Assembly: GCF_016924755.1 (NCBI RefSeq)
Contig: NZ_JAFFJX010000003.1
Location: 186,001 to 250,000, forward strand
Origin: Longitalea arenae
GTDB lineage: Bacteria; Bacteroidota; Bacteroidia; Chitinophagales; Chitinophagaceae
Direction of reading: 5' to 3'
Length of the DNA: 64,000 bases
The position numbers were made by a program, and so were the translations under genes. Position 1 is the stretch's first letter. Each line of letters opens with the position of its first letter. Below the pieces are notes generated by a model. It worked only from the letters and a program-made list of their open reading frames with translations, was not told where the DNA came from and did not search any database. Below, in pieces: positions 1 to 64,000 of this stretch.

Positions 1-832
1 TCCTGATGATCTGTGCATAGGCTTTGGCGCGTTCTTCCGCCGTGGGCAGTTTATCGTAGATGGGCGCTGTAGAGATCATACACATCACACCGCGCTGGTG
101 CAGCAGATCGAAGATCTCTTTGTTTTCCGGTTTATCGTGCGGACCTACATAAGCCATGATCTGTTGCCAGGGAATGCCTGCCTTTTCATATTCCTCCAAA
201 GCTTTTTTTGTTTTTACAAATGCCTCGAACATCACATTCTTATTGTCGTCATAGTAAAATTTTGCTTCCTTGGCATTATGCACGGTGATCATTACCCATG
301 CTTCGGCCTTGTGTTTCTTTATAAGCCTGGCGGTAGTAGCCAGCGGTACATCTTTTTTATCGAGGATCAGCACCGTTTTTCCTTTGGCCCAAATGATGGC
401 TTCTTCCAAAGTAGGAATGCGATAAGGTGTCACTTTGCCTTCTACATCTTTCAATTGCAGCTTCTTCACTTCTTCCCAGGTATGATCTCTCAATTTACCA
501 GTACCTGTTGTGGTACGATCGAGGCTGTCATCGTGCAGCAAAACCACCACGCTGTCTTTAGTAAGGCGGGGATCGATTTCAAAAGTGGCGGGTGTATACT
601 GCAGGGAATGCGCCATGGCTTCGATGCTGTTCTCGGGATAACCTTTATCGGGTCCGCCGCGATGGCCGCTGATCAGCGGAATATCATTACCGGTGTATTT
701 GAAGTACTGTTGTAACTGCTGCGGCTTGTTGATCTTCAACACATGCAATTTGCCGGATTGGCTATACAGGGGTGTTGCATAAGAGCAGAACGCCACGAGC
801 GCGAACTGCCCTATCTTTTTGTGGAGGCTCAT
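1..832 (-). CDS. Glycerophosphodiester phosphodiesterase family protein (3' end outside window)
   Basis: Predicted secreted or periplasmic phosphodiesterase that hydrolyses glycerophosphodiesters to glycerol 3-phosphate and an alcohol. The reading frame stays open from an ATG at 832 to the left edge of the window, giving 277 visible residues and no stop. An N-terminal hydrophobic stretch ending near LYSQS looks like a signal peptide. GDPD family hallmarks follow: GHRGG near residue 57, then PENS, then FEIDPRLT near residue 80 and LLHDDSLDRTTTGTG near residue 97, which supply the catalytic His/Arg and metal-binding Glu/Asp. It lies 20 bp downstream of the histidine phosphatase gene on the same strand and may be the last gene of the polyol cluster. 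Family assignment is firm; the substrate is not known. Confidence 0.9.
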   Translation of the reverse strand, partial: MSLHKKIGQFALVAFCSYATPLYSQSGKLHVLKINKPQQLQQYFKYTGNDIPLISGHRGGPDKGYPENSIEAMAHSLQYTPATFEIDPRLTKDSVVVLLHDDSLDRTTTGTGKLRDHTWEEVKKLQLKDVEGKVTPYRIPTLEEAIIWAKGKTVLILDKKDVPLATTARLIKKHKAEAWVMITVHNAKEAKFYYDDNKNVMFEAFVKTKKALEEYEKAGIPWQQIMAYVGPHDKPENKEIFDLLHQRGVMCMISTAPIYDKLPTAEERAKAYAQIIR

Positions 833-852
833 CGTATAAAAGATTTAAACTG

Positions 853-1449
853 TCAGAATTTTGAATTGAGGTGCCTTAGTACAAAGCTGCCATCAGGTTC
901 CAGGGTGAACATGCTGGCAGTGGCGTTCTCCATAAAAAAACGGCGGTAATTACTCAACGGCATACCGAGCCTGTGTGCCAGGAACAAACGGTTCACGCCA
1001 TTATGCGCTGCTACCAGGAAATTGCCGGACTGATATTTTTGTTGTAAAGATTGAAAAAAATCATCCACCCGCGAAACGATCTCAGCGCCGGTCTCACCAG
1101 TGCCGCCTGCCCTGTTGCTGGCCGGGTCGCGCATCCAGTCGGCCCAGAGTTTAGGGTTCTCTGCCAGGAATTCTTCTTTTGTCTTTTGCTCCCACAAACC
1201 GAAATCCGCTTCTATGAGGCGTTCGTCTTTAACAACGGTGGTTCCGCTCGCGATTTGTGCGGTAGTATAAGCCCTTTGCAGCGGTGATGAAAAAACGCCA
1301 TCCCAGGTGATGGATCCTAATTGCGCTCGTAAAAGCTCCGCCTGTTTGAGTCCTTTTTCTGTCAGGGGAATATCTGTTCTTCCGCAGTACCGGTTATTAT
1401 CGGCATTCCAGGCAGTTTCGCCATGCCTGATCAAATAAATATTAAGCAT
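853..1449 (-). CDS. Histidine phosphatase family protein (phosphoglycerate mutase-like)
   Basis: A 198-residue phosphatase of the histidine phosphatase superfamily. The phospho-accepting motif LIRHGE sits at residues 6-11. ADFGLWEQ carries the usual acidic residue, and the second catalytic His is in VAAHNGVNRLF. I chose the ATG at 1449 because the RHG motif then falls at its usual place near the N-terminus. The frame can be extended upstream to 1557, but that extension lies entirely inside the kinase gene. The start overlaps the preceding kinase stop (ATGCTTAA arrangement, 8 bp overlap), which indicates translational coupling. Next to two kinases and a dehydrogenase, it may remove phosphate from a sugar-phosphate intermediate; this is inference. 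Confidence 0.88.
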   Translation of the reverse strand: MLNIYLIRHGETAWNADNNRYCGRTDIPLTEKGLKQAELLRAQLGSITWDGVFSSPLQRAYTTAQIASGTTVVKDERLIEADFGLWEQKTKEEFLAENPKLWADWMRDPASNRAGGTGETGAEIVSRVDDFFQSLQQKYQSGNFLVAAHNGVNRLFLAHRLGMPLSNYRRFFMENATASMFTLEPDGSFVLRHLNSKF

Positions 1450-2899
1450 ATTGTGTGTTGCTAATATAGCCTTTGCTGGCCAGTATCTCGATGAATTGCT
1501 GGTAATTCTGTTGATAGATCGCTGCCTGTTCCTGTTGCGGATGCACTTCTTTTTCAATTTGGGTCAATGCTTTTGCCGCTTCGGTCAAGCTGGTAAAATG
1601 CGTTTGGGAGGCGGCGATAACAGCTGCGCCCACTGCACCGGTAACATGTTTCATTTTATATACGGGCAGCTGCAGCACATTGCTCCTGATCTGCAACCAC
1701 AGATCGCTGTTGCTGCCACCGCCGGCGGTGTACACGGCAGCTACGCGTTCGCCCGACAATTGCTCAATCACCTCATAGGCATACCGCTCAATATAGGCAA
1801 CGCCTTCCATAGAAGCCGCAAACAATTCAGCGCGGGAAAGACCGGCCGGATGAAATCCCTGGGCCTGCGGTGCTAAGAAGGGAAAACGTTCACCGGCCTG
1901 TTTCAGCGGCCAGGCCATAAAACGGGTGGGCACCAGAGCAGCTGCCTGTCTGGTAAGCTCCTCCAGTTCATTCCCAAAATCACGTGTAACCCAATCGGCC
2001 CCGGTATTACTGGCGCCGCCGGGCATCCAGTATCCTTCGGGATGGCGATGACAATACAATCGGCCGAGGGGATCGTTGATCTCCTGCGTGGTTACACCTT
2101 TAACCACCAGCGTTGTTCCAATGGTAGTGTTCCAGTCGCCGATCTGCACAGCACCTGAGGCGATCTGCGCGGCACAGCCATCCGTCATACCGGCCACTAC
2201 CTGGATAGTGGCGGGTAATCCCAGGGTCCCTGCTAATTCGGGTAAAATGTTCCCTACGGTTGTGCCCGAGGGTTGTACCAGCGGCAACCATTCTTTTTGT
2301 ATGGGCAGCTTGTTCCAGATATAGGCCGGCCATTCTTTCTGCCGCACGTCGTAGCCCGATTTCAGCGCATTGGTATAATCGGTTACATCGTAACGGCCAC
2401 TTAATTTGCCGATGATGAAATCAGCTGCATGGATGAATTTTCCCAGCCGGGCTGCTTTATCGGGATACCGGTTGATGAACCATAACATCTTGGGCAATCC
2501 GCTGCTGGCATTAAAGGCTGTATAACCGTTGCTATTTGCTGCCAGCGCCACTTTCTTACAATAGCCGGCTTCTTCTGCCGACCGCGGATCACTGTACATG
2601 ATCGCATTATACAATGGCTGGTTATTGGTATCGAGCGGAATAATGGTTCCTGAAGTAGAGGTCACGGAAATGGCCAGGATATCGGATAACCTGATATGCG
2701 GCTTTACCTGCCCTATCACCTGTTGCAGACATAACATACAATCCTGCCACCATAAGTCCGGCGATTGTTCTTCCCTAGATTGATTACTGAGAGCAAAAGG
2801 CTGCTCCCCACTGCCCAACACCTCACCATCTGCATCGATCAATACGGCTCTTGCTCCCTGGGTACCTATGTCTATACCTATGAAATATGGCTTCTTCAT
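1442..2899 (-). CDS. FGGY-family carbohydrate kinase (xylulokinase-like), kinase 1
   Basis: A 485-residue cytoplasmic ATP-dependent sugar or polyol kinase, normal length for FGGY kinases. The N-terminal phosphate-1 motif is GIDIGTQGARAVLID. The C-terminal half has the adenosine-side motif TAGGGSNSDLWLQIRSN followed by VTGAVGAA, as in xylulokinases. It is the third gene of a leftward cluster with a transporter, a 2-hydroxyacid dehydrogenase and a second, clearly different FGGY kinase. The substrate cannot be read from sequence; a pentulose, tetritol or related polyol is plausible from the transporter family. The 3' end overlaps the histidine phosphatase start by 8 bp. Confidence 0.88.
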   Translation of the reverse strand: MKKPYFIGIDIGTQGARAVLIDADGEVLGSGEQPFALSNQSREEQSPDLWWQDCMLCLQQVIGQVKPHIRLSDILAISVTSTSGTIIPLDTNNQPLYNAIMYSDPRSAEEAGYCKKVALAANSNGYTAFNASSGLPKMLWFINRYPDKAARLGKFIHAADFIIGKLSGRYDVTDYTNALKSGYDVRQKEWPAYIWNKLPIQKEWLPLVQPSGTTVGNILPELAGTLGLPATIQVVAGMTDGCAAQIASGAVQIGDWNTTIGTTLVVKGVTTQEINDPLGRLYCHRHPEGYWMPGGASNTGADWVTRDFGNELEELTRQAAALVPTRFMAWPLKQAGERFPFLAPQAQGFHPAGLSRAELFAASMEGVAYIERYAYEVIEQLSGERVAAVYTAGGGSNSDLWLQIRSNVLQLPVYKMKHVTGAVGAAVIAASQTHFTSLTEAAKALTQIEKEVHPQQEQAAIYQQNYQQFIEILASKGYISNTQYA

Positions 2900-2918
2900 C
2901 TAAAAATTTTATTAGTCG

Positions 2919-2946
2919 CCGGTTACCGGTTGCCGGTTGCCGGTTC
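2919..2946. repeat. Tandem 7-mer CCGGTTR, four copies, between the two kinase genes
   Basis: Four consecutive 7-mers (CCGGTTA, CCGGTTG, CCGGTTG, CCGGTTC) occupy most of the 53-bp gap between the kinase genes. Similar CCGGTTAC/CCAGTTAC words occur at 10660-10685 and 59955-60065, so this belongs to a dispersed family of short intergenic tandem repeats. It may lengthen or structure the mRNA between two cotranscribed genes. Confidence 0.85.
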
Positions 2947-2952
2947 CCGCTT

Positions 2953-4395
2953 TTACACATTCCGGAAAAAATTCCTGGTCTTCTTCCATTCCTTCAGCAA
3001 CGCCGCATAATACGGTTGTTGCTGCGGATGGATCACTTCGATGGTATCATCAAAATCTACTTTCACTTTCAACGCTTCATTACAAATAAGCGCGCCGCCG
3101 ATAACAGAGGACTGTTCAAAGCCGCGGCGAACCTGCACTTTCTTGTTCAACAAACCAGCGAGTAAACTGCGCAGGGTCACACTTTGCAAACCACCGCCAC
3201 AGGCCCATACATAATCGGGCCGGTGGCCGGCCACTTCGCATAAGATCTTATAATTCTCTGCAATGGAGCAGGCGATATCCAGGATGGTGGCCCATACGAA
3301 ATGGCCGCGCGTCAACTGATGCGATACAGGTGTGGGAAAAACAAAACCGCCTTTGATCAGCGGCGTTTTTTCATCGGCCACCAGCGATCCCAGTGAAGCC
3401 ATGCAAAATGCATCTTTGGTAGCCGCCAGTTCCTGCTCAATGACACTGTAATTCTCATTGGGATAAAAGATCTCTTTCAGCCGTTGAAAGTTCAAACCGG
3501 TAACACCGGCATTGGCTTCAAATACCAGGCGATTGGCTTCAATATCCCTGCTCGTCCAGGTACGCTGGCTGGCATCAAGCATATAGGTATCAACCAGCTT
3601 TACTATAGGTGTTGTAGTGCCTGACACGATCACAATATCTTCCACGGCCGGCTGGGTGCTCTTGATGGCAAGCTGCGTATCGCCGCCGCCGGTCACCACC
3701 AGCGCTTCTGTTGAGATCTGGAAAGCACCGGCAACGGCTGGTAATACCGGTCCCAATACCGTACCCGAATTCTTCAGTACGGGCAAAAGTGAACTGTCAA
3801 GGTTGAAGAGATCGCAAAGCTCATCGCTCCACTGGCGTTTATCTACATCATAGAGCAAAGTTTCCGATGCCTGTGAATGCTCATATTTTATGACGCCGCT
3901 CAATTGAAATTCAACCCAGTCGCTGATGCTTACAAAGCTGTTGCATTGCTGCCAGATCTCTTTCCAGCGCTTTTTGACGCCAAGTAGTTTAAAGGCGGAA
4001 AACAATGAAGTTGGATACCGGCCCGTCATTTTATATACGAGCGTTTTATCGGGCAGTATATCTTCCCATTCACGGCCCCGGTGATCGATGTTCGGCAAGC
4101 CGACCAGCGATTCTCCCTTACTGCCCAGCAAAACAATACCTTCCCGCTGGCTGGTAGCGGTCAGCGCCCGCACGGTTACACCCGGTAATTCAGCAATGAC
4201 CTGTTTCGCCAGCCGGCTCACCTGCTGCCACAATGCATTGGCATCGAAATACAGGGCATCAGGATATTTTTCATCGCGGATGTATTGAAGATCTTCGCGG
4301 GCCACGCCCAGCACCGTACCATTGGCGCTCACGGCTGCCACGCGCACATTGCCGGTGCCGATATCAATAACGATATATGCTTCTTTTGCAGTCAT
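2953..4395 (-). CDS. FGGY-family carbohydrate kinase, kinase 2
   Basis: A 480-residue FGGY kinase only distantly similar to kinase 1. It has an N-terminal VIDIGTGNVRVAAVS phosphate motif and a C-terminal ACGGGLQSVTLRSLLAGLL adenosine motif. It starts 6 bp after the dehydrogenase stop, so the two are almost certainly on one transcript. Some kinases of this divergent type are annotated as autoinducer-2 kinase (LsrK)-like, but no lsr genes are visible, so that name is not supported. Two non-identical kinases in one operon may phosphorylate two different positions or substrates, or form a heteromeric unit; this is inference. Confidence 0.85.
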   Translation of the reverse strand: MTAKEAYIVIDIGTGNVRVAAVSANGTVLGVAREDLQYIRDEKYPDALYFDANALWQQVSRLAKQVIAELPGVTVRALTATSQREGIVLLGSKGESLVGLPNIDHRGREWEDILPDKTLVYKMTGRYPTSLFSAFKLLGVKKRWKEIWQQCNSFVSISDWVEFQLSGVIKYEHSQASETLLYDVDKRQWSDELCDLFNLDSSLLPVLKNSGTVLGPVLPAVAGAFQISTEALVVTGGGDTQLAIKSTQPAVEDIVIVSGTTTPIVKLVDTYMLDASQRTWTSRDIEANRLVFEANAGVTGLNFQRLKEIFYPNENYSVIEQELAATKDAFCMASLGSLVADEKTPLIKGGFVFPTPVSHQLTRGHFVWATILDIACSIAENYKILCEVAGHRPDYVWACGGGLQSVTLRSLLAGLLNKKVQVRRGFEQSSVIGGALICNEALKVKVDFDDTIEVIHPQQQPYYAALLKEWKKTRNFFRNV

Positions 4396-4401
4396 AGTCT
4401 A

Positions 4402-5403
4402 TCAGATCTGTACAGTCAATAATTCTTTATTAGCCAGCCTGGCGCCTGTTCTTTTATTATGCACGTACCAGTCGACCAGGGTCTTATTTAAAATGGTCAC
4501 ATGATGGTCTTCCACTTCAAAGGTAGCTCCTGCAATATGCGGTGTTGCCAGCACATTGGGATGATCGATGATCTTATAATCCATTTCATCGGGCGGTTCA
4601 TGATCAAAAACATCCAGTATCGCCCCGCGAATGGCGCCTTCTTCCAGCACCCGCAACAGGTCTTCGCGTTTTACCACCACTGCCCGGGCAGTATTAACAA
4701 AAATGGCACCGGGTTTCATTTTCGACAGGAGCGAATAGTCGATGAGTCCTTTTGTTTGTTCCGTAACCGGCAGGTGTATGGAAACGATATCGCTGGTTGC
4801 AAACAGTTCGTCTAAAGATACAGACCGGTAATTTTCGTTGAAACTGTTAACATAGGGATCATAAAACTGTATCGGGCAGGGATAACATTGCAACATGGAA
4901 GCGATGAGCTGCCCAATGGCGCCAAATCCTACCATGCCAACCGTTTTACCGGCCAGTTCAGTTCCTTTGAACTGAAGATAGGAAGTATGGGCACCGGCTG
5001 CCCAGTTACGGCCTTTCAACCATGCTACACCGGCCATGGTATTGCGCATAAAAGTGATCACATTGGCGATGAACATTTCTGCCACGGCCTGCGCATTACG
5101 CGCCGGCGTATAAAAAACAGGAATGCCATGTTTGGTAGCGGTTGCAAGCGCCACATTGGAAGGGGTTCCGCGGCAAACGCCGATGAACTGCAAATGGCTG
5201 CAGGCATCGATCACCTCGGCCGTTACATGGTCGTGCTCTGTTATCAATGCATGGGCGCCGGTTTCCTTCAACAAGGCCGTTAACTCATCTGCATAATATG
5301 CGCGGCCATTGGGTTTCCAGGGCCTGTATATTACCTCGCCAAAATGTTCCTGCAATGTTTCCAGGCCGTTGTCATTATAAGGCGCCGTCACAAGGATCTT
5401 CAT
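4402..5403 (-). CDS. D-isomer-specific 2-hydroxyacid dehydrogenase (phosphoglycerate dehydrogenase-like)
   Basis: A 333-residue NAD-dependent dehydrogenase of the D-2-hydroxyacid family. The Rossmann motif VGMVGFGAIGQLIASML lies near residue 155. The catalytic Arg is in FVNTARAVVV, the Glu in LDVFDHEPPD and the His in ATPHIAGATFE, all in the family order. Such enzymes interconvert 2-hydroxy acids and 2-oxo acids, and related ones act on phosphorylated sugar acids. It lies between the transporter and the kinases, all on the minus strand. There is no ACT regulatory domain, so it is not a typical serine-pathway SerA. Confidence 0.88.
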   Translation of the reverse strand: MKILVTAPYNDNGLETLQEHFGEVIYRPWKPNGRAYYADELTALLKETGAHALITEHDHVTAEVIDACSHLQFIGVCRGTPSNVALATATKHGIPVFYTPARNAQAVAEMFIANVITFMRNTMAGVAWLKGRNWAAGAHTSYLQFKGTELAGKTVGMVGFGAIGQLIASMLQCYPCPIQFYDPYVNSFNENYRSVSLDELFATSDIVSIHLPVTEQTKGLIDYSLLSKMKPGAIFVNTARAVVVKREDLLRVLEEGAIRGAILDVFDHEPPDEMDYKIIDHPNVLATPHIAGATFEVEDHHVTILNKTLVDWYVHNKRTGARLANKELLTVQI

Positions 5404-5446
5404 ATTTATTTACTTTGATTGTTATTTCCTTAATTATAATGTGATT

Positions 5447-6778
5447 CTATACTTTCTGATATTCCGGTGAATCGTCAATCGATTCCAGTGAGTGGCTCGC
5501 AGCCTGCACGCCTTCTCCCTTCACATGATGAAGGGTTTTTGCATTATCGGGCAGTGTGATGAATTTGGTAAGCACGGCGCTGATCAAATACAGGATGGCC
5601 AAAATCCAGATGATGCCTTCATTGCCCATGGCGCTGAAGAACAAACCCACCAGGGCAGGCCCTACAAATACCGGCAGGCCCGCACCCAGATTTAAAATGG
5701 CAATGGCCGCCCCTTTGTCTTTTTTTACCAGTGATGGAACCAGGGCCGATAATGGCACATAACCTGCCAGGCAGGCGCCCCATAATACACCGGCCGTTAA
5801 TACGATCGCAAAATTGCCGGGCGCCGCCTGCGGCACATAATATAATAACAGCGTTGTAATGGCGCAGCCTACGCCGCCAAACCACATGATGGTATTGCGC
5901 CAGCCAAGGCGATCGCCCACAAATCCGAAGATCAGGTTGAAGATGATATTACTCGTAAAGATGGTGCCCCAGATCTTTAACCAGGTAGTGGTATCGAAGC
6001 CATGGTTCTCCATATACATCGGCAGAAATACCGGAAATGCGAATTGCGCCGTGGTATTGATGATGCGTACAATACCACCCAGTAACACCTTCGGTTCTTC
6101 TTTTACGATAGTGAGCCCCTTGAGCAGCTCCCGGGCTTTACTGCCGGTATGGTTGCCATTGGAACCACTTTTAAAAGGGGCTTTATTCAAAATGAGGGCG
6201 AAAAAAGCGCCGATCAGCACCCAGAATACGGAAGTCCATAAGGTATTGATATAACCCAGGCTTTCGATGGCCCAGCTCGAATAAAAAGCGCCCAGCACAT
6301 TCAGTCCACCCGTGAACACGAACCAAAACCAGCCAACGGCCCGGCCGAGTTTTTCTTTCGGGCTTTGATATGCGATCCATACCATAAACGAATAGGCAAA
6401 TAAGGGATAGCCAAATCCCCGTAAGGCATAGGTTACGATCATAACGGGAAAGTTCAGGTGCGCCAGGCCATATCCTACAAAACCGGCAGTACCTGCCAGG
6501 TATAGTAACAAGCCGGCCAGCATGGTTTTTTTCGGCCCATACCCTTCTGCCAGCACGCCGGAAAACCAGGCAGATACAGCCACGGTTATTCCATATGCTG
6601 TGAACAGCGATGCGTTCTGTTCAATGCTCATTCCCCGCGTTGTCAGGTAGGGGCTTAGCCAACCTGTTTCCATACCATCGCCCATCATAAATATGAGAAT
6701 ACCTACATAGCCCCAGAGCAGGGACATGGGAATGCCGGTTTTGTCGGCGAATGATGTGTTGTTGGCAAGCTTTTGCAT
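5447..6778 (-). CDS. MFS transporter, RbtT/DalT/CsbX-like
   Basis: A 443-residue inner-membrane permease with about twelve hydrophobic segments. The N-terminal part (GYVGILIFMMGDGMETGWLS and then AEGYGPKKTMLAG) resembles the ribitol/D-arabinitol/CsbX branch of the major facilitator superfamily. It is the first gene of the leftward cluster and is divergent from the DeoR gene across a 536-bp gap. Its presence is the main reason to propose a polyol or sugar-acid substrate for the cluster. The subfamily call rests on recognition of sequence style, not on a search. Confidence 0.82.
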   Translation of the reverse strand: MQKLANNTSFADKTGIPMSLLWGYVGILIFMMGDGMETGWLSPYLTTRGMSIEQNASLFTAYGITVAVSAWFSGVLAEGYGPKKTMLAGLLLYLAGTAGFVGYGLAHLNFPVMIVTYALRGFGYPLFAYSFMVWIAYQSPKEKLGRAVGWFWFVFTGGLNVLGAFYSSWAIESLGYINTLWTSVFWVLIGAFFALILNKAPFKSGSNGNHTGSKARELLKGLTIVKEEPKVLLGGIVRIINTTAQFAFPVFLPMYMENHGFDTTTWLKIWGTIFTSNIIFNLIFGFVGDRLGWRNTIMWFGGVGCAITTLLLYYVPQAAPGNFAIVLTAGVLWGACLAGYVPLSALVPSLVKKDKGAAIAILNLGAGLPVFVGPALVGLFFSAMGNEGIIWILAILYLISAVLTKFITLPDNAKTLHHVKGEGVQAASHSLESIDDSPEYQKV

Positions 6779-6796
6779 GAATCGTTATTTTATCCC

Positions 6797-6812
6797 CTAC
6801 CCGAACGGGTAG
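6797..6812. promoter_or_regulatory. Inverted repeat CTACCCG-N2-CGGGTAG upstream of the transporter
   Basis: Perfect 7-bp arms with a 2-bp centre, 19 bp upstream of the transporter ATG. The position fits an operator for the adjacent DeoR-family repressor, or a short mRNA hairpin in the leader. No second copy was noticed in the gap. Confidence 0.4.
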
Positions 6813-7256
6813 TACAGTTGTGAATAATCTTAATCTTTTTGTCGACCCTTTACATCCGAACCGGTCTGCCTGGTCTGCAGGTCAACTGACAAAGACCTGA
6901 TCAAATGGCATTCATTATAACGGGAAAAGACCGGAGCCACCACCATTCAGCTTTGAAACGCTTTAAATTTTATTTAATTCGCATAAAACAGAACAGTGAT
7001 TATTAACAATTGACAACAAAACTGTAAAAAAGTACTAGCCCCGCCTTTAAAAAGGGCGAAATAATGCAGCTCCTGTCATTGAATAAAGGCAAATCCGGCA
7101 ACAAAGTAAACAAAATTTACAAGATTTAAACAAAAATAAATACAATTAAATCTTTTTAAACCACCAATTAAACATATTTGAGGGAAGTTTCGGGCAAGAG
7201 GCCATTATCTTTATTTAAAAAAGTAAACAAACCGTAACCTTTTTACAGAAACCGAT

Positions 7257-7264
7257 TACATTTG
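7257..7264 (+). promoter_or_regulatory. Candidate -7 promoter box TACATTTG for the DeoR gene
   Basis: TACATTTG matches the Bacteroidota TAnnTTTG element. No good TTTG -33 box is seen at the usual spacing. If used, transcription would start near 7270. That makes the ATG at 7315 the start codon, because the alternative GTG at 7264 would lie inside the promoter. Confidence 0.45.
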
Positions 7265-7314
7265 TGGTCACTTATCCACCTTATACGTCAAACCATACCA
7301 GCAATACCATTCTA

Positions 7315-8079
7315 ATGACTATAACCGACAGACACCAGCTCATTATCCAAAAACTTCAGGAAAAAGGACGGGTAGACATCCAGGAGCTCAGTGAAGAACT
7401 GCAGGTTTCAGGCGTAACCATTCGAAAAGACCTGAAATTGCTGGAAGAAAAAAACCTCCTGTTCAGAACGAAGGGCGGGGGTTCTATCAATAATCCATAT
7501 GCGGCAGAACGCACGATCAATGAGAAGGAATTTATCAATGCCGATCAGAAGAAAAAGATCGCTAAAGCGGCGCTCACCCTGCTTGGGCAGAACGACAGCA
7601 TCATTATAGGTTCAGGCACTACGGTATTTGAGCTGGCGCAGGCCCTGTATCCCTCCAAACACCTTACGGTGATCACACCGGCTTTACGCGTAGCGCTGGA
7701 ATTGTGTAACCGGCCCAATGTTGATATTCTGCAGATAGGCGGACTGATCCATCATAGCTCGGCATCGGCTGCCGGCGCCTTTGGCGAACGCCTGCTGGAA
7801 GATATTTCCTGCGGTTTGCTGTTTATGGGGGTGGACGGTATTGAACCCGAATTCGGCTTAAGCATTACCAACCTCGCCGAAGCCAGTCTCGACAAAAAAA
7901 TGATCCAGGTTGCCCAGCAGGTCGTGGTCATGGCCGACAGCACGAAGTTTGGCCGCCGCGGCATCGGCCGTATTTGCGGTCTCGACCAGGTTGATTACAT
8001 CATCACCGATGCCGGCGCTCCTATCGAAAGCATCAGGCAACTGGAAGAAAAAGGCGTAAAGACGATCATAGCGGAATAG
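7315..8079 (+). CDS. DeoR/GlpR family transcriptional regulator
   Basis: A 254-residue sugar-responsive DNA-binding regulator. The N-terminal DeoR helix-turn-helix is clear (RHQLIIQKLQEKGRVDIQEL, then VSGVTIRKDLKLLEEK). A DeoRC sensor domain follows, with IIIGSGTTVFELAQAL, the phosphate-binding region usual for this family, and VVMADSTKFGR near the end. These regulators normally bind a phosphorylated sugar. It is divergent from the transporter-kinase cluster and is its likely local repressor. The ATG at 7315 (MTITDRHQ) was chosen over an in-frame GTG at 7264 because of the promoter box and because the domain begins immediately after it. Confidence 0.9.
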   Translation: MTITDRHQLIIQKLQEKGRVDIQELSEELQVSGVTIRKDLKLLEEKNLLFRTKGGGSINNPYAAERTINEKEFINADQKKKIAKAALTLLGQNDSIIIGSGTTVFELAQALYPSKHLTVITPALRVALELCNRPNVDILQIGGLIHHSSASAAGAFGERLLEDISCGLLFMGVDGIEPEFGLSITNLAEASLDKKMIQVAQQVVVMADSTKFGRRGIGRICGLDQVDYIITDAGAPIESIRQLEEKGVKTIIAE

Positions 8080-8153
8080 CTGTACAATCTCCATGTTGCA
8101 GGAAGACAGCTGTTGTTACCAGTTAGCGGCACCGCTAGCCGGTGATCATCTTT

Positions 8154-8528
8154 TTAAGCATCCGTTGACCTGTCAGCAGGCGCCGTCTGAACGGCAGCAG
8201 CAGGCACAGTTTCATCCACCCAATCGGCAGGCAAATAAGCTTTATACTTTAGCAGCATGGGATCCATTTTCTTTTTCACCCATTTTGAAATGACCTCAAA
8301 GACCAGGAAACCAATAATTATTGAGATCATCCACTCGAGGCCGCTGAAAGTTTGTTTGTCCACCACTGTTTTTTTGGCGGTCAATCCCCATAAGTTCTTA
8401 ATGCTGCGCGTAGTGAAAAAATGAGAAACGAGGCGGGAAGAAGCCATCCCAATGGCAAAACCCAGGAAATTGCCGGTGAAATTACTGTACATGTATTGCA
8501 GGAATTTCCGGCTGACATTGCTTTTCAT
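8154..8528 (-). CDS. Small membrane protein of unknown function
   Basis: A 124-residue protein with two probable membrane spans, one around NFTGNFLGFAIGMASSRLV and one around MISIIIGFLVFEVISKWV. A positively charged stretch and an Ala/Pro-rich tail follow. I do not recognise the family. The ATG at 8528 (MKSNVSRK) was preferred over an in-frame upstream start at 8579 because the upstream part has no coding character. It is convergent with the DeoR gene and divergent from the helicase gene. Confidence 0.6.
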   Translation of the reverse strand: MKSNVSRKFLQYMYSNFTGNFLGFAIGMASSRLVSHFFTTRSIKNLWGLTAKKTVVDKQTFSGLEWMISIIIGFLVFEVISKWVKKKMDPMLLKYKAYLPADWVDETVPAAAVQTAPADRSTDA

Positions 8529-8684
8529 AGTGTAAAGTTTGGTATCACTAATATATGATCTTCCCGGGGGATTTTCCATAATCGTGCAACCCGGCTTACC
8601 AACTACTCCTAATCAATTAGTTATACTGTTTCTCAGACAAATGGCTTTACGGCAATTACAACAATTCATAAACGATAAACTGAT

Positions 8685-8692
8685 TATTTTTG
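8685..8692 (+). promoter_or_regulatory. Candidate -7 box TATTTTTG directly before the helicase ATG
   Basis: TATTTTTG matches TAnnTTTG and ends only 4 nt before the helicase ATG at 8697. If it is functional, the message would be leaderless or nearly so. No convincing -33 TTTG was seen about 21 bp upstream, so confidence is low. Confidence 0.3.
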
Positions 8693-8696
8693 CAGA

Positions 8697-10601
8697 ATGG
8701 ATTATTTTAAAAGGCTCCTGGATCTGCTGAGAACGGAACGTGAAGAAGACCGGCAATTGTATCTGAAACTTACGCAAACTACTTCTGTAGCCCATCGGAG
8801 GGCTAATGGACTTACCTGGTATCCCATCGCCATCCGCGACCAGGAAATGAGCCGCGGCGATTACCTTACCGTAGAGGTTGAACGCACTACCCACCACGAC
8901 ATTATTCACCAGTTCAGGTTCGGCATGCCTGCCGTACTCTTCTCTAACCACGATGCAGTATCGAATAAGGTCGAAGGCACCATCAATTTTGTGAATGGCA
9001 ACCGGCTGAAGATCACCCTGCGTACCGATGAGCTGCCCGATTGGGCCGGTGACGGAAAACTGGGCATCGATCTGCTTTTCGACGAGAACAGCTACGACGA
9101 AATGCAGAACGCCTGCAAACAGGCCATGGTGCTGGCTGAAAAACCGGTAGAAGGCCGCTTGATACAGATCCTCACCGGCAACAAAACACCCGGTTTTAAA
9201 CCGCTCCATGGTTTTGAACCAAGCAAAGCCTTAAACGCCTCGCAGCAAGCAGCTGTAGAAAAGATCCTTGAAGCAAATGATCTGGCCATTGTGCATGGTC
9301 CGCCGGGAACGGGTAAAACCACAACCATCGTGCAGGCGATCAAAGCCATGATCAAAAGAGATAATCAGCAAATCCTGGTGGTGGCGCCCAGCAATACCGC
9401 GGTTGACCTGCTCAGTGAAAAATTAAGCGATGAAGGGTTGAACGTCTTGCGGGTGGGTAACCCCGCCCGCGTATCGGAACGCCTGTTATCGCTGACCCTC
9501 GACTACAAGATGGCCGAACACAGCCATATGAAAGAGATCAAGCGGCTGAAGAAACAGGCTTCGGCCTATCTCGATATGGCGCATAAATACAAAAGACATT
9601 TTGGAAAGGCAGAACGCGACCAGCGCAAGGCCCTGTTTGCGGAAGCGCGCAATATCATGAAAGACGTTGATCAGTCGGAACAATATATCATCAATGACCT
9701 GGTAGCAAAAGCCCAGGTGATCACCGCTACCCTGGTGGGCGCCAACCATTATACGGTTCGCAACCTGAAGTTCAATACCGTGGTGATCGATGAAGCCGGA
9801 CAGGCCCTTGAACCGGCCTGCTGGATCCCTATCCTGAAAGCGCAAAAACTGGTGCTGGCCGGTGACCATTGTCAGTTGCCCCCTACCGTTAAAAGTACCG
9901 AAGCCGCTCAAAACGGACTCGCCACTACCCTGCTCGAAAAATGCGTGGCCCTGCATCCGCAATCGGTAGTATTGCTCGAAGAACAGTACCGCATGAACGA
10001 AATGATCATGGGGTATTCCTCTTCTACTTTTTATGCCGACCGACTGAAAGCGCATGCATCGGTAGCCCGGCATGTGCTGTTCAACAACGACAGCCCGCTT
10101 GTGTTTGTAGATACAGCCGGTTGTGGTTTCGATGAGAAGACGGAACAAACGAGCACCTACAATCCGGAAGAAGCGGCTTTCCTCTTCCGCCATCTTACAC
10201 AGCTGGTATCGGCGCTGGACAGTCATTATAAACCCGAGCACTTTCCCAGCATTGCCATCATTTCTCCGTATAAGCAACAGATCGATACGCTCAAAGAACA
10301 GTTCCTGAGCTCGCCGGCCCTGCAGGCGTATGAACATAAGATCGCCATTAATACCATCGACAGCTTCCAGGGACAGGAGCGCGATATTGTATATATCAGT
10401 ATGACCCGCAGCAATCCCGACAGCCGCATCGGTTTTCTGAGTGATATCCGGCGCATGAATGTGGCAATGACCCGGGCCCGCAAAAAGCTGGTTGTTATTG
10501 GCGATAGCGCTACCCTGTCACAGTTCCCCTTCTATTCTGATTTTATAAGCTGGGCACAGGAGCGGAATGCCTATCAAAGCGCCTGGGAGTTTGTGGAGTA
10601 A
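8697..10601 (+). CDS. Superfamily 1 helicase, SMUBP-2/Upf1-like
   Basis: A 634-residue ATP-dependent DNA or RNA helicase, similar in length and layout to bacterial IGHMBP2-like proteins. Motif I is GPPGTGKTTTIVQ near residue 203. Motif II is VIDEAGQALEPA near 364, motif III LAGDHCQLPPT near 388, and the Q/V region NTIDSFQGQERDIVYIS near 558. Motif VI is NVAMTRARKKLVVIGD near 588. The N-terminal ~170 residues match the beta-barrel domain that precedes the helicase core in this family. It is a single-gene unit with no obvious partner; a role in nucleic-acid repair or RNA handling is known for relatives only. Confidence 0.93.
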   Translation: MDYFKRLLDLLRTEREEDRQLYLKLTQTTSVAHRRANGLTWYPIAIRDQEMSRGDYLTVEVERTTHHDIIHQFRFGMPAVLFSNHDAVSNKVEGTINFVNGNRLKITLRTDELPDWAGDGKLGIDLLFDENSYDEMQNACKQAMVLAEKPVEGRLIQILTGNKTPGFKPLHGFEPSKALNASQQAAVEKILEANDLAIVHGPPGTGKTTTIVQAIKAMIKRDNQQILVVAPSNTAVDLLSEKLSDEGLNVLRVGNPARVSERLLSLTLDYKMAEHSHMKEIKRLKKQASAYLDMAHKYKRHFGKAERDQRKALFAEARNIMKDVDQSEQYIINDLVAKAQVITATLVGANHYTVRNLKFNTVVIDEAGQALEPACWIPILKAQKLVLAGDHCQLPPTVKSTEAAQNGLATTLLEKCVALHPQSVVLLEEQYRMNEMIMGYSSSTFYADRLKAHASVARHVLFNNDSPLVFVDTAGCGFDEKTEQTSTYNPEEAAFLFRHLTQLVSALDSHYKPEHFPSIAIISPYKQQIDTLKEQFLSSPALQAYEHKIAINTIDSFQGQERDIVYISMTRSNPDSRIGFLSDIRRMNVAMTRARKKLVVIGDSATLSQFPFYSDFISWAQERNAYQSAWEFVE

Positions 10602-10700
10602 TATAGTTGGCAATGAGCAGTTGGCAATTTCCGATCGGCAAACTGCAGTTCTGTTACCAGCTACCGGTTACCAGTTACCGGGGCGCGGCCGTCAACCAAA
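10602..10700. repeat. Degenerate short tandem repeats between convergent genes
   Basis: The gap between the convergent helicase and ABC transporter genes is made of short repeated words: AGTTGGCAAT twice, then TACCAGCTACCGG, TTACCAGTTACCGG. The TTACCGG words match those at 2919-2946 and 59955-60065. No classic terminator is seen; the repeats may serve as spacer or as a weak bidirectional terminator. Confidence 0.65.
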
Positions 10701-12530
10701 TCAACTTTTCTCCAGGTACCGTTTCGCCTGCATATTGTATAGTTCCGCATACTTCTGCCCCAGTTGCATCAATTCGCGGTGTGAGCCGGATTCAACAATG
10801 CGGCCATGCTCGAGCAGGATGATCTTATCGGCATTTTTTACCGTGCTGAAGCGGTGCGTAATGAGTATGACCGTTTTCCCCTGCATATTCTGTTCAAGGG
10901 TGCTGAAGATCTTTTCTTCCGTCACCGCATCTATAGAAGCGGTAGGTTCATCGAGGATGGTGACTGGTGCATTTCGGTAAAACATTCTGGCCACGGCCAG
11001 CCGTTGGTGCTGCCCCTTCGACAGGTCAATGCCACCGGCAAATTCTTTCCAGATCAGCTGATCATAATCCCTGATAAAATCATCGGCGCCGGAGAACTGC
11101 GCGGCCTGTTGCAATCTTTTTTCTTTTTCTGCCGGCAACTCCCCATTCTCTTCAATGCGCCCTACGCCAATGGATTCGCGGATGGTCAAATTATAGACGG
11201 GAAAATCCTGGAACAAAATACCCAGCGCACTCTGCCAGTCTTCGAGATGAATGTCTTTCAAATTAATGCCGTTAATGAAAATATCCCCTTCCGTAGGATC
11301 ATAAATGCGGCAAAGCAATTTAATAAGCGTTGTTTTACCGGAACCATTTACGCCCACGATAGCTACTTTTTCGCCCGGCTTTATGGTAAATGAAAGATGC
11401 TGCAATACATAGGGCGTTTCCCCTTCTTCTGACGGATACCGGAAGCTGACATTCCTGCATTCGATCAGGGGCGGTTCGGTAAAATGCACCCTCACCGCAT
11501 GTTCTTTCGAAACAATGCGCGGCTGCATATCGAACAATTCAAACCAGCGGGCTGCATAGCGGGATGCTTCTTCTGCGTGCGAAATACTTTCAATATAGGC
11601 GTTGATGGTCTGGTAAAAACGTGTATACGTGGTAAATGCCAGTAATAAACCGCCCACAGCAATACGGTTGTTCAATGCTTCATGCGTCATGAGCCCAATG
11701 GCCGCCAGCAGGAAAATGAGGTACCAGAAGCTCATTACACCGTATGATATGGCCTTTTTCCGTTCGGCCACAATGATCTTGTTATGGTATGCCATTTTGC
11801 GGTCCCTGATCTGCGTTTTAAGCCATTGCTGCAACTTGAGCAAAATAACATCCACGGCCTTTTGCAATTCTTCAAAATGCGAAATGCGGTTGTGAATAAT
11901 GCGGTGATCATCGACGGAAAAATGACGAATGCGGAAGACCTCCATGCTGTACTTCTTGTAAAAGAAATAGACCGGGGCCGCCGCCAGCACCGCAAACACC
12001 ACCAGCCAGTAATTCAGGGACCACAGGATGCCGATGGAAGTGATGATGCCGGCAAAATTCGTAGCTGTGTTGAAAAAGAAATCCTGCAGGTTCAACACAC
12101 TGCCCGTACCCCACTCCTTCGCACTGCGCAGCAGGTTCTGGTAAGAACTGCTTTCAATGGTGCCGATATCCAGTTTACCCTGCCGTTCGATCTTATACAG
12201 GTCGAACTGCACGCTTTGCTGCATGCGGAAGATCATGCGGTAATGCGAACCGATATTGCCTGTAATGAGCGGTACCAGGAAAGACAAACTCAGGATCACC
12301 GATTGATAAATGAGCTGACTGGTTTTACCCGTACCCTCTTTTATTTTGACGATCTCATCTACAATAGCGGCAAAACTGGTGAACTGCAGGTAAATAACAG
12401 CTCCCTGAAAGATATTCAACACCATGAGCAGAATCAGCAAACGCCTGTTCGTTTGCCAGGCAAAACCAATTGATTTATTGGCCACTGCAAACATGTTCCG
12501 GTACTTTTTCATTCCTCGCTCCTGTTTCAT
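10701..12530 (-). CDS. ABC transporter, fused permease and ATP-binding protein
   Basis: A 609-residue half-transporter of the exporter type. The N-terminal ~330 residues hold about six membrane segments. The ATPase domain follows, with Walker A VGVNGSGKTTLIK, Q-loop ILFQDFPVYN, signature LSKGQHQR, Walker B VTILDEPTAS and an H-loop in ILITHRFS. The signature reads LSKGQ instead of LSGGQ, a tolerated variant. It probably works as a homodimer exporting a lipid, peptide or drug. It is divergent from the SDR gene, and the two share a 129-bp region with two TetR-type operators, so it may be controlled by the same regulator. Confidence 0.9.
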   Translation of the reverse strand: MKQERGMKKYRNMFAVANKSIGFAWQTNRRLLILLMVLNIFQGAVIYLQFTSFAAIVDEIVKIKEGTGKTSQLIYQSVILSLSFLVPLITGNIGSHYRMIFRMQQSVQFDLYKIERQGKLDIGTIESSSYQNLLRSAKEWGTGSVLNLQDFFFNTATNFAGIITSIGILWSLNYWLVVFAVLAAAPVYFFYKKYSMEVFRIRHFSVDDHRIIHNRISHFEELQKAVDVILLKLQQWLKTQIRDRKMAYHNKIIVAERKKAISYGVMSFWYLIFLLAAIGLMTHEALNNRIAVGGLLLAFTTYTRFYQTINAYIESISHAEEASRYAARWFELFDMQPRIVSKEHAVRVHFTEPPLIECRNVSFRYPSEEGETPYVLQHLSFTIKPGEKVAIVGVNGSGKTTLIKLLCRIYDPTEGDIFINGINLKDIHLEDWQSALGILFQDFPVYNLTIRESIGVGRIEENGELPAEKEKRLQQAAQFSGADDFIRDYDQLIWKEFAGGIDLSKGQHQRLAVARMFYRNAPVTILDEPTASIDAVTEEKIFSTLEQNMQGKTVILITHRFSTVKNADKIILLEHGRIVESGSHRELMQLGQKYAELYNMQAKRYLEKS

Positions 12531-12579
12531 CGCATAATATTACCATTTTCCTGCCAATTTGTTAATACCGGAAATTTTA

Positions 12580-12612
12580 TTTGGAACATTCGTTCCAATA
12601 TGTATACATTTG
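12580..12612 (+). promoter_or_regulatory. Promoter of the SDR gene (TTTG-N21-TACATTTG)
   Basis: A -33 box TTTG at 12580-12583 and a -7 box TACATTTG at 12605-12612 are separated by 21 bp, a good match to the Bacteroidota housekeeping promoter. The -33 box overlaps operator 1 (12581-12598), and operator 2 (12615-12632) covers the expected transcription start. Confidence 0.65.
12581..12598. promoter_or_regulatory. TetR-type operator 1, TTGGAA-N6-TTCCAA
   Basis: A perfect inverted repeat, TTGGAA-CATTCG-TTCCAA, identical in arms and spacing to the site before the TetR gene (13424-13441). It overlaps the -33 region of the SDR promoter. It lies 50 bp from the ABC transporter start, so it could act on both divergent genes. 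Confidence 0.7.
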
Positions 12613-12614
12613 TA

Positions 12615-12632
12615 CCGGAATGATCGTTCCAA
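12615..12632. promoter_or_regulatory. TetR-type operator 2, CCGGAA-N6-TTCCAA
   Basis: A near-perfect copy of operator 1 (CCGGAA-TGATCG-TTCCAA) whose centre is 34 bp from that of operator 1. It sits just downstream of the -7 box, so bound repressor would bracket the SDR promoter from both sides. Confidence 0.65.
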
Positions 12633-12659
12633 TATCATTTACAACTTAATTTATCACTC

Positions 12660-13409
12660 ATGAACCGTTTACAAAATAAAACAGCCCTCATTACGGGCGG
12701 CAACAGCGGTATTGGTTTTGCTACCGCCAAAGAATTCCTGGAACAAGGCGCTACTGTGATCATAACCGGTAGAAACCAGGCCTCCCTCGATGAAGCCAAA
12801 CAAGCACTGCAGGGAAAAGTGTTCACCATTTTATCGAACAGCAGCAACCTGAACGATGTAAGAGCATTGCGTAAACAAGTAGAAGAAATAAGCCCGGCCC
12901 TTGATATCGTATTCATCAATGCCGGTATTGGCAAGTTCGCGCCCATAGAGGCGGTTACCGAGGAACATTATGACGAACAATTCAATGTCAATGTAAAAGG
13001 CGCTTATTTCACCATCCAGCAATTACTGCCCCTGATCAATGATGGCGGTTCCATCATCCTCAACACTTCGGTGAATGCACATATGGGTATGGCCAATTCG
13101 AGTGTATACTCTGCTACCAAAGCAGCGTTGCTCACCCTGGCCCGTACCCTCTCGGCCGAATTATTACACCGCAGAATAAGAGTGAACGCGATCAGTCCGG
13201 GCCCGGTGACCACCCCGATATTTGACAAACTAGGCATGGCCGCCGATGAAAAAGAAGGCTTAAAGACCGCCGTTCAAAGTAAAGTTCCCCTGGGCCGCTT
13301 CGGTGATCCGGCTGAAATTGCGCGGGTTGCCACCTTCTTCGCTTCCGACGACTCCACCTTTGTGCTGGGCACCGAGATCATTGCCGACGGTGGTATGATC
13401 ACATTGTAA
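12660..13409 (+). CDS. SDR family NAD(P)-dependent oxidoreductase
   Basis: A 249-residue short-chain dehydrogenase of the classical type. It has a cofactor-binding ITGGNSGIGFATA near residue 10, FINAGIG near 87, catalytic Ser in ILNTSVNAHMG near 139 and the active-site YSATK near 152. A C-terminal GTEIIADGGM matches the usual tail. It probably reduces a small aldehyde or ketone in the cytoplasm. It is followed 41 bp later by a TetR gene, and both carry the same operator, so it is likely an inducible detoxification enzyme. Confidence 0.92.
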   Translation: MNRLQNKTALITGGNSGIGFATAKEFLEQGATVIITGRNQASLDEAKQALQGKVFTILSNSSNLNDVRALRKQVEEISPALDIVFINAGIGKFAPIEAVTEEHYDEQFNVNVKGAYFTIQQLLPLINDGGSIILNTSVNAHMGMANSSVYSATKAALLTLARTLSAELLHRRIRVNAISPGPVTTPIFDKLGMAADEKEGLKTAVQSKVPLGRFGDPAEIARVATFFASDDSTFVLGTEIIADGGMITL

Positions 13410-13418
13410 AATTTGCGG

Positions 13419-13441
13419 TAATTTTGGAACAAAGATTCCAA
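13419..13441 (+). promoter_or_regulatory. TetR gene promoter box overlapped by operator 3
   Basis: TAATTTTG (13419-13426) matches TAnnTTTG, and the perfect inverted repeat TTGGAA-CAAAGA-TTCCAA (13424-13441) begins inside it. A -33 box is not clear. The layout predicts autorepression. The ATG at 13451 lies 9 bp after the operator, so the message would have a very short leader. Confidence 0.6.
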
Positions 13442-13450
13442 ATACAACCG

Positions 13451-14035
13451 ATGCCAAAGACAAAACAGTTCGACGAAACAGAAGTACTGCTAAAAGCCAA
13501 GGAGCTTTTTTGTGAAAAAGGATACAACGGTACTTCTATGGATGACCTGGTGCAGGCCACCGGTTTAAGCCGGTCGAGCATCTACGATACCTTCGGCGAC
13601 AAACATGGTCTGTTCATGAAAAGTCTTAACTATTACCGTTGCTCACAGCAGGGTGATTTGGAAAAGCAATGTACCCGGTCAGACAGCCCGAAAAAGAATA
13701 TCCGTGCCATTTTCGACTATTATATCAAGGATATCCTGGCCGACAGGGGCCGGAAGGGCTGTTTGCTGATCAATGTAAGCCTGGAACTGAGTGCGGTGGA
13801 TAAAGACGTAACAGCCATTTTCCAGTCGAATATGGAAGATATAGAGCAGGTGCTCAGTGCATTGATAAAAGAAGGGCAAAGCAAGGGCGAGATCTCGAAG
13901 AAATTTTCGCCCAAAGCATTGAGCCGGCATTTGTTCAACAGCCTGGCAGGCCTGCGGGTAACCGGTATGAACCGGCCCGATGCCGATGCATTGCGGGAAA
14001 TAGCGCGGATCGCGCTCTCCATCCTGGATGAATAA
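13451..14035 (+). CDS. TetR/AcrR family transcriptional regulator
   Basis: A 194-residue repressor. The N-terminal helix-turn-helix reads AKELFCEKGYNGTSMDDLV then ATGLSRSSIYDTFGDKHGLF, typical of TetR. A C-terminal ligand-binding and dimerisation domain of usual size follows. The start was set at the ATG at 13451 (MPKTKQF) because the upstream in-frame TTG (13424) is part of the operator. The same operator motif before this gene and before the SDR gene makes an autoregulated SDR/TetR pair the best reading. The inducer is unknown. Confidence 0.9.
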   Translation: MPKTKQFDETEVLLKAKELFCEKGYNGTSMDDLVQATGLSRSSIYDTFGDKHGLFMKSLNYYRCSQQGDLEKQCTRSDSPKKNIRAIFDYYIKDILADRGRKGCLLINVSLELSAVDKDVTAIFQSNMEDIEQVLSALIKEGQSKGEISKKFSPKALSRHLFNSLAGLRVTGMNRPDADALREIARIALSILDE

Positions 14036-14178
14036 ACGCTGAAAGTGAAGGCTGCATCCGCCAAAGGCGGACAGGCGCTTACCGCTTAACACAAAACGCT
14101 TAACGCGGAAAACAGGCCATGAGCATGGCGACCCGCGTTAGGCGTTTTGCTTTTTGCATTCCGCCCCGCCAAAGAACC

Positions 14179-14227
14179 ATAAACCACAAACCACAAACTA
14201 TAAACTATAAACTATAAACTATAAACC
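14179..14227. repeat. Tandem 7-mer ATAAACY/ACAAACY, seven copies
   Basis: Seven consecutive 7-mers (ATAAACC, ACAAACC, ACAAACT, then three ATAAACT and one ATAAACC) run up to the stop codon of the histidine kinase gene (complement of 14227-14229) without a gap. Upstream, the word CGCTTAACGC/CGCTTACCGCTTAAC recurs at 14088-14140. This is another member of the stop-adjacent repeat class. Confidence 0.85.
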
Positions 14228-16758
14228 TATTTATCAAAAACAACCCGCACCATACAACCCTGCCCCGGTGCGGTCTCGATATCTACCTTGCCATTGAACA
14301 CATCGGCGCGGTTGATGATATTATTCAACCCAATGCCCTTGCGTTTGGCATTCAGATCGAAACCTTTTCCATTGTCAACGATGGTGAGAATGAGTTTTTT
14401 ATTCTGTTCCTTGATACTGATGCCGATCTTGGTAGCATCGGCGTATTTCAGGATATTATTCATTTGCTCCTGTACCATCCGGTAGATGGTGAGCTTTAAA
14501 CCATAATCGAGTTTCGTTTCATCGAAGCCGCTATGATTGAAGCTTACATCAATTTTCTGCGCCCAGCGGATATCGCCGATCATATCCTCGATGGTCTCGA
14601 TGATACCCAGGTCTTCCGTACTGGGCGATACCAGCGATTTGGAGAGCTTGCGGATCTCTTCGATGGCCATATGAATATGTTCCGCCGCTTTGTTGGTAAA
14701 CTTTTCGCGCTCCTCTTCGGTTTCCAGGAAGGGAGACGACAAAAAGAGTTTGGCGGAAGCCAGGATCTGGTTCACGTTGTCATGCAGTTCCTTCCCTATT
14801 TCCGACCTCTCTTTTTCCTGGGTATTGATCGTATTGCGGGCGATCTGCCGCTGGTAATTCACTTTTTCTTCCGCCAGGCGGGCCTCCTGCTGCCGCAATT
14901 GTTCTTCTGCTTCTTTCTGGCTGGTAATATCATGCACCACACCGATCAATTTTTCGGGTTCCCCCAAATGATTAGTGAGCAGCTGACCCTGCGAATGAAC
15001 GATGCGAATGCTGCCGTCTGGCCGAACGATGCGGTGCTCGATATCGAAACCGCCCTTCCCTTCCACGGTTTTTTTAATGATGTTGCCTACATATTCCCTG
15101 TCATCCGGGTGAACAATTTCCAGGTCCAGCTTCGGGGAAGGGAATGAAGGTTGATATTCGTAACCGAAAATGCGGTATAGTTCTTCCGACCAAAAGACTT
15201 CACCCGTCTTCAGATCGCTTTCCCAGCTGCCGAGGCAGGCAATGCGTTCGGCCTGTTCCATCAAACGCTGGTTGTGCTCGATCTTTTCTTTGGATAACCT
15301 GCGTTCCGTACTGTCGATACCGATCGCAAAATAACCGCTGAGTTTACCTTTTTTATCAAACTGGGGTTGCGCCTGCAGGGTCACCCATACCTTGCGGCCC
15401 GATTTGGTGTACACCAGGATCTCGGTATCAAAAATGCGGGCAGCCGTCCTGTTTTCCAGCAGTTCTCTGATAGTATTAACATTCGTTTCTTCACCATATA
15501 AAAAGTCTTCCGGCCTTTTGCCTACGGCCTCTTCCAGCGTATATTCCGTTACCCTGGTGAAAGCGGCATTCACCCACTGGATCCTCCTGTCTACATCGGT
15601 GATCAGGATCGGGCTCAGGGTCTCGCTGGCGATATGGGAGAGTTTTTGTAATTCTTCTTCGACTTTTTTCTTGGCCGAGATATCGCGAATGATCGTACTC
15701 ATCCGCTGCTCGCCATTCAGATCGGTGAAGCAAACCGATGAGAACTCACTGGGAAAACGTTCGCCGTTCTTTTTGATGCTGATCTGTTCGCCCTGCACAT
15801 ACCCTTTTTTATTCCGTTCTTCAATCAGTTTTTTGAATTCATCGGTGAGCACGACGCAATCTTCCCGCCTCAGCTTTGTAAACTCTTCCTGGGTGTACCC
15901 AAACATTTCACAGGCTTTGTTATTCACTTCCAGGATGGAACCGTCGGGTTTACCCAGGATGAAAGCGTATAAACTGCTGTTGGCAATGGCCCGGTATTTG
16001 GTTTGGCCCACATAGATCATCTCCTCGGCCTTTTTCTGCTGGGTAATGTCCTGGAATGTGCCAAACAATTGAATGGTCTTATTGAAGATCTGTTTGGGCC
16101 GGCCAATAGCCCGCATCCATTTTACATCCGATTCACATTTGTTACAATCAAGTTCGATATTAAAAGGAATTCCTTTATCAACTGCCAGCTGTACTGCATC
16201 TATGAATTGCTGGTAGGCCTCCCTGCCAACAAATGAAAGTACATGCTCCCAGTTGATAGTAGTATATTTCTGTATACCAAGCAGTTTGTACATACCTTCT
16301 GTGCATGACAGGTGGTTGGTTTGCACATCGAGTAACCAACCGCCAATACCTGTTGCCAGTTCGGTTTCTTCGAGCAGTTGTTTATAATTATTGGTTTCCG
16401 TAATATCTGTTATGGAAGCGATCATATAGCGGTGATTATCCGGTTCAATGACCACATTTAATTTGCAGTATACGCCAAAGATGTGCCCGTCTTTTCGTTG
16501 TACGTGAAACTCACCGATGGTTTGTTTTGGAACGGGGGAAGCCATCGCCTCATTAAACGTGTATAAAGTGAAATCGCGTTGTTGTTCGGGCACCACCGAT
16601 AAAAAATGTCTGCCTATCAATTCCCGGCTGTTGTAGCCAAGCATTCGGCAATATGTTTCATTCACATCCAAAAAGAATCCCTCATGGTCAACCACCAATA
16701 CACCTACATCCAGAGAATTAAAAACAGCATTACTTACCGGATTTTTTGCATCACTCAT
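14227..16758 (-). CDS. Soluble multi-PAS sensor histidine kinase (HisKA_3 type)
   Basis: An 843-residue sensor kinase without membrane segments, so it probably senses a cytoplasmic signal. I count five PAS domains. They begin near VFNSLDVGVLVVD, ATGIGGWLLDVQTNH, YRAIANSSLYAFILG, SETLSPILITDVD and ERIACLGSWESDL. The dimerisation domain has the NarL-type phospho-acceptor EIGKELHDNVNQILASA, and the ATPase domain ends with VDNGKGFDLNAKRKGIGLNN. The ATG at 16758 (MSDAKNP) was chosen because the upstream extension to 16839 lacks domain character. No response regulator lies beside it, so it is an orphan kinase in this window. Confidence 0.9.
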   Translation of the reverse strand: MSDAKNPVSNAVFNSLDVGVLVVDHEGFFLDVNETYCRMLGYNSRELIGRHFLSVVPEQQRDFTLYTFNEAMASPVPKQTIGEFHVQRKDGHIFGVYCKLNVVIEPDNHRYMIASITDITETNNYKQLLEETELATGIGGWLLDVQTNHLSCTEGMYKLLGIQKYTTINWEHVLSFVGREAYQQFIDAVQLAVDKGIPFNIELDCNKCESDVKWMRAIGRPKQIFNKTIQLFGTFQDITQQKKAEEMIYVGQTKYRAIANSSLYAFILGKPDGSILEVNNKACEMFGYTQEEFTKLRREDCVVLTDEFKKLIEERNKKGYVQGEQISIKKNGERFPSEFSSVCFTDLNGEQRMSTIIRDISAKKKVEEELQKLSHIASETLSPILITDVDRRIQWVNAAFTRVTEYTLEEAVGKRPEDFLYGEETNVNTIRELLENRTAARIFDTEILVYTKSGRKVWVTLQAQPQFDKKGKLSGYFAIGIDSTERRLSKEKIEHNQRLMEQAERIACLGSWESDLKTGEVFWSEELYRIFGYEYQPSFPSPKLDLEIVHPDDREYVGNIIKKTVEGKGGFDIEHRIVRPDGSIRIVHSQGQLLTNHLGEPEKLIGVVHDITSQKEAEEQLRQQEARLAEEKVNYQRQIARNTINTQEKERSEIGKELHDNVNQILASAKLFLSSPFLETEEEREKFTNKAAEHIHMAIEEIRKLSKSLVSPSTEDLGIIETIEDMIGDIRWAQKIDVSFNHSGFDETKLDYGLKLTIYRMVQEQMNNILKYADATKIGISIKEQNKKLILTIVDNGKGFDLNAKRKGIGLNNIINRADVFNGKVDIETAPGQGCMVRVVFDK

Positions 16759-17151
16759 CGCAGAGAACTTACCCCGTTGAGATTTGGAATGTACTCGCAT
16801 ATCACCCTTTTTACCAACTCTGTGTAGCTGCCCCGGCATTTACCAAAGGCAGTAAAGTCAGTTTAATTAAATTATGTAAATATGAATCATCAGGTACAAG
16901 CCTCATGGCAGGCAGCTTGAAGGAACAGGTTGACAAAAGGATTTCCATTACAGGGAACCGGGATACGCAGGATTATTAAAAAAGCAGCAATAGATCGCGA
17001 ACATTGGTACCCGATAAATTTACTATTTTATCTAATATAAAGGCAGAAATTATTATGCCCTGCACGGGGTTTTATGCAGTTTATAAGCAGGTGGGCAAGT
17101 TTCGTGACCCTGATCACTTTACCGGTAAATATTTGTCAAAGAACGGGATAT
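16759..17151. other. Intergenic region before the histidine kinase
   Basis: About 390 bp without a credible gene. It should contain the promoter of the leftward kinase gene. I see no clear repeat, RNA gene or operator. It ends at the terminator hairpin of the DUF6807 gene. Confidence 0.5.
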
Positions 17152-17184
17152 AAAAAACAGTGGCACACCTCAACGGTGTGCCAC
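17152..17184 (-). terminator. Intrinsic terminator of the DUF6807 gene
   Basis: On the minus strand, a perfect 10-bp stem (GTGGCACACC/GGTGTGCCAC with a 5-nt loop) is followed by a run of six T. It lies 31 bp after the DUF6807 stop codon. Confidence 0.85.
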
Positions 17185-17215
17185 CTGGATGCATTATCAT
17201 TTAAATGCGATGTGA

Positions 17216-18271
17216 TTACCTGGCGATGTCCTTGATCTTTGTTTTGGCAAATTCATCGGCCAGCTGGTTCAGCTGGGCGGGGGACAGGGTTACCGGCCCC
17301 TGGTCAAAGACCACCCGGTATACAAAACGCACACTTTCCCCTTTTTTCAATTGCAGGTTTTTGGCCGATTTACCGTTGGTGAACACTTTCTCCCCCAGCG
17401 GATTGGCTGCGAATAATCCATAACCTCTTGCATGCCAGTAAGTGGGATAATTGATGTTGCTTGGGTGGTCAATGATGGCGATGCTGATGGAATCGTTCTT
17501 CATTTTGCCATACATCTTACACCACACCGCCCTTGTGCTCCAGGCGCTGTCGCCTTCCTTGCCTGCACTGGTCAGGTAATTACCCGTGGCAATGGCATCG
17601 GTATTGCCTTTTACCACGGTCACATTGCCCTTATCATCTTTAAATAATTTATCTTCCTTGGCCGAAACCTGGAGCTCGTGGGCCACACGCAAGCCCAGTA
17701 AACCGTCTTTGGCATCGGTGAACAGCACATTGGTATTGGCGGTCAACACGGTGATGCGATCCACAATACGCTGGTTTTCGGTACCGCTGAATTCATACTG
17801 CGTGGTCTCTTCCAGCAACACATTGTTCTTGAAATCTACCCAGTTCGCATGGTAAGCCAGTACCCCTTTTGAACCATCTTCTTTTTTCAGGATCTTATCC
17901 GTTTTGATCGTTCCGTACATCGACTTTTTACTGGCGGGAATGGCGAAAGAATTATTCCAGAAATCGAGGCCGTTCACATTTTCAAAATTGAGCCACAATC
18001 CCAGGTGATGCGGGTGGTCGGTAGGATCGCCCGGCAAAGTATAAATGGGATAGCCGCGGGTAAGCATGGCGCCATTGCCTGAAAAAATGGGATACAGCAC
18101 CGGCTTGGCCAGTGAATCGGGATAAATAAAACTGGTGAAGAGTTTTGACCCCATCATTACGTTAATGGTATTCTTGTCTTTTTCCTGTACCAGTTTTACA
18201 GTTTCCTTTTTCTGCGCAAAACCGGCTGTCGCCAGACAGGAACCAATTGCCCAAAGAAAAACATGTTTCAT
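17216..18271 (-). CDS. DUF6807 (PmoA-homologue) secreted protein
   Basis: A 351-residue protein with a clear signal peptide (MKHVFLWAIGSCLATAGFAQ). The body matches the DUF6807/PmoA-like family common beside sugar-oxidoreductase genes in Bacteroidota and Planctomycetota. Recognisable parts are YPIFSGNGAMLTRGYP, DHPHHLGLWLNFENVNG and the Tyr/Trp-rich IDHPSNINYPTYWHARGYG. The molecular function of the family is not established; despite the name there is no sign of a methane oxygenase. The Gfo/Idh/MocA gene lies upstream on the same strand with a 126-bp gap, and the two may act on the same carbohydrate. Confidence 0.82.
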   Translation of the reverse strand: MKHVFLWAIGSCLATAGFAQKKETVKLVQEKDKNTINVMMGSKLFTSFIYPDSLAKPVLYPIFSGNGAMLTRGYPIYTLPGDPTDHPHHLGLWLNFENVNGLDFWNNSFAIPASKKSMYGTIKTDKILKKEDGSKGVLAYHANWVDFKNNVLLEETTQYEFSGTENQRIVDRITVLTANTNVLFTDAKDGLLGLRVAHELQVSAKEDKLFKDDKGNVTVVKGNTDAIATGNYLTSAGKEGDSAWSTRAVWCKMYGKMKNDSISIAIIDHPSNINYPTYWHARGYGLFAANPLGEKVFTNGKSAKNLQLKKGESVRFVYRVVFDQGPVTLSPAQLNQLADEFAKTKIKDIAR

Positions 18272-18397
18272 CTGCGATTTATTATTTTTTTTGGCCAGAT
18301 AGATCTTACCATGACAAAATTCTCAGTACCCTTAATTATAATAATGAGAGGTTTGTCATGGACGATTCATAACGGTTATACAATGGTTTTGAAAGTA

Positions 18398-19753
18398 TCA
18401 ATATTTAAACGGCTTTCCGCCTACCATTACTTCCTGTGTTTTTTCATCGAATGTCGCTTTCAGTCCGGTATGCGCTGCCGCTGTTGTCATGATGCAGGCA
18501 ATGGAATGATTATAACCTGCTTCTACCGGTGCATTGGGTTGTTTACGGCTGCGGATACATTCCATCCAGTTACGTACGTGGTTGCTGGTTAGTTTATCTC
18601 CCCCGGTATTGGCGCTGGCGACTACCGCTTCTTCCTGCGAAAGGCTTTGCTCGGGCAGGAGGTTGGGCTGCATGCCCATGGCATCGGCAAACTTTTTGGT
18701 AAGGCCACCTTTGGGCGACACGGTATTGGTAATGAGGTTCAACTCACCGCCATTGGAGAAATATACCTCAGACGGACGTTCATCGCCATTGTGCATGCGG
18801 CTGCCGAACACCACCTGGAAGCCGCTTGAGGTATCGTTCAACGGACCGTAATCGAACACGGCGGTAATGGTATCCCAGTTCCTTCTGCCGTCCTTCCACA
18901 TATAGATGCCGCCATTGGCCACCACACTGCGCGGATGTGCAAGCCCACTGAACCAATGCACGGTATCGATCTGGTGGCTCATCCACTGACCGGGCAAGCC
19001 GGAAGAATAAGGCCAGAAGAGGCGGTACTCGAGGTATTTGCGCGGATCAAATTTCTCAAACGGCCGGTTCATCAGATAGCGTTTCCAGTCGGTATCTTCT
19101 TCTCTTATTTCTTTCAGCAGTTCGGGCCGGCGCCAGCGTCCGGGCTGGTTCACATTCCAGGTAAGCTCAACCATGGTAATGGGACCGAACTTGCCTGATT
19201 TTATAAAATCATTGGCGGCATGGTAGTTGGAACCGCTTCTGCGCTGCGAACCGATCTGTACGATGCGGTCAGTGGCCTTGATGGCCTTCAGCGCAGCCCG
19301 GTTATCTTCCATGGTCTCGGCAAAGGGCTTTTCAACATAAGCATCGCAACCGGCCTTTACGGCTTCGATCGCATGCAGGGCATGTTGAAAATCGGCTGTA
19401 CTGATGAACACGGCATCTACCAGCTTCTTGCTGTATAATTCTTCATTATTGCGACAGGCGACGATATCGTGCCCCATTTTTTCTTTCCATTGGGCAGCGC
19501 CTTCTTCCCTTCTTTTTTTCCAGATATCTGATACGGCGACGATATCAAAGTTCAGTTCCTTGTAATGGTTCATGAAACAAGGCATGTGAGAAGCACGATG
19601 ACGGTCTGAGAAACCGACTACCCCTACCCGTACCCGGTCGTTTGACCCAATGATCCTTCTATAACTTTGTGCAGAAAATCCGGCCTTTGCAGCTAAGAGA
19701 CTGGCTCCGGCCATAGTGGTTTGCTGAATAAACCGGCGACGAGAATTTTTCAT
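18398..19753 (-). CDS. Gfo/Idh/MocA family oxidoreductase, exported
   Basis: A 451-residue NAD(P)-dependent sugar oxidoreductase family member. The N-terminus NSRRRFIQQTTMAGASLLAA is a twin-arginine signal, so it is probably exported folded with its cofactor. The Rossmann part follows (VRVGVVGFSDRHRASHMP), then VDAVFISTADFQHALHAIEA and YVEKPFAE with the typical EKP lysine. Many exported members are found next to carbohydrate-active genes, and some act on glycosides. It is probably in one unit with the DUF6807 gene. Substrate unknown. Confidence 0.88.
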   Translation of the reverse strand: MKNSRRRFIQQTTMAGASLLAAKAGFSAQSYRRIIGSNDRVRVGVVGFSDRHRASHMPCFMNHYKELNFDIVAVSDIWKKRREEGAAQWKEKMGHDIVACRNNEELYSKKLVDAVFISTADFQHALHAIEAVKAGCDAYVEKPFAETMEDNRAALKAIKATDRIVQIGSQRRSGSNYHAANDFIKSGKFGPITMVELTWNVNQPGRWRRPELLKEIREEDTDWKRYLMNRPFEKFDPRKYLEYRLFWPYSSGLPGQWMSHQIDTVHWFSGLAHPRSVVANGGIYMWKDGRRNWDTITAVFDYGPLNDTSSGFQVVFGSRMHNGDERPSEVYFSNGGELNLITNTVSPKGGLTKKFADAMGMQPNLLPEQSLSQEEAVVASANTGGDKLTSNHVRNWMECIRSRKQPNAPVEAGYNHSIACIMTTAAAHTGLKATFDEKTQEVMVGGKPFKY

Positions 19754-19923
19754 ATCGGCATTATTAAATTGGTTGATTGAGTGGCCTTAAAATTAAGGAG
19801 AACAATACCAATTTCAGCATTAAAAAGCGAATAGTATAAATTTATTACTAGTTGGATAGTATAGGTTAATACAAAAAATAAAGGTCGATGCAACCTTTTT
19901 TCAACCGGCAGCATCCGCAGTTC

Positions 19924-20694
19924 CTATTGCCACTGCAAGGCAAAATACTCCAGCGGCGTGGTACCTGTATTTTTGATCGAATGCAAACTGCCTGATGCAA
20001 AGAAGATGAGATCGCCTGCCGTAGCGGCCTGTGTGCTCTCACCCAGCAGCACCAGCGCATCTCCTTTTCTTACCAGGATGATCTCTTCCTGAGGGTGTTT
20101 GTGCGGACTATGACTTACCAACCCGGGCTTCAGTGCTGTTACATGCATTTCCATTTTCATGAACAAGGCCGTAAAACGATCGAACACCCCCCTGCGCTCG
20201 CCTTTTTCATTTTCCGTAACAGACCAGTTCTCCCAGTCGCCGGCAAACGAACCGCCGCCCTGGTTACCCCGTTCAATATTTTTCGGTGTGGTGGTATTAA
20301 AGCGCAGCACATAGTACACCGCGAGCGCCTTGCCGGTGTTTTCAAAACTATGTTCATCCCCCGGCATGATCAGTGCTACGCCGCCCGGACCAATAATAGT
20401 AGCCGTTCCTTTTACGGTCACTTTGAGGTTGCCTTCTTTTACAATGATGAGTTCTTCTGCATCTACGTACGCGAGGGATGAGTGGTGTGTTTTGCCGGGA
20501 TCGAGCTCGATTACCCGGATGTTGAGGTTAGACAATGTAGCCGTGGGGCCATTGGCCACTTTCATAAAGTAGGTGCTGGAATCCTTTTCAACGACCAGGT
20601 CTTTCCAGGCAAATACTTTCGAGGTTATTGATCCCTGCTGCGCCTGCCCCAATAAACAGGCTAACAGGGTAATGGTCAGCAAGATAGGTTTCAT
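19924..20694 (-). CDS. Secreted two-domain cupin protein
   Basis: A 256-residue protein with a signal peptide (MKPILLTITLLACLLGQAQ). It has two cupin domains. The first has PGKTHHSSLAYVDAEELIIV and PGDEHSFENTG; the second has SHSPHKHPQEEIILVRKGD and SGSLHSIKNTG. The His/Glu pattern of the second cupin is compatible with metal binding. The ATG at 20694 was chosen because it begins the signal peptide; the frame extends upstream to 20859 through a terminator structure and is not coding there. A bicupin of this shape recalls ureidoglycine aminohydrolase-like proteins, but no purine-degradation genes are nearby, so the function is left open. Confidence 0.8.
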   Translation of the reverse strand: MKPILLTITLLACLLGQAQQGSITSKVFAWKDLVVEKDSSTYFMKVANGPTATLSNLNIRVIELDPGKTHHSSLAYVDAEELIIVKEGNLKVTVKGTATIIGPGGVALIMPGDEHSFENTGKALAVYYVLRFNTTTPKNIERGNQGGGSFAGDWENWSVTENEKGERRGVFDRFTALFMKMEMHVTALKPGLVSHSPHKHPQEEIILVRKGDALVLLGESTQAATAGDLIFFASGSLHSIKNTGTTPLEYFALQWQ

Positions 20695-20788
20695 TTGGTA
20701 AATATAACAATGGTTTGTTATAAGTCCGGTTAACCTGTATATAACGAACATTGCCCGGTCGGGATTGTGGCTGCCGGGGGTTCCTTTG

Positions 20789-20865
20789 AAAAAATTAAAC
20801 CGTGCCCGGCTGGCCCGCCAAGCCAGGGGCTTCCCCCAGCCAGGCGCCAGCCATGACACGGTTTA
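20789..20865 (-). terminator. Intrinsic terminator of the GH5 gene
   Basis: On the minus strand, outer arms TAAACCGTG/CACGGTTTA (20796-20804 and 20857-20865) enclose a GC-rich inner inverted repeat (GGCTGGC/GCCAGCC). They are followed by a run of six T. It begins 7 bp after the GH5 stop. Confidence 0.75.
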
Positions 20866-20872
20866 TATAAGT

Positions 20873-22582
20873 CTATTCTTTCAACAGTTTTGCGCTGCGA
20901 ACTTTTCCATTATGCACCATTTTCAGCAGGTAGGAACCGGCTGGTAAACGGCGCGGCTCGAACCGGGCGCGGTGGCTGCCGGCCGATAAATTCCCATTTA
21001 CCAATACGGCCACTTCCTTACCGGTAAGATCGAATACCGAGAGATACACATGGCCTGGTTGATCCATTGTGAAAACGATGGTACTGGTTTGTTTGAATGG
21101 ATTGGGATAGCTCTGCAAGGTAACACCCGTACTCATCTGCTGCGTCGACTGCTCCGACAAGGTCAACAGCTGGCTACTGCCGGAACTGGTCTGGATCCTC
21201 ACCTCGGTATAACTGTTCCAGGCATTGTTGCTGTTGCCATGTCCCACAATGCGAACGTATTTCGCAGATCTTGGCGCGAAGGGGAATGTTTCGAGGTTCA
21301 ACGAAGTGCCGCTGCTTTGCAGGCCGGTAGCGGCATTGGACCAGCTAAGTCCATCGGCGCTGGTTTGTATATCAAACGTAGACCTACGGGTATTGCCCTG
21401 GTAAAAAGCGATCTGAACACCAGACACCGTAGCAGTTGTAGTTAAACAGAACTGGATCCACTGCCCGTCGCCGCTGGCCGACCAACGCGTACTCAGGTTG
21501 TTGTCGAGCACATTGGCGGGTACATTGCCGTCGTGGCTGCTGGCAGTAACCGGCTCACAGGTGGGTGTACCACCAGGAAAATCATCAGCCGGGCTCAGGA
21601 TCCGCTGGCGGATCCAGGTGCCTGCTTCTTTGAGCCGGGCCGTGGTCCAGGGGCCATTTGAACAGGTTCCGGTTTGCCATACAGCGCCTGAACGGAAATC
21701 GTCGGAATAATTCCAGTTGGTCCAGCTGATCTTTTTAGTACGCATCAGGTCGATGAACTGTTGCGCCATCGCAAAATCATTTGGTCCATCACCGCTGGCC
21801 TGCTGGGTACCAAATTCGGTCACGAATACTGGCAGCCGGTCAGATGCAGCATTCAACTGGTTCAAATACGCGGTACGGTGATCCCTTGCATAGAAATGAA
21901 AGGTGTACATCACGTTGGGGAACTGCAGCGGGTTGTTAAACACGTCCTGCAGCGAACCATCGCCGGAAAGGCCGAAGGTAGACCATCCATGGGTACCCAC
22001 GAGGATAACGGCATCGTTATCAATAGCCCGGATATGCGGGATCATCTGGTCGGCATAGGTCTTGATCTTTGCCCAGGTAGCGCCCGAGTTGGGTTCATTA
22101 CAAATGTCGTAGATGATGTTGTTCTTGTTCTTGTGCTGGTTGGCAATGGCTGAGAAGAAGGTCTTTGCCCTGGACAGATTATAGTTGGGATCACCCGGCG
22201 TCAGCTGATGCCAGTCAACCAGGGCATACATGCCCCGTTCGGTAGCTTCTTCGATCAAACGGTTCACCTGGGCGGTAAAACCGGCCGGATCGGTCTCATA
22301 ACCGCCTTCCTGCACATAGAGGGATATGCGCAGAACGTCGGCGCCCCAGTCATAAGCAAGGGCGTCGAGCGAAGCTTCGGTTAAACAGTCGCCCCAGCCG
22401 TACCATTGAATGCCGTGGGTGCTCATCCCCCGCAATTGAATGGGATTACCGTACTGGTTGCACAATTTTGTGCCGATCACGCGTAACTGGCCATTCCGGG
22501 CCACTGGTGTTTGCGCCTGGGCGTCGGACCCCAGCAGCAGGCGCAACATACTGCAAAGTGCAATGATTGTAATTCTTTTCAT
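20873..22582 (-). CDS. GH5 endoglucanase-like enzyme with discoidin domain and T9SS signal
   Basis: A 569-residue secreted glycoside hydrolase. The signal peptide is MKRITIIALCSMLRLLLGSDAQA. The GH5 (cellulase-type) domain spans roughly residues 25-325; the acid/base Glu is in IIYDICNEPNSG and the nucleophile Glu in PVFVTEFGTQQ. An F5/8 type C (discoidin/CBM32-like) domain follows, from about 340 to 470. The end is a type IX secretion sorting domain beginning at LQSYPNPFKQTSTI. Relatives cut beta-1,4-glucans or mannans. It lies 10 bp after the PL6 gene, so the two are cotranscribed, and their C-terminal modules are strikingly alike. The ATG at 22582 begins the signal peptide. Confidence 0.92.
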   Translation of the reverse strand: MKRITIIALCSMLRLLLGSDAQAQTPVARNGQLRVIGTKLCNQYGNPIQLRGMSTHGIQWYGWGDCLTEASLDALAYDWGADVLRISLYVQEGGYETDPAGFTAQVNRLIEEATERGMYALVDWHQLTPGDPNYNLSRAKTFFSAIANQHKNKNNIIYDICNEPNSGATWAKIKTYADQMIPHIRAIDNDAVILVGTHGWSTFGLSGDGSLQDVFNNPLQFPNVMYTFHFYARDHRTAYLNQLNAASDRLPVFVTEFGTQQASGDGPNDFAMAQQFIDLMRTKKISWTNWNYSDDFRSGAVWQTGTCSNGPWTTARLKEAGTWIRQRILSPADDFPGGTPTCEPVTASSHDGNVPANVLDNNLSTRWSASGDGQWIQFCLTTTATVSGVQIAFYQGNTRRSTFDIQTSADGLSWSNAATGLQSSGTSLNLETFPFAPRSAKYVRIVGHGNSNNAWNSYTEVRIQTSSGSSQLLTLSEQSTQQMSTGVTLQSYPNPFKQTSTIVFTMDQPGHVYLSVFDLTGKEVAVLVNGNLSAGSHRARFEPRRLPAGSYLLKMVHNGKVRSAKLLKE

Positions 22583-22592
22583 TGGATAATTA

Positions 22593-24650
22593 TTATAGGT
22601 TAACGATCTTCCTGATAAAAGGCTTTCCATTATGCAAGAGCTTTATCCAATACACCCCGGCGCCGAGTCTGGCTGCATCAAATACCACCCGATGCGTACC
22701 TGCTTTCATATTCCCATTCAGCAACAGCGCTGCCTGCCGCCCCGTTATATCGTAGACGCTCAACTGCACATGGCCATCTTTTTCAAGCAGCCAGCTTATA
22801 GTGCTTGATGTACGGAAGGGATTTGGATAACTATTGAGTGTTGTCCTGGCCGCTGGCGTTTCCACCATCTCCCGGGCAACCATCAATGCACTGCTTTGAA
22901 TGCGCACTTCGGTATAACTGTTCCAGGCATTGACGCTATTGCCATGCCCTACAATGCGTACATATTTTGCGGTAGCAGCAGGAATGGAAAACGTTTCCAG
23001 GTTCAGGCTGCTTCCACTGCTCACGCGGTTGGCAGCGGCTGTTGTCCAGTTTGTACCATCAGCACTCAGCAGGATATCAAACGATGAAGTGCGCAGATCG
23101 CCATTGAAGAAAGCGATCTGCACGTTGGTAACGGTGGATGCACTGCCCAAACAGAACTGGATCCATTGCCCGTCGCCGTTAGCCGACCAGCGGGTATTGA
23201 GATCATTGTCGAGCACATTGGCAGGCACATTGCCATCATCGGCGCTGGCCATCACCGGCAGGCAGCCAGTTGCATCAGCGCCATTATGGCCCACCATGGA
23301 AGTGGTGAGGATGCGCGCGGTCACCGGGGCTGAGGAGCTTTCATCGGCCCCTTTATCGAGTGGCGCAGTACGGCTTTGTCCATCCATGTCAACGGTAACC
23401 GCCGGATAAGCACCGGTTGCGGTACCTATGGCCGGACTACCGGCCTGCAAATGAAAAGTGCCGGTAGCATCGCGGGCCAGCAGGGGATTTACCGAAGTAT
23501 AGCCGCTGGAAGGCATGGCGCCTGCGCCATTGGTCTGGTAAAGGATATTGCCCGACCAGACTGCTCCTGTATACGGGCCAGCAATGGATGCGGCAGCACC
23601 TCCACCCTGGATGATATTATTTGCAAAAGTGGTATTGGTAGCGCCTAACCCGTTTGTACGGCCGCTTTGTACATAATTGGATGGATTATTGACCAGGGTA
23701 TTGAAAGCGATCAGGTTGCGATCGGGACGGTCATGCACTGTCAGCGCATCCCCATCAGCCACTTCCCCATCGCCATTTCCGATATTGATAGCCGGATTGC
23801 AATTCTCAAAATGATTACTGAATACAACATGATCATCGCCAAAAATGCGGATGCCGGGGGTATTGACAAAGTAATTGCCATAGACCTTACAAAAGTTGCC
23901 ATGGCGCAGGGTAAATTGCGCCGGACAATTTCGAATGGTATTATACCTGATAGTAACCGCAGAGGCTTTTACCGAGATCAGTTCATTCTCGCCTTCGCAT
24001 TCCTCAAAGAGATTGTATTCAATGATGCTGTTGCTGGAAGAAAGACTATAACCGCTCAGCCCGAACTGCAGGGTTTCGGCGCCGTTGGCGGTTTGTGGTT
24101 GCTGATCGTAAAAATAGTTATGGTGAATATGGATGCGTTGTGCGATCTGGCTGCCGCTGCCCCTTACCGTAATAAAACGGCCCAGGGCATTCTTATGCTG
24201 GAAGGTGTTATAATCCACTTCATGATCATTGCCGTTGAGCGACAGGTTCTCTCCGGTGCCCGGCGTTTGAAAGATATTGCGGGTCCACCGGCAAAAGCTG
24301 GTGCCGCTGGCCATGGTGGCCTGGGAAGCGCTGTGCGTGAATTTGAATCCTTTGATAATAATGTACCGGGCCGGACTTACAATATTAAATCCGTTGGTAC
24401 CGCCAATTTCAGCGCCTCCTACAGATTGCGCCTGGATAGTGATCGGCGAAACAGCCGTGCCCTGTTTATTGATGGTGATATCGGCACTGGCGGTATATAC
24501 GCCATTGGCGAGGATGATCACATCACCCGGCGCTGCATTGTTAATGGCAGTTTGCAAAGCCGGTAAAGAAGTAACGGTAATGGTAGCAGCCCTGAGTACC
24601 GCCGGTACTGCATAGAGCATTCCAAGCAATAGTAAAACTCTTGCATTCAT
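22593..24650 (-). CDS. PL6-family polysaccharide lyase with discoidin domain and T9SS signal
   Basis: A 685-residue secreted lyase. After the signal peptide (ending near AVLRAATIT) comes a right-handed parallel beta-helix of the chondroitinase B / alginate lyase type. The active-site region reads EGENELISVKAS and, 21 residues after that Lys, the Arg in FTLRHGN. Two Glu residues lie 5 and 7 residues before the Lys. These spacings equal those of chondroitinase B (K250, R271, calcium ligands E245 and E243), so the enzyme should be active. A discoidin domain (about 465-600) and a T9SS sorting domain (LNSYPNPFRTSSTI) follow. Likely substrates are alginate or dermatan-type glycans. It is first in an operon with the GH5 gene. 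Confidence 0.9.
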   Translation of the reverse strand: MNARVLLLLGMLYAVPAVLRAATITVTSLPALQTAINNAAPGDVIILANGVYTASADITINKQGTAVSPITIQAQSVGGAEIGGTNGFNIVSPARYIIIKGFKFTHSASQATMASGTSFCRWTRNIFQTPGTGENLSLNGNDHEVDYNTFQHKNALGRFITVRGSGSQIAQRIHIHHNYFYDQQPQTANGAETLQFGLSGYSLSSSNSIIEYNLFEECEGENELISVKASAVTIRYNTIRNCPAQFTLRHGNFCKVYGNYFVNTPGIRIFGDDHVVFSNHFENCNPAINIGNGDGEVADGDALTVHDRPDRNLIAFNTLVNNPSNYVQSGRTNGLGATNTTFANNIIQGGGAAASIAGPYTGAVWSGNILYQTNGAGAMPSSGYTSVNPLLARDATGTFHLQAGSPAIGTATGAYPAVTVDMDGQSRTAPLDKGADESSSAPVTARILTTSMVGHNGADATGCLPVMASADDGNVPANVLDNDLNTRWSANGDGQWIQFCLGSASTVTNVQIAFFNGDLRTSSFDILLSADGTNWTTAAANRVSSGSSLNLETFSIPAATAKYVRIVGHGNSVNAWNSYTEVRIQSSALMVAREMVETPAARTTLNSYPNPFRTSSTISWLLEKDGHVQLSVYDITGRQAALLLNGNMKAGTHRVVFDAARLGAGVYWIKLLHNGKPFIRKIVNL

Positions 24651-25084
24651 GATTGATTGATTGTTTTAAGGTCATCAGCAGGCAGAACGATCCCTGGCAG
24701 GGTCGTAACCAGCCGGATGATGACAGGTAATAAGTAATTGGGGCTATACTTAATCCTGCATGCCTTTTAACAATACAGTGAAGAAGGTAAAAAAGTAACT
24801 GCCGCAATTGCTACACAAATCGCACCGCAATTACAGATGGGGAAAAAAAGACATGGCAGGCAAAAAGAATGTAGTGCTGGACGTTAGTATGGGATGTGTA
24901 CAGTCAGTACACACCGATCGGTTTTCCTTTTCTCATATGACAAGCGTTTAATGAATGGTTAGAGGCAAATTAACAAAGTAAGAAAAGGGATGTGTTCCGG
25001 TTCTTGGCGGAATAATAAACTATTTTAGCATAATCGTTCTCGTTAACCATAAACTGCCAACTGAGCACTTTGAACTGTGAACTG
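24651..25084. other. Intergenic region upstream of the PL6-GH5 operon
   Basis: About 430 bp without a credible gene. It contains an inverted repeat TGTGTAC-N5-GTACACA at 24895-24913, a candidate operator. Another degenerate repeat tract lies near its end, with CTGCCAACTGAGCAC and TTGAACTGTGAACTGTTA around 25045-25088 reaching the next gene's stop codon. An imperfect GC-rich hairpin near 24687-24708 lies in the probable leader of the PL6 message. Confidence 0.5.
24895..24913. promoter_or_regulatory. Inverted repeat TGTGTAC-N5-GTACACA
   Basis: Perfect 7-bp arms around a 5-bp centre, about 245 bp upstream of the PL6 start. It looks like a dimeric regulator site, but no regulator gene is adjacent. 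Confidence 0.35.
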
Positions 25085-26026
25085 TTATCTGGCCGGGCGA
25101 TTATATAGTTCAAGACTGCCACTCTTTGACATACTGGAACTGAGCAGGAAACTTTCTTCTTTTTTACCATATATTATCCGCACGAGGGCGGTATTGGGCG
25201 GATAGATACCCAGGCTTTCGGCATGGATCACCAGGCGGTTGGGATAATCGGGAAAGAGCGGGATCCTGATAATATGTGGTTTTTCTTTTAAGCCCAGCTT
25301 TGGCTCGATCAGCTGACCATTATAAAAGATACTGATCGTATCGCCGTCTACGATCCCATTATCCATAAACCTGATCTCGGCCGAATCGGCATTAATGATA
25401 TACCGGTTAGGCGGGCTCACTGCCCGGCCGGCGAAGAAATCGCGGCCCACCAAAGAATCTTTGTAAACAGGTTTAACAAAGGTAAAGCTGGTACCGGCTG
25501 TTTTGGTGGTGAACTGGCGGGGTGTAATGTCGGGCTCGTAGAGGAAGGCGGCTTTGTATTTCAACAATGCAGCATGTTTTGTATAACGGGCAACGATATT
25601 ACATAGGGTATCGCATTTTCTTTCGCCCTGTAAGACCACCGTATCGCCTGCCTTTTCAAAGGATAATTTCATGCTGTCGCATAAATGGCAATGTTTGGCC
25701 CAGGTATATTGCCCCGGCGGATCTTTGAAATAGGTCACTTCCTTCAGCTTGGTCATAATATGGTCTTTATAGATCCTGCCGGTAATGCGGGTTTGCAGCC
25801 GTACGGTAGTATCGGAAGGCAGCATGCATAACACGGTTCCTTCAAACTGTGAGCCATGAACGCTGGAGATCTGCAGGCGGGTGTCAAAAGATTTGGTAAG
25901 TTTACTTTTCTCACCAAAATATACGCCATTCCATGTGCCGGCCAACCACTCGTTCTCCTGGCCAAGACCAGGTAAAACAGCCAGCAAACAAACCAGGTGA
26001 ACTATAACCAATCTATATTTTGCCAT
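25085..26026 (-). CDS. Secreted protein of unknown function
   Basis: A 313-residue protein with an N-terminal signal peptide (KYRLVIVHLVCLLAVLPGLG). The first half looks like a beta-rich lipocalin-like segment (LAGTWNGVYFGE, then FEGTVLCMLPSDTTVRL). The second half contains RFMDNGIVDGDTISIFYNGQ and RLVIHAESLGIYPPNTALV. I have seen the DNGxxDGDxIxIxxNG pattern in Bacteroidota secreted proteins without an assigned function. Four Cys in HCHLCDS and KCDTLCNI may form disulfides or a metal site. The ATG at 26026 was chosen because it is directly followed by the signal peptide. It has no operon partner. Confidence 0.7.
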   Translation of the reverse strand: MAKYRLVIVHLVCLLAVLPGLGQENEWLAGTWNGVYFGEKSKLTKSFDTRLQISSVHGSQFEGTVLCMLPSDTTVRLQTRITGRIYKDHIMTKLKEVTYFKDPPGQYTWAKHCHLCDSMKLSFEKAGDTVVLQGERKCDTLCNIVARYTKHAALLKYKAAFLYEPDITPRQFTTKTAGTSFTFVKPVYKDSLVGRDFFAGRAVSPPNRYIINADSAEIRFMDNGIVDGDTISIFYNGQLIEPKLGLKEKPHIIRIPLFPDYPNRLVIHAESLGIYPPNTALVRIIYGKKEESFLLSSSMSKSGSLELYNRPAR

Positions 26027-26242
26027 CGTAGTACAGTTGTACAATTGCTGTAAGCAATTCAGTTAAAGGCCTGGCGCTCCAGGTCACTGTACAGTTCAGG
26101 GATGAAATTATCAGGACTGCTATGTGGGGGTTAAGTGCCCGGCAAATGCATTACATATACCAGGAACCGGCGGCAATTTAAAGCCAAAAAAGAATCCGGC
26201 AAAAAGGAAAAACCGGGTGGTGATATCCAGTGAATTAGGAAC

Positions 26243-26268
26243 AAAAAAGAATCCCGCCAGCGGCGGGA
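26243..26268 (-). terminator. Intrinsic terminator of the HAD hydrolase gene
   Basis: On the minus strand, a 7-bp stem (TCCCGCC/GGCGGGA, 3-nt loop) is followed shortly by a run of six T. It lies 62 bp after the HAD gene stop codon. Confidence 0.75.
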
Positions 26269-26330
26269 CCCTTTCCTCTTAAACATGTAGTATGCGGAAA
26301 CTAAAGGAAAGCTTTGGAGTACTGCGCCCG

Positions 26331-27152
26331 CTATGCCACGAATAAAGCGGGCTCATGTTGTTTATCGAGCACCCGGGCAAAGAGGTTCTCATCGAGCAGG
26401 TCTTTGACCGACCTGATAATAAAATCGGGCGCATAACCAAACTGACCAAGATCGCTTTCTTTGGTTACGCCAGACAGGGTCAAGACCGTAGTAAAACCCA
26501 TGGAGCCTGCACCGAGGATATCCGTGCTCATGGTATCACCGATCATAATGGTCTCGTCGGTCGACAACTGCAAGATCTTCCGGGCCATGCGCATCATTAC
26601 CGGACTGGGTTTACCTACGCTGAAGGCCTGTTTACCGGTAGCAAATTCGAGCATGGCGACAAAAGCGCCGCAGCCGGCCCGGTACTTTCCACTGCCTACC
26701 GGGCAGTTGGGATCGAGGTTGGTGGCAATCAATTTCGATCCGTTCATGATCATGTTGATCGCCTTGTCAACCGACTCCAGCATAATGGTACGGCCTTCAC
26801 CAATGATCACATAATCGGGATGATCATCTACAATTGAATAACCCACATTGTGCAGCTCGGTCAATAAACCACCTTCTCCAATGACATACGCAGTACCATG
26901 CTCTTTGCGCGAAGCCAGGTACCGGGCGGTGGCCATCGCACAGGTAAATATATCTTCATCATTTACATTAAAACCCAACTTGCGCAATTTATAACACACA
27001 TCGCGGGGAGTACGCTGGCTGTTATTCGTAAGGAATAAAAACGGAAAACCTTTTTCTCGTAATGAGTTAATGAATTCAACAGCGCCGGGTATTGGTTCAC
27101 TGCCTTTGTAAATAACGCCATCCATGTCGATAAGAAATCCCTTTTGTGCCAT
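26331..27152 (-). CDS. HAD-IIA family phosphatase (NagD-like)
   Basis: A 273-residue cytoplasmic phosphatase. Motif I is FLIDMDGVIYKGSEP with the nucleophile and general-acid Asp, motif II is FLTNNSQRTPRDV, and motif III/IV is IGDTMSTDILGAGSMG. The cap domain lies between, as in the NagD/pNPPase group. Relatives dephosphorylate nucleoside monophosphates, sugar phosphates or 4-nitrophenyl phosphate. The gene stands alone, with a strong terminator downstream and a repeat tract directly upstream. Confidence 0.92.
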   Translation of the reverse strand: MAQKGFLIDMDGVIYKGSEPIPGAVEFINSLREKGFPFLFLTNNSQRTPRDVCYKLRKLGFNVNDEDIFTCAMATARYLASRKEHGTAYVIGEGGLLTELHNVGYSIVDDHPDYVIIGEGRTIMLESVDKAINMIMNGSKLIATNLDPNCPVGSGKYRAGCGAFVAMLEFATGKQAFSVGKPSPVMMRMARKILQLSTDETIMIGDTMSTDILGAGSMGFTTVLTLSGVTKESDLGQFGYAPDFIIRSVKDLLDENLFARVLDKQHEPALFVA

Positions 27153-27171
27153 ACGTTTACTTTTTTAATTT

Positions 27172-27262
27172 GCTAATATGCTAACTGATCAGCTGATGTG
27201 CTAGTTAGCTGATGTGCTAATTTGCTGATGTGCTAATTTGCTAATTAGCTAATGTGCTAATG
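27172..27262. repeat. Tandem 8-mer GCTAATNT/GCTGATGT, about eleven copies
   Basis: Units of mostly 8 nt alternate between GCTGATGT and GCTAATTT forms from 19 bp upstream of the HAD gene start. Because it sits where the HAD promoter or leader should be, it may influence expression by length variation; this is inference. Confidence 0.85.
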
Positions 27263-27640
27263 AAATCTTCGCGGCAAGAACAATTCGCTGATATGATAAT
27301 ATACTCACAGGCAAGAATGAAAGTAGTGGCAAGGAACTGGCAAGATATTGAGTTAGGGAGTGATGCAGATCGCGATCAGGCAAGTACTATAAGAACGATC
27401 AATTGTTACACTTATTGTAAGCCGTACAAATATAGGAGTTAATGTTTAGAATCTTAGTTTAAACTATTATTAAATCGGGTCAATGGTGAATGGTCGATGG
27501 TCAATGGTGAATGGCGAATGGGCGGCGAACATGATACAAACAATATTAATAGCAATCTTCGCGTAAAGAACAGCCTGATAATATTACATAGATCATATTC
27601 AACAATGCCGTTAACAACTTTATAAACTTTATAAACCTTA
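27263..27640. other. Gene-free region with repeat debris
   Basis: No credible gene. It contains a CAATGGT/GAATGGT 7-mer tract (27481-27522). It also has two similar segments beginning AATCTTCGCG at 27264 and 27554, each followed within a few bases by AAGAACA and then TGATA, suggesting a decayed 290-bp-offset duplication. Near 27610-27645 the word TTTATAAACTTTATAAACC recurs up to the stop codon of the next gene. Confidence 0.5.
27481..27522. repeat. Tandem 7-mer SAATGGT, six copies
   Basis: CAATGGT, GAATGGT, CGATGGT, CAATGGT, GAATGGC, GAATGGG. This is the reverse complement of the CCATTSA repeat at 53591-53695 and of the tract inside the heparinase gene at 46921-46948, so the same repeat family occurs at three places in this window. 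Confidence 0.88.
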
Positions 27641-29023
27641 TTAACTTTTCACGGCTAAATCTTTTAATGCCTTATTATACCGGTATAATACCTCCACATA
27701 TTTTTCCAGCACGGGCAACAATAACCAGCCGGAGGCTTTGCCATCGACGAGCATAAAATAATATTGTACCGAACGTTTGATGTCTTTTTGTTCAAGGCTT
27801 ATCCAAAGGCGGGTGAGCCAGAAGTTGATGACTTCAGAAGCATGGTATTGTTCATAACCAGGCACGGCTTCGCGGATATCGGTATATGCATATATATGTT
27901 CAAAGCGCGCATCCGGTTCATGCTGGATCAAAGCACCCAGCGCCAGGCTGAAATGTAATACCGGATAATATTTATACATTTTTAGCGCATGCCGTTTCGC
28001 TACCTCGCACAAGTTATGCAGGTCGAGCAGGATGCCCTGTTCATATGCGGTTTGTAAGGCCAGCGGATTATGGGCGTACCGGTTGGTTAATGCGATCATT
28101 TTCTGTTCGAATTCATGCATCAGCTGCTCATTGTTGCGATCCAACAGTTCAGCCAGCTCATCGGCCTGGTTTACGACCTCGAGGTGTTCTGCAAAATGTT
28201 CTTCCAGTACATTATTAGGCTCTTCGGCGCCATGGCCTATTTCATCCCACATCTCATGCCACATTTGTTCCTCTGCCACCGTGCAGGTATTGATCTCGGG
28301 CGGCAATAAACGGGTAAGTAATTCCGCATGAATGGTGATCTGCTCAAGCACCGACCGTTGCTGCACTTTTTCGGTATTCAGCATATCGTCTGAGCGGATG
28401 CTCTGCACATTGCCCAGGCTTAGCTCTCCGGCCGGAATATGATTTATAGGCAGATTGGTAACGCTTGCTTCTTCCCGTAAACGGGGCACTGCGTTAGCAT
28501 CTTCGACCGTATAATAATAATTTCCTTCGCCGGCATATTGCTTCAGCTTGGCCAGGATATCGGCAAACTGTCCGGCTTTTTCCACGATCAAATGCGGCAA
28601 ACCGTCAGTACCTACCGGCACATCGATCACCGGCACGCCATGATCATCTTCTTCGAGTATAAAGCGGGTAACTTCAAAATTATGATGGGGATGAATATTG
28701 AACTCCAGCGCAAAATCATGGCCGGCATAAATGATATTGTGCGCCAGCGCATATTCTATTTCCTTGAAATCAGCCAGGTGCTGGCTGTATTCTTCAAAGA
28801 ATTCTTCTTCAGACGTATTGAAAAAAAATACCGTATCTTTTATGCCCAGGCAAAGCAGGTCAACCCGGTATAAGCCAATAGTTACATTGCCATTAGGGTG
28901 TTTTCGCATTACCGATACATTGGCGATCTGGCTTTCTTCCCAATCTTTATTCACCATACATTTACTCACAGGCATCGAGCGTGCCTTTGCTTGCACGTAT
29001 TTACGGGGAGAGAGTGTTTGCAT
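27641..29023 (-). CDS. Conserved-looking cytoplasmic protein of unknown function
   Basis: A 460-residue protein with no signal peptide or membrane segment. The N-terminal part (KYVQAKARSMPVSKCMVNKD, then NVTIGLYRVDLLCLGIKDTVFFF) recalls small-molecule or nucleic-acid handling proteins of Bacteroidota, but I cannot name the family. The middle is rich in Glu and His (AEEQMWHEMWDEIGHGAEE). The C-terminal third is helical and repeat-like (QKDIKRSVQYYFMLVDGKAS), possibly TPR-like. The ATG at 29023 (MQTLSPRKY) is preferred to the in-frame upstream ATG at 29104 because conserved-looking sequence starts there. It has no operon partner. Confidence 0.65.
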   Translation of the reverse strand: MQTLSPRKYVQAKARSMPVSKCMVNKDWEESQIANVSVMRKHPNGNVTIGLYRVDLLCLGIKDTVFFFNTSEEEFFEEYSQHLADFKEIEYALAHNIIYAGHDFALEFNIHPHHNFEVTRFILEEDDHGVPVIDVPVGTDGLPHLIVEKAGQFADILAKLKQYAGEGNYYYTVEDANAVPRLREEASVTNLPINHIPAGELSLGNVQSIRSDDMLNTEKVQQRSVLEQITIHAELLTRLLPPEINTCTVAEEQMWHEMWDEIGHGAEEPNNVLEEHFAEHLEVVNQADELAELLDRNNEQLMHEFEQKMIALTNRYAHNPLALQTAYEQGILLDLHNLCEVAKRHALKMYKYYPVLHFSLALGALIQHEPDARFEHIYAYTDIREAVPGYEQYHASEVINFWLTRLWISLEQKDIKRSVQYYFMLVDGKASGWLLLPVLEKYVEVLYRYNKALKDLAVKS

Positions 29024-29340
29024 ACCCAATGTATTTATTGTTGCTGTGTTGACCTGGATTAATGAATCGTAGAAATAACCTTTAACGAGTAGTAATCCGT
29101 ACAATCAAAGTAAACGCATTTTATGGTACAAGTATGCAAAAGTTGTTGTCATAATTTTCACACATTTCTGCACACAATGATAAAGTCCTGTTTGATATCG
29201 TTTTGTGATCGGCGTTCCATTTGACGATCGTCATTAAATATGCTTACCCCCTTTGTGGTATTGTTATGACCGTTACAAAGCCTTAGATTTGATCTTCGTT
29301 ATCCACTTCCAGCCTACCCTCGCACCTTTAAACAAACTAT
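29024..29340. other. Divergent intergenic region
   Basis: About 317 bp between the unknown 460-residue protein and the Bor-like lipoprotein gene. It should hold the promoters of both. I see no repeat or RNA gene; TTTG words near 29205 and 29310 could be promoter parts but are not convincing. Confidence 0.4.
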
Positions 29341-29703
29341 ATGATGCTTTTGCCTGCACCATTAACAAGATCAGTTTCCTTTTTTTTATTAGCCATCCTA
29401 ACTGCAATAACCTGCATACTCAGCAGTTGCAGCAGCACCAAGATCATTACCGAATACGACTGCGCCGATGCGGCGAATGTCAATAAAGACACGACGGTAT
29501 GGCATTATTTCTGGGGACTGAAACAATCGAAAGACATCCGGCCGCAATGCGATAACCGGTATAATCACCTGAACAAGGTGGTGGTGAAATCTACCCCCGG
29601 CAACGTATTGCTTGCTGTTATTACCCTGGGTATTGTGATACCACAAAAGATCTCCTGGTGCTGTGCACCGCCAAATCTGCGCCCGGGGCAACTGGGTAAT
29701 TAG
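29341..29703 (+). CDS. Bor/Iss-like lipoprotein
   Basis: A 120-residue predicted lipoprotein. A hydrophobic leader ends in a lipobox (CILSSCSS). The mature part reads VWHYFWGLKQSKDIRPQC, then NKVVVKSTPGNVLLAVITLG, then IVIPQKISWCC. That order (W-F-F-G-x-x-Q, a Cys, a V-x-T/S stretch, LxxxITLGIxxP, a terminal Cys) is the pattern of the phage-lambda Bor / plasmid Iss family, known for serum resistance in enterobacteria. The same pattern in Bacteroidota need not have that role. The start could be either of two adjacent ATG codons. The flavoprotein gene starts 30 bp downstream. Confidence 0.6.
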   Translation: MMLLPAPLTRSVSFFLLAILTAITCILSSCSSTKIITEYDCADAANVNKDTTVWHYFWGLKQSKDIRPQCDNRYNHLNKVVVKSTPGNVLLAVITLGIVIPQKISWCCAPPNLRPGQLGN

Positions 29704-29733
29704 TAATACTGTCAACTTTTCAACGCTAACTAC

Positions 29734-31326
29734 ATGTCATTACCAGAAGGCATACTACCACTTCCTATCACCGATTGGCAGAATGGCCACCAAAACTTCC
29801 GGGTTACCTTAACAAAAGATGCCAGCTTTAATTTGCGACTGCCATTCCCTTTTGCTGAAACAGAAAAAAATTATCATGCTACCACCAAAAACTTTCAATG
29901 GCTCATCCAACATGCCATTGATAATAATCTGCGGTTAAGGGCCATGGGCAATGGCTGGAGCTTCAGTGATGTGGGTGTTTGTAATGGCGGACTGGTTGAC
30001 ACCCGCGAACTGCGTACTTTCTTCAGCATCGGCAATAACTTTTTATCGCCTGAGTATCTCGCAAGCGGTAAAACGGCGCAGGACCTTGTTTTCACCCAGT
30101 GTGGCATGAGCATTTTACAATTGAATAAAGAACTGGAACAGGAAAATGGCTGGCTCCGTTGCCTGCGTGCTTCCGGCGCCAGTAACGGACAAACCATTGC
30201 GGGCGCCACTGCTACCGGCACCCATGGGGCGGGCTTGTGGGCAGGCGCCGTTCATGACGCCATTGTTGGTTTGCATATAATAACCGGCGCTAACAGGCAT
30301 GTATGGCTCGAACGCGCATCGAACCCGGTGGCATCTGCTGCATTCATCGACTGGCTGGGCGCTGAACTGTTCCGCGATGATGACCTGTTCAATGCGGCCG
30401 TAGTAAGTTTTGGCAGTTTTGGTTTTATTCATGGCGTATTACTGGAAACAGAACCCATCTACCTGCTCGAAAAATATACCGCTGCCAATATTCCGTTCAA
30501 CGATAACCTGAAGCAGGCCATCAATGAATGGAACTTTGATGCGCTGAATGATCATCTCCCCTTCCCGCCCGAAAGCCCTGGCCGTAGTTTATATCATTTT
30601 GAAGTGTTGGTGAACCCGCATCGCTTCGCGATAGATGATGCCAGCAAAGGCATTTTCCTGAAAGTGATGTACAAAACACCCTACCGTACTGATTATCCCA
30701 AACCGGTACTCCCCAATGGTAATTTTCAATATGGCGATGAACTGTTGGGACTGTTGCAAACCATACTGGATAATATCGGCAAAAAATTAACCCAAAAGCT
30801 CGTTCCGCCACTCGTCACCAAATTATTTCCCCTGGCTTTTGCCGCTAATGAAAAATCCATCGGCACCATTGGTGAAACATTTACCAATACCCGTTTCCGT
30901 GGCCAGGCAGCCAGCGCCGCCATTGCTATTGATACGGCCAATGCAAGCCGGGCTATTGAGGAGATCGTACAGCTCAATAACAAAACAGCTTTTGCCGGCG
31001 CCCTGGCTTTGCGCTTTGTAAAAGGCACGAAAGCCACCCTCGGTTTTAATAAATTTGAAAAGAGCTGTGTACTGGAAATGGATGGGGTTGATGCTGCCAC
31101 CAGCCGCCGATTTTTTACGAGTGTCTGGAACCGGTTTGAGGAAATAGGTCTGCCTTATACCATTCATTGGGGTAAGATCAACTTCCACCTCACCGAAGCG
31201 CGTGTCCGCGCAATGTATGGCAACACCGCCGTGAATAAATGGCTCACCGCCCGGCATAAATTATTGGATGATGTGACGCAACGCGTCTTTAATAACGACT
31301 TCATGGAAAGAACCGGCCTGATCTAA
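29734..31326 (+). CDS. FAD-binding oxidoreductase, aldonolactone oxidase-like
   Basis: A 530-residue flavoprotein. The FAD-binding PCMH-type domain lies in residues ~40-215, with LRAMGNGWSFSDVGVC and GQTIAGATATGTHGAG as the dinucleotide-binding parts. Near the C-terminus is PYTIHWGKINF, whose HWGK matches the HWxK motif of L-gulono/D-arabinono-1,4-lactone oxidases. It probably oxidises a sugar lactone or polyol with oxygen or another acceptor. No signal peptide is seen. It follows the Bor-like gene closely and ends exactly at an inverted repeat tract. Substrate unknown. Confidence 0.85.
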   Translation: MSLPEGILPLPITDWQNGHQNFRVTLTKDASFNLRLPFPFAETEKNYHATTKNFQWLIQHAIDNNLRLRAMGNGWSFSDVGVCNGGLVDTRELRTFFSIGNNFLSPEYLASGKTAQDLVFTQCGMSILQLNKELEQENGWLRCLRASGASNGQTIAGATATGTHGAGLWAGAVHDAIVGLHIITGANRHVWLERASNPVASAAFIDWLGAELFRDDDLFNAAVVSFGSFGFIHGVLLETEPIYLLEKYTAANIPFNDNLKQAINEWNFDALNDHLPFPPESPGRSLYHFEVLVNPHRFAIDDASKGIFLKVMYKTPYRTDYPKPVLPNGNFQYGDELLGLLQTILDNIGKKLTQKLVPPLVTKLFPLAFAANEKSIGTIGETFTNTRFRGQAASAAIAIDTANASRAIEEIVQLNNKTAFAGALALRFVKGTKATLGFNKFEKSCVLEMDGVDAATSRRFFTSVWNRFEEIGLPYTIHWGKINFHLTEARVRAMYGNTAVNKWLTARHKLLDDVTQRVFNNDFMERTGLI

Positions 31327-31452
31327 TGTGATAATGTGATGATTCGATGATTCGATAATTAAATACAGCGGCCTGCTATCAGCGGGCGTTTCCATTATCA
31401 AATTATCAAATTATCACATTATCAAATTATCACATTATCACATTATCACATT
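31327..31452. repeat. Inverted TGTGATAAT / ATTATCACA repeat element, copy 1
   Basis: The left half (31327-31360) has TGTGATAATGTGATGATTCG-like words and starts directly after the FAD gene stop codon. The right half (31393-31452) is the complementary orientation (ATTATCAAATTATCACATT words) and ends 2 bp before the next gene's stop codon. The centre contains CGGGCGTTTCC. The halves can pair into a long imperfect hairpin, so it may act as a bidirectional terminator. A second copy with the same centre is at 39643-39776. Confidence 0.85.
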
Positions 31453-31454
31453 GT

Positions 31455-32585
31455 TCACACCCTCACATAGATCTTCTTCTTATCCATCCAGTACCCCACT
31501 AACCAGCACAAAAGCATGTAAGCGATCGCTTGTATGAACGCACCCACATACGGCGTGGCCAGGTGAATGAAGATTTTATCATACAACCACCTGAAGACGG
31601 TTGTGCCAGAAGGCAGGCGGAATACACTCCACAGGATCACCAGCAGTTCAGAGAGCAGGTAAATGAACAGGGGATTTTTGCCGAAGACCTGGAAGAAAGG
31701 CGTCCAGGCCGTTTTTTGCTGAATATCGGCTACATAAACAATGGCAGCGATGATCAGGCAATCGAGCCCCACGGTGTGTAACACAAAGGAGCTGGTCCAG
31801 AGCTTTTTATTGAAGGGGAATGAATAATTCCAGAAATGGGCCAGCACCAGTAAGGCAAAACCGGCCAGCATCAGTCTGGTAAGCGCTTCATAGGTTCCCC
31901 CTTTCTGCTGCAGGAATTTTCCCACCCAATAACCGGCCACCACATTGGCGATCGCGGGAAAAGTACTTAAAAAACCTTCGGGGTCGAAGGGAACGCCATT
32001 CCCATGGTATAAATGATCAGGGCCCAGCAGCCAGAGATCGAGTTTCAGCACCGCATTGCCGCGCAATGAAAAAGGATCGGCGGCATCGCCGAAGAAATAT
32101 AATACAGGCCAATAGAGCAGCAGGATCGCCGCAGTAATGATAGCTGCCGCCCGGAATTTAAAAAAGTAGATCATTAATGAAGCGAAACAATATACCAGCG
32201 CAATGCGTTGTAAAACGCCAAAAACGCGCGTTTTCCCGAAGGGCAGGAAAGCATATCCGCCGGTAGTGGCATCGGGCCGCACAAAAGGAAACCAGTACAT
32301 CAGGTAGCCCAGCAGAAAGATCAGGAGGGTGCGTTTAAAGATCTTCCTTAACACGGATGCCGTGGAAGCCGCCTCCCATTTGGGCATTACAAAACTCAGG
32401 GCATTGCCTACCGCAAATAAAAAAGAAGGAAAAACCAGGTCGGTGGGGGTGAAACCATGCCATTGCGCATGCTTCAAAGGGGCAAATGTAAAATCTCCAT
32501 CCGGGGAAGTATTTACAATGATCATGAAGCAGATGGTCATACCCCGGAATACATCAAGGGCCAGGAAACGTTTTTGTTGTAGCAT
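31455..32585 (-). CDS. Heparan-alpha-glucosaminide N-acetyltransferase-like membrane protein (DUF5009/NagX-type)
   Basis: A 376-residue multi-spanning membrane protein with about ten hydrophobic segments. The N-terminus KRFLALDVFRGMTICFMIIV matches the HGSNAT/DUF1624/DUF5009 group. In that group, LDxxRG and a following His-rich loop (KHAQWHGFTPTDLVFPSFLF) form the acetyl-transfer site. Bacterial members are thought to modify amino sugars or glycans at the inner membrane, often in carbohydrate-use loci. It is convergent with the flavoprotein gene across the inverted repeat element. Confidence 0.88.
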   Translation of the reverse strand: MLQQKRFLALDVFRGMTICFMIIVNTSPDGDFTFAPLKHAQWHGFTPTDLVFPSFLFAVGNALSFVMPKWEAASTASVLRKIFKRTLLIFLLGYLMYWFPFVRPDATTGGYAFLPFGKTRVFGVLQRIALVYCFASLMIYFFKFRAAAIITAAILLLYWPVLYFFGDAADPFSLRGNAVLKLDLWLLGPDHLYHGNGVPFDPEGFLSTFPAIANVVAGYWVGKFLQQKGGTYEALTRLMLAGFALLVLAHFWNYSFPFNKKLWTSSFVLHTVGLDCLIIAAIVYVADIQQKTAWTPFFQVFGKNPLFIYLLSELLVILWSVFRLPSGTTVFRWLYDKIFIHLATPYVGAFIQAIAYMLLCWLVGYWMDKKKIYVRV

Positions 32586-32680
32586 GTCAGTTCTTAGTTA
32601 GCGTAGCAGTAAATACCTGGCGCTTCGAAAATAAACATTTCAACTGAACATGCAAATTCCGGTAAGCTCCGACAGGCAGA

Positions 32681-33454
32681 TCATTGTTTCTCTTTTTCAA
32701 AAAAAGCAGCCAATGCCCTGATACTGTCGGTATTAATATAATCCACTTTCAGTTTCATCAACTGGCGCCAGGCATTGGGATTGTCGGGCGCAGCCCAGAA
32801 ACGAACGGTCTTACCCTTGCTATGAGCCCGGTTTACGAGTTGTTGCAGCGTATCCTGTTGGGCGGCCGGCATACGCTCATTGCCGGTCCAGGATGTATAC
32901 TTTTTCAAATTATCACTCATCATTACGATGCGCGACAAAGCCGAAGCAGGATAGTCCTTATACAATTCTCCATCGAACCAGATAAAAGCGGGATAAGAGG
33001 TATAAGCGGTGACATCGGGCCGATTGCCGCTAATGGCTATTCGCAAAGAAGGGCATTCTGTTAGGGCAGGATATTTTTGCAGCAGTTCTATCAGTTTGGC
33101 AAGGGTGGTCACTGCTTCTGTTTTTATATCGATCATGAACTGCAGGCGGCGATTGGTATCAGCATACACATGCCCCTTGTTCTTTTCAACCAAAGCCTGC
33201 AAAGGTTTCAGGTACAGGTCTTCCAGGGTGCGGCGCAAGGCAAGTTCACGGGTAGTATGGGCTACCAGCAATTCGCCGTTGTGCCAGAAGATATCGGCTT
33301 CAATGGACCCGAATTGTTCGTTATAGGCCGCCATCAAAGGCATGGACTGTTCATAATCATTATGCGAATGGGCGTTGGCTGTGGTATAAATAATAGGTTG
33401 GGCAAAGGAAGCTGTGCTGATCAGGAGGATTACTGAAAAAAGTAGCTTATTCAA
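32681..33454 (-). CDS. Secreted PI-PLC/GDPD-like phosphodiesterase
   Basis: A 257-residue protein with a signal peptide (NKLLFSVILLISTASFAQP). It has NAHSHNDYEQSMPL near residue 27 and FGSIEADIFWHNGELLVAHT near 50. This is the pattern of the phosphatidylinositol phospholipase C / glycerophosphodiesterase superfamily as seen in AIM6-like proteins. His and Glu/Asp residues at these places form the metal and catalytic site in the family. It is different from the GDPD at the left edge. The real substrate is unknown. It stands alone, 95 bp upstream of the NagX-type gene. Confidence 0.82.
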   Translation of the reverse strand: MNKLLFSVILLISTASFAQPIIYTTANAHSHNDYEQSMPLMAAYNEQFGSIEADIFWHNGELLVAHTTRELALRRTLEDLYLKPLQALVEKNKGHVYADTNRRLQFMIDIKTEAVTTLAKLIELLQKYPALTECPSLRIAISGNRPDVTAYTSYPAFIWFDGELYKDYPASALSRIVMMSDNLKKYTSWTGNERMPAAQQDTLQQLVNRAHSKGKTVRFWAAPDNPNAWRQLMKLKVDYINTDSIRALAAFFEKEKQ

Positions 33455-33622
33455 TATATTATGATTTTTGAGTTGTTCAGTTATTCAGTCTCGCGACTGT
33501 ATTTAACTTAATAACTTATAAACTTATGAACTTGATAACTCAGGAACAAAACGCAAAAATAAATAGATTAGCACTCCATTTAAGTATTCTTATATTTAAG
33601 AAATTATTATTAACAAGCCCCT

Positions 33623-34264
33623 ATGCCAAACACCTTAGTCAGGCAATTTACCATTTTATTCGCGGCTACCCTTTTGAGCTATTGTTCCAGTCCTATAAAA
33701 CCCGGCAGCAAACAGATCATCGGGTTACAACCCCTGGGCAAGTACGATACAACGCAACTAAGTTATATTGAAAAAGAATTGCAGCAGTTCTTTAAAGTGC
33801 CGGTCGTGATCCTTCATGAAACTGCCCTGCCGGCCGCTTTCCTCAATACCACCAAGGGTGAACGCTATTCAGGTGATTCGATCATCAAATGGCTGGCGTT
33901 TAACGCGCCGGACTCCATAACAAAGGTAGTAGGCCTTACGCACAAAGACATCTTTACCACCAAAAAGGAAAACGGGCAGATCAAAAAACCTGAGAGCACC
34001 TATGCCGTATGGGGCATCTTTGGGCTCGGTTACCGGCCAGGCCGTTCCTGCGTAATAAGCGATTTTCGGCTAAAGACAAGTGAGCATACCAAATTTCAAC
34101 ACCGCCTTCGCACAGTGGTCATTCATGAGTTGGGCCATAACCAGGGCCTTGACCATTGCCCGGCAAAGAACTGCATCATGAGCGATGCTAATGAAAGGAT
34201 ACAAACTGTTGATAATAGTGGCGTGAACTATTGCGGCAAGTGTCTACACTGGTTAAAGCATTAA
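33623..34264 (+). CDS. Archaemetzincin-like zinc metallopeptidase, lipoprotein
   Basis: A 213-residue predicted lipoprotein (lipobox LLSYCSS near residue 20). The zinc site reads HELGHNQGLDHC, giving HExxHxxGxxH. It is followed by Cx4CxM (CPAKNCIM) and, exactly 17 residues later, by CxxC (CGKC). This is the complete archaemetzincin signature, so both the catalytic zinc and the structural zinc site should be present. Secreted lipoprotein forms occur in Bacteroidota. Substrates are not known. It is convergent with the FN3 gene and separated from it by a terminator. Confidence 0.88.
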   Translation: MPNTLVRQFTILFAATLLSYCSSPIKPGSKQIIGLQPLGKYDTTQLSYIEKELQQFFKVPVVILHETALPAAFLNTTKGERYSGDSIIKWLAFNAPDSITKVVGLTHKDIFTTKKENGQIKKPESTYAVWGIFGLGYRPGRSCVISDFRLKTSEHTKFQHRLRTVVIHELGHNQGLDHCPAKNCIMSDANERIQTVDNSGVNYCGKCLHWLKH

Positions 34265-34279
34265 CGAAGCAGCCACATT

Positions 34280-34309
34280 AAAAACAAGGGGCTGCCCATA
34301 GACAGCCCC
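34280..34309 (-). terminator. Intrinsic terminator of the FN3 protein gene
   Basis: On the minus strand, a perfect 7-bp stem (GGGGCTG/CAGCCCC with an 8-nt loop) is followed by a T-rich run (TTGTTTTTAA). It lies between the convergent metallopeptidase and FN3 genes; the T run is only on the minus-strand side. Confidence 0.75.
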
Positions 34310-34343
34310 CTAATGATCAGTTAATATGTAATTATCCCTCCTG

Positions 34344-34955
34344 TTATTGAATAACCCGGGAAACGGATGTGGAAGCAGACTGCTGGTCATTTACGCCGAA
34401 AGCGATCACCTGGAACCAGTACTTCTCTTTCGATTCAAGACCGGTAAAAGTATAACTGGGTTCGGTGGAGACCTTACTCACCCATACACTCTCGCTTGTG
34501 AGCGGATCGTTCGTATACTGGTGAGCGTAGGCTTTGGCGCCTGCCACTCTTTTAACTGAAGTAACTGCTTCACCAGGACGGTCAATCGTTACTTTCAGGT
34601 CTTTAATGGGCGGTATAGGCTTTGTACCTCTCGCCCGGTTTCGCTCAAAACCGCCGCTGACCAGGATAACAGGGTCGCCTCCCGCTTTGCCTGTTACATA
34701 CTCAGCCAGTTCGGCTAATAAGTCGACCGTTTTCACCCGCAAAGCCTTTCTTTTAAGACGCATTACTTCATCACCGTTACGTGATCGGTAATTGACCTCC
34801 TGGTACTCGGGCAGTACTTTTTCAAGTTCAGCCAGCGCCGCGGGCGCATCCGTAAAATGGGCATTACCGCTCATTTTTCCGGTAACGCCGTACCCAAAAC
34901 TGATTAAATCGTTATCACGGAATTGTTTGTATCCGTGTGTAATTCTGTGTGCCAT
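34344..34955 (-). CDS. FN3-domain protein of unknown function
   Basis: A 203-residue protein without an evident signal peptide. The C-terminal ~95 residues form a fibronectin type III-like domain (PIKDLKVTIDRPGEAVTSVK through YTFTGLESKEKYWFQVIAFG). The N-terminal ~100 residues (TDAPAALAELEKVLPEYQEV, then DLLAELAEYVTGKAGGDPV) are helical and unknown. Small Bacteroidota proteins of this shape are often structural or adhesive. A 30-bp palindrome lies 80 bp upstream of the start. Confidence 0.7.
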   Translation of the reverse strand: MAHRITHGYKQFRDNDLISFGYGVTGKMSGNAHFTDAPAALAELEKVLPEYQEVNYRSRNGDEVMRLKRKALRVKTVDLLAELAEYVTGKAGGDPVILVSGGFERNRARGTKPIPPIKDLKVTIDRPGEAVTSVKRVAGAKAYAHQYTNDPLTSESVWVSKVSTEPSYTFTGLESKEKYWFQVIAFGVNDQQSASTSVSRVIQ

Positions 34956-35333
34956 GATCTTGCATTTTAAAGATTAAGAAATGAAATACCTGCTACCTGC
35001 CCCAACATGAGCGCCGGGGCAAACCAGAGCCATTACACATTTTATTGGCGCCAATAAAGTGTGTCAAAATGAATCCCGGTCGGCCGGGAAACAGTTGATG
35101 GATCCATCGTACTTGTTACAACTGGAAGTTTCATTGCGCCCATCGCATCCTCGTTTCCGGTTTGCCGGTCAGCAGATGCAATGGTTGCCGATTGCAAGCT
35201 GCTACTTGTTTTGTGGAGCGGGGACCTTAATGAACATTGTCAATTGCAAGTACTCATCTGTTTGATTATACATCCTTGTTCATTTGACTGATGACACAAA
35301 TGTAGATCAGTATCCAACGCCCTTTTTCAAAAA
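34956..35333. other. Intergenic region upstream of the FN3 gene
   Basis: About 380 bp without a credible gene. It holds a 30-bp palindrome at 35035-35064 and otherwise no clear structure until the TGTGACG box array begins at 35334. Confidence 0.5.
35035..35064. promoter_or_regulatory. 30-bp palindrome centred on TTATTGGC/GCCAATAA
   Basis: Two 15-bp arms meet with no spacer and only one mismatch (left arm ACACATTTTATTGGC, right arm GCCAATAAAGTGTGT). It lies upstream of the FN3 gene. No T run follows, so an operator for a dimeric regulator or a cruciform site fits better than a terminator. Confidence 0.6.
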
Positions 35334-35448
35334 TGTGACGGAGTTGCCTTCATGATGTGACGGTCTTCGGAAATGGGTGTGATGTTTGGTAAGCTTCCCT
35401 GGGGAAGCTCTACTTTTTATGTGACGGCATTCGAAAATGGGTGTGACG
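35334..35448 (+). promoter_or_regulatory. Helically phased TGTGACG box array upstream of the LytTR gene
   Basis: TGTGACG or TGTGATG occurs at 35334, 35356, 35378, 35420 and 35442, with spacings of 22, 22, 42 and 22 bp. The boxes therefore fall on one DNA face every two helical turns. Part of the array is a direct duplication offset by 64 bp (TGTGACGGnnTTCGrAAATG at 35356 and 35420), and GATGTTTGGTAA recurs at 35381 and 35466. LytTR-family regulators such as AgrA bind 9-bp direct repeats spaced about 21 bp, so these are candidate autoregulatory sites. The last box lies about 130 bp before the LytTR start. Confidence 0.65.
35392..35418 (+). terminator. Terminator-like hairpin inside the box array
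   Basis: AGCTTCCC-TG-GGGAAGCT (35392-35409) is a perfect 8-bp stem, followed by a T-rich run ending TTTTT at 35418 on the plus strand. It sits where one box is missing from the array. It may stop read-through towards the LytTR gene, or be an operator-like palindrome. Confidence 0.45.
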
Positions 35449-35578
35449 AACAGTCGAAAACAGGGGATGTTTGGTAATATTTGTTCTTAATGTTAATGGC
35501 GTATAGTTAACGCATACCTCTCAATAAAAGCTTTTATTTTTTAAATTGTCAGCCATTAACCTATAACCTCTTTCAACT

Positions 35579-35899
35579 ATGCTGAAGCCCTTTTTTGTAT
35601 GGCAGAATAAAATATTGAAAAATATCAACCCGGCAGAGGTCATGTGCCTCCTTACGGAAGGGAATTATACCAAAATAATTCTTTCAAATAAATCTTACTT
35701 TATGGTGCGTTCCAGTTTATCCAGCGCCTTAAAAAAACTTCCTACGGATATTTTTATTAAAACACACCGCTCGATCGCCGCCTCCATTTATTTTATCGAC
35801 AATGTATCCAGGGATCATTTAACGGTCGGCGGCGAGCCTATTCCCATTGCGAGGCAATATTACAAGCGGGTGATCGATCAGCTGAACATTATTGAGTGA
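35579..35899 (+). CDS. Stand-alone LytTR DNA-binding protein
   Basis: A 106-residue protein that is essentially only a LytTR DNA-binding domain. It runs from the N-terminal beta strands through LLTEGNYTKIILSNKSYFMV and SSALKKLPTDIFIKTHRSIA to SRDHLTVGGEPIPIARQYY, the usual end. There is no receiver or membrane domain, so it is not a normal two-component regulator. It is preceded by phased TGTGACG boxes and followed, 6 bp after its stop, by the ~21-nt degenerate repeat array that fills the gap to the next gene. A dedicated pairing of this protein with either array is inference. Confidence 0.9.
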   Translation: MLKPFFVWQNKILKNINPAEVMCLLTEGNYTKIILSNKSYFMVRSSLSSALKKLPTDIFIKTHRSIAASIYFIDNVSRDHLTVGGEPIPIARQYYKRVIDQLNIIE

Positions 35900-35905
35900 G
35901 CCGAA

Positions 35906-36740
35906 TAAGCGGAATGCATTCGTTTAAATGCGTTGCCCTTGCATTAAAGGGAATGAACCTGGTACAATTGAGTAAAATTACCGGTACGATAATCACTGTT
36001 CACTCACTTATAACATTATTTTACCTGTTCATAAATCAAATATCGGGTTCAATGAGCTCGTTTTGCCCGTTTTTAATGTACAAACGGCGCCCAAAACCGT
36101 TTTTATTCCCTTAAAAACGGAAATGATCGCACCAAAAAGTGGATTGATCGTAACAAAAAGGACATATGCAGGCTTTTTAAACTTAATATTGTCAAAATCA
36201 AGTTTAGTATCGTCCATTAATAGCCTACGATCGACAGTAATAAGTTTACTGTTGGCAATAAACAAGTTACTACCAGTGATCAATAACGAAGTTTCAACAG
36301 TCAGCAGCATGGTATCGAAGGTCAACAGCTTACTATCGGCAATCTAAAGCTTATAGTTCCCGTAAAAGGATCAGGCAATGAGAAAACGTAATCATTTGCT
36401 GAGCCGTTTAAAGCTATGAGCAAGTGCGCATAAGCTATTATTGGCAACTAATTGCCTTGTTTTAAAAATAAATGGATCAGTTATGCAAAACAATTGATCA
36501 TAACCGGAAAAAGTACATCTTACTTCCCGGGAAAACAGGTTTCGCACCAGGGAAGGATAATCATTGCATGAAAAAAGGGATCTTTTGAACGAAAGAGCAT
36601 GACCATTTTCCGGCAAAAAGATCTATTCCCGACCAAATAAAAACGATCTCACAAGCAAAAGGGATCATTGCCGAAAAAAAAGAGCTATATCGGCGGAAGA
36701 AAGAACTATCTCCGAAAAAAAATAGTTACCACCGGAGTGG
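35906..36740. repeat. Degenerate ~21-nt tandem array, about 40 units
   Basis: The whole 835-bp space between the LytTR stop and the DUF4861 gene end can be cut into successive ~21-nt units. A CG-containing core (mostly ATCG, TCGG or CCG) falls at 36044, 36128, 36149, 36211, 36232, 36316, 36337, 36505, 36611, 36630, 36672, 36691, 36713 and 36733. The intervals are 84, 21, 62, 21, 84, 21, 168, 106, 19, 42, 19, 22 and 20, all within about 2 nt of multiples of 21. Units at 36242, 36326 and 36431 share TTACTGTTGGCAATAA-like sequence. A-rich segments close most units from 36490 on, giving phased A-tracts. No frame stays open throughout, but open stretches on both strands read as heptapeptide repeats. 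Confidence 0.75.
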
Positions 36741-36821
36741 CTACTGACCCATTTCTTTTTCTATAAACTGCTTAAACCCCTCCAGCGTCGTAAAACGGCT
36801 ATCACTTTTTTCCCAACCGGC
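36741..36821 (-). pseudogene. Orphaned C-terminal tail of the DUF4861 gene
   Basis: Directly after the TAG that ends the DUF4861 reading frame, the same frame continues AGWEKSDSRFTTLEGF, KQFIEKEMGQ and then a second TAG (complement of 36741-36743). The tail is of sensible amino-acid composition and resembles the usual end of DUF4861 proteins (an aromatic, GW, then a helical end). A TAT or TAC in place of the first TAG would give FYAGWEKSD. It therefore looks like the lost last 26 residues of the upstream gene. Confidence 0.65.
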
Positions 36822-37988
36822 CTAAAAACGAAATACCGCTGGTTTGTCATTTGCTATTTTCGCTTTTATGATAAAAGTATTCCGGATATCGGTATGGGCA
36901 TCAGGCGTAGTAGCCGTACCCGCCACCTGGTCAGCCGGCATTATAATAGCCATCCCGAGTTTGTCTTTATTCTCCGCCTGCCGGTCAAACGTATAAATCC
37001 CTTCAGCCTTACCACTGCTGATCTCATACACCTGTTTACTGTTCAGGTTAACGATGCCGGTTACGAGCTGAGCGCCTGCCGGTGCAGCTGTCACCCTCAC
37101 TTTGCTTTCATAGAAATATTGTCCACCCCAGATATGTATCTCCTCTGTCAGGGAAACAGGAGCCAGTCCTTCCCCCGGTTTCCAATTCTTATAATGTAAT
37201 CTGCAAATGGCGCGTACCGGTCCATCCGCTACTTTTTCATACACCACCTGCTCAATATTGGTTCCGCCTAAACGGACCAAAGTATCTTTTCCATTGGGTA
37301 ATGTAACCTGCAGGGCCAGCGAGCCTGCGCCCAGGGAGGGGCCAACTTTCAATACATCCATTCCCCACTCCGCCTGGTGATGATAGTTATGGGCCGTATC
37401 GAGCCCTACTTCATCGAGCACCATACGATCGGTGGTTTTGCCCCAGATATCTTTTCCATTACGCACGTCAAAATATAATCGAAAACCTACTTTATCATTT
37501 TCCCAGGCCGGCCCTTCCGTTAAGTAAGGCGGTAATGGCTGTTTTGAAAAATCGGTAGGGGCTGCATTCACCGGCATGGTATCTTTTTGCAGGGAAACCG
37601 GTCCGAAGCTATTATCAGCGTTTTTTTTCATATGCCGCACATGCGCCCGTACCACTGCTTTGATGGTTGGCGGCGCATCCACGATCACCGGATGCAGCAC
37701 AAACTTTTCATTCGGTTGAAAAGAATATAAAAATGCCGCTTCATCCCATTCATGATCCCCATCCAGGTCATCGAATTGTATGACAAGAGGAACTCCGGTG
37801 GGCTGTTTAATACTAATATACTTACCGGCCGGAATAGCACCGGTCTGCTTTTCCACGGCAGCTCTTTTCAGCACGATCAGCTGATCGGCCAGGGCAATAT
37901 TTTGATGATTTTTGTATGCCAATTCTTTCTGGGTCAGACAAGAGGCCAATGCTGCTAAGAAGGCCAAGGCGATATAATTATGTTTCAT
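36822..37988 (-). CDS. DUF4861 family protein, truncated by an in-frame amber codon
   Basis: A 388-residue secreted protein or lipoprotein; the N-terminus is hydrophobic with a Cys in LAALASCLTQ. The family core is visible in GVPLVIQFDDLDGDHEWDEAAFLYSF, with its Asp-rich DDLDGDH motif. DUF4861 proteins are frequent in polysaccharide utilisation loci for uronic-acid polysaccharides; their activity is not certain. The frame stops at TAG (36822-36824) after VFRF but resumes in frame for 26 more residues, so the full gene would span 36741-37988 (415 residues). It is the last gene of the locus, 7 bp after the hydrolase-like gene. Confidence 0.8.
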   Translation of the reverse strand: MKHNYIALAFLAALASCLTQKELAYKNHQNIALADQLIVLKRAAVEKQTGAIPAGKYISIKQPTGVPLVIQFDDLDGDHEWDEAAFLYSFQPNEKFVLHPVIVDAPPTIKAVVRAHVRHMKKNADNSFGPVSLQKDTMPVNAAPTDFSKQPLPPYLTEGPAWENDKVGFRLYFDVRNGKDIWGKTTDRMVLDEVGLDTAHNYHHQAEWGMDVLKVGPSLGAGSLALQVTLPNGKDTLVRLGGTNIEQVVYEKVADGPVRAICRLHYKNWKPGEGLAPVSLTEEIHIWGGQYFYESKVRVTAAPAGAQLVTGIVNLNSKQVYEISSGKAEGIYTFDRQAENKDKLGMAIIMPADQVAGTATTPDAHTDIRNTFIIKAKIANDKPAVFRF

Positions 37989-37995
37989 TTTTAAC

Positions 37996-39624
37996 CTATT
38001 CTACATAAAAACTTTGGGCTACCGGTTGGGCGGATTGAATTTTTGGTACCGCAGTGCGCCCATACTGCCAGGCAATAACCGTAATTCTAACCGGTAACCT
38101 GCTACGGGGCGGGGTCTCCGTTAACACCAGTGTGTTGTCTTTAATATACGCCGGACCTTCGCGCACAAAATAAAAGACCGGCAGTTTTTCGCTTGATCTT
38201 GCCTGTAACTGTACCGACTTCCTGCCTTTGCGAATCGTTATTGGCGGGAAGGATATGGTTTGCGGCCTGCCTGCTGCATTCCTGCCGGGGATATCCATTT
38301 TTGCCTGTTGCACGGCCGGTTTATACAGCGCATCCCCTGCATGTTCGACGGCGAACCAGCATTGATACCCGGAAGCCTGGTCAGGCAATCCTTTTTCAAG
38401 ATATAGCTGGAAAGTAGTATCATTTATTTTTCTGCAGGGTCCTGCGATGCGGTTAATAAGAATCTCTCCTTTTTGTGCATGGCCAATAGCGCTTCCTGCA
38501 GCAAGCCCGGTCCATTCGGCCGTACGGGGATGGGCAGCCGGCACTTTGTCGAGAAAGACCGGTTTTACTATAAACGTTATCCCATCTGCCTGGGGTTGAA
38601 ATTGCAGATCCACCTGCTGATGCGTATTCCTTTGTGGTACAACCTGGCCATTTTGCATAAAGCCTAATAACTGCGCTTTCTTATTTCGATGACGCGCCTG
38701 GTATTCCTGTGTTGCCTTTACCATCTCTTCATCAAAATACCAGAAAGCCTGTGCCAGATCGCCTTTGTATTTGTTAACAGGCGCCGGGGATGCAGCCGGC
38801 TTTTGATTATAGCGCCATTTCTCCATTAACCAACCTGTTTTAACAGGATCTACCGGCAATAGTATTGGTGCGCCCTGCGCAGGTTTTGTTTTGGGCAAGC
38901 GGTACAACGCCGCTTTTTTTATATACAATGCTATATATCGGATCTTCTTTTCAGTCGCGGCAAAATGGCCTTCGGCCGGACAAGCCAGCATACTTAAAGG
39001 CAGTAAGGGGTGCTCCTGCCTTTCTTTTAATCCTTCTGTAGACCAGCTATCGGCTGCTTCATATTCACCCATGGTTTCCAGGCAGGGAATAAAATCAATA
39101 TGCTGATCGCTACGCCAGATCTCGGGCGCAAAGACCGGATGGCGGAAATAAGGCCATTGCCCGCTTACCGAAATAGCACAGAGCGTTCGCTGCGGATCCC
39201 AGGCGGCAAAATAATAGGGCCAGCTGGCAGCAGCTGAATGGCCAATAGCTGCTACCGGCACATAGCTGAGTTCCTGATATCCTGTTTCCTGCGCCAGGTC
39301 TTTCATCATGCCGTTGAATATCTCACCTGCGCCCTCATTAAAGCGAAAAAAATGATCGAAGGAGGGCGATACCCAGATCACCGCGAAGGATAAGCGGCTC
39401 ATTTCCTGGCGGAAAATGGGGTGCTCTACGATGGATTGTTCTTCCATATTGTTCTGCGCCAATACCACTGCCCGCAGGTTTTTACAATGCGGCGGGATCC
39501 AACAGAAAGCCCGGGCGCCGGCACTGCGCGCATTCTTTACCGGTACCGACCATTGCCAGAGCTGTGCTGTCATAGAGCTGCCAATAAAGCATGCCATCAA
39601 TACCGCTACGATGTATCTACCCAT
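37996..39624 (-). CDS. Secreted alpha/beta-hydrolase-like protein
   Basis: A 542-residue protein with a signal peptide (GRYIVAVLMACFIGSSMTAQ). The N-terminal ~280 residues look like an alpha/beta hydrolase: a VVLAQNNMEEQ strand, then nucleophile elbow AIGHSAAASWPYYFAA, then CPAEGHFAATEK with a candidate catalytic His. The remaining ~260 residues are beta-rich and unassigned. Such secreted proteins in polysaccharide loci are often esterases, but no substrate can be named. The start was set at the ATG at 39624; the longer frame to 39747 runs into the repeat element. Confidence 0.72.
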   Translation of the reverse strand: MGRYIVAVLMACFIGSSMTAQLWQWSVPVKNARSAGARAFCWIPPHCKNLRAVVLAQNNMEEQSIVEHPIFRQEMSRLSFAVIWVSPSFDHFFRFNEGAGEIFNGMMKDLAQETGYQELSYVPVAAIGHSAAASWPYYFAAWDPQRTLCAISVSGQWPYFRHPVFAPEIWRSDQHIDFIPCLETMGEYEAADSWSTEGLKERQEHPLLPLSMLACPAEGHFAATEKKIRYIALYIKKAALYRLPKTKPAQGAPILLPVDPVKTGWLMEKWRYNQKPAASPAPVNKYKGDLAQAFWYFDEEMVKATQEYQARHRNKKAQLLGFMQNGQVVPQRNTHQQVDLQFQPQADGITFIVKPVFLDKVPAAHPRTAEWTGLAAGSAIGHAQKGEILINRIAGPCRKINDTTFQLYLEKGLPDQASGYQCWFAVEHAGDALYKPAVQQAKMDIPGRNAAGRPQTISFPPITIRKGRKSVQLQARSSEKLPVFYFVREGPAYIKDNTLVLTETPPRSRLPVRITVIAWQYGRTAVPKIQSAQPVAQSFYVE

Positions 39625-39642
39625 TAGTAACGAATCCTGAAT

Positions 39643-39776
39643 GTGATAATTTGATAATTCGATAATGTGATAATGAAATGCAAAATGCGCACTAAATCCG
39701 GGCGTTTCCTTATCATGACTTGTCCCGACTTCAGTCGGCATTATCACATTATCACATCATCACATTATCACATTAT
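39643..39776. repeat. Inverted TGTGATAAT / ATTATCACA repeat element, copy 2
   Basis: The left half (39643-39675) carries GTGATAATTTGATAATTCG-like words. The right half (39739-39776) carries CATTATCACATTATCACAT-like words in the opposite orientation. The centre holds CGGGCGTTTCCTTATCA, as in copy 1 (31327-31452), plus a perfect small hairpin CCGACT-TC-AGTCGG (39725-39738). The right end overlaps the stop codon of the sugar porter gene (39773-39775). It separates two genes on the same strand and could cause partial termination or protect the mRNA end. Confidence 0.85.
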
Positions 39777-41176
39777 TGTTTGACTAATTTCCTTTCAAGC
39801 TCCTCCAGCGACACCCCTTTCGTTTCGGGCACTTTGGTGAGGACCCATATTAATTGCAAGGCCATCATAAACGCAAAAAACGCAAAAATGGGCCAGGGAT
39901 TATCTTTGAAAATACCGTTCTGTTCATCTAAGAATACCGGCGTGATCAGGGTTATTATAGCCGCAAACACCCAGTGCACACTGGCGCCAAATGATTGTCC
40001 CATCGCCCTTGCTTTATTGGGAAAGATCTCTGCAATAAATACCCAGATCACAGCACCCTGACCAATAGCGTGCGCAGCAATGAACAGCAGCAGGAAAACC
40101 ATCAGCAAACCGGCGCTGGCCTGCGCATAAAAACACCAGGCTACCATGGCCAGACTAACAATATAACCGAGCGAACCAATGATGAGCAGGGTTTTTCTGC
40201 CCAATCTGTCGATGAGGTATAAACCGGCAAAGGTGAAGAGCAGATTAGTGCCACCGATGGCAATGGAATTGAAAAGGGATTCTTTGGCCGCAAGTCCGGC
40301 GCGGCCCAGGATCTCGGGAGCATAATACAGGATGAAATTGATACCCGACCACTGGTTGAAGAAAGCCACTAAAAATGCCAGCCAGATGATCGTTTTATAT
40401 TTTCCACTGAAGAAACGGTTATTGGCCTGCCCTGCATGGGCTTCGTGCTGCGCACTGTCGGCGATCAGTTTTATTTCCTCATCGATCTTGTTCATGCCCA
40501 GGCGTTCCATCACCTTTCTGGCAGCGTCCTGGTCTTTTTTAACGGAAACCAGCCACCGCGGGCTTTCAGGGATCCCAAACACCATTAAAGTATAGATCAG
40601 GGAAGGAATGGCCATAACGCCCAGCATCCAGCGCCAGTCATTGCTGCCTCCTACCCCCTGTAAAAAATAATTCGACAAAAAGGCGACCAGGATGCCAAAC
40701 ACAATATTGAATTGATACATGGCCACCAGCCGGCCTCTTGTTGAGGGCGTAGAAATTTCAGAAACATAGGTAGGCGCCGCTACAGAAGAGATGCCAATAC
40801 CCAGGCCGCCAATGAAACGGAAAAAAGAAAATACATAGGGATCATTGGCCAGGGCCGAACCGATGGCAGAGACGCTGAACAGGATACCGATCCATAACAA
40901 TACTTTTTTACGGCCATATTTCTGCGTGGGCAGTCCGCCGAAAATAGCGCCCACCACGGTCCCCCACAATGCCATCGACATAATGAAAAAACCATGGAAC
41001 AAAGGCGAAGTATGCCATAATTCTTTTATCGGCAAATTGGCGCCGGAGATCACTACGGTATCAAATCCGAATATAAAACCGGCCAGGGCTGCGATGAGTG
41101 AAATGCCAAACAGTCCGGCGCCGGAACCTGTTGCGCCATTTTGTGCAGTAGCCCTGGTATCGAATGAAACTTGCAT
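39773..41176 (-). CDS. Sugar porter family MFS transporter 1
   Basis: A 467-residue inner-membrane sugar transporter with twelve hydrophobic segments. Sugar-porter signatures are present: TQKYGRKKVLLWIG after TM2, GIPESPRWLVSVKKD before the central loop, LIDRLGRKTLLIIG, and PETKGVSLEELERKL at the C-terminus. It probably imports the monosaccharide released by the polysaccharide locus in symport with protons. It lies 32 bp after the ROK kinase gene, consistent with import followed by phosphorylation. Confidence 0.92.
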   Translation of the reverse strand: MQVSFDTRATAQNGATGSGAGLFGISLIAALAGFIFGFDTVVISGANLPIKELWHTSPLFHGFFIMSMALWGTVVGAIFGGLPTQKYGRKKVLLWIGILFSVSAIGSALANDPYVFSFFRFIGGLGIGISSVAAPTYVSEISTPSTRGRLVAMYQFNIVFGILVAFLSNYFLQGVGGSNDWRWMLGVMAIPSLIYTLMVFGIPESPRWLVSVKKDQDAARKVMERLGMNKIDEEIKLIADSAQHEAHAGQANNRFFSGKYKTIIWLAFLVAFFNQWSGINFILYYAPEILGRAGLAAKESLFNSIAIGGTNLLFTFAGLYLIDRLGRKTLLIIGSLGYIVSLAMVAWCFYAQASAGLLMVFLLLFIAAHAIGQGAVIWVFIAEIFPNKARAMGQSFGASVHWVFAAIITLITPVFLDEQNGIFKDNPWPIFAFFAFMMALQLIWVLTKVPETKGVSLEELERKLVKQ

Positions 41177-41208
41177 GGTGTTGGTTTTAATAATTTAGTT
41201 GGTGAGCA

Positions 41209-42111
41209 TTAGTAAGCAGTTGACACTATATTGTGCTGGTGATGCAGCGCCGCACCGATCATGGCAGCCTGCTCACCCAAGATCGCTTTTTTTAACACCG
41301 GCAAGGGACGATCAGCCGGTAATTGTTGCTGAACCTGGTGTATAAACAGCGGATACGCATTTGAGATATTTCCACCGATCAGGATGGCCTCCACATCATA
41401 GGTACACACGCAATACCGTAAGAATTCACCGAGGTTGGTCGCAAATTCATCAAAGATCCGGTTTGCTGTTTCGTTGCGGCCGTACATTTCGGCCAGCTCT
41501 TTTACGCCGTCGATCGCTGTACCGGTACGCTGTTGCCAGCTTTGCACAAACCAGCGGGTCGACAGGAACTCTTCGGCTATTCCGTACTTAAAAGGTAACA
41601 CATTTAATTGGGCATTGGTAATTTCTCCGGCAAGATATACACAGGAGCCTAGGCCGGTGCCCAGGGTCAGCGCCAATACGCGGGAATAGCCCTGCGCCGA
41701 CCCGCCCTGTACCTCCCCATCGAGAAAAGCATCGGCATCATTCCGGAAAAGGAAACGATCGACCGCACAGCCGGTTCTGGCCGCCAATGCTTCCCGGATA
41801 TTCATCCCATACAGGGCTTCATATTTATCGAATCCTTTGATAAGACAAATGCCATTCGTATAATCAAAGGGCCCGGGCATGGCAAAACCAATGGCCTTTG
41901 CTGCCGAAGGATACTGTTGCAGGCGGTCGTTGATGGTTCCGGCCCAAATACCCAGAATTTCATCAGCCGCTGCATGCCGGTTCACCGGCTGCCGCACGAC
42001 TGATCCGCTTACTATATTTTTATGAACAAGGTCTACAACCCCTGCCGAGATATGCGACCCGCCTATATCTATTCCCAGCGCCAGCGATGCCGACGCATTG
42101 CTATTATCCAT
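41209..42111 (-). CDS. ROK family sugar kinase
   Basis: A 300-residue cytoplasmic kinase. The phosphate motif is ALGIDIGGSHISAGVVD near residue 12, the sugar/catalytic region is FRNDADAFLDGEVQGG near 123, and ALTLGTGLGSCVYLAGE lies near 146. The usual ROK zinc-binding CxCGxxGC motif is not visible, so this is a zinc-free or divergent type. Likely it phosphorylates glucose, mannose, an amino sugar or a related hexose delivered by the adjacent transporter. Gap to the GH97 gene upstream is 25 bp. Confidence 0.87.
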   Translation of the reverse strand: MDNSNASASLALGIDIGGSHISAGVVDLVHKNIVSGSVVRQPVNRHAAADEILGIWAGTINDRLQQYPSAAKAIGFAMPGPFDYTNGICLIKGFDKYEALYGMNIREALAARTGCAVDRFLFRNDADAFLDGEVQGGSAQGYSRVLALTLGTGLGSCVYLAGEITNAQLNVLPFKYGIAEEFLSTRWFVQSWQQRTGTAIDGVKELAEMYGRNETANRIFDEFATNLGEFLRYCVCTYDVEAILIGGNISNAYPLFIHQVQQQLPADRPLPVLKKAILGEQAAMIGAALHHQHNIVSTAY

Positions 42112-42136
42112 TCAATGTATTTTTTATTCCAAACTG

Positions 42137-44035
42137 TTATTTTACAGGGGTGAGCCAGATGGCTTGTCCACCCGAAGCTTTCAGTTTTACTTCCAGTACA
42201 GTCGCTGCATTTACGATTTTTTGCTGCACCCCTACTTTGGTTTTTGTCGTTGCCTTGTCGTCATCACTGTAGATGGTTGCTTTATATTTTTTCCCTCTGG
42301 GCAGAAAATCAAAGGTCAGTTGTACGGTGCGTGCATCGTTATTGGTAATGGTGCCTATGAACCAGTCTTCGCCTTTTTGCCGGGCCGTAGTTATGAACTC
42401 ACCGGGTTTGCCCTGTAATACTTTTGTATCGTCCCAGGATACAGGGATCCTGTCCCAGAACTCCAGCTCCGGCTCGTTATCACTATAAGCTGGTTTATCG
42501 TACCAGTACAGCGTTTGAATAGGACTGTAATAGATAGCGGCCAGGGCCAGCTGATGTGCATGCGTTGTTTTGATGCGTTTGTCGTAATAGCAAATGGTAT
42601 AGTCAGCCGCGCCCGCAATATAGCGGGTGAATGGCAGCACGGTATTATGCGTGGCATCGGGCATTTCTTCATTACCGCGGATCCCTTCCGCCGTCATGAG
42701 GTTAGGCCAGGTACGTTGTTCACCCGTAGGCCGCCAGTCGTCGTGCACATTCACCATGATCCTGTTCTCCGCGCATTTTTTGAACATCTCTTCCAGCCAG
42801 GTGGTCCAACGATGCGAGCCCACCTGCACAAAACCAAACTTCACGCCTTTTATGCCCCAGTCGCGGTAGACCCGGAACAAGGAATCGGATTGCGCATACA
42901 AACCCTGCAGGTTGCAATACAACCAAACACCCACGCCTTTTTCCCTGCCATAATTGATGATGGCCGGCAGATCGAAATCAGGGATCGCTACTTTGGTGGC
43001 GTCTGAGCTAAATGTAAATGCCGGACCATACCATTTCCAGTCGAACAAAATATATTGCAATCCATGTTTAACGGCAAAGTCAATATTCTCATAGGCGTCT
43101 TTGGTGGTCTGGGTCATTACGCGCATGATCTTGCCTGGTTGGATCCAGCTGGTTTCGCTGATTTTTGAGGGCTCGTTAAGGTTCAGCACCAGGTCATTGT
43201 TCATGATAAGCGTTCCCGGCTTCTCTGCTACCATGATCACCCGCCAAGGTGTGGCAAAGGGAGAAATGAGGTCAGCCGGTGTGTACATGGCCGTAAGGAT
43301 CGTGTTGGGCTTTTCCTTACTTACCCTGAATTTGGTGCGGGCATAGTCTACCATTTGCGCTTCGGCCAAACAGGCATACCAGCCATTGGGCAATTGCAGG
43401 GTCAATGGTCTTTCACTTTCATCGGGCCATTGGTCCAATGGCAACAATTTGTATGGCGCCTGCGCCCAGGAAGCATGCCAGGCCCTGGTGCCGGCAGGTA
43501 AGCTGAAGCTGGTGTTTTCGGCGACTACCCGATAATACGTTCCTTTTATATTCTCGGGGAAGAAATAACGCAGTGCAGCGCCTTCGTTGTAGACCCTGAT
43601 CTCTACATGCATCCGGTAAATAGGATGATCATCCTTTACCATTTCGATGGTAACTGCATTGTAATGATCTTTTACGAATTTTCGTTCGCCATAGACTGGT
43701 TTCCAGCTGGTATCCCTGGCAGCATACCTAATGGCTTTTACCTGCAGGTTCTCACACCACCTCGGATGTTTATCTACTTTCAATGCCATGGCGCGTTCGG
43801 AAAGATCATTATCCAGCTGAATGTCCAGCACCGATTCGCTGATCACCGCCTGCTGTTTATAATGCAGGGTATAGAACATAGCACGTGTGCCATCGCTGTT
43901 TTGCTTTTGATAAAAGCTGACCACATAATTTTTATCGGGCGAAGTGATCACGGCTTTGGTTGAATCGATAATGACCTGTGCGGTCACATTGCTCCCTAAA
44001 AACCAGGAAGCCAGTAAAAGCATCATCGTTTTCAT
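42137..44035 (-). CDS. Glycoside hydrolase family 97 enzyme
   Basis: A 632-residue secreted alpha-glycosidase. The signal peptide is MKTMMLLLASWFLGSNVTAQ. The N-terminal beta-sandwich (SVLDIQLDNDLSERAMALK, then VRVYNEG-type sequence IRVYNEGAALRYFFPE) is typical of GH97. The catalytic barrel follows (GLQYILFDWKWYGPAF, VGVWLYCNLQGLYAQSD, GIKGVKFGFVQVG) and then MTAEGIRGNEEMP. GH97 includes inverting alpha-glucosidases and retaining alpha-galactosidases; I cannot decide between them with certainty. The ATG at 44035 was chosen because it begins the signal peptide; earlier in-frame starts at 44086 and 44092 are close to the GH88 stop. Confidence 0.92.
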   Translation of the reverse strand: MKTMMLLLASWFLGSNVTAQVIIDSTKAVITSPDKNYVVSFYQKQNSDGTRAMFYTLHYKQQAVISESVLDIQLDNDLSERAMALKVDKHPRWCENLQVKAIRYAARDTSWKPVYGERKFVKDHYNAVTIEMVKDDHPIYRMHVEIRVYNEGAALRYFFPENIKGTYYRVVAENTSFSLPAGTRAWHASWAQAPYKLLPLDQWPDESERPLTLQLPNGWYACLAEAQMVDYARTKFRVSKEKPNTILTAMYTPADLISPFATPWRVIMVAEKPGTLIMNNDLVLNLNEPSKISETSWIQPGKIMRVMTQTTKDAYENIDFAVKHGLQYILFDWKWYGPAFTFSSDATKVAIPDFDLPAIINYGREKGVGVWLYCNLQGLYAQSDSLFRVYRDWGIKGVKFGFVQVGSHRWTTWLEEMFKKCAENRIMVNVHDDWRPTGEQRTWPNLMTAEGIRGNEEMPDATHNTVLPFTRYIAGAADYTICYYDKRIKTTHAHQLALAAIYYSPIQTLYWYDKPAYSDNEPELEFWDRIPVSWDDTKVLQGKPGEFITTARQKGEDWFIGTITNNDARTVQLTFDFLPRGKKYKATIYSDDDKATTKTKVGVQQKIVNAATVLEVKLKASGGQAIWLTPVK

Positions 44036-44088
44036 TGAATGAAAGGCCAAGCGGGAATGATAAATGGTTGTTCTGTATTCGGGCATAA

Positions 44089-45321
44089 TCACTGAATTTT
44101 ACCACAGGCTTTAATAAATATTTTTCCTGCTGTTATTTTCTTTAAGCGCAGCAGTGCTTCCAGATAATAATAATCGGCGTAGATGATCGAGGCGTCTATT
44201 TCCCCGCCATTGGGTTTATGCCCGGTACTGTGCAGCAGCAATGCATTGTTCAACTGCCGGCTCTGGTAGCGGGCTGTTGATAATGATTGCAGCATTTCCC
44301 TGGCCTGCTGCCGGTAATAAGCCGCTTTTGTCGTATCTGGCACGAATGTGCTCAGCTCCAGCAGGGCCGAAGCGGTGACTGCCGCGGCTGAAGCATCCCT
44401 GGGCGCCGCCGGAATATCCGGTGCATTGAAATCCCAATACGGGATGTGATCAGCCGGCAGTTTTTTCAGATACACATCGGTCACTTGTTGAACAAAGTTT
44501 AAAAAGCGTTTATCGTTCGTTTCGCGGTACACCATGGTAAACCCGTAGATAGCCCAGCTTTGTCCGCGCGCCCACATACTGCTATCGCTATAGCCCTGGT
44601 GTGTAATGCCTTTGATCTTTTTGCCGGTAGCTGTATCGTATACAACCACATGGTAGGAAGTAAAATCAGGGCGGAAATGATTTAACATGGTCGTCTCCGC
44701 ATGTTTCAGCGCTATATTGTATAACTCTTTATTACCACCTTGTTTTGCGGCCCAGAACAAGAGTTCGAGGTTGATCATATTATCCATGATCGTGTTATGC
44801 CGCAGCGGCCAGTCGACACCAGGCACATCCCGCGGCCATGATAATATGGTGCCTGTTTTTGGGTTGAACAATTTCGCGAGCGTATCTGCGGCTCTCAACA
44901 ACACAGTACGATACATGGTGTCGCCGGTTAAGCGGTACCCATTGCCGATGCTGGTGAATACCTGGAAGCCGAGGTCATGATCGATGGCTGCGGAATCAAC
45001 CAGTGGAAACAAAGCCTGCGAATAACGCCGGGCCTGCTGCTTCCACAGCGTGTCCTGCGTATATTCATAGGTGTACCATAAAATGCCCGGCCAGAAACCG
45101 GAGGTCCAGTCGCGGTAATTCACAAAACGCCATTCGGTTTTACCATACGCGATACTGCGGGGGATCCGGGCCGAATCCGCCGGCAGGCTTTGAACCGTTT
45201 TACGCACCTGCCCTACACAATAATCCAAAGCGGCAGAGAGTTCATTGTCATCAGGGCGATCACAGGCTGCCAGTATTATGGCCATCGCCGCTGATATTTT
45301 TGCTAGTGATCTTAGATACAT
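44089..45321 (-). CDS. Glycoside hydrolase family 88 (unsaturated glucuronyl hydrolase)
   Basis: A 410-residue predicted lipoprotein (lipobox IILAACDR). It is an alpha6/alpha6 barrel enzyme of the GH88 type. Key parts are WTSGFWPGILWYTYEY, the Asp in AIDHDLGFQVFTSIGNGYR, the Asp in RHNTIMDNMINLELL, and SDSSMWARGQSWAIYGFTMVYR. GH88 enzymes remove the 4,5-unsaturated uronic acid left at the non-reducing end by a polysaccharide lyase. This fits the heparinase-type lyase encoded immediately upstream. It is strong evidence that the locus targets a uronate-containing glycan. Confidence 0.92.
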   Translation of the reverse strand: MYLRSLAKISAAMAIILAACDRPDDNELSAALDYCVGQVRKTVQSLPADSARIPRSIAYGKTEWRFVNYRDWTSGFWPGILWYTYEYTQDTLWKQQARRYSQALFPLVDSAAIDHDLGFQVFTSIGNGYRLTGDTMYRTVLLRAADTLAKLFNPKTGTILSWPRDVPGVDWPLRHNTIMDNMINLELLFWAAKQGGNKELYNIALKHAETTMLNHFRPDFTSYHVVVYDTATGKKIKGITHQGYSDSSMWARGQSWAIYGFTMVYRETNDKRFLNFVQQVTDVYLKKLPADHIPYWDFNAPDIPAAPRDASAAAVTASALLELSTFVPDTTKAAYYRQQAREMLQSLSTARYQSRQLNNALLLHSTGHKPNGGEIDASIIYADYYYLEALLRLKKITAGKIFIKACGKIQ

Positions 45322-45412
45322 GTTTATAAGTTACGGGTTAAGGGCGACCTCTCAGGCCCGCAGCAGCAGGCTGAAAAAACAAGCGCTGCAGCGAACCTGG
45401 CAGGTCATTCGC

Positions 45413-48262
45413 TTATTCAATTTTTGTATAAGGCAATGCCGGCAATGCAAATGACAAAAAGGAGCTGCCATTGATTAATTTCTTTCTGCCCGGAATGGTA
45501 AGCGTTTTACCTGCAAGTTTCACTACAAGCGCCGTTCTGCCGGGCAGTAATTCCAGGGGCATGGTCAATGTAAAGGGTTGCGAACCGCCTACATACCAGC
45601 TATTGTTTTCCCTGCACAGGACGACCGATGCACTATCAACATTGGTGCTGATACTGACCCCCCCTTTTGCCAGGCTGCGTCCGTTGCCCAGGAACAAATA
45701 ATGTATTTCATGGCTATATTCACTGACCACGCCATAGGTTCCCCGGAATGTATAGTCTTTATGATTGATCACTTCCTCACCGGATGCTGTTGAAAAAACA
45801 GTTTGGGTACTGCCGTTCCTGCTTTTTACCACGATACCGGTAAAATCAGCCGGGGCTTTGGCCGGTGTAATGGAGGAAATGGAAACAATAGAAGCCGGCT
45901 GTGCACCCGACGACGGTTCATACACGGCCACAAATGGTTTTGTCCACGCTTCTCCATATTGCCTGGCCACGATGGTTGGCAAAGGCAGATCGGCAATTTC
46001 TTTCGGCACAATGCCGCGATCAATGGCGGTTGACTTAGGTGATTTAACCGTAAACAATTCCCGGCCGCCTGATCCCTTCATCCACATATTCATAAATATA
46101 GAATCGCGGCCCGGCATTTTCAACTGGAAGCTTGCTTTGATATCAGCCGTAGTTTGTACGGATCGCTCATCATACAAATAATCGTAGGCAAAGAGATCGC
46201 CATTGGCGAATGCGAGTTTATCAACAGGCTGCAAGGGTAATGGTTTGCCGTTATTGTCGCTCACGCTCAAGCCCTGCCCCATGTTATGATAAAAATAATC
46301 GTGGTACTTGTCGCCACCTTCTTTCCGGCGCGACCTGAACACATCGATATAATAACCGCTGGTATCGCTGGTGCGGATGATACTCATCAATCGCTGCTGA
46401 TCGGCATTGGTTTCCGGTTCCAGGAAATAGAGGTCGGAAAAACTCAGATGCGGAAAAATACCCGTTTTCACGCCGGAAGCGGGATAACAACTTTTCAGCT
46501 GGAAGCCATGGTTGCTGCGCATCTCTGGATAAGAAGAAATGCCATTGACCACAACCGTATTGTGGGCCGGAAACTTCGAGTAATACTCTGCATAATCGGG
46601 TTGAAAATAACTGGAGCCAACACCTGCTTCCGGCGCCAGCGGCAATCCTTTGCCATATAATTCGAGGGAAATGCCATTGGCATGCATGTGATTGCCTTTC
46701 GATCCGTTCAGCGAAAGGGCCAATGCATGTTGCGGATCCCTGCCGTTTCGCTGGATCAGCCAGCTAACATTCGGCGAATAAAATAAAGGACTTACAAAAT
46801 CCGTCAATTCCCCGGCTGGTATATTTTCTTTTAATGTAAAATCAGCATACGTAAGCAAGGAAACCAGGTTAGCTTTTCCACCCATAACCGACGGCTTCTC
46901 CGCTGCCGCTTGTGGATCCACCATTGACCATTCACCATTCACCATCCTGATCATCTTCGTGAACAACTCTTCCTGCTCCGGCTTCTTATTTTTCTGCGCA
47001 TTCATTACTACCTGCCGCGCGGCAGCAGTTGATAAACGGCCATAATGCGAATCGCCAAAGGAGATCATATATCCATTGGGCATCAGGTATTGTGCAGTTG
47101 CCAACACCGCTTTTTTCAACAGGGGCAATTGTTCCAGCAGATCGAAATGAAGCACCCGGTCGAACAGGGTCACGAATTCCATGAACTCGTTGATGACCAC
47201 CTGCGAATAACCCGGACTTTCATTCCAGATGCCGGTAACAGGGTCATAACCTCTTTTGATCAGTTCGGGCAATGACCATTGACGCACTGCTGTTTTATTC
47301 AGGATCTGATCGAGGTAATACTGGCAGCCCCGGCCATCGGCATATGTTTTATCATCCTCCAGCACCAGGGCGATCATCGCGACAAAACGCGCTTCTATCA
47401 GATCCCAGTTATTGAATGGAACCCCGTTCCTGATAATGAGGTCGGCCCATTTTTTAAAGGCACCCGCATATATAGACATATTACCGGGTGCGTGCACCTG
47501 AATGTAATTAAACAGGAAATCGTAACAAACCGTCAGTTCGTTGAGAATATCTTCATGGATCACTTCAAAGGAAGAAAGGCCAACCAGCGTTTGATTATGG
47601 CCGTGGTTGAGATCATAGGGTTCCTTCCGGTAATAGATCCCCTGCATGTAGGTATCAAAAAGATCATAGGCAAACTTTGCATACTTTTCGTCGCCCGAAT
47701 ACCAGTATACAATGGCCGCATTTTGCGCCATTGTCATGATCTGGCGGTTGATGCTTTCTACTACCCGGCCGGTTTTCGATGGCTCCACCCATTCCAGGGG
47801 TTGACCGGGTTTTGACCGGTTAACATAATACAAACCCCGCGGATCGTCCATATAGGGCACAAGATCTTCCAGCTTCGGCGCCCCATAGGAACTAACGGCA
47901 TCACGGGTACCGGTGAACCGCACAGTAGGTACAGGGGCTTCCCCTTCAGCATGGTCGTATACCCCGCCTTTTATGAACACGTCGGTGGACTTAGACTTCC
48001 AGTACATCTGCAAACGCGACACGATCCAGCTGCTGTCGCTCTGGTGGCGGTTCACATAGGCTTCCAGATTACCGATCGATTGTTCCCAGGCCGAACGCGC
48101 CCAGTCGGTGCTGCCGATCAATTGTTGCAGGCGCGGTTTTTCTTTATCATTCGTAAGGAGTCTTGGATGCAGCGGGGTGATGCTGGCAGGTATTCTTATC
48201 TGCTGCCCATAACCGAACAGTGCGAATAACAGACTCAATAAACTTATACCTATATTTTTCAT
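45413..48262 (-). CDS. Heparinase II/III family polysaccharide lyase
   Basis: A 949-residue secreted lyase. The signal peptide is MKNIGISLLSLLFALFGYGQ. The N-terminal half is the helical toroid (LNHGHNQTLVGLSSFEVIHE, then WNESPGYSQVVINEFMEFV). The C-terminal half is the beta-sandwich of the heparinase II/III superfamily, with SKGNHMHANGISLELYGKG and FPAHNTVVVNG, whose His residues are the family's usual active-site candidates. The exact PL family cannot be fixed without a search. The ATG at 48262 begins the signal peptide; an in-frame upstream extension overlaps the SusD end and is rejected. A short CCATTSA tract lies inside the gene. Confidence 0.88.
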   Translation of the reverse strand: MKNIGISLLSLLFALFGYGQQIRIPASITPLHPRLLTNDKEKPRLQQLIGSTDWARSAWEQSIGNLEAYVNRHQSDSSWIVSRLQMYWKSKSTDVFIKGGVYDHAEGEAPVPTVRFTGTRDAVSSYGAPKLEDLVPYMDDPRGLYYVNRSKPGQPLEWVEPSKTGRVVESINRQIMTMAQNAAIVYWYSGDEKYAKFAYDLFDTYMQGIYYRKEPYDLNHGHNQTLVGLSSFEVIHEDILNELTVCYDFLFNYIQVHAPGNMSIYAGAFKKWADLIIRNGVPFNNWDLIEARFVAMIALVLEDDKTYADGRGCQYYLDQILNKTAVRQWSLPELIKRGYDPVTGIWNESPGYSQVVINEFMEFVTLFDRVLHFDLLEQLPLLKKAVLATAQYLMPNGYMISFGDSHYGRLSTAAARQVVMNAQKNKKPEQEELFTKMIRMVNGEWSMVDPQAAAEKPSVMGGKANLVSLLTYADFTLKENIPAGELTDFVSPLFYSPNVSWLIQRNGRDPQHALALSLNGSKGNHMHANGISLELYGKGLPLAPEAGVGSSYFQPDYAEYYSKFPAHNTVVVNGISSYPEMRSNHGFQLKSCYPASGVKTGIFPHLSFSDLYFLEPETNADQQRLMSIIRTSDTSGYYIDVFRSRRKEGGDKYHDYFYHNMGQGLSVSDNNGKPLPLQPVDKLAFANGDLFAYDYLYDERSVQTTADIKASFQLKMPGRDSIFMNMWMKGSGGRELFTVKSPKSTAIDRGIVPKEIADLPLPTIVARQYGEAWTKPFVAVYEPSSGAQPASIVSISSITPAKAPADFTGIVVKSRNGSTQTVFSTASGEEVINHKDYTFRGTYGVVSEYSHEIHYLFLGNGRSLAKGGVSISTNVDSASVVLCRENNSWYVGGSQPFTLTMPLELLPGRTALVVKLAGKTLTIPGRKKLINGSSFLSFALPALPYTKIE
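46921..46948. repeat. CCATTSA 7-mer tract inside the heparinase gene
   Basis: CCATTGA, CCATTCA, CCATTCA, CCATCCT, the same family as the intergenic tracts at 53591-53695 and 27481-27522. On the coding strand it reads RMVNGEWSMVD in frame, placed in an Asn/Lys-rich linker between the helical and the beta domain of the lyase. The reading frame is kept because four 7-mers add 28 nt and the flanks compensate. Confidence 0.85.
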
Positions 48263-48395
48263 TACCGGCGTAACATTAGTATTAACAGAAGCTCGGTTAT
48301 CCTGATTTTGCGATTTCGGGATTTTGAGATCTGGGGATTGCTTTTGCTTCAGCAGATCGGCAGACTGCAAACTCCCACATCGCAAAATGCGCTTA

Positions 48396-50159
48396 TTACC
48401 AATCCGGATTCTGATCCAGGTTGGGATTAAGCGCTCTTTGCTGGGTTGGTATAGGCAGCAGGTAGTTCTTTTCGGCCCACTTGCGGCTGCTCTCAAAGAT
48501 CAGGTTGCCGTCGGCGTTCACCGGAAAGGGCGAACTGCCATTTACAACCCAGCGGGTCTGCCAGCGCGTACCAGTCCATTTAATGCCCAGAACGTCCATA
48601 GGCATTTCTACCTCCGCCGTTTTCCAGCGCTTCAGATCATCTATTCTGAATCCTTCCAGGAACAGCTCGATGGTCCGTTCCCGCCTGATCTCCGTGCGCA
48701 TATCCAGTGCATTCGTATTCACCAAGGCATTGTTCAATTTCGGCATTGATTTATTTACGCGGTTACGTACCAGGTTCAATGACCTATCCAGATCTGCATC
48801 GCCAATGTTCCCATTGCGCTCATACACCGCTTCTGCATAGTTCAGGTATACTTCCGCCAGGCGGATGACCGGCCAGTCGTATCCTTCTTCATTATCATTC
48901 AATCTTCTTTCGGTGGCCCATTTCTGACTTTGGTAACCGGTACCGGTAGCGGCATTATGGCGGCCGCGCGAACTGGCGACATCAGCCGCATCGCTGGTCC
49001 AGTTGGTGCGGGCGCCGGGGTTCTCATTGTCCCAATAGTAGTTGCTATCGATCATCATGGTATAACGCATACGGTTATCGCGGTTCATGAATTCCGAGCG
49101 GGTGGTGGCATATCCCTGGAACAAAGGCGATTTGTTGATCGGCAATCCATCCTGGCAGAGGTACATATCGGCCAACTTTTTGGTAACGCCACCCCCGATC
49201 AGGGTGTGCGTAACATTGTTCCTGATCTGCCGCAGCGTGTAGGAATAGCGGTTAGCCAGAATGTATTCTTTATTGCTTGATTTGTTCAGTCCGGCCGGAT
49301 TCGATTTCTCGTCTTCCAGGATGAACATATATTTCTGTGCAGAATCGCCCAGCACGGCAGGAGCAAACAACTGGTATTCATTACTGGTGATCACTGCATT
49401 GCTGGCGCTGATGGATTTATCGAGCAAAGCATTGTACCGGTTCGCATTTCCATTGCGGAATTTTTGCCAGGTGCCTTCGTATAAGGCTACGCGGCCGAGA
49501 AATGCCTGTGCAGCGCCTTTGCTGATGCGGCCTTTATTGGCGGCGCTAATAGCCGATTCCAGGGGTAATACAGTGATCGCCTCTTCCAGGTCTTTGATAA
49601 TAAGATCAACCACTTCATCGCGGCTGTTGCGGGGCGCCTGTAATTCGGCGGAGCTTGTCGAAAGCGGCCTGGTGACGATCGGCACACCGCCGAACTGCTG
49701 CAGCAGATCGAAATATACATAAGCGCGGAAGAACTTTGCTTCTGCTACATACAGCAGGCGGTCGGCCCTGGCTGGATTATCCATATCGGCACTGTCCTTT
49801 GCCAGTAAATAATTAATAGCCCTTAACCTTGTGTATGCATTATCCCAGTTGGCATCGGTAGCCACCAGGGTGTTGGTGCCGTTACTGAATGGACTGCGCG
49901 AGGGAGTTAGGTCGCTGCGGATATCAGCATGGGGCGAAGGGGGTTGACCAGGCGCCGGATCATACAGTACATTGGCAAAAGTGATCAGGTAATTATAGAA
50001 TTCATTTGCAGCGAGTTTATACTGTTCGGCCGTTTTCCAGTAATCGGCATCAGAGATCTCATTGATAGGCTTCAGATCAACCAGCTTGTTACAGCCGGAA
50101 ACCGCCAGCATCAGCACCCCGGCCACAAAGGCTATATAAGTAAGAGTTATCGTTCTCAT
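48396..50159 (-). CDS. SusD/RagB-like outer-membrane glycan-binding lipoprotein
   Basis: A 587-residue surface lipoprotein. The lipobox is LAVSGCNKLVDLKP near residue 20. SusD features follow: YWKTAEQYKLAANEFYNYL at the N-terminus, AEAKFFRAYVYFDLLQQFGGVPIV, SKGAAQAFLGRVALYEGTW and the C-terminal IRRERTIELFLEGFRIDDLKRW. It forms the lid of the SusC channel and captures the glycan. It lies 19 bp after SusC. The ATG at 50159 is preferred because it begins the signal peptide. Confidence 0.95.
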   Translation of the reverse strand: MRTITLTYIAFVAGVLMLAVSGCNKLVDLKPINEISDADYWKTAEQYKLAANEFYNYLITFANVLYDPAPGQPPSPHADIRSDLTPSRSPFSNGTNTLVATDANWDNAYTRLRAINYLLAKDSADMDNPARADRLLYVAEAKFFRAYVYFDLLQQFGGVPIVTRPLSTSSAELQAPRNSRDEVVDLIIKDLEEAITVLPLESAISAANKGRISKGAAQAFLGRVALYEGTWQKFRNGNANRYNALLDKSISASNAVITSNEYQLFAPAVLGDSAQKYMFILEDEKSNPAGLNKSSNKEYILANRYSYTLRQIRNNVTHTLIGGGVTKKLADMYLCQDGLPINKSPLFQGYATTRSEFMNRDNRMRYTMMIDSNYYWDNENPGARTNWTSDAADVASSRGRHNAATGTGYQSQKWATERRLNDNEEGYDWPVIRLAEVYLNYAEAVYERNGNIGDADLDRSLNLVRNRVNKSMPKLNNALVNTNALDMRTEIRRERTIELFLEGFRIDDLKRWKTAEVEMPMDVLGIKWTGTRWQTRWVVNGSSPFPVNADGNLIFESSRKWAEKNYLLPIPTQQRALNPNLDQNPDW

Positions 50160-50178
50160 TCTTGCTGTTTTAATGATT

Positions 50179-53100
50179 TTAGAAAGTAACATTTACGCCT
50201 GCAGTGAGGTAGCGGTAAAAAGGATAACGGCCGCTGAAGGTGCTTACGTTATTGTTATTACTGTCTCCCCCATTGGCCACATTGCGGGTGGCTTCAGGAT
50301 CCCAGCCATCGCGGATCCGGCTGCGCTCCCAGAGATCATTACCCGAAAAATAAACGCGCAGTCTTTGAATGCGGGCTTTTTGCGTAATGTTTGCCGGCAG
50401 CGTATAACCGATCACCAGGTTTTTCAACCGCAGGTAGGCGCCGTTCTCTTTCACCCAATCGGAAGGGAAATAATTATAGTTATTGATGCCGCCGGTTGAA
50501 GAAAGGCGGGGCAGATAAGCGCCGGTACGCTCTGGCGTCCACCAGGCATTTTCAAAAGCTTTGTTCTGCGCCTGGAATACAACGGCTGCCGGTATCCGCC
50601 AGTTGCCGTCGCGGATAAGCGTTCTTTTACCTACACCCTGGAAAATGACATTACAGTCAAAGCCATTCCATTCCAAACCTGCATTGAATGAATACACCAG
50701 GCGCGGGTCGTCGGTGCCCAGGAATTTGGCATCCTCGGGGAATGTGATCTTGCCATCGCCATTCAGATCTTTGAACATATTATCGCCCAATGCCAGCCGC
50801 GTATTGGCAATAGCGGCAGGCGCCCCGGTAGGCATGCCAATATTATTATCCTTGATATAAGCGCGGTAATCATCCAGCTCTTTTTGAGTTTGGATGCGGC
50901 CTGCATATTCGAGGCCAAAATAGGAATTGATGGGATAACCTTCCACAGCGGTGTTCAGGCCCCGGTTATCGGTGCGGATCAGTTTTTGTCCGCCAAAATT
51001 CACCAGTTTGGTTTTATAATCAGAAATATTACCGCCGATATGGTAGCTTATTTTCTTACCGATGCGATCACTCCAGTTCAGGGAGATCTCCCAGCCATTG
51101 GTCCTTAATTTACCATTATTACCTGCAGGCGCGGCCGCACCCAACACCGTGGGATAGGTACGTGCGATCAGCATATTGTCATTATTCTTTTGAAAGACCT
51201 CAAAACTTCCACTCAACCGGTTATTCAATACACTCAGATCAAGCGCCAGGTTGGTGGTTTGCACTTTCTCCCAGGTTCTGTCTAGCGCCACCAAGCCGCC
51301 GGGTGTTATGCGCACGGCCGGACTGGCGCCAAGGATGGGGAAACCTGCACTGCCGGCACCGCCGGAAAAAGCAATATTCAACATTTGGATATAATCATAC
51401 AAACCAATGCCGCCCTGGTTACCCACATTTCCCCAGGATGCTCTTAGTTTCAGATCATTGATAAATCTTAGATCTTCCATGAATGATTCCTGCGAAATGC
51501 GCCAGCCGCCTGATAAGCCGTAAAAGAATTTCCAACGGTGATCCGGATGGAATTTCGAAGAACCATCATAACGGCCATTTATTTCAAACAGGTATTTATT
51601 CCTGAATGCATAATTGATCCGGCCGAAATAACCGGACAGGGCATAATGGCTCTGGTCTTCGCGCGATGTCTTGGAGGTGGCGTCACCGATAGTAAGATTC
51701 AGGGAGGAAGGCACATCGGGGATCGCATCCAGCGCTCTTGTAAAAAAGCTGTTCAGCTCCTGCCTTTCATATTGCGCACCGGCCATCATCTTTACATCAT
51801 GATCCTGGTTAACAATTTTCGCGTATTCCAGGTAAGCGTTCAGGTTATAATAGGCTTCTTTGCGGTTGCCGCGCTGGTAAAAGCTTCTGTTGGTATTGGA
51901 AGGCGATAGCGTTGAGATCACCTGTGTGCCGGTATAATCGTACCAGGTGATCACATTTTCGCTCGTCCGGTAATCGGTGTTATGAAAATAATAACCGGCA
52001 GCAGCCACTGCTTTCAGTTCCTTCGTGAAATTATAAGTTACATTAAAGCTGCTGTTAAGGCGGGTATTCATTTCCCTGCCATCACCACCATACTTCGCGA
52101 TATTATTATTGGTGGCATTGGAGATACCCGAGCCCCATACATAGGGCTTGCCATTCATGGTTTCCAACGGCACGCCCGGCTGAATACCATTATTAAGCAC
52201 CGCACCGATATTGGAAGGTTGAATGATATCATTCTTCTCCACCGAGATATTACTTTCCAGCTTCAGCTTTTCAGAGAAGCGGTAATCATGCGTCAGGCGC
52301 AGGTTATATCTTTTATTTGAATTGTTGCCTACCTGCAAGAGGCTGCCATCATTGAGGTAACCCATTGAAATGCGGTAACCCGATCGATCGTTCCGCGATG
52401 CAATGCTTAACTGATGTTCATTGGATACCGCATCGCCCCATAATACATCCTGCATAGTGCCGGGGAAAAACACAAAATCCTTCACATCGGTAAAAAAACC
52501 GGCAGGGTTCAACCCCATCCCGTTCAGGGCCGCTGCAGCCTGTGAATAAGGCATGTATTGAATATCGTTCGCCACCGCATATTGCGCCAGTTTACCATAT
52601 TTGTACCATACATCGTTTGGCGCCAATCCATCGGTGACGCGTGCTTCTTCCATCATCGGGCCCCAGCCGGCTATATCGATAAGCTTCGGCATTAAACCGA
52701 TCTTTTTCTTCGATACAGATCCATTGTATTGAATGGTAGCTTTTCCCGACTTCGCTCTTTTGGTAGTGATGATCACCACGCCACCGGCAGCACGGGCGCC
52801 GTAGATAGAAGCCGCCGCCGCATCTTTCAAAAAAGAAATATTATCTATATCGGCCGGGTTGAAAGAGTTCAGCGCACTGCTGTTGGGCAGTGTTAAGCCA
52901 TCTACGATCACAAGGGGCTCCGTACCATTAACGGAAGAATTGCCTCTTATTAAGAAGTTCCATGCTTCCCGGCCAGGCTGCGCGGAGTTCCTCGATATTG
53001 TTACTCCCGGTACCTGTCCCTGCAAGGCAGCGATCGGACTGGCAATAGGTCCGCGGTCCTGGAATGTTTTTGCATTAACGGTTGATACGGAACCGGTCAC

Positions 53101-53454
53101 CGATCCTTTTTTGGCAGTTCCATAACCTACCACTACCACTTCACCCAGCTCTGCATTGCTAACGTGCAGGGCAATGGACATAGGTTGGGTGAGATCGGCC
53201 TTTATGGTTTGTGCGCCGAATCCAACGGCGCTGATCTCCAGGCTGGCATCGGCCGGCGCCTGTATCGTAAACTGGCCGTCTTCTTTAGTGGCGGTGATCT
53301 CATTACTGCCCTTCACCTTTACAGTAGCGCCAGCAATGGGTTCTTTGCTGGCCGCATTAAAGACTTTGCCGGTTACCGGCTTGTTTTGCGCATGGGCCAT
53401 ATGGCTGCCCAGCAGCAATAAGAGCACAAAGAGTGCAGAAAGGGGCAATCGCAT
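50179..53454 (-). CDS. SusC/RagA-like TonB-dependent glycan transporter
   Basis: A 1091-residue outer-membrane importer. After the signal peptide (FVLLLLLGSHMAHA) comes the carboxypeptidase-regulatory-like domain (VTGKVFNAASKEPIAGATVK). A TonB-box-like ELGEVVVVGYGTAKKGSVTG and a plug domain with GNSSVNGTEPLVIVDGLTLP and IYGARAAGGVVIITTK follow. The C-terminal ~850 residues form the barrel, ending in NVTF. With SusD it makes the energy-dependent uptake complex, which together with the lyase and hydrolases defines a polysaccharide utilisation locus. It is the first gene of the leftward operon. Confidence 0.96.
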   Translation of the reverse strand: MRLPLSALFVLLLLLGSHMAHAQNKPVTGKVFNAASKEPIAGATVKVKGSNEITATKEDGQFTIQAPADASLEISAVGFGAQTIKADLTQPMSIALHVSNAELGEVVVVGYGTAKKGSVTGSVSTVNAKTFQDRGPIASPIAALQGQVPGVTISRNSAQPGREAWNFLIRGNSSVNGTEPLVIVDGLTLPNSSALNSFNPADIDNISFLKDAAAASIYGARAAGGVVIITTKRAKSGKATIQYNGSVSKKKIGLMPKLIDIAGWGPMMEEARVTDGLAPNDVWYKYGKLAQYAVANDIQYMPYSQAAAALNGMGLNPAGFFTDVKDFVFFPGTMQDVLWGDAVSNEHQLSIASRNDRSGYRISMGYLNDGSLLQVGNNSNKRYNLRLTHDYRFSEKLKLESNISVEKNDIIQPSNIGAVLNNGIQPGVPLETMNGKPYVWGSGISNATNNNIAKYGGDGREMNTRLNSSFNVTYNFTKELKAVAAAGYYFHNTDYRTSENVITWYDYTGTQVISTLSPSNTNRSFYQRGNRKEAYYNLNAYLEYAKIVNQDHDVKMMAGAQYERQELNSFFTRALDAIPDVPSSLNLTIGDATSKTSREDQSHYALSGYFGRINYAFRNKYLFEINGRYDGSSKFHPDHRWKFFYGLSGGWRISQESFMEDLRFINDLKLRASWGNVGNQGGIGLYDYIQMLNIAFSGGAGSAGFPILGASPAVRITPGGLVALDRTWEKVQTTNLALDLSVLNNRLSGSFEVFQKNNDNMLIARTYPTVLGAAAPAGNNGKLRTNGWEISLNWSDRIGKKISYHIGGNISDYKTKLVNFGGQKLIRTDNRGLNTAVEGYPINSYFGLEYAGRIQTQKELDDYRAYIKDNNIGMPTGAPAAIANTRLALGDNMFKDLNGDGKITFPEDAKFLGTDDPRLVYSFNAGLEWNGFDCNVIFQGVGKRTLIRDGNWRIPAAVVFQAQNKAFENAWWTPERTGAYLPRLSSTGGINNYNYFPSDWVKENGAYLRLKNLVIGYTLPANITQKARIQRLRVYFSGNDLWERSRIRDGWDPEATRNVANGGDSNNNNVSTFSGRYPFYRYLTAGVNVTF

Positions 53455-53590
53455 AGTAGTAGTTTTAAGTTGTGGGTTCTTTTGTTGATTGTCTTTTATT
53501 GGGAGTGTTTCGTTTTAGTTTAGAGTTTGTGGTTTGTGGTTACTTATGTTCAACCTGACAAGTGAATGTTTGCTTCGCTATTTTCGTGGC

Positions 53591-53695
53591 CCATTCACCA
53601 TTGACCATTCACCATTCACCATTGACCATTCACCATTCACCATTGACCATTCACCATTCACCATTGACCATTCACCATTGTCTATTGTCTATTGT
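53591..53695. repeat. Tandem 7-mer CCATTSA, fifteen copies, overlapping the LacI stop
   Basis: Units follow the order CA, GA, CA, CA, GA (after CCATT), giving a 21-nt higher-order period, and degrade to CTATTGT at the right end. The last units overlap the LacI stop codon (complement of 53689-53691) and its final Gln codon, so the repeat has grown into, or started from, the gene end. It lies in the gap between LacI and SusC and may affect read-through between them. Confidence 0.9.
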
Positions 53696-54714
53696 TTTTG
53701 GCTCGATTCCCGGATGATCAGTTTGGTTTGTAATACCGTGGTCTTTTTTTCCGGTGCTTTTTCATGACCGGTTAAACAAGCCATCAATTGCTGCATAATG
53801 TGTTCAGAGATCTCGCGGATAGGTTGCGCAACAGCGGTTATTGATGGTGAGAATAAGGAGAAATGGGTATTATCGTCGAAGCCGATCACGGCGATATCAC
53901 GGGGCACTGACTTTCCCAATTGTTTAATAGCTTCCAGTCCGCTTATGGCGAGGTAGTTGGTAGCAAATAAAATGGCATCGATCTGCCGGTGCTCCTGCAG
54001 AAACAATTTGATCTCATGGCTGATCTTCTCCTGGTCGGGCTTCAGATCGAAAGCAATGGTCTTCACATAAGGCGTGCGCCCGCTTTCTGTTATGGCATGA
54101 TGATAGCCATTCAGGCGATCGCGCATCTGGGTTTGCGAAGAAGGAATGGTCACCAGCCCGATGTTCTTATAATTGTGCTGTAAAAAATGGCGCATCGCCT
54201 GGTATACACCATCGAAATTGTCGACCACAATATTGCAGGTGGCCAGGCCGGGGAAATACCGGTCGAAAAGCACCACCGGAAAATTGTCATCCATCAATGC
54301 CTGGATATCATCTTCAATGCCGGGTGGCGGTACTATAATATAACCATCCACCTGGGTGTCGCGAAAGGCGCCGATGATGTTGCGGGTTATGCGGGAATCA
54401 TTTTCGGTGCTTGCATAAAAGATCTTATAATCCAGCTTGTATGCCTGTTCTTCAATGATGCGGGCGATCGCCGAAAAGAAAGGATCGGCAATACCTTCCA
54501 CCAGCATACCGATGATCTTGCTTTTGCCGGTGCGTAAACTTTTGGCGATCCGGTTAGGCCGGTATCCCAGGAGGTTTACATGCTTCAGGATCTTCTGTTC
54601 CATTTCTTCGCTGATGCGCTTTTCAGCCGCCTTTCCATTCAACACAAAAGAAACAGTAGCCGCAGAAACGTTTAGCTGTTTGGCAATGTCGTGTATAGAG
54701 ACTTTCTTTTTCAA
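53689..54714 (-). CDS. LacI family transcriptional regulator 1
   Basis: A 341-residue repressor. The helix-turn-helix and hinge are VSIHDIAKQLNVSAATVSFV and NRIAKSLRTGKSKIIG. The periplasmic-binding-protein-like sensor domain follows (GYIIVPPPGIEDD, VVLFDRYFPG, DIAVIGFDDNTHFSLFSPSI). It is upstream of and on the same strand as SusC and is the probable regulator of the locus; the ligand would be a sugar released from the glycan. A TTAATCGATTAA palindrome 13 bp before its start is a candidate own operator. Confidence 0.92.
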   Translation of the reverse strand: MKKKVSIHDIAKQLNVSAATVSFVLNGKAAEKRISEEMEQKILKHVNLLGYRPNRIAKSLRTGKSKIIGMLVEGIADPFFSAIARIIEEQAYKLDYKIFYASTENDSRITRNIIGAFRDTQVDGYIIVPPPGIEDDIQALMDDNFPVVLFDRYFPGLATCNIVVDNFDGVYQAMRHFLQHNYKNIGLVTIPSSQTQMRDRLNGYHHAITESGRTPYVKTIAFDLKPDQEKISHEIKLFLQEHRQIDAILFATNYLAISGLEAIKQLGKSVPRDIAVIGFDDNTHFSLFSPSITAVAQPIREISEHIMQQLMACLTGHEKAPEKKTTVLQTKLIIRESSQKQ

Positions 54715-54727
54715 GGTGTTATACTAT

Positions 54728-54739
54728 TTAATCGATTAA
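54728..54739. promoter_or_regulatory. Palindrome TTAATCGATTAA, candidate LacI operator
   Basis: A perfect 12-bp palindrome with the central CG typical of LacI-family operators, 13 bp upstream of LacI 1. On the minus strand it is flanked by TTTTGC on the left and TATAAC on the right at promoter-like spacing, so bound repressor would block transcription. Confidence 0.5.
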
Positions 54740-55118
54740 GCAAAACGCTTAAAAAACAATTGCTCATCAGCTGTGAAAAGCAGAGCTGTATTATTATAAT
54801 AAGCGGTGTTGAATGCTGATAAGAAATGGGAAGAGTTCCTGACGCGAGAAGCGATAAACGGTGCAAGATCCTGAGACACACCGTGGAATATTGTCAATTG
54901 AACACGAATATCAAGCGAACGCTTTTTTGGCATAGCAATCTTATTTCGCTGGCAATAGCAGTGAGTTAAAAAAGCAAAACAGCTTTTTTTTACTACTAAA
55001 CCGGCAGTTTAGTTAATCGATTAGGCAAATCCTGTAAATTGGTGTCAAATTAACGCTTCTTACTGAACGCTACCCTTGAATGCGGTCAGTTTATTTGGGC
55101 AAACGTTGGCATTGGAAG
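54740..55118. other. Intergenic region upstream of LacI 1
   Basis: No credible gene. It contains a second LacI-type palindrome (55013-55024) and a T-rich run near 54984. I see no RNA gene. Together with the following repeat tract it makes a 783-bp space between the two divergent LacI genes. Confidence 0.5.
55013..55024. promoter_or_regulatory. Palindrome TTAATCGATTAG, second candidate LacI operator
   Basis: Matches the site at 54728-54739 in 11 of 12 positions; both are followed by GCAAA-like sequence (AAGCAAAAC and AGGCAAATC). Two sites 285 bp apart could be bridged by a LacI tetramer through a DNA loop; that is inference. Confidence 0.4.
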
Positions 55119-55416
55119 AAGCAAGGGCAAGGGGCAATAGACAATAGGCAATAGGCAATTCTCAATGGGCAATACACAATTGACAATAGGCAATGCAATA
55201 TGCAATAGACAATTGACAATGGGCAAGAAGCAATCGCAATGGGCAATGGGCAATACACAATAGGCAATGGGCAATGCAATATGCAATATGCAATAGACAA
55301 TTGACAATAGGCAATGCAATATGCAATAGACAATTGACAATGGGCAAGAAGCAATGGCAATGGGCAATGGGCAATGCAATACGCAATAGACAATACGCAA
55401 TAAACAATAAACAGTA
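55119..55416. repeat. CAATRGR short tandem repeats with a 121-bp higher-order duplication
   Basis: About 300 bp of 6-8-nt units such as CAATGGG, CAATAGA, CAATTGA and CAATGCAATATG. A block beginning ACAATTGACAATAGG at 55176 recurs at 55297 with near identity for about 60 nt, showing a recent segmental duplication within the tract. Its CAATAGA units match the CTATTGT units at the end of the 53591-53695 tract in reverse complement. All three forward or reverse frames give only repetitive Cys/Leu/Ile peptides. Confidence 0.9.
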
Positions 55417-55497
55417 AGGCTAGATGATGGGTTGCTGCCTGCCAGCGGGGCCGAACTGATAACTGTACACTTAACTGCAACTGAGAACGATTGACTT

Positions 55498-56520
55498 ATG
55501 AAACATGAAAACATTACAATAAAAGACATTGCCAGGGCACTGAATCTCTCCTACTCTACCGTTTCGCGGGCCTTGAAAGACAGCTATAAGATCAGTGAAG
55601 CCACCCGGCAACTGGTAAAAGAATATGCAGAAGCGCATCATTACCGGCCCAACCTGATGGCGCAAAGCCTGAAGAACCAGAAAAGCCGCTGCATCGGCGT
55701 AGTGCTTTGCAGTATTCCCAATAGCTTTTTTGCAGAGGTGATCAGCGGGATTGAATCCATTGCTTACAGCAAAGATTATCTGCTCATCATTACTCAAAAT
55801 CTCGAATCCTATGAGCGGGAAGTAAAAAACCTCGAGAATTTGACCTGGCGTTCCGTAGACGGGCTCTTGGTTTCTTTATCTACCGAAACAAAAGACATCG
55901 GTCATTTTCAACGATTGCATGAACAGGGTCTGCCCATCGTCTTTTTCGACCGGGTAACCGATGCCATTCCTACGCACCAGGTAATAACAGATAATACCGG
56001 CGGCGCCTACAAGGCCACCCGTCATTTGATTGAACGTGGGTATAAACGCATTGCCACCATCACCAGTTCACCTTATTTGTCTATTACGCGGGAAAGGCTG
56101 GCCGGTTATGAACAGGCGCTGGCCGAACATAATATACCTGTCAATGAAAACTATATTCAGTATTGCGCGCATGGCGGCATGATCATCGAAGAAACAGAAG
56201 CGGCATTGAATGCCCTGCTGCAGTTACCGGAACCACCCGATGCCGTACTGACCGCCAGCGACCGTATCACCGTCGGCAGCTATTCATTAATTCAAAAAAG
56301 AGGGCTTACCATTCCGAACGATATAGCCGTTGCCGGTTTCAGTAATTTTCAATCACCGGAATTATTCAATCCACCCCTTACAACCGTGCGGCAAAATGCC
56401 TTTGACATGGGCAAACTGGCTACCGAATTACTGCTGCAGCAAATAGAAAGTAAAAGGCCGGTGGATACATTTAAAAAACTGGTGCTCCCGGCGGAGCTTA
56501 TTGTTCGTAGTTCTACGTAG
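55498..56520 (+). CDS. LacI family transcriptional regulator 2
   Basis: A 340-residue regulator. The DNA-binding part is ITIKDIARALNLSYSTVSRA and NLMAQSLKNQKSRCIGVVL. The sensor domain has VDGLLVSLSTETKDIG, PIVFFDRVTDAIP and DIAVAGFSNFQSPELFNPPL. It is divergent from LacI 1 and only moderately similar to it. Its target is not clear: it may control the nearby GH2/sugar porter pair or part of the SusCD locus. It has no partner gene within 500 bp downstream. Confidence 0.92.
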   Translation: MKHENITIKDIARALNLSYSTVSRALKDSYKISEATRQLVKEYAEAHHYRPNLMAQSLKNQKSRCIGVVLCSIPNSFFAEVISGIESIAYSKDYLLIITQNLESYEREVKNLENLTWRSVDGLLVSLSTETKDIGHFQRLHEQGLPIVFFDRVTDAIPTHQVITDNTGGAYKATRHLIERGYKRIATITSSPYLSITRERLAGYEQALAEHNIPVNENYIQYCAHGGMIIEETEAALNALLQLPEPPDAVLTASDRITVGSYSLIQKRGLTIPNDIAVAGFSNFQSPELFNPPLTTVRQNAFDMGKLATELLLQQIESKRPVDTFKKLVLPAELIVRSST

Positions 56521-56930
56521 TATTAGTTCAAAGTTACCGGTTGCCGGGTTCCTGTCGCCGGTTGCCACCGGCGTTCAGGTTACAGGTTACAAGTTGCAGG
56601 GGAAGGCGCTTTAAAAGAAGTGATCTGGTTATAAAATGTGTGTGTCTATAACAGGAGCTGTTACAGGTTACAGGTTACAAGTTACACGGAAAATGCGCCC
56701 AAAAAGAATGAACCTGGTTATTAAACGTGTGCCTCGATCACAAGAGCCGTTACAGGTTGCGACAGGTTACAGGTTACAAGGGCTACCGGTGCAGGAGGCT
56801 GAAATGCATACAATTAAAAAGATGGAAGACCCTGAAACCTGAAACCTGCAACCTGCAACCTGAAACCTGAAACCTGAAACCTGTAACCTGAACCTGCAAC
56901 CTGAAACCTGAAACCTGCAACACATCGCCC
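56521..56930. repeat. ACAGGTT / AACCTGT repeat region with an 89-bp degenerate duplication
   Basis: Between LacI 2 and the SNF2 gene. The left part carries ACAGGTTACAGGTTACAAG words. A ~64-nt segment starting GCGCTTTAAAAGAA at 56606 recurs in diverged form at 56695 (GCGCCCAAAAAGAA), each ending in GTTACAGGTT. The right part (56829-56920) switches to the opposite orientation (CCTGAAACCTGCAACCTG words), so the two sides can base-pair. No gene is seen. Confidence 0.85.
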
Positions 56931-56996
56931 CTGCCCCCTGCCTTTATATTTCCACACCTGTGCAAAAAACGGATCGCCCAAATGGCCCCGTCCCCC

Positions 56997-57004
56997 TATT
57001 TTTG
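56997..57004 (+). promoter_or_regulatory. Candidate -7 box TATTTTTG for the SNF2 gene
   Basis: TATTTTTG matches TAnnTTTG and lies 30 bp before the ATG at 57034. A -33 TTTG is not visible at normal spacing. Confidence 0.4.
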
Positions 57005-57033
57005 CCCATTACACCAATAAGTATTTTCTGCCA

Positions 57034-59898
57034 ATGATTTCTACGAAAAGCGATCAGAAAAATGTGTTATTGTTACAGCCCCATCGTTTATTGTCAGATC
57101 ATCAACTGCTGGAATGTTTACAGATCACCAAAGAAAAAGGCATTCCGAAATATGTGAACAGTGAGCTGAATAGTGCGGAATTGAACAAAACTTATCCCAA
57201 ATTGCCCAAAGAGGTAAAAGACGCCCTCTTGTGTTTCGGCAAAGAGCGGATCGGCCTGTTAAAAGAAGAGATCCAGAAAAAGTTCACCTTACAACGCGCC
57301 GGCATTTCTTATGAAGTGTATTATAAAACAGCTATCACCCGCCGCCTGCACGAGCATATGGAAAGAATGAAACCATTTGCTGCACTGGTAAAATGGTATC
57401 ATAAAATACCGGGCGAAAAAGGTAATTTCAAAACAGCGCCCGGCAGCTTCAGCACTTTCAAACCGCAATTGCAGTTCGAAGTAACGAAAAACGGCAACGC
57501 CCTGCAGTTACATACTTTTATTTCCATAAACGGCGCCACTTATGGGCTCGAGCAGTTCAGCCGCTACCAGTTCCTGCTGCTCAGCGGTAATGAATATTTC
57601 ATTCTTGCCTATAAAGACTTTCAAACCCTCGAATGGCTGAAAGAAAATGACCCGCAGCAATACAGCCATCAGCCGCAGGAATTTTCAGAGATCATTCTGG
57701 CTAAACTGGAAACAGATTATACCGTTAACCGCAATAACCTCTTTCAGAAAAATGAGATCAGGGAAAAACCGGTGAACCGCGTGCTGTTGAGTGAGATCAG
57801 CCAGTCCTTCCTCGTATTAACGCCACAATGGGAATACGACGGTTTTATTACCGAAGGTCCGTGGAAAGCAACCTATGAGATCACGCGTAATGGACAGGCC
57901 TACGCCATCTACCGCAACCAGCAGGAAGAACAGGCCCTGTGGCAATTGCTGGAAGGATTACATCCCAACTTTGAAAAACAACTGAACGGGTATTACTATC
58001 TCTCCTTTGAGGAAGCGCAAAAAAAGCAATGGTTCCTCAAAGTATACCATAAACTGCTCGACCTGAACATCCAGGTGATCGGCATGGATATGCTGCAGCA
58101 TTTCCGCTATTCGCAGTTCAAAGTAAAAGCCGATGTTACCATTCGAAATGAGATCACCGATGCCCTGGTACTGCAAATGGTCATTTCATTCGGCGATGAA
58201 GAAGTGTCGCTGCTGGAAGTTCAAAAGATCATCCAGGCCGGACAAAGAGCCATTCTCCTGCAGGATGGTTCCTTAGGCATTCTGAACGACGAATGGTTAC
58301 AAACCTATGGCACCATCATCAGGCATGGAAAAATTTCCGGGCAGGAAATACAGGTGCCGCGCTGGCTTGCCTTCAGCGAAGAAGAAAGCGCCGATGGCAG
58401 CGCTGTATTAAAACCTACTTTGAAAGATACCTGGTTGGAAAAATGGCAGCAATGGCAACAGGATGGTGAAAAAGTATACGAAGTGCCAGCGACTATCAAG
58501 GCCCAGCTGCGTCCTTACCAGCAAAAAGGCTTTGAATGGATGTTGCTGCTGGCCGAAGCAGGCGCCGGCGCCTGCCTGGCCGATGATATGGGTTTGGGTA
58601 AGACCCTGCAAACGATCAGTCTGCTTACCCACCAGCTACAGGAAAAAGCCAACCAACGGCATTTGATCGTTTGTCCATCCTCGCTGATCTATAACTGGTC
58701 GCAGGAATTACAAAAATTTGCATCGCATGTGAAGGTGCTGATCTATCATGGCGCGCATCGCACCATCGAGGACGCAGCTACCGGCGATTTCCAGGTGATC
58801 ATTACCAGCTATGGCACCGTACGGCAGGATATTGAAGCTTTATGCCTTATCCCTTTCGGCACCATTGTGCTCGATGAAAGCCATACTATCAAGAACCCGG
58901 CTGCGCAGATCACTAAAGCGGTAGAAAGATTGCAATCGAGTTTCCGCGTGGCGCTCAGCGGTACGCCGGTCATGAACAATACCTTCGACCTCTATGCACA
59001 AATGAATTTCCTGCTGCCGGGCATCTTTGGCAGCCGCGAATTTTTCCGGCGCGAATATGCCGATGCCATCGATCATCGCCGGGATACCGATAAGATCAAA
59101 ACCCTGCAACGCATTACCGCTCCCTTCGTATTACGCAGAACCAAAGAACAGGTAGCCGGCGACCTTCCCGCTAAAACCGAAATGGTGATGTGGTGCAAAA
59201 TGAGCGATGCGCAACAGCGTTTGTACGACGAAGTAAAGGACAGCATCCGGCAAAGTGTATTCCTCAATATAGAAACCGAAGGCCTCAATAAAAGCAAACT
59301 CGCGGTCTTACAGGGTATGCTAAAGCTGCGGCAGATCTGTAACTCGCCCCTGCTGCTGCCCCGGGAAGAACAAAGCTGCAACGATTCGGTGAAGACCGAT
59401 CTGCTGATGAATGAATTGCAGAACAACCTGAAAGACCAGAAGGTGCTGATCTTCTCGCAGTTCACCACCATGCTGAACCTGCTGGCCGAAAAATGCCGGG
59501 AGGAAGGCATTGCGTATTATCATCTTGACGGACAAACAGCCCCTGAAAAACGGATCGAGATGGTTAACAAATACCAGGAAGCCGGCAATACCACCAATGT
59601 GTTTCTGATCAGCCTGAAAGCCGGTAATGCCGGTTTAAACCTCACGGCTGCAGGGTATGTCTTTCTGTTCGATCCCTGGTGGAATACGGCTGTGCAGCAA
59701 CAGGCCATCGACCGTACGCATCGCATTGGCCAGACTAAAAATGTATTTGCTTACAAGATGATCTGCAAAGACACGATCGAAGAAAAGATCATCTCCCTGC
59801 AACAGCATAAGAAACAACTGGCGGAAGAATTGATTGCCGAGGACGAGGGTTTTGTGAAGTCGCTGACGGAAGACGATATCAAGTATTTATTCAGTTAG
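57034..59898 (+). CDS. SNF2-family DEAD/DEAH helicase (RapA/SNF2-like ATPase)
   Basis: A 954-residue ATP-driven nucleic-acid translocase. The C-terminal half is a full SNF2 engine: CLADDMGLGKTLQTISLL near residue 515, TIVLDESHTIKNP near 610, VALSGTPVMNN near 640, VLIFSQFTTMLNLLAEK near 805 and the last motif AIDRTHRIGQTKNVFAYK near 890. The N-terminal ~480 residues are a less conserved substrate-recognition part of bacterial SNF2 proteins. Such enzymes remodel protein-DNA or RNA-polymerase complexes; some belong to defence islands, but no defence genes are adjacent here. It is monocistronic. Confidence 0.93.
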   Translation: MISTKSDQKNVLLLQPHRLLSDHQLLECLQITKEKGIPKYVNSELNSAELNKTYPKLPKEVKDALLCFGKERIGLLKEEIQKKFTLQRAGISYEVYYKTAITRRLHEHMERMKPFAALVKWYHKIPGEKGNFKTAPGSFSTFKPQLQFEVTKNGNALQLHTFISINGATYGLEQFSRYQFLLLSGNEYFILAYKDFQTLEWLKENDPQQYSHQPQEFSEIILAKLETDYTVNRNNLFQKNEIREKPVNRVLLSEISQSFLVLTPQWEYDGFITEGPWKATYEITRNGQAYAIYRNQQEEQALWQLLEGLHPNFEKQLNGYYYLSFEEAQKKQWFLKVYHKLLDLNIQVIGMDMLQHFRYSQFKVKADVTIRNEITDALVLQMVISFGDEEVSLLEVQKIIQAGQRAILLQDGSLGILNDEWLQTYGTIIRHGKISGQEIQVPRWLAFSEEESADGSAVLKPTLKDTWLEKWQQWQQDGEKVYEVPATIKAQLRPYQQKGFEWMLLLAEAGAGACLADDMGLGKTLQTISLLTHQLQEKANQRHLIVCPSSLIYNWSQELQKFASHVKVLIYHGAHRTIEDAATGDFQVIITSYGTVRQDIEALCLIPFGTIVLDESHTIKNPAAQITKAVERLQSSFRVALSGTPVMNNTFDLYAQMNFLLPGIFGSREFFRREYADAIDHRRDTDKIKTLQRITAPFVLRRTKEQVAGDLPAKTEMVMWCKMSDAQQRLYDEVKDSIRQSVFLNIETEGLNKSKLAVLQGMLKLRQICNSPLLLPREEQSCNDSVKTDLLMNELQNNLKDQKVLIFSQFTTMLNLLAEKCREEGIAYYHLDGQTAPEKRIEMVNKYQEAGNTTNVFLISLKAGNAGLNLTAAGYVFLFDPWWNTAVQQQAIDRTHRIGQTKNVFAYKMICKDTIEEKIISLQQHKKQLAEELIAEDEGFVKSLTEDDIKYLFS

Positions 59899-60078
59899 TA
59901 CCCTTGGTACCGTTACAGGGTACAGGTGTCAAGGTTTCACGTTTCATGTTACAGGTTGATTTGTTACCGGTTACCGGGTACCGGTTACCGGGTCTCAAAT
60001 TTATTGCAGATTGAGTATGGGCGGGTGTTCCGCATTAAGGGCCTGGCAACCGGTAACTGGTAACTGGAAACGCTTTCA
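59899..60078. repeat. Short repeats between convergent SNF2 and sugar porter genes
   Basis: Contains TTACCGGTTACCGGGTACCG-type words near 59955-59993 and CAACCGGTAACTGGTAACTGG words near 60046-60067 in the opposite orientation. The two groups can pair (TTACCGG/CCGGTAA). They match the repeat words at 2919-2946 and 10660-10685. No separate terminator is recognised. Confidence 0.75.
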
Positions 60079-61410
60079 TTAATGTCGTATGCTTATTTCC
60101 TCCAACGTCTTCCCCTTGGTTTCGGAAATCCTGTTACGAACAAACAAAAATCCCAACACACAGATCCCGGCATACATATAGAAGGGACCAAAGGCGCCCA
60201 GCTTTTGCGCCAGCACGGGAAAGGTAAATACCAGCACGAAATAAGCGGCCCATAACGCCACTACCGCCACGGTAGTGGCTTTTGCGCGGATATGATTGGG
60301 AAAGATCTCGGCAATAAGCACCCAGGTGACCGGCGCCAGCGAACTTGCATAAAGAGCTATGGCGATCAACACAAAAACCGAGACCAGCGAAGCCGCTGCC
60401 TGTGCCTGTAATAACAATGCCAGTATAATATAGATCGCCGATAAACCGGCAGCACCGGCCAGCATCAATGGTTTGCGGCCCAGTTTATCCACCTGCCACA
60501 TGGCAATGATGGTAAAGACCAGGTTCACGGCCCCAATGGAAACCGTTTCAAACAATTGCTGATCGAGGCTTGCGCCAACCGACTCAAAGATCGTAGAGGT
60601 GTAATTGAACACTACATTGATCCCGCAAAATTGCTGGAACACGGCGAGCAAAATACCCGGTATAATGAACCTGCGTACCGATGGCGACCAAATACCGCTG
60701 ACCGCATCTTGTTGCGCACCCGATAAGGATCGCTTTATATCGGTAATGGTATGTTCTGCAAAATCCGGATTGCCGATCCTGCCCAGGATCCGCCTTGCTT
60801 TTTCCTGTTGACCGGCCTGCATTAACCAGCGCGGACTTTCAGGTAACCACATGACCCCTAACAGGAATAATAAGGAAGGTACTGCGCCTAAGCCGAACAT
60901 CCAGCGCCAGGCATCGGGGCCATTGTCAGCCAGCAGATAATTAACGAGGTTGGTAACAAGGATGCCGATCACAATGGTAAGCTGATTGATAGCCACATTA
61001 CGGCCACGCACTGCCGGCGGTGAGATCTCTGCAATATACATGGGGCTTAACATCGAGGCCATGCCTACGCCAATACCTGCTGCAAAGCGCATCACAATGA
61101 AAACCGTTAAGGACCCCGATAAGGCCATGCCAATAGAAGACAATGCAAAGATGATAGCAGCGGTCATCAATCCGGGCCTGCGGCCATACCGGTCTGCCAG
61201 CGCACCCGCGATCAAACATCCGACGATACAACCCAGGGCCAGGGAACCGGTCAGAAAACCTTCCCACCAGGCGGTTAAGCCAAACATGGTACGCAAAAAA
61301 GGAAGCGCGCCGGAGATCACGGCAAAATCGAATCCGAACAGATATCCACCGAGGGCTGAAATAAAAGAGATGGCTATAATGTAACCTGAATTAAAACGGT
61401 ATTGGGTCAT
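60079..61410 (-). CDS. Sugar porter family MFS transporter 2
   Basis: A 443-residue sugar transporter with twelve hydrophobic segments. Signatures are GALADRYGRRPGLMTA, MWLPESPRWLMQAGQQEK, WQVDKLGRKPLMLAG and a C-terminal RISETKGKTLEEIS. It is distinct from transporter 1, which is about 20 residues longer. The start is ATG 61410 (MTQYRFN); ATG 61419 is also possible, while the longer frame to 61494 overlaps the GH2 gene. It follows GH2 by 13 bp, so the released sugar is probably imported by it. Confidence 0.9.
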   Translation of the reverse strand: MTQYRFNSGYIIAISFISALGGYLFGFDFAVISGALPFLRTMFGLTAWWEGFLTGSLALGCIVGCLIAGALADRYGRRPGLMTAAIIFALSSIGMALSGSLTVFIVMRFAAGIGVGMASMLSPMYIAEISPPAVRGRNVAINQLTIVIGILVTNLVNYLLADNGPDAWRWMFGLGAVPSLLFLLGVMWLPESPRWLMQAGQQEKARRILGRIGNPDFAEHTITDIKRSLSGAQQDAVSGIWSPSVRRFIIPGILLAVFQQFCGINVVFNYTSTIFESVGASLDQQLFETVSIGAVNLVFTIIAMWQVDKLGRKPLMLAGAAGLSAIYIILALLLQAQAAASLVSVFVLIAIALYASSLAPVTWVLIAEIFPNHIRAKATTVAVVALWAAYFVLVFTFPVLAQKLGAFGPFYMYAGICVLGFLFVRNRISETKGKTLEEISIRH

Positions 61411-61423
61411 GGCAAGCATTTGA

Positions 61424-63415
61424 TTAATGTACGAATGGATAACTGATAACGCGATAACCGGCCGGTGTACAAATATCGAAATTGGCGCGCGCATGCATAC
61501 CGGCCAGGGTAATGGTGGCGCTTTCGCCCGGTTTTAACGTTGGCAGCTTTTGAGATAAACGCTGTCCCTCCGTCCCCGGCCAAACGATGGTAAAATCACG
61601 CACGGTATAAGATGGCAACTGGTCTTTATTTTTAAGGCTTACCTGTACGGTGGTCTCGTTCAGTTTTTTTGTATTTGTAATGACGATCGGTGATGCCAGC
61701 TGCTTGAATACATGGTAAGATGATTTCTTTTTGAAATACAGATCGGTGATCCCATGAATGCGGGCTTTGTAGTTGGCGGAACCATCTTCCCCCATATGTG
61801 TGCGGTAATCGTTCAAACAAAAATAAATGCAGCCCGCAATGTATTTCCGCCTGGCCCATTCATTATAATGATAGGTCATATCTTCAATGCGCCGCAGATC
61901 ACCGCCGGCAAAGCGCGGTTCACATAATCCATTTTCCGTGATGAGCAGGGGCCGGTCGCCGATACAACTTTCAATTTCGGCAAAATAGGCCGGCAGCTCT
62001 TCTGTCTTTTTACCAAACCAGGTGCCGATGTATTCGTTCCAGGTGGGCAGATCGCCAATGAACGACTCATCGTTCTCTTTCCGCCGGAACGTTTCATTAG
62101 ATACCACATTCACCAGGCGCGAACTATCCAGTGTTTTTACATATTGCTTCAAGCGCCGGTATTGATCGGGATCCCGGTCATTGCCATGTACTTCATTGCT
62201 GATGCCCCAGGCAAAGATGCAGGGATGATTATAATCCCTTTCGATCATTTCCCTGAATTGCAAACGCGCCACCTCTTCCAGTTCAGGGCTTAGCCGGCCG
62301 GGTTGCTGCCACCAGGGAATTTCCGCCTGCAGCAGCACGCCTTTTTCATCGAGCTGATCGAGCATATATTCATCTACCTGCCAGTGAAACCGGCTGATGG
62401 TCACATTCAGGTCTTTGAACATATTTGCCACCGAATCCATTACCCAGCGCGGTTCTGCACTGCCATGGTCCGGGTGGCTCGAAGGCATATACTCCAGTCC
62501 CGGCAAACGAACGGCTTCATTATTCAGGAAAAATTGCGGCCCGCGCAGCTCTATTTTACGGCAACCAAATGTTTGCGTCACCTGGTCGGTGGCTTGGGCA
62601 TTATTGCTAACGCTTACCTGCAGCTGATACAGGAAGGGATCGTTAAAATGCCAGAGATGCACTTTGCCGAGATCGATGTAACTGGTGAACGCATCACCTT
62701 GCTTTATTAATCTCAGATCTTGCGTGAACACATTTTTCTTAGAGCGTTTTTCATAAATGCGAACGGCTGCCTGTACCGCTTCAACATCCTCCTCCCATAA
62801 CTTCAGGTTAAGCCTTGCTGTAGCTGTTGAATCAGCCATATTGATATCGGGTGTAATGTGTACATACCGTATAGAAGGTTTGCCGCTAAGCTGTAACTGC
62901 ACGCCACGGATGATACCACCATCATTACACCAGTCGAACTTTTGTTTATACGGCAGGTTGGAAGCCGAGAATGCATTACTTACTGAAACTACCAGTTTAT
63001 TAGGTGTGCCGGTCTTTACACTTTTTGTTACATCTACATAAAAGCTCGTATAACCGGCATTGGTATGCGTAGCAAGCTGGATTCCATTCAGGTAGATCAC
63101 TGCATCATGATATACGGCATCGAATTTCAACCTGATCTGTTTATTACGGTGCTGTGCAGGCACCGTAAAGCTTCTTTCATACCAGGCCAGGCCGCTGTAA
63201 TCTTCCAGTCCCTTCATTACATTCCAGGTATGCGGCACCTGAACTGTAGTTGCATTGGCCGGTAAGCCGGCAGACCAGTTGTTGTTTTGGCCGGCTTTGG
63301 CAGAATCGACGATGAAACGCCAGGCGCCATTCAAAGGGATGGTATTTCTTAAGGTTTGGGCAGGAATCGATATTATAGTAAATAGCAGCAGGCAGGTGCA
63401 GATAGTTCTTTTCAT
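61424..63415 (-). CDS. Glycoside hydrolase family 2 enzyme (beta-galactosidase/glucuronidase-like)
   Basis: A 663-residue secreted enzyme with a signal peptide (KRTICTCLLLFTIISIPAQ). The N-terminal sugar-binding sandwich is visible (VQVPHTWNVMKGLEDYSGLA). The immunoglobulin-like domain and the TIM barrel follow. The acid/base Glu is in IFAWGISNEVHGNDRD and the nucleophile Glu in RPLLITENGLCEPRF. The short length (no large C-terminal beta-domain) fits beta-glucuronidase or other exo-acting GH2 types better than LacZ. The ATG at 63415 begins the signal peptide. It is operonic with transporter 2 and divergent from an AraC regulator. Confidence 0.92.
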   Translation of the reverse strand: MKRTICTCLLLFTIISIPAQTLRNTIPLNGAWRFIVDSAKAGQNNNWSAGLPANATTVQVPHTWNVMKGLEDYSGLAWYERSFTVPAQHRNKQIRLKFDAVYHDAVIYLNGIQLATHTNAGYTSFYVDVTKSVKTGTPNKLVVSVSNAFSASNLPYKQKFDWCNDGGIIRGVQLQLSGKPSIRYVHITPDINMADSTATARLNLKLWEEDVEAVQAAVRIYEKRSKKNVFTQDLRLIKQGDAFTSYIDLGKVHLWHFNDPFLYQLQVSVSNNAQATDQVTQTFGCRKIELRGPQFFLNNEAVRLPGLEYMPSSHPDHGSAEPRWVMDSVANMFKDLNVTISRFHWQVDEYMLDQLDEKGVLLQAEIPWWQQPGRLSPELEEVARLQFREMIERDYNHPCIFAWGISNEVHGNDRDPDQYRRLKQYVKTLDSSRLVNVVSNETFRRKENDESFIGDLPTWNEYIGTWFGKKTEELPAYFAEIESCIGDRPLLITENGLCEPRFAGGDLRRIEDMTYHYNEWARRKYIAGCIYFCLNDYRTHMGEDGSANYKARIHGITDLYFKKKSSYHVFKQLASPIVITNTKKLNETTVQVSLKNKDQLPSYTVRDFTIVWPGTEGQRLSQKLPTLKPGESATITLAGMHARANFDICTPAGYRVISYPFVH

Positions 63416-63573
63416 GAATGGCAGCATTGTTGATCGCATAAAAAATATTATACAAATATGCCGGTAAGCGGTTGGCGGGAAAATAGAAATTTTTACGGAA
63501 ATGATGGACAATGTTATTTTCCGGCTGTTAATTATCAACTATATTTATAGACAAATCACACAAACAGCTTGCC

Positions 63574-64000
63574 ATGCCGGTACTCAAGAAAAGGGAAGGT
63601 TTTCAGGGTCAGCGCTCCATCGTATTGCCCAGGAAGATCATCACGGAATTCAGTAACAGCAATACGATCGCCACAGGGCTTTACATAACAGATATAGGCT
63701 ATTACCCGAAGGCAAAATATCATTACCGGCAGCGAACCCATGGCAGCGATCAGCATATCCTTATATATTGCCTGGAAGGAAAAGGCAAAGCGCAGGTAAT
63801 GAAAAATAATTATTCCCTGCAACCCGGTTCATTTATTATCATTCCGGCCGGACATGCCCATAGTTATGCATCGGCGGAGGAAGATAGCTGGACAATTTAC
63901 TGGATCCATTTTACCGGCTCTTTGTCGAAAAAAATAGTAGACACATTAAAACAAAAAATGAATGGCTATTGCAGCCGGGTCACCTTCAAACAAAAACGGC
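63574..64000 (+). CDS. AraC family transcriptional regulator, N-terminal part (cut by window end)
   Basis: An open frame from ATG 63574 to the right window edge. The visible 142 residues form an AraC-type cupin sensor domain: ITDIGYYPKAKYHYRQR, then HILIYCLEGKGKAQV, SLQPGSFIIIPAGHAHSYAS and WTIYWIHFTGSLSKKI. The AraC helix-turn-helix should lie beyond the edge. It is divergent from GH2 across 158 bp and is the likely activator of the GH2/transporter pair in response to a sugar. Confidence 0.85.
   Translation, partial: MPVLKKREGFQGQRSIVLPRKIITEFSNSNTIATGLYITDIGYYPKAKYHYRQRTHGSDQHILIYCLEGKGKAQVMKNNYSLQPGSFIIIPAGHAHSYASAEEDSWTIYWIHFTGSLSKKIVDTLKQKMNGYCSRVTFKQKR

Follow-up and report, generated by a model that had tools for sequence, protein, structure and literature searches.

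The region studied lies within a window of 64,000 nt (the whole stretch of DNA that was analysed) and comprises two divergent genes, a set of short boxes between them and a long repeat array. In order of position, the features are:

34344..34955, minus strand: gene for a 203-aa protein with an N-terminal helical bundle (residues ∼1 to 100) and a C-terminal fibronectin type III (fn3) domain (∼110 to 203), from the open reading frame, an AF2 model and fn3 matches
35297..35304, minus strand: promoter-like TAnnTTTG site (TACATTTG) directed toward the 203-aa gene and located 29 nt to the left of box 1
35334..35340, plus strand: TGTGACG box 1, exact motif, −245 from the start codon
35356..35362, plus strand: TGTGACG box 2, exact motif, −223 from the start codon
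35378..35384, plus strand: TGTGATG box 3, exact motif, −201 from the start codon
35420..35426, plus strand: TGTGACG box 4, exact motif, −159 from the start codon
35442..35448, plus strand: TGTGACG box 5, exact motif, −137 from the start codon
35579..35899, plus strand: gene for a LytTR-only regulator of 106 aa (Pfam PF04397, 6.3e-11)
36049..36741, minus strand: degenerate, helically phased 21-nt array of about 33 units, non-coding, reading toward the 203-aa gene, from autocorrelation and register

An earlier reading made from the letters alone (the sequence-only reading) had described the gene at 35579-35899 as a LytTR-only gene of 106 residues, and the Pfam match confirmed it. The PF04397 profile matched residues 14 to 102 with 42.8 bits, compared with a curated cut-off of 22.6, and according to the open reading frame and Pfam the product consists of this LytTR DNA-binding domain and little else. 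Among the 27 LytTR matches of the genome, none had a shorter open frame than this gene, with its 110 codons; the remaining 26 had at least 229. Full-length orthologues of the protein were found in six relatives of the genus, with identities of 54 to 78%, the 78% value corresponding to G001, which belongs to the same genus, Niastella, as the window genome. A search of PDB sequences with the protein gave no match at 0.01, and an Rfam scan of the window gave none at gathering score.

A further genome, G003, yielded two partial copies of the LytTR gene. Its contigs L041 and L042 both break off within a LytTR-only gene, at one and the same residue, and its contigs L096 and L097 end 338 bp past the first box. 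Since the contig ends coincide within each pair, G003 probably carries two near-identical copies of the LytTR unit.

Boxes before LytTR-only genes

The five TGTGAYG boxes, between 35334 and 35448, showed spacings of 22, 22, 42 and 22 nt, just as the sequence-only reading had given them. Three pairs of boxes 22 nt apart were present in the window, versus none in 100 dinucleotide shuffles. Because plain autocorrelation of the box region was weak (z of 2.5, and of 1.2 in a second test in which 10 of 100 shuffles were equally high), support for the window boxes comes from the exact motif and from the relatives. In the six orthologous loci (L035 to L040) TGTGAYG boxes also preceded the LytTR gene, and the helical-lag signal in front of it reached z values of 6 to 12 in five loci and 2.3 in L035. 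At least two boxes were located upstream of all seven intact LytTR-only genes of this first family that were examined. When all the Niastella LytTR-only genes were considered, upstream helical-lag arrays with z of at least 4.0 were found in 11 out of 13, the exceptions being the window (1.2) and L035 (2.3), versus none in four unrelated LytTR-only genes of other genera. The claim that a LytTR-only gene and helically spaced boxes make a recurring unit was thus sustained, and the idea of spaced LytTR sites that accompanied it fits the upstream boxes.

The TAnnTTTG site resembles the −7 promoter consensus of Bacteroidota. Of 35 box loci, 19 have such a site exactly 29 nt from box 1, and the number rises to 25 when distances of 51 and 114 nt are included; three of the 35 have no match within 180 bp.

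Most of the loci L035 to L040 contain, between the boxes and the gene, an 11-bp CCTC array with GAGG boxes opposite it around a palindrome, a half of the element that is absent from the window (both by eye). In L038, L039, L040, L101, L103 and others, CCTC boxes and GAGG boxes, both with a period of 11 bp, stand on opposite sides of a long palindrome (CCTCTTTGGGTCCTCGG enclosing a short loop), which is clearest in some copies. The divergent neighbour in L035 to L040 encodes a 189-aa protein, and that in the window the 203-aa protein. The structural model of the 189-aa protein was poor (pLDDT of 60.7), and a fold search with it was uninformative.

A second LytTR-only family (family B) has six members of about 127 to 149 aa, none of which was in the training set of the box-array sequence model. 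This model, made from 26 training rows and used to score at most 92 candidates per genome, marked 65 places, spread over all 10 genomes of the genus, and nothing in 29 outside genomes, and five of its nine weakest matches turned out to be upstream of five of the six family B genes. The boxes located there are TGGGACG-like, at 22 nt. An inverted 11-bp array of CATGTGT/ACACATG was clearest, by eye, in four of the six family B loci. Five of the six loci contain a divergent homologue of the 189-aa protein (blastp, 1e-26 to 4e-36), and the sixth, L045, contains a 203-aa protein 38% identical to that of the window. The TGTGAYG motif gave only two stray matches in ten further LytTR-only loci, of which six belong to family B and four to other genera. 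Outside the genus, LytTR-only open reading frames of 106 to 114 aa stood near 189-aa relatives at 3 of 14 fetched loci, in 2 of 8 genomes (G017 and G024), one of them 3.6 kb off. Four of the 14 loci of 189-aa relatives in other genera exceeded the array threshold, all at lag 11; upstream 11-bp arrays were seen in L166, where AGTGGT recurs every 11 bp, and in L169, L173 and L178.

Given that the boxes recur before LytTR-only genes of the genus beside a divergent promoter, and in a diverged version before the second family, they are likely to be the LytTR operator. The comparison of loci makes a good case for a unit, in the genus, composed of the boxes, the LytTR-only gene and a small divergent protein. 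From this recurring unit, and by analogy with the LytTR direct-repeat sites reported for LRS promoters (PMC6193735), we infer that the LytTR protein would bind the boxes.

LytTR Regulatory Systems (LRS), as reported by Zou et al. 2018 (PMC6193735), comprise a LytTR regulator and direct repeats separated by about 12 bp and located just upstream of a promoter, and show autoregulation. Similarly, the window boxes lie 22 nt apart, with the TAnnTTTG site 29 nt off on the other strand and directed toward the divergent gene, so that repeats of the LRS type (∼21 to 22 nt) are found near a promoter. However, no small co-directional membrane-protein gene, as in the LRS membrane-inhibitor operon, was seen next to the window regulator; among open reading frames of at least 120 aa, the next one after the regulator was on the other strand in the window and in five of the six orthologous loci, and in L035 it was a same-strand frame of 896 aa. 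The window regulator instead has as its divergent neighbour a small protein of Ig- or fn3-like type, and has five boxes instead of one pair, with boxes also dispersed through the genome.

Dispersed TGTGAYG elements

A search for box pairs 22 nt apart rendered 62 matches in 9 of the 10 genus genomes; the reversed pattern rendered 5, and 29 outside genomes a single match. The boxes are therefore also dispersed in the genomes of the genus. Some occupy convergent gaps at a distance from every LytTR-only gene, and they are also present in G009, which is without the first LytTR family. The 26 fetched box copies with no LytTR-only gene in the fetched stretch occupied convergent, tandem and divergent gaps with varied neighbours, two of them near contig ends. 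A role of these copies as ordinary operon promoters was not supported, their left-hand neighbours lying in either orientation, about half each (by eye, with naive ORF calls).

Such copies, with their varied neighbours, would also be expected if TGTGAYG elements were mobile promoter elements with no relation to LytTR, and the one beside the gene stood there by chance. In agreement with this, a boxA-like 13-mer (AGTTCTTTGACAT) was matched in at least 11 of its 13 letters to the left of the boxes in 17 of the 26 dispersed copies versus none of nine LytTR loci, although its consensus was read off the same loci and some copies are near-duplicates. Chance placement is nevertheless at odds with the presence of two or more boxes before every one of the seven intact first-family genes, and with the diverged version that precedes the second LytTR-only family. 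We consider this explanation unlikely, and prefer to read the boxes as the probable LytTR operator.

Exact copies of the 13-mer in four genomes numbered 11, of which 4 were directly before 23S rRNA; we take the 13-mer to resemble the boxA of rRNA. The dispersed elements bearing it fall in L083 to L095 and L098 to L110, and they may start antitermination-protected transcripts into the adjoining DNA. Two loci of G004 found by means of the 13-mer, L145 and L147, both have a promoter-like site. L145 contains GTGTCTA-type boxes together with GTTCGGA/TCCGAAC repeats, perhaps a third class of element.

The 21-nt array and the 203-aa protein family

For autocorrelation over 35900-36740, the z values at lags 21 and 42 were 8.6 and 5.8, respectively, with 33 units in register between 36049 and 36741. 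The ∼21-nt repeats announced by the sequence-only reading are thus real, but they begin about 150 bp past the LytTR gene rather than directly after it. The WW dinucleotides of the array showed a 10.5-bp period, A/T steps recurring every 10 to 11 bp, with a power of 32.8 compared with a maximum of 17.8 in a sample of 14,953 windows (380 kb of the same genome). Some heptamer arrays in this sample reached a higher lag-21 value, but with a high lag 7 that the window array does not have. Across 335 kb from other Niastella loci, the 10.5-bp A/T value reached at most 23.6, and most of the top matches were on dispersed box elements. The maximum of the predicted bend in the window, computed with wedge values, lay inside the array, but on average the array ranked no higher than the 78th percentile.

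Phased A-tract clusters of bacterial genomes share with the array the phasing of A/T steps with the helix; as described, for example, in PMC4132750, they are signals of about 100 bp spread over genomes, and DNA bending or packaging is proposed for them. The window array, by contrast, extends over 690 bp and has the strongest 10.5-bp signal of the sampled 380 kb. Heptamer tandem arrays distinct from the 21-nt array are also present in the window, at 14175-14227, 53591-53679, 55133-55417 and 56572-56942.

The 203-aa family gave 74 matches in 9 of the 10 genus genomes (8 in the window genome, 25 in G002 and none in G004), and a phylum-wide search found it in 7 of 296 genomes. The AF2 model of the protein (60 relatives) had a mean pLDDT of 91.4 and a pTM of 0.55 and was confident within the domains. 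The 50 PDB matches listed for its fold were fn3-type alignments, and the few long alignments in the viral structure list had poor rmsd; no DNA-binding fold was recognised in the protein. No family of PHROG, PADLOC or NCBIfam covered the protein, the matches being fn3-type or marginal.

To look for arrays near these genes, 48 loci fetched from the 74 matches were combined with the window and L045 into a Niastella set of 50. All lags from 10 to 60 were considered, with a threshold set at the 99% null of 342 random segments of the window genome, and the search reached 2,000 bp in the window and L045 and 1,100 bp in the remaining loci. Upstream arrays were detected in 33 of the 50 loci (31 of 48 when the window and L045 are left out), and downstream arrays in none of the 50; 17 loci had no array over threshold. 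The best lags were 21 (11 loci), 42 (10 loci), 41 (8 loci) and 20, 22, 40 and 45 (one each). Hence 32 of the 33 arrays fall at 20 to 22 (13 arrays) or 40 to 42 (19 arrays), which includes the two-turn spacing of iteron and ParR sites. Random intergenic gaps of at least 300 bp passed in only 2 of 51 cases, a control that is not fully matched, since these gaps are shorter (median of 489 versus 811 bp) and both null and control come from the window genome only.

In other genera, 9 of 12 loci (of 15 matches) passed and 3 had no array over threshold. Eight of the nine had lags of 21 or 42 and one had 54, eight of the nine coming from a single genome, G029. The five loci from the four further genomes of the phylum-wide search all had a lag-42 array upstream and none downstream; these include loci of G485 and G547, which are related to the window only at the level of phylum. 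Arrays upstream of 203-aa genes occur without any LytTR gene between.

The unit motifs are mostly private. By eye, the TRF units of five loci were unrelated and the layouts of eight loci differed, and the profile correlation of the other arrays with that of the window had a median of 0.39 and a maximum of 0.58. Several array units contain dyads. The G005 array L199 looks like the window array by eye, but its profile correlation (0.57) was only the third highest, and we do not claim that the two arrays are orthologous. The closest relative of the window 203-aa protein (64% identity) is encoded in G002, and its locus, L198, lacks an array at threshold.

Three further copies of the window array, whole or partial, were located elsewhere in the genome, the four copies sharing one unit. 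Copy C4 follows an unrelated 671-aa gene and has no LytTR gene beside it, in C33b part of the array accompanies a decayed LytTR gene, and C23 is truncated at a contig end (array to within 124 bp), so a LytTR neighbour cannot be read there. None of the three adjoins any of the eight 203-aa genes detected in the genome, which weakens a strict tie between the array and the 203-aa family.

The register of the array is kept as its sequence drifts, and for no coding reason. The copies differ by 101, 32 and 50 substitutions with no indels, whereas in their flanks 45 mismatches come with 7 gap openings, and in pairs of dispersed box elements 1,813 mismatches come with 120. The comparison of the window array with C4 alone differs from the dispersed-element pairs (p of 0.004, for pairs that are not independent). 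The 101 substitutions are distributed over codon positions as 32/35/34, and stops interrupt all three minus-strand frames, which led us to reject a coding reading of the window array. A period of 21 nt equals seven codons, and the arrays in general might encode, or once have encoded, heptad-repeat peptides: one minus-strand frame stays open over a stretch of the window array and shows a seven-residue pattern, and the G460 array sits in an open frame that runs into an fn3 gene, with LETPSNA-like repeats. Apart from the stops and the flat codon phase, however, 11 of the 33 Niastella arrays have lags of 20, 22, 40 or 41, which are not multiples of three, and TRF gave a period of 41 in L219 and L207. 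We regard such a coding origin as highly improbable.

The sequence-only reading had joined the LytTR protein and the downstream array in one unit, with many copies of LytTR coating one or both arrays. The helical spacing common to boxes and array, the decayed LytTR gene of C33b and the downstream array of 21-nt type at two LytTR-only loci, the window and L045, agree with it. These are, however, the only two of 13 LytTR-only loci with such an array, and also the two in which the divergent neighbour is the 203-aa protein; in the other 11, the arrays expected beside homologous LytTR genes were missing from the downstream side. In addition, the C4 copy does without an adjoining LytTR gene, no TGTGAYG box recurs in the 21-nt units by eye, and similar arrays precede 203-aa genes with no intervening LytTR. 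The comparison of orthologues and paralogues thus led us to reject the single unit, and a LytTR-coated platform is very unlikely. Since such arrays recur upstream of 203-aa genes across loci and genera, the window array, which resembles them, is best read as belonging to the gene at 34344-34955, the LytTR unit being placed between the two.

A different origin would be that of neutral minisatellites or MITE-like elements inserting or expanding upstream of these genes. The window array has four whole or partial copies in the genome, three of them away from 203-aa genes, and L242 has ten units at 95% match, as in a young minisatellite. A related case is BrickBuilt, a minisatellite MITE of Porphyromonas gingivalis (PMC4596501), a multicopy intergenic array of one 23-nt unit with leader and tail ends and reported promoter activity. 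Like it, the present arrays are multicopy and intergenic in Bacteroidota genomes; unlike it, they have spacings of 20 to 22 or 40 to 42 nt and mostly differing motifs, and are associated with one protein family. No unit is common to all loci, although the four copies of the window array do share one. Neutral minisatellite growth would explain the repeats and the copies away from the family, but not the near two- or four-turn spacing across unrelated sequences and distant genera, nor the upstream bias (33 of 50 versus 0 of 50 downstream), and degenerate copies that stay in register without indels also argue against it. On balance we find it rather unlikely.

The main functional rival is an action of the arrays at the RNA level, in which a leader or antisense transcript would fold into serial hairpins and so control the downstream gene. 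Three arrays in all were folded: the dyad half-sites of L219 and L242 folded strongly (z of −6.6 and −15.3, respectively), but the window array, folded in part, gave only −2.3. The 10.5-bp A/T phasing and the spacings of 20 to 22 and 40 to 42 fit the geometry of the DNA helix better than RNA pairing, and we hold an RNA role to be quite unlikely.

Proposed mechanism and comparison with known systems

The reading that we favour, with a probability that we judge evenly balanced, combines a LytTR unit, whose boxes would be the operator of the divergent promoter, with an abutting 21-nt cis array of the type found with the 203-aa family. Thus, the LytTR protein would bind the TGTGAYG boxes as direct-repeat sites, one per second helical turn, and the bound protein would switch the divergent promoter toward the 203-aa gene, most likely, and probably its own promoter. 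For its part, the array would be a cis-acting assembly site, either a private operator or a DNA-wrapping site, on which a protein would bind cooperatively on one face of the helix, wrapping or bending the DNA and controlling the adjacent gene. Cooperative assembly on one face is suggested by the two- or four-turn spacing, the private motifs, the dyad half-sites, the upstream position and the kept register. In the window the LytTR unit lies between the 203-aa gene and the array, so that the two phased systems would abut.

The 203-aa protein is the first candidate for binding the array, because it is the sole protein seen to recur at array loci; no other family of open reading frames was present in more than 4 of the 62 locus entries compared by blastp. 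DNA binding by its helical bundle is a guess, the PDB matches being of fn3 type and the long viral alignments of poor rmsd. A wider proposal, which we find doubtful as a whole, is that each copy of the helical-bundle/fn3 protein would recognise its own private array of dyad half-sites with two-turn spacing, polymerise on it and wrap the DNA upstream of its own gene. Diverged motifs would then prevent cross-reaction within a genome, and LytTR-only regulators with two-turn boxes would have been recruited between genes and arrays.

Plasmid iterons and centromeres of the ParR/parC type are direct repeats at one or two turns, beside the gene of their binder and with a sequence private to each replicon. 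The arrays described here share with them the helical-turn spacing, the private sequence and the adjoining gene of a candidate binder, whose binding is presumed. In contrast, these arrays are chromosomal, with up to 25 family members per genome, and no replication or partition gene was recognised beside them among the open reading frames compared by blastp. The TAACTGA heptamer repeats are likewise intergenic direct repeats upstream of genes, present also in some Bacteroidota, but have a fixed heptamer, and neither helical spacing nor a linked protein family is described for them in the part of the source consulted (PMC4679880).

Among the matches listed in the literature searched, which covered few subscription papers, none described arrays of this type next to LytTR-only or fn3-like genes. 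If the proposal is correct, it would represent a new kind of gene-plus-site pairing, with phased arrays mostly private to their locus, in more than one class of Bacteroidota. It would be testable with one protein and one array, the diverged pairs offering a natural series for the study of specificity. Much of the repetitive DNA that precedes these genes in Niastella would also be explained, and LytTR-only regulators would gain a definite group of promoters as their targets.

Two minor observations concern individual arrays. In L257 (G460) the array is palindromic and lies inside an open frame of 453 aa, with LETPSNA-like heptads, that continues into the fn3 gene. The 21-nt arrays of L034 (near its end) and L045 (3′ of the LytTR gene) end nearly alike, in GGGTCTATTCAATA-ACTGTGTCA, perhaps the end of an insertion sequence.
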